From Lachnospiraceae bacterium (lineage in GTDB: Bacteria > Bacillota_A > Clostridia > Lachnospirales > Lachnospiraceae): a stretch of DNA of 7,110 nt. The notes below the pieces were generated by a model, which was given only the letters and a program-made list of their open reading frames with translations, made no database searches and was not told where the DNA came from. Below are positions 1 through 7,110 of the stretch, one piece after another. The position numbers were made by a program, and so were the translations under genes. Where the stretch lies: the NCBI GenBank assembly GCA_017553665.1, contig JAFZKM010000006.1, positions 1-7,110 on the forward strand, in the 5' to 3' direction. Each line of letters starts with the position of its first letter. The stretch's first letter is position 1.

Positions 1-314
1 AGGCAGCAGTCGCGGAAGATGAGAAGCTGGTATGCGTGATCTCGATCGGATACGGCGAGAAAACGGGTTCCGCGCATAGATCGAAGCCCGCAGACAAACT
101 CTGTAGTGTCCCTGAGTCCGCAAGACCTGACTGGTTCAGGGAAGGCCTGGAGGCTGCTCTGCTGGCACCGACAGCGATAAACCAGCAGAGGTTCCTCGTA
201 TCACTCGAAGGCGATACGCCCGTGATCACGGCAAAGATGGGACCGATGACTAAGATCGATCTGGGAATCGTGAAATATAATTTCGAGGCCGCGTCAGGCC
301 ATAAATGTAAATGA
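1..314 (+). CDS. Nitroreductase-like protein (TM1586 type), C-terminal part
   Basis: The gene is already open at the left edge; the reading frame begins at base 3 and runs about 103 codons to TGA at 312-314, so the start lies outside the window. The visible piece reads GLEAALLAPTAINQQRF, then DLGIVKYNFEAASG close to the end. That pair of motifs (A-P-T/S-A-x-N-x-Q, and D-x-G-I-x-x-x-x-F-E) is typical of the C-terminal half of the putative TM1586 nitroreductase family, FMN-binding flavoproteins of about 200-250 residues with two related half-domains. The substrate is unknown. The stop lies six bases from the stop of the convergent minus-strand gene and I see no terminator between them, so the two transcripts probably overlap. 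The family call rests on motifs only; oxidoreductase activity is inferred. Confidence 0.72.
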   Translation, partial: AAVAEDEKLVCVISIGYGEKTGSAHRSKPADKLCSVPESARPDWFREGLEAALLAPTAINQQRFLVSLEGDTPVITAKMGPMTKIDLGIVKYNFEAASGHKCK

Positions 315-320
315 TGGCTT

Positions 321-1472
321 TTAAGGTCTGGGGGTTCCGCACCCGGGGCAGAACTTACCTGTATTGCCTTTGGTGCCGCAACTGCTGCAATCCCAAGGAC
401 CGGTCGATGTGCCCGGTGTAATACTCGCTAGGGCGGCATCCTGCTGATGTTTCATCATTTCGGTGATGCCGGTCATGCCCATCCCTGCCAAAGGCATCGG
501 CGAGAGCGGTGTAATGCCTTGAAGGAACGGGTTAATGTTGGGCGATTCGATATGCACGCCTGCGGCAGCAACGCAATCTCTGATCAGATCGTTGATGGAG
601 GTTCTGACATCCCTGCCGCCCATCTCGCAGACAACGTCGCCGATGGTGCGTCTGACGGCGGGGAAGCCCGTGATCAGTGAATCATCGTAGATGACTGTAA
701 GAGAAAAACTGCTCGAGTAATCTGTCGCCATCATAGAAGTATCGACAGGGATCCTCGGATCCCGGCTGCAATAGTTCCAGCCGGGCAGGTTCTCTCTGTC
801 CGAAATCTCCTGAACTTTTTCCAGAATATCCGAAACGATCTCGGCACTGTCCGAAACCTCAGGCTGCCTGCCGCGCTGTTCCTTTATCGTCACGCGGACC
901 ATGCCGTCCTTGTCCGGGATCTTATCTATCAGTGTCTTGTTTGTCTGATTACTGTCACACATCATGCCCATCGAAAAGCCGTGTGTTTCAAGCCCGACGA
1001 CCGGACCATGCTCCTCTTTGATCTTTCGGGCTTCGGCAAGGGTCGGGTACAGAGTCTCTTCAGACAGCAGAGCATCTTCTTCCATGGAAGAAAAAAAGAA
1101 CTTTCTGAATGCGCCGGACGCCTCGCGTCCCGTCTCTTCGGGTACTTCTCTGAAGGTGACCTTTCCTTCGGTGCCGTCCTCAAACTTCAGGGTCAAAAGG
1201 CAGGAAGCGGCGGAATGCTCGCCATCGCATATCCGGGAAGCCAATGGCTCTTTGCCTATCCAATCTTTAATACCGTACTGTTCGATCAGGCCGATGAGGC
1301 TGTCAACGGTCTCCTGTGTCAGCCTGTAGGTTTTGACAGAAGTCTCATAGCTCTCCCAATTTGTCTGCTTTATAACGCGGTCATCGCCGACAAGCGGAAG
1401 GTCCCATTCAAGGATGTGGTCAAAGGACTGAGTATACGTATAGAATTTGAAATTGATGTCTGTGATGTTCAT
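321..1472 (-). CDS. Uncharacterised protein with C-terminal zinc ribbon
   Basis: A 383-residue protein of unknown function. The ATG at 1472 is chosen because GGAG (1484-1481) sits eight bases before it. The body (residues about 1-310) looks like mixed alpha/beta sequence without signal peptide or membrane segment; residues 92-110 (LTLKFEDGTEGKVTFREVP) look like a beta hairpin followed by a short basic/aromatic stretch (FRKFFF, 122-127). Residues 310-355 are a Pro/Gly/Met-rich linker with a short helix (EMMKHQQ). The C-terminus, WDCSSCGTKGNTGKFCPGC, has Cys362, Cys365, Cys375 and Cys378 in a C-x2-C-x9-C-x2-C pattern, a clear zinc ribbon like the tails of some SPFH/YdjL-type and other Firmicutes proteins. 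It probably acts in the cytoplasm through protein contacts, but this is a guess. The frame is intact and codon use resembles its neighbours. Confidence 0.85.
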   Translation of the reverse strand: MNITDINFKFYTYTQSFDHILEWDLPLVGDDRVIKQTNWESYETSVKTYRLTQETVDSLIGLIEQYGIKDWIGKEPLASRICDGEHSAASCLLTLKFEDGTEGKVTFREVPEETGREASGAFRKFFFSSMEEDALLSEETLYPTLAEARKIKEEHGPVVGLETHGFSMGMMCDSNQTNKTLIDKIPDKDGMVRVTIKEQRGRQPEVSDSAEIVSDILEKVQEISDRENLPGWNYCSRDPRIPVDTSMMATDYSSSFSLTVIYDDSLITGFPAVRRTIGDVVCEMGGRDVRTSINDLIRDCVAAAGVHIESPNINPFLQGITPLSPMPLAGMGMTGITEMMKHQQDAALASITPGTSTGPWDCSSCGTKGNTGKFCPGCGTPRP

Positions 1473-1495
1473 ACATGATTCTCCATGTTATGCGA

Positions 1496-1524
1496 AATAT
1501 GGTAAATATGTTTATAATTTTCAA
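1496..1524 (-). promoter_or_regulatory. Possible promoter of the zinc-ribbon gene
   Basis: On the minus strand TTGAAA (1524-1519) is followed after 17 bases by CATATT (1501-1496), a moderate sigma-A-like pair. It would start transcription near 1489 and leave a leader of about 17 bases carrying the GGAG site. The surrounding 1490-1600 stretch is clearly more AT-rich than the genes, as expected for a promoter. On the other strand a perfect TATAAT lies at 1513-1518 but has no convincing -35. Confidence 0.4.
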
Positions 1525-1543
1525 AATTAATGTTAAGAAAACT

Positions 1544-1621
1544 TCAAAGGGGCCCGATATAGAGAGTGTAAAGAAAAACAAAACGTGATAATACCCAATG
1601 AATCTTTTTCATTTTTTTCAT
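1544..1621 (-). CDS. Possible 25-residue small membrane peptide or leader peptide
   Basis: A short open frame not overlapping any other gene. ATG at 1621 follows a very G-rich purine run (1635-1624, including GGAGGGG) that could serve as a ribosome binding site, though the spacing is short (two to four bases). The peptide starts MKKMKKIHW, continues with a mainly hydrophobic/aromatic segment (VLSRFVFLYTLYIGPL) and ends at TGA 1546-1544, just upstream of the putative promoter of the zinc-ribbon gene. Basic start plus hydrophobic tail is the usual look of a small membrane peptide. The stretch is AT-rich, so a chance ORF of this size is quite possible, and no promoter of its own is evident. Confidence 0.22.
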   Translation of the reverse strand: MKKMKKIHWVLSRFVFLYTLYIGPL

Positions 1622-1635
1622 ATCCCCTCCCCCCC
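1604..1635. other. Long pyrimidine tract with T5, T7, C4 and C7 runs
   Basis: The + strand here is almost wholly pyrimidine: T5 (1605-1609), T7 (1612-1618), C4 (1624-1627) and C7 (1629-1635), broken only by short CA/ATA steps. It directly precedes the terminator hairpin. Its complement is a G-rich purine run that may act as a ribosome binding site for the small minus-strand ORF. The homopolymer runs would be prone to slippage and length variation. Confidence 0.6.
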
Positions 1636-1670
1636 AAGGACGACCGCTCTAGCCGAGAGGTCGTCTTTTT
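1636..1670 (+). terminator. Intrinsic (Rho-independent) terminator without an obvious gene
   Basis: GACGACC (1639-1645) pairs perfectly with GGTCGTC (1659-1665). Inside, after a G-A mismatch, CTC (1647-1649) pairs with GAG (1655-1657) around a five-base loop. Five Ts (1666-1670) follow, and three bases before the stem can extend pairing into them. The T run is on the + strand only, so termination should act on + strand transcripts. No + strand gene ends here: the nearest upstream gene on that strand ends at 314. It may end a short untranslated RNA begun somewhere in 1500-1600, or stop antisense transcription coming from the back of the zinc-ribbon gene. Confidence 0.65.
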
Positions 1671-1686
1671 GTGCGATAAGCGAATG

Positions 1687-1795
1687 CCATCGGTCCCGGC
1701 GAAGCCGGTGCTACAGGCTGTATGCGGCTGTCAAGACTGAAAGTCTTGAGCAGCTGCATATGACTGGAGCAGAAGCGTAAAACGCGGACCGATGG
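1687..1795 (+). ncRNA. Candidate structured RNA with a four-way junction
   Basis: Nested inverted repeats fold without strain. P1: CCATCGGTCC (1687-1696) with GGACCGATGG (1786-1795), ten perfect pairs. P2: CGGC-GAA-GCCG (1697-1707). P3: 1709-1716 with 1764-1771 (seven pairs, one A-G mismatch), an internal loop, then 1721-1731 with 1750-1760 and CAAGACT (1732-1738) with AGTCTTG (1742-1748), capped by a GAA loop. P4: GCGT-AAA-ACGC (1775-1785). Single-stranded joints are 0, 1, 3 and 0 bases, a compact cloverleaf. Two pairs in P3 (1726-1755 and 1731-1750) are G-U when read on the + strand but would be C-A mismatches on the minus strand, favouring a + strand RNA. A TGC-GATAAG extended -10-like box (1672-1680) would start transcripts near 1687, but there is no -35. 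It is not a tRNA. I do not recognise the family. Confidence 0.5.
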
Positions 1796-1849
1796 CTGAG
1801 CGAACGGTCACCGAGTGAACTTGTTCACGAGGGGACCACTCGCTCAGCC
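1794..1849. repeat. 56-base near-perfect hairpin overlapping the Uma2 stop codon
   Basis: GGCTGAGCGA (1794-1803) pairs perfectly with TCGCTCAGCC (1840-1849). A symmetric AC/AC loop follows, then GGTC (1806-1809) with GACC (1834-1837), an A-G mismatch, CC with GG, tandem G-A/A-G pairs (1813-1814 with 1829-1830), and GTGAA (1815-1819) with TTCAC (1824-1828) under a CTTG loop, a known stable tetraloop type in RNA. The tandem G-A pairs exist only in the + strand reading. On the minus strand the first arm contains the last Gly codon and TGA (1846-1844) of the HTH-Uma2 gene, so it could also protect or end that mRNA, although no T run follows. It shares GG 1794-1795 with P1 of the preceding structure, so the two helices compete by two pairs. 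Confidence 0.7.
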
Positions 1850-2638
1850 TTCCAGCATAAATCTTACTTTCTCATATATCTTACGGAAATCCACGGAACA
1901 CTTTCCATCCCAGATGTATACGGGCACAGTATCTTCAAAGGTATATTCCTCAGGATCGGGTGATTTCTCGAACACGTACACAAGGATCCTGCGCTGCTCG
2001 GGCATGACGATCCAGTACTCCCGGACACCTGCGTGCTTATACTTTCTGAGCTTACGGACCATGTCATGGTACCAGTTCGAAGGCGAAAGAATCTCTATGA
2101 TCATATCGGGAGCCCCCACAATACGGGGGCGCGTGATCTTATCCCGGTCGCAGATCACGTAGACATCAGGCTGGACCATGGTTTTGTCATCGCAGTCGAG
2201 CTGTACATCCGACGGCGCGATCATGGGGATGCAGGGGCCGCCGTTCGCGTCCACATACTGCTCAAAAACAGCGTGTATGGCGCCTGCAATCCTCTGATGC
2301 GTGAACGTGGGAGATGCCATATCGTAGAAGATACCGTCTATCAGTTCAACGCGGATATCATCCGGCAGTGCCAGATAATCTTCTATAGTCTTATTCTCAT
2401 ACGAAGTGAGCGAAAATGCGCTCGAACCGTCTGTACTCCCGTATCCGTGCGAGTCCTCGCGCACTACGGAAACATCGAAAGCCCGGCTAAGGGCCTCTAG
2501 TGTGGAGCGCCTCGGAGAGGCGGTAGTTTTCCCCAACACCTTCTGTATGGTGCTGACCGGCACGCCCGTGATCGCGGACAGGTCTTCATAGGTGTAGCCG
2601 TATTCTCTTTTTTTGCGGATGATCTCATCAATAGTCAT
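1844..2638 (-). CDS. HTH domain fused to Uma2-family (DUF820) nuclease-fold protein
   Basis: The start is set at ATG 2638 (264 residues), not at the longer in-frame ATG 2698, because AAAGGAG lies eight bases before 2638 and the extra 20 residues cover the promoter. Residues about 1-55 form a small helix-turn-helix (YTYEDLSAITGVPVSTIQKV), followed by a Ser/Gly-rich linker (62-80). Residues about 84-260 are a Uma2 domain: IEDYLAL, RVELIDG (Glu98), QPDVYV (Asp158), IIEILSPSN (Glu182), then Lys197/Lys199 and GVREYWIV (204-211). Glu98, Asp158 and Glu182 match the acidic positions of the PD-(D/E)XK fold in this family. Uma2 proteins are widespread and poorly understood; nuclease activity is predicted, not shown here. 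The HTH suggests site-specific DNA binding or autoregulation. It stands alone, divergent from pcp, with the structured RNA region behind it. Confidence 0.88.
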   Translation of the reverse strand: MTIDEIIRKKREYGYTYEDLSAITGVPVSTIQKVLGKTTASPRRSTLEALSRAFDVSVVREDSHGYGSTDGSSAFSLTSYENKTIEDYLALPDDIRVELIDGIFYDMASPTFTHQRIAGAIHAVFEQYVDANGGPCIPMIAPSDVQLDCDDKTMVQPDVYVICDRDKITRPRIVGAPDMIIEILSPSNWYHDMVRKLRKYKHAGVREYWIVMPEQRRILVYVFEKSPDPEEYTFEDTVPVYIWDGKCSVDFRKIYEKVRFMLEG

Positions 2639-2689
2639 AGCGGCAGCTCCTTTCCGGATAATGGATAGATACATACCAATATATATCCA

Positions 2690-2717
2690 ATTATACACAG
2701 AAACGGATAATAAGCAA
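2690..2717 (-). promoter_or_regulatory. Probable promoter of the HTH-Uma2 gene
   Basis: On the minus strand TTGCTT (2717-2712) is followed after 16 bases by a perfect TATAAT (2695-2690). Transcription would begin near 2683, giving a leader of about 45 bases that carries the AAAGGAG site. This supports the shorter start at 2638, because the longer ORF start (2698) would lie upstream of the transcription start. Confidence 0.5.
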
Positions 2718-2752
2718 GCGAAAAATACCGATAAATTTCCAATGCCGCAGAA

Positions 2753-2783
2753 AAAGGCAGTGCGTCCTGCTCCTTTATTTTTT
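2753..2783 (+). terminator. Weak terminator-like hairpin ahead of pcp
   Basis: AAAGG and CAG (2753-2760) pair with CTG (2767-2769) and CCTTT (2772-2776), leaving a two-base bulge and a six-base loop. The sequence then continues ATTTTTT (2777-2783). The stem is short and A-T rich at its base. On the + strand it would stop transcripts that start before it, acting as an attenuator for pcp or a barrier. On the other strand a T5 run (2755-2751) overlaps the stem, so direction is unclear. It may be fortuitous in an AT-rich region. Confidence 0.25.
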
Positions 2784-2802
2784 CTCTTATTGATGATACT
2801 AT
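2774..2802 (+). promoter_or_regulatory. Possible promoter of the pcp operon
   Basis: An extended -10, TGA-TACTAT (2794-2802), lies 17 bases after a poor -35 (TTTATT, 2774-2779). Transcription would begin near 2809, about 27 bases before the chosen pcp start and after the terminator-like hairpin. The pair is modest; the TG extension is the main support. Confidence 0.35.
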
Positions 2803-2835
2803 TATTCTATCATACAACAAGACATGGAGAATGAT

Positions 2836-3435
2836 ATGATCCTTTTTACCGGTTTTGAGCCGTTCGACAACGCAAAAACGAATCCGTCCTTCGAGGCAGT
2901 GAAAATGCTGCCTGACGAGATCATGGGAGTACATATCGAAAAAATGGAGCTGCCCGTGGTATTCGGCGACGCGGCCGCCGCAATAATAAAAAGGATCGGG
3001 CACGAAATGCCCGAGGCGATCATAATGACAGGCGTTGCTTCCGGCAGGGAGAAGATCACACCCGAAGTGACGGCCATTAACCTGGCCGACGCGCGAATCC
3101 CTGACAATGCAGGGAATTTACCGAAATGGGAACGCATAATTACTGACGGTCCCGATGGGCTTTTCTCAACGCTTCCGGTAAGGCAGACAGTGAGCGCGAT
3201 GGAAGCCGCAGGCCTGGCGGCAGGGCTGTCGTATTCGGCAGGCACTTATGTCTGCAACGATACATTTTTCAGGGTTTGCAGCTATGTCCGCTCGCATTGT
3301 CCCGACGTTCCGTGCGGATTCATACATGTTCCGAACCCTAAGGGCACGGACAAAGGCACCGGCATGACCGTAGAGGATTTCGCGCGGGGACTGAAGATAT
3401 GCGCGGAAACTATCATTGACAGGAGGAGCGAATAG
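2836..3435 (+). CDS. pcp: Pyrrolidone-carboxylate peptidase (pyroglutamyl peptidase I)
   Basis: A cytoplasmic cysteine peptidase of family C15 that removes N-terminal pyroglutamate from peptides. The 199-residue product has the family's normal length of about 200. Start ATG 2836 is preferred over the in-frame ATG 2824: GGAG (2826-2829) lies six bases before it, the earlier ATG has no ribosome site, and MILFTGFEPFD is the usual N-terminus. The catalytic triad is recognisable as Glu77 (ITPEVTAIN), Cys140 (GTYVCND) and His164 (GFIHVPNP). Other family blocks are present: TGVASGR (65-71), DARIPDNAG (85-93), GLFSTLP (108-114). The usual Arg after the catalytic Glu (PER) is Val here. It overlaps the next gene by one base (TAGTG), so the two are surely co-transcribed and probably translationally coupled. 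Confidence 0.95.
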   Translation: MILFTGFEPFDNAKTNPSFEAVKMLPDEIMGVHIEKMELPVVFGDAAAAIIKRIGHEMPEAIIMTGVASGREKITPEVTAINLADARIPDNAGNLPKWERIITDGPDGLFSTLPVRQTVSAMEAAGLAAGLSYSAGTYVCNDTFFRVCSYVRSHCPDVPCGFIHVPNPKGTDKGTGMTVEDFARGLKICAETIIDRRSE

Positions 3436-4619
3436 TGAACATAAAAATATCAGGCTTAAGATCGGGACTTAATTATAATGACCGCCTCAATCTGATCACG
3501 GGCGACTTCATCGAAGGCATCGAGAAAAAACTGGACTGCAAGCTCGTCATGAGCAATATTACCGATTATGACTGCGACCTGAAGCTTATTTACATCCAGT
3601 CTGGCGGAAGCGAGAACCTCTTCCTTCAGAACATAGACCGTCTGCAGGAGCCGTATTATCTGCTGACCAACGGTTCGAACAATTCGCTGGCTGCTTCGCT
3701 CGAGATCATGACATATCTCACCGCGCACGGAAAGAAGGGTGAGATACTGCATGGTGACACTGAATATATTGCCGGCCGCATCAGAACCCTCGCGCAGGCC
3801 GGAGCATTGCGCAAGGCACTCGCAGCAACCGTGTTCGGCGTAATGGGAAGGCCCTCGGACTGGCTTATTGCCTCGATCCCGTCATATGACGAGGTTAAAA
3901 AGAAGCTTGGTATCTCTTTCAAGGATATTTCACTCGATGAAGTCAAAAGTGAGTATGACAAAACGATCATGGTGGACAAGACCAGGCTTCCAGGCCCTTT
4001 TGATGACTCTGAGAAAATAAAGGCGATGCGAACCTTCGGCGCGTTCAAAAAGATCGCGGAACGCTATGGACTGTCCGGCTTTACCGTAAGATGCTTCGAT
4101 CTTCTGAAACCGCTGGAAACTACCGGATGCGCGGGACTTGCGCTCCTTAACGATGAAGGCCTGACGGCCGCGTGCGAAGGTGATATTGCCGCGCTCATTT
4201 CCATGCATATAGTGAAGCTTCTTACAGGCTGCCCCTCATTCCAGGCGAATCCCGCGAGGATCTCATCCGCGGACAATACAGCGGTCCTTGCGCATTGCAC
4301 GATCCCGCTTTCGATGACGAAGGATCTGCGCCTGGACACGCATTTTGAATCCGGGACAGGAATCGCGATAAAGGGTTACCTCACAGAGGGCGATGTTACG
4401 GTTTTCAGGCTGTCTGCCGATCTGAAGAGCTATTTTGTGAGCGACGGAACGATCCTGAAGAACCTTGACGAGCCCGACCTCTGCCGAACACAGATCCTTG
4501 TTAAGTTCGAAGAAGATGTATCGCAGATTCTCAGGCATCCGTGCGGAAATCACCACATTGTATTCTACGGGCATCATGCGGAAGAGATAAGGCGCGTGAT
4601 GGGCATTCTTACAGAGTGA
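3435..4619 (+). CDS. L-fucose/L-arabinose isomerase-like protein of unknown substrate
   Basis: A 394-residue protein starting with GTG 3435, whose G is also the last base of the pcp stop codon; AGGAGG (3421-3426) lies just upstream. Its pattern resembles the fucose/arabinose isomerase fold: LLTNGSNNSLAASLEIMTYL (76-95) in the N-terminal half, then RCFDLL (219-224), CAGLALLNDEGLTAACEGD (232-250), LLTGCPSFQANPARI (262-276) and LAHCTIPLSM (285-294), with GNHHIVFYGHH (371-381) near the end. Glu248/Asp250, His287 and His373/374 are candidate metal or substrate ligands by analogy with the C-terminal domain of those isomerases. It is shorter than true FucI (about 590 residues) and AraA (about 500), so it is a distant member. 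A ketose/aldose isomerase role is inferred only. No transporter or sugar kinase lies nearby to name the sugar. Intact frame; cytoplasmic, no signal peptide. Confidence 0.75.
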   Translation: MNIKISGLRSGLNYNDRLNLITGDFIEGIEKKLDCKLVMSNITDYDCDLKLIYIQSGGSENLFLQNIDRLQEPYYLLTNGSNNSLAASLEIMTYLTAHGKKGEILHGDTEYIAGRIRTLAQAGALRKALAATVFGVMGRPSDWLIASIPSYDEVKKKLGISFKDISLDEVKSEYDKTIMVDKTRLPGPFDDSEKIKAMRTFGAFKKIAERYGLSGFTVRCFDLLKPLETTGCAGLALLNDEGLTAACEGDIAALISMHIVKLLTGCPSFQANPARISSADNTAVLAHCTIPLSMTKDLRLDTHFESGTGIAIKGYLTEGDVTVFRLSADLKSYFVSDGTILKNLDEPDLCRTQILVKFEEDVSQILRHPCGNHHIVFYGHHAEEIRRVMGILTE

Positions 4620-4625
4620 AGAATA

Positions 4626-4646
4626 TTTCGGGAACCGTTCACGAAA
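4626..4646. promoter_or_regulatory. Small dyad in the gap before the inhibitor gene
   Basis: TTTCG (4626-4630) pairs with CGAAA (4642-4646) and GAA (4632-4634) with TTC (4638-4640) around a CCG loop, with one G-A mismatch. It begins seven bases after the stop of the isomerase-like gene. No T run follows, so it is not a standard terminator; it could be an mRNA end or processing hairpin, or an operator. A second weak stem, GATGG (4668-4672) with CCATC (4680-4684), lies further on. No convincing promoter is seen in this 95-base gap. Confidence 0.25.
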
Positions 4647-4714
4647 TGCTCTCGTCTAAATGTCGGTGATGGCAAAAGACCATCGAAAATGCATTTAAAA
4701 ACGGAGGAAGAAAA

Positions 4715-5680
4715 ATGAAAAAGTCTATGGTTTGCGCATTGGGCGCAGTATTGATCGGAAGCATGCTCACAGCCCCTGTGGAGGGACATGCGGCAGTAAC
4801 AAAGGCAGCGGATTTTGACGCGGTAACCATTTCGGCCCCGATAGAGAATGACGGCGGATATATGCGCGCAAAGTCACCCAAGCTTACAAAGACGCGCAAG
4901 AAGCTCTTTAAAAAGGCGCTCAAGGGATTTACGGGCAGCGAGATCAAGCCCGTTGCGTATCTGGCGAGCCAGGTGGTCGCAGGAGTTAATCACAAATACC
5001 TGTGCAGGATCAGAGAAGTCACTCCCGGCGCGAAGGAGTACTACGCGTTTGTGACCGTATTTGAGGATCTGAACGGCGGCGCGAGCATTTCAAAGATCAG
5101 CAGGACCGATGCCGAGACAAATATCAACGAGCTTTCGGGCGGATGGTTCCAGTCATCTTCGGCGAAGGTTTCGAAGTCGCTCAAAAAGGCATTCAACAAT
5201 GCGCTTATGGGACTTGCCGGCGTGGATTACGAACCCGTTGCGGTGCTTTCGCAGCAGGTTGTCGCAGGCATGAATTACTGCCTGTTATGCGATGCGCAGG
5301 TTGTATATCCCGGCGCTCCCAAGTACTATGCGCTCGTATACATGTATGTTGGCCTCGACGGAACATCTGAGATCACCGATATCGTAAGACTCGCTGACGG
5401 CGCCGGCAATTCTTTGGAAGAGCTCGAGCCCGCGGAGCCCGACCACAGCATGAAAACTCTGATCGTTTCGGTTGATGAAAATGCTTCGGAAAAGAAGATC
5501 AAGAAGATCTTCAAGAAGTTCGGACTCAGCATCATGTATGATTATGAAAACTTCAACATGTATGCGGTAGAGCTCGCGGAGGAGACCGATGAAGCAGGTC
5601 TCAACGAACTGATCGAAAAGCTCGAGGCATATGACGCGATACTTTCGGTTGAGAAGGATTATTACGCGACGATTGATTGA
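4715..5680 (+). CDS. Secreted multi-domain protease inhibitor: two cystatin-like repeats plus I9-like domain
   Basis: A 321-residue exported protein. GGAGG (4703-4707) lies seven bases before the ATG. Residues 1-26 are a signal peptide (MKKSM, hydrophobic core, probable cleavage near GHA-A). Two tandem repeats follow (about 47-130 and 142-225), each a basic helix (KKLFKKALKGF; LKKAFNNALMGL), then PVAxL, an exact QVVAG (86-90 and 181-185), a strand with a Cys eleven residues after the Gln (Cys97, Cys192), then PGA-x2-YYA. QVVAG is the papain-binding loop of cystatins (Q-x-V-x-G), and helix plus four strands is the cystatin order. After a Glu/Pro linker (235-243), residues 246-321 (KTLIVSVDENASEKKIKKIF, later SVEKDYYATID) resemble the I9 inhibitor/propeptide of subtilisin-like proteases. 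I infer inhibition of cysteine and serine proteases outside the cell; no peptidase domain is present. It could instead be a cystatin-fold protein without inhibitory function. Confidence 0.72.
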   Translation: MKKSMVCALGAVLIGSMLTAPVEGHAAVTKAADFDAVTISAPIENDGGYMRAKSPKLTKTRKKLFKKALKGFTGSEIKPVAYLASQVVAGVNHKYLCRIREVTPGAKEYYAFVTVFEDLNGGASISKISRTDAETNINELSGGWFQSSSAKVSKSLKKAFNNALMGLAGVDYEPVAVLSQQVVAGMNYCLLCDAQVVYPGAPKYYALVYMYVGLDGTSEITDIVRLADGAGNSLEELEPAEPDHSMKTLIVSVDENASEKKIKKIFKKFGLSIMYDYENFNMYAVELAEETDEAGLNELIEKLEAYDAILSVEKDYYATID

Positions 5681-5722
5681 TAAGATCAAGACTGTAACAG
5701 ACCGGGTGGGAGGAAAAGTTAT

Positions 5723-6703
5723 ATGAGATCGAAAAAGCTTAAAGTGTTCTTATGCATTATTGCGGTTTTGGTGCTGTTCTTCACGGTAATAAACGTGATC
5801 CCGCCGCAGAAGGTCACCGAGAACAACCCCTTCCTGAAGGCGAAGGACGCGCTCCCGATGATCGCGGCGCACAGAGGCGGCGGCATCAGTAATCCCGAGA
5901 ACACGCTGATGGCATACAGGGCCGCGGTGAATGAATACGGTATCCAGATATGCGAGACCGATGTCTGGATGACGAGCGACGGGCATCTCGTGTACAGCCA
6001 CGACTCCACCATTAACAGGATGGCCTGCAAAGAAGGCGATGAGAAGGTCGTGATCGCCGAGCACACGCTCGCGGAGCTGCGCGAATACAACATGGGCTAT
6101 AATTTCGCGGATCCCGACACCGGCGAGTACATTTACCGCGACAAAACGGAAGAGGAGCAGGAGGCGCTCGGTCTGAAGATCCTTGAATTCGACGAACTCA
6201 TGGAAGAATTCTACGACACGAACAAACAGCTCCTGTTCATTGTTGAGATAAAGAACGGCGAGGAGACGGGCTATAAAGCGGCGGACATCATTGACGAGAC
6301 GCTCACGGAGCGCTTCCCCGACTACAAAAACAGCATTGTCATCGGAACCTTCCATCCCGAGATCGAGACATACCTGAAGGAGAAGCACCCGACACTGATG
6401 CGCGGCGGATCGACCGCGGGCGCGGGCAAGTTCGTGTTCACTCAGATGCTGGGAGTCAATCTGTTCGCGAACGCAGACTTCACCTGCCTTCAGATTCCCA
6501 TGACTTATAAGATCAAGGGCATAAAGTTTAATCTCACGCGGAAGAACTATATCAAACGCGCCCACCGCAAGAATATGGCGGTACAGTACTGGACGATCAA
6601 CGATCCGGATGATATGCGCTTCCTCATCGAGAGGGATGTCGACGCGATCATGACAGACGATCCGAAACTGCTGAAGAAGGTGCTGGATGAGTATAAGAAA
6701 TAG
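5723..6703 (+). CDS. Membrane-anchored glycerophosphodiester phosphodiesterase
   Basis: Hydrolyses glycerophosphodiesters to sn-glycerol 3-phosphate and an alcohol. The 326-residue product begins MRSKKLK with one membrane segment (residues about 8-27), so the catalytic domain is likely outside the membrane. Catalytic motifs are complete: AAHRGG (His50, Arg51), NPENT (Glu59), CETDVWMTSDGHLVYSHD (Glu78, Asp80, His93), VEIK (Glu175), VQYWTIND (287-294) and DAIMTDDP (307-314). His50 and His93 are the expected acid/base pair, and Glu78, Asp80 and Glu175 the metal ligands. Length fits a GDPD domain of about 250 residues plus anchor. GGGAGG (5708-5713) lies nine bases before the ATG. The gene follows the inhibitor gene by 42 bases without a terminator, so they are probably co-transcribed. 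Possible substrates are lipid head-group diesters or glycerol-phosphate polymers such as lipoteichoic acid; the sequence does not decide. Confidence 0.93.
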   Translation: MRSKKLKVFLCIIAVLVLFFTVINVIPPQKVTENNPFLKAKDALPMIAAHRGGGISNPENTLMAYRAAVNEYGIQICETDVWMTSDGHLVYSHDSTINRMACKEGDEKVVIAEHTLAELREYNMGYNFADPDTGEYIYRDKTEEEQEALGLKILEFDELMEEFYDTNKQLLFIVEIKNGEETGYKAADIIDETLTERFPDYKNSIVIGTFHPEIETYLKEKHPTLMRGGSTAGAGKFVFTQMLGVNLFANADFTCLQIPMTYKIKGIKFNLTRKNYIKRAHRKNMAVQYWTINDPDDMRFLIERDVDAIMTDDPKLLKKVLDEYKK

Positions 6704-6760
6704 TGGAAATCGGTGCGGAAAAGTCATAGAATATAGGCAAAAATACAGGAGGGCAAACAT

Positions 6761-7110
6761 ATGCAGTTTACAACATTACAGAAAGATATGATGCAGGCCA
6801 TGAAGGACCATGACAAAACGCGCAAGGACGCCATCTCCACGCTGGTATCCGCCACGAAAAAGCTCGCGATCGACGCAGGCTGCCGCGATGATATCCCCGA
6901 CGAGATGACAGATCAGGCGATCTTAAAAGAGATCAAGAGCGTTAAGGAGCAGATCGAGACCTGTCCCGATTCCCGTGCCGAGCTGAAGGCTGAGTATGAG
7001 GCACGCCTGAAGGTATTCGAGGAATACGCGCCCAAGATGCTGTCCGCGGAGGTAGTGGAAGCCGTTCTCAAAGAGAAATTCGCAGACAACATCGCGACAG
7101 GCAACAAGGG
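6761..7110 (+). CDS. yqeY: GatB/YqeY-domain protein, N-terminal part
   Basis: The first 116 codons are visible and the frame is open at the right edge; the family is usually about 150 residues, so most of the gene is present. AGGAGGG (6747-6753) lies seven bases before the ATG. The sequence fits YqeY: LQKDMMQAMKDHDKTRKDAISTLVSATKKLAID (6-38), MTDQAILKEIKSVKEQIE (49-66), and FEEYAPKMLSAEVVEAVLKE (87-106), the all-helical domain homologous to the C-terminal tail domain of GatB, which in the amidotransferase complex touches tRNA. Stand-alone YqeY proteins have no firmly known role; tRNA binding or a link to amidotransferase activity is by homology only. It follows the phosphodiesterase gene by 57 bases with no terminator, so read-through is likely. 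Confidence 0.88.
   Translation, partial: MQFTTLQKDMMQAMKDHDKTRKDAISTLVSATKKLAIDAGCRDDIPDEMTDQAILKEIKSVKEQIETCPDSRAELKAEYEARLKVFEEYAPKMLSAEVVEAVLKEKFADNIATGNK

Follow-up and report, generated by a model that had tools for sequence, protein, structure and literature searches.

The window analysed here, a stretch of 7,110 nucleotides from a Lachnospiraceae bacterium, carries at 1687..1795 a four-way-junction fold. It belongs to a repeat unit, whose first hairpin is enlarged here into one of the several forms that it can take. The repeat family to which the unit belongs has a conserved fold, is absent from Rfam 15 and is tied to intrinsic terminators at a fixed place and orientation. The explanation that we favour, with moderate confidence, is that it is a non-autonomous mobile repeat with a plus strand RNA of conserved fold, inserted beside terminators by an enzyme acting in trans.

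The fold in the window and its covariation

The computed fold of 1687-1795 has an energy of -62.5 kcal/mol (z -8.06) and none of 200 dinucleotide shuffles equalled it, which agrees with the claim, made earlier from the letters alone, that so many nested stems would rarely arise by chance. It also reproduces the junction drawn in that sequence-only reading, with four helices on the plus strand. P1 pairs 1686-1696 with 1786-1796 (10 pairs, or 11 when G1686-C1796 is included), P2 lies at 1697-1707 and has a GAA loop, P3 lies at 1709-1771 and has 26 pairs, two of them G-U, where about 25 with two G-U had been drawn, and P4 lies at 1775-1785. The junction has four unpaired joint bases in total, namely 1708 and 1772-1774. 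Since the minus strand of 1687-1795 folds nearly as well (-56.2 kcal/mol, z -7.77), the strand is not given by fold energy alone.

Compensatory changes among homologues, whose absence the sequence-only reading had listed first among the things that would speak against it, are many. In a structure-blind alignment of 10 four-way copies (A3), which omits L117, L157, L164 and L178 with other types of hairpin 1 and L089 that is cut at a contig end, 91.7% of the cells pair, both sides have changed in 39 of 60 pairs, and the covariation score is 0.456 compared with 0.192 for shuffled alignments, while slid structures did not exceed 0.105. A second alignment (A5), which leans towards the structure and consists of 50 matches to our covariance model R1 (E 1e-6, 50 selected sources), gave 93.4% pairing, both sides changed in 55 of 58 pairs, and a score of 0.632 against 0.185; two of its matches come from L311, both of them copies with a simple hairpin, and none comes from L307 although this locus had been listed earlier.

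A search of Rfam with the whole window at E 1 returned a single match, to a microRNA model below its cut-off and located elsewhere in the window, and a search with 1640-1860 at E 10 returned 11 microRNA and lncRNA models, all far under their cut-offs. We regard these matches to eukaryotic models as chance. No fitting family was thus found for the window, in which the sequence-only reading had recognised no tRNA or riboswitch pattern. The repeat family is also not described in the literature searched, a body from which most subscription papers were absent.

Parts and forms of the repeat unit

The repeat unit of the window spans 1670-1836 on the plus strand and starts right after the T tract of an intrinsic terminator (1636..1670, stem 1636-1668, T tract 1666-1670), which is host sequence outside the repeat and whose stem is paired in the fold of the window. 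The junction is where it had been placed, at 1687..1795, but the repeated unit is wider, from 1670 to about 1834-1836. It begins with a conserved 5' strand, TGTGCGATAAGCGAAT (1670..1685), followed by hairpin 1 in its four-way-junction form (1686..1796, from folding and covariation), the linker TGAGCGAACG (1797..1806) and hairpin 2 (1807..1836, from folding and a covarying helix). When copies are compared the order is TGTGCGATAARCGAAT, hairpin 1, TGAGYGAACG and hairpin 2, and complete copies elsewhere are closed by a hairpin 3 ending in CTACTCGAT, which is absent from the window.

Hairpin 1 is plain in many copies. It is a four-way junction in the window, in L081, L082, L085, L086, L087, L088, L199, L200 and L206 and in further R1 matches, and in L117 and L157 it is enlarged in another way; hairpin 1 would then be a part that tolerates enlargement, the four-way junction being one such form. 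The fold itself is real, but the four-way junction is not the RNA as such; it is a variable domain of a longer unit and is often replaced by a plain hairpin.

The linker is proposed to be the 3' strand of a short helix with 1674-1684 of the 5' strand, and this pairing covaries across copies: in 43 simple copies the pair formed by R of GATAARCG and Y of GAGYGAAC is G-C in 16, A-U in 11, G-U in 15 and A-C in 1. The loops beside this helix resemble what we take to be a UAA/GAN motif and tandem G.A pairs. In the computed fold of 1600-1860 the linker strand pairs with the 3' flank and not in the proposed helix, and this counts against our favoured explanation. The window has a long palindrome at 1791-1852 (80% of 30 pairs) between the linker and hairpin 2 on one side and the 3' flank on the other. 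This palindrome is a competitor of the proposed linker helix, and it overlaps the stop codon of a Uma2-type gene that lies downstream of the copy on the opposite strand.

Dispersal of the family

When 1669-1860 was searched against seven genomes (E 1), 22 matches were found in G001 and 9 in G003, among them five longer matches with identities of 77-80% (four of 147-148 bases, one of 95) besides numerous short ones at either end of the query; G005 and G007 gave one chance-like match each and the three other genomes none. Of 61 relatives of G001, 18 carry the 5' motif, whereas reversed controls gave none, and all 18 carriers are among the 24 members of the genus (0 of 37 genomes outside it). A broader motif was found in 19 of the 24 genus genomes, and R1 in at least 21, a lower bound as at most 120 candidates per genome were scored; the three genus members without an R1 match among these candidates are G008, G019 and G028.

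Among 299 members of the bacterial family, a plain DNA search at E 1e-8 matched G001 only. R1 with stricter filters found at least six, again a lower bound with 9 candidates per genome scored; these are G001 and G023 in the genus, G092 and G241, which are convincing, outside it, and G114 and G174, also outside it, where the matches are weak and lie beside antisense tRNA genes. The two weak loci, L336 (G114) and L337 (G174), are excluded from the member count and are perhaps distant relatives of the repeat family. In both the match lies near position 1501 of the locus and has a hairpin-2-like CATCGAG..CGAGATG end. Carriage by phages or plasmids is not supported, for nothing in phage and plasmid records matched the element, and one exact pattern had no match in viral contigs. 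What had been described as an unrecognised RNA in a non-coding gap is structured and without an Rfam match, but it is a dispersed repeat tied to terminators and not a single RNA.

Terminators and neighbouring genes

By a mechanical rule, a hairpin with a T tract lies directly upstream of 86 of 120 unique copies, compared with 49 of 4460 random positions (1.1%) and 176 of 2385 T-rich positions (7.4%); in all our copy sets (77, 43, 120 and 77) the fetched loci were chosen by motif or model and not at random, and the copies are related, so that the counts are not independent. An earlier copy set gave 59 of 77. The rule is passed by 61 of 83 plain copies and by 25 of 37 enlarged ones, and a terminator-type site in the opposite sense on the 3' side was found for 1 of 120. 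Several of the 34 copies that fail the rule are, by eye, behind terminators with long loops, and some adjoin an apparent stop codon. In L081, L082, L085 and L087 the four-way core sits within a larger paired frame with the ends ACTTCCGG and CCGGAAGT and is not behind a terminator. One copy, in L276, is located after an SRP RNA gene.

The terminator of the window was followed in relatives of the pyroglutamyl peptidase encoded at 2824-3435, which led to two loci, L001 and L003, from metagenome-assembled Clostridia/Lachnospiraceae. The non-coding segment 1482-1668, with the terminator at its end, is 90% identical in L001 and 83% in L003, and the four-way junction is absent from both; since the terminator is conserved where the repeat is lacking, what lies immediately upstream of the element in the window is a conserved terminator. 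Behind the terminator of L001 is CGCGAGATGACC, which resembles the 3' arm of hairpin 2 of many copies, and L001 may, judging from this likeness, keep a decayed copy of the element; behind that of L003 nothing recognisable was seen. The segment 1482-1668, which is present in 2 of the 24 genus genomes, is more alike in L001 and L003 than the corresponding neighbouring genes. It has no Rfam match and is possibly a small RNA.

Five elements lie directly behind a T-box match, namely in L287 (G003), where the match is above the Rfam cut-off, and in L186 (G024), L199 (G026), L305 (G020) and L334 (G241, outside the genus), where it is slightly under. In the last four the next gene is trpE, as assigned from its translated start and from clustering of neighbours and not by a family search. 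The trpE leader with a T-box is followed by elements of differing hairpin-1 form in four species of two genera, and this recurrence is an argument for a device kept by the host. In that view a structured RNA behind terminators would act on transcripts that read through them, for example by shielding the mRNA of the gene that follows or by processing it. Crude gene calls put 62 of 72 upstream genes on the strand of the element. They place 56 of 72 downstream genes on this strand too, some of these starting within 30 bases of the element, which also fits such a device. However, the downstream gene faces the other way in the remaining 16, as it does in the window itself, the neighbouring genes are of many kinds, and near-identical copies occur at unrelated places. 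We give a host device a small chance.

The strand

Read on the plus strand, the stems contain more G-U than A-C pairs: there are 42 G-U and 18 A-C in the stems of simple copies, 16 and 4 in the well-paired columns of A3 (26 and 10 in all its columns), and 110 and 41 in the model-fitted A5, these being counts over related copies that are not independent, with consensus structures derived by folding the plus strand. The excess of G-U favours a plus strand RNA, as far as comparison of copies can tell, and extends to the family what had been suggested from the two G-U pairs of P3.

It also speaks against a palindromic repeat that works at the level of DNA in the manner of REP or BIME, in which the hairpins would act as single-stranded or cruciform DNA and RNA would be irrelevant. 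Both strands do fold well, as such a repeat would have it, and GCGAAGC-type loops are stable in DNA too. The family resembles REP/REPIN in being made of dispersed, palindromic, extragenic repeats without a gene of their own, and differs in its bigger multi-helix fold, its tight link to terminators and the lack of a RAYT-type partner beside the copies. None of the five fetched Y1 transposase genes has a copy beside it; a 12-base near match in L196 was all that these loci contained. Y1_Tnp is present in 5 of 11 genomes and missing in 6, including G023, G001 and G013. A RAYT as the driver is not supported, and we think that a repeat acting as DNA is unlikely.

Probable mobility and its driver

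The copies in G023 look like products of a recent spread. Those of 123-124 bases form two subfamilies, each nearly uniform in sequence but set in differing flanks, and those of 208-212 bases have common ends. A query of 1301 bases from G023 with one copy in it matched 12 other places of the same genome at 98-100% over about 118-131 bases, mostly confined to positions 574-701 of the query and stopping at the ends of the element, and matched many places in G016, G017 and G029 at 94-100%. It is because these 13 copies of G023 are 98-100% alike at different places that the spread looks recent, and dispersed, near-identical copies without a gene are a trait of MITE-like elements. In addition, a second 5' motif, often decayed, is found within 24 bases after 27 of 77 complete copies compared with 152 of 1540 control windows, as if, to go by the motifs, new copies re-enter beside the terminator. 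Inspection of the G023 copies by eye showed neither target duplications nor terminal inverted repeats. The search for a clean empty site gave none (one attempt was crowded by duplicate loci and another covered one locus, with an unconserved neighbour), so that movement is something we infer.

The elements appear too small to bring an enzyme with them. The 5' motif and the linker are at most 177 bases apart in the motif-scanned loci, among copies with a linker match, which is too close for a transposase gene; L171 has one far pair of 5' motif and linker that looks like chance. No transposase was recognised by eye in the 15 largest clusters of neighbouring proteins, with one sequence taken from each and the window outside this set. 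A resident reverse transcriptase as the driver is not supported: RVT_1 is present in 14 of the 24 genus genomes and missing in 10, namely G023, G001, G016, G017, G013 and five more. In the non-autonomous mobile repeat that we favour, an enzyme supplied in trans would recognise the terminator hairpin and T tract, whether in the DNA or at the 3' end of a transcript. The RNA fold would probably be bound by this enzyme or by a partner protein. Insertion at the terminator would leave no visible target duplication, and a terminator once used could receive later copies, with the older one decaying downstream of them. A bolder version, which we hold to be a long shot, is a selfish RNA whose own fold guides it to terminator DNA, or to transcripts at the 3' ends that termination leaves, and which is then copied into the chromosome at that place without a resident reverse transcriptase or Y1 transposase; if true, it would be a new targeting mode for a very small mobile element.

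Comparison with known systems

The nearest in kind are BOX, RUP and SPRITE of the pneumococcus, interspersed repeats of small size that are MITE-like and predicted to fold as RNA; BOX is in addition modular (PMC3049150). Terminal inverted repeats and target duplications are features of BOX and RUP, and SPRITE is itself terminator-like (PMC3049150), whereas our repeat lies behind a terminator. All three also belong to another host.

Clostridiales-1 RNA (RF01699) is, like the repeat, multibranched, about 165 bases long and found in the same genomes, where it matches in 17 of 17 at E 0.001, above the cut-off in 12 of 17, with several copies close together. A table in PMC2864571 rates it as a probable RNA that is probably not cis-regulatory. 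Membership of the repeat in this family is rejected, as the best element loci reach 33.5 bits (L157) and 35.4 bits (L336, the doubtful member) against a cut-off of 48, and 1640-1860 of the window has no match even at E 10. The copies of Clostridiales-1 RNA that were inspected start at or near stop codons, whereas the repeat starts after a T tract. In its loci L353-L363 the RNA at 1501 is often, by eye, at or beside an apparent upstream stop codon; several have a groEL-like GGM end upstream, and a T7 run follows two.

Group IIC introns enter DNA behind a stem-loop, either that of a rho-independent terminator or that of an attC site (PMC7923331). The repeat is like them in being placed directly behind a terminator-type stem-loop (the 86 of 120 copies given above, against 1.1% at random), and unlike them in that no intron model matches and its units, of about 123-212 bases, have no gene. 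The start of the element, T/GTGCG, also resembles the group II 5' consensus, as would suit a relative of group IIC introns that is degenerate or lacks an ORF. Such a relative is very improbable, since Rfam scans of the window and of 16 element loci gave no group II match and several element-rich genomes lack a reverse transcriptase. The repeat lands like a group IIC intron and is built somewhat like BOX but is a member of neither. Finally, that this is a single small RNA gene, as the sequence-only reading had entitled it, is hardly credible, because, strong as the fold within its non-coding gap is, units of the type at 1670-1836 recur at many loci, which contradicts a lone gene as the sole explanation, and a promoter scan of 1400-2900, with 2 promoter-like sites where 2.8 were expected, showed none that stood out as belonging to the element.

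Significance

The family adds a fold absent from Rfam 15 that has very strong covariation and is tied to intrinsic terminators. If the repeat is mobile, it is a short and tractable system for the recognition of terminators, those of T-boxes included, and it could show how the arrival of an element affects read-through and the control of operons in Lachnospiraceae.
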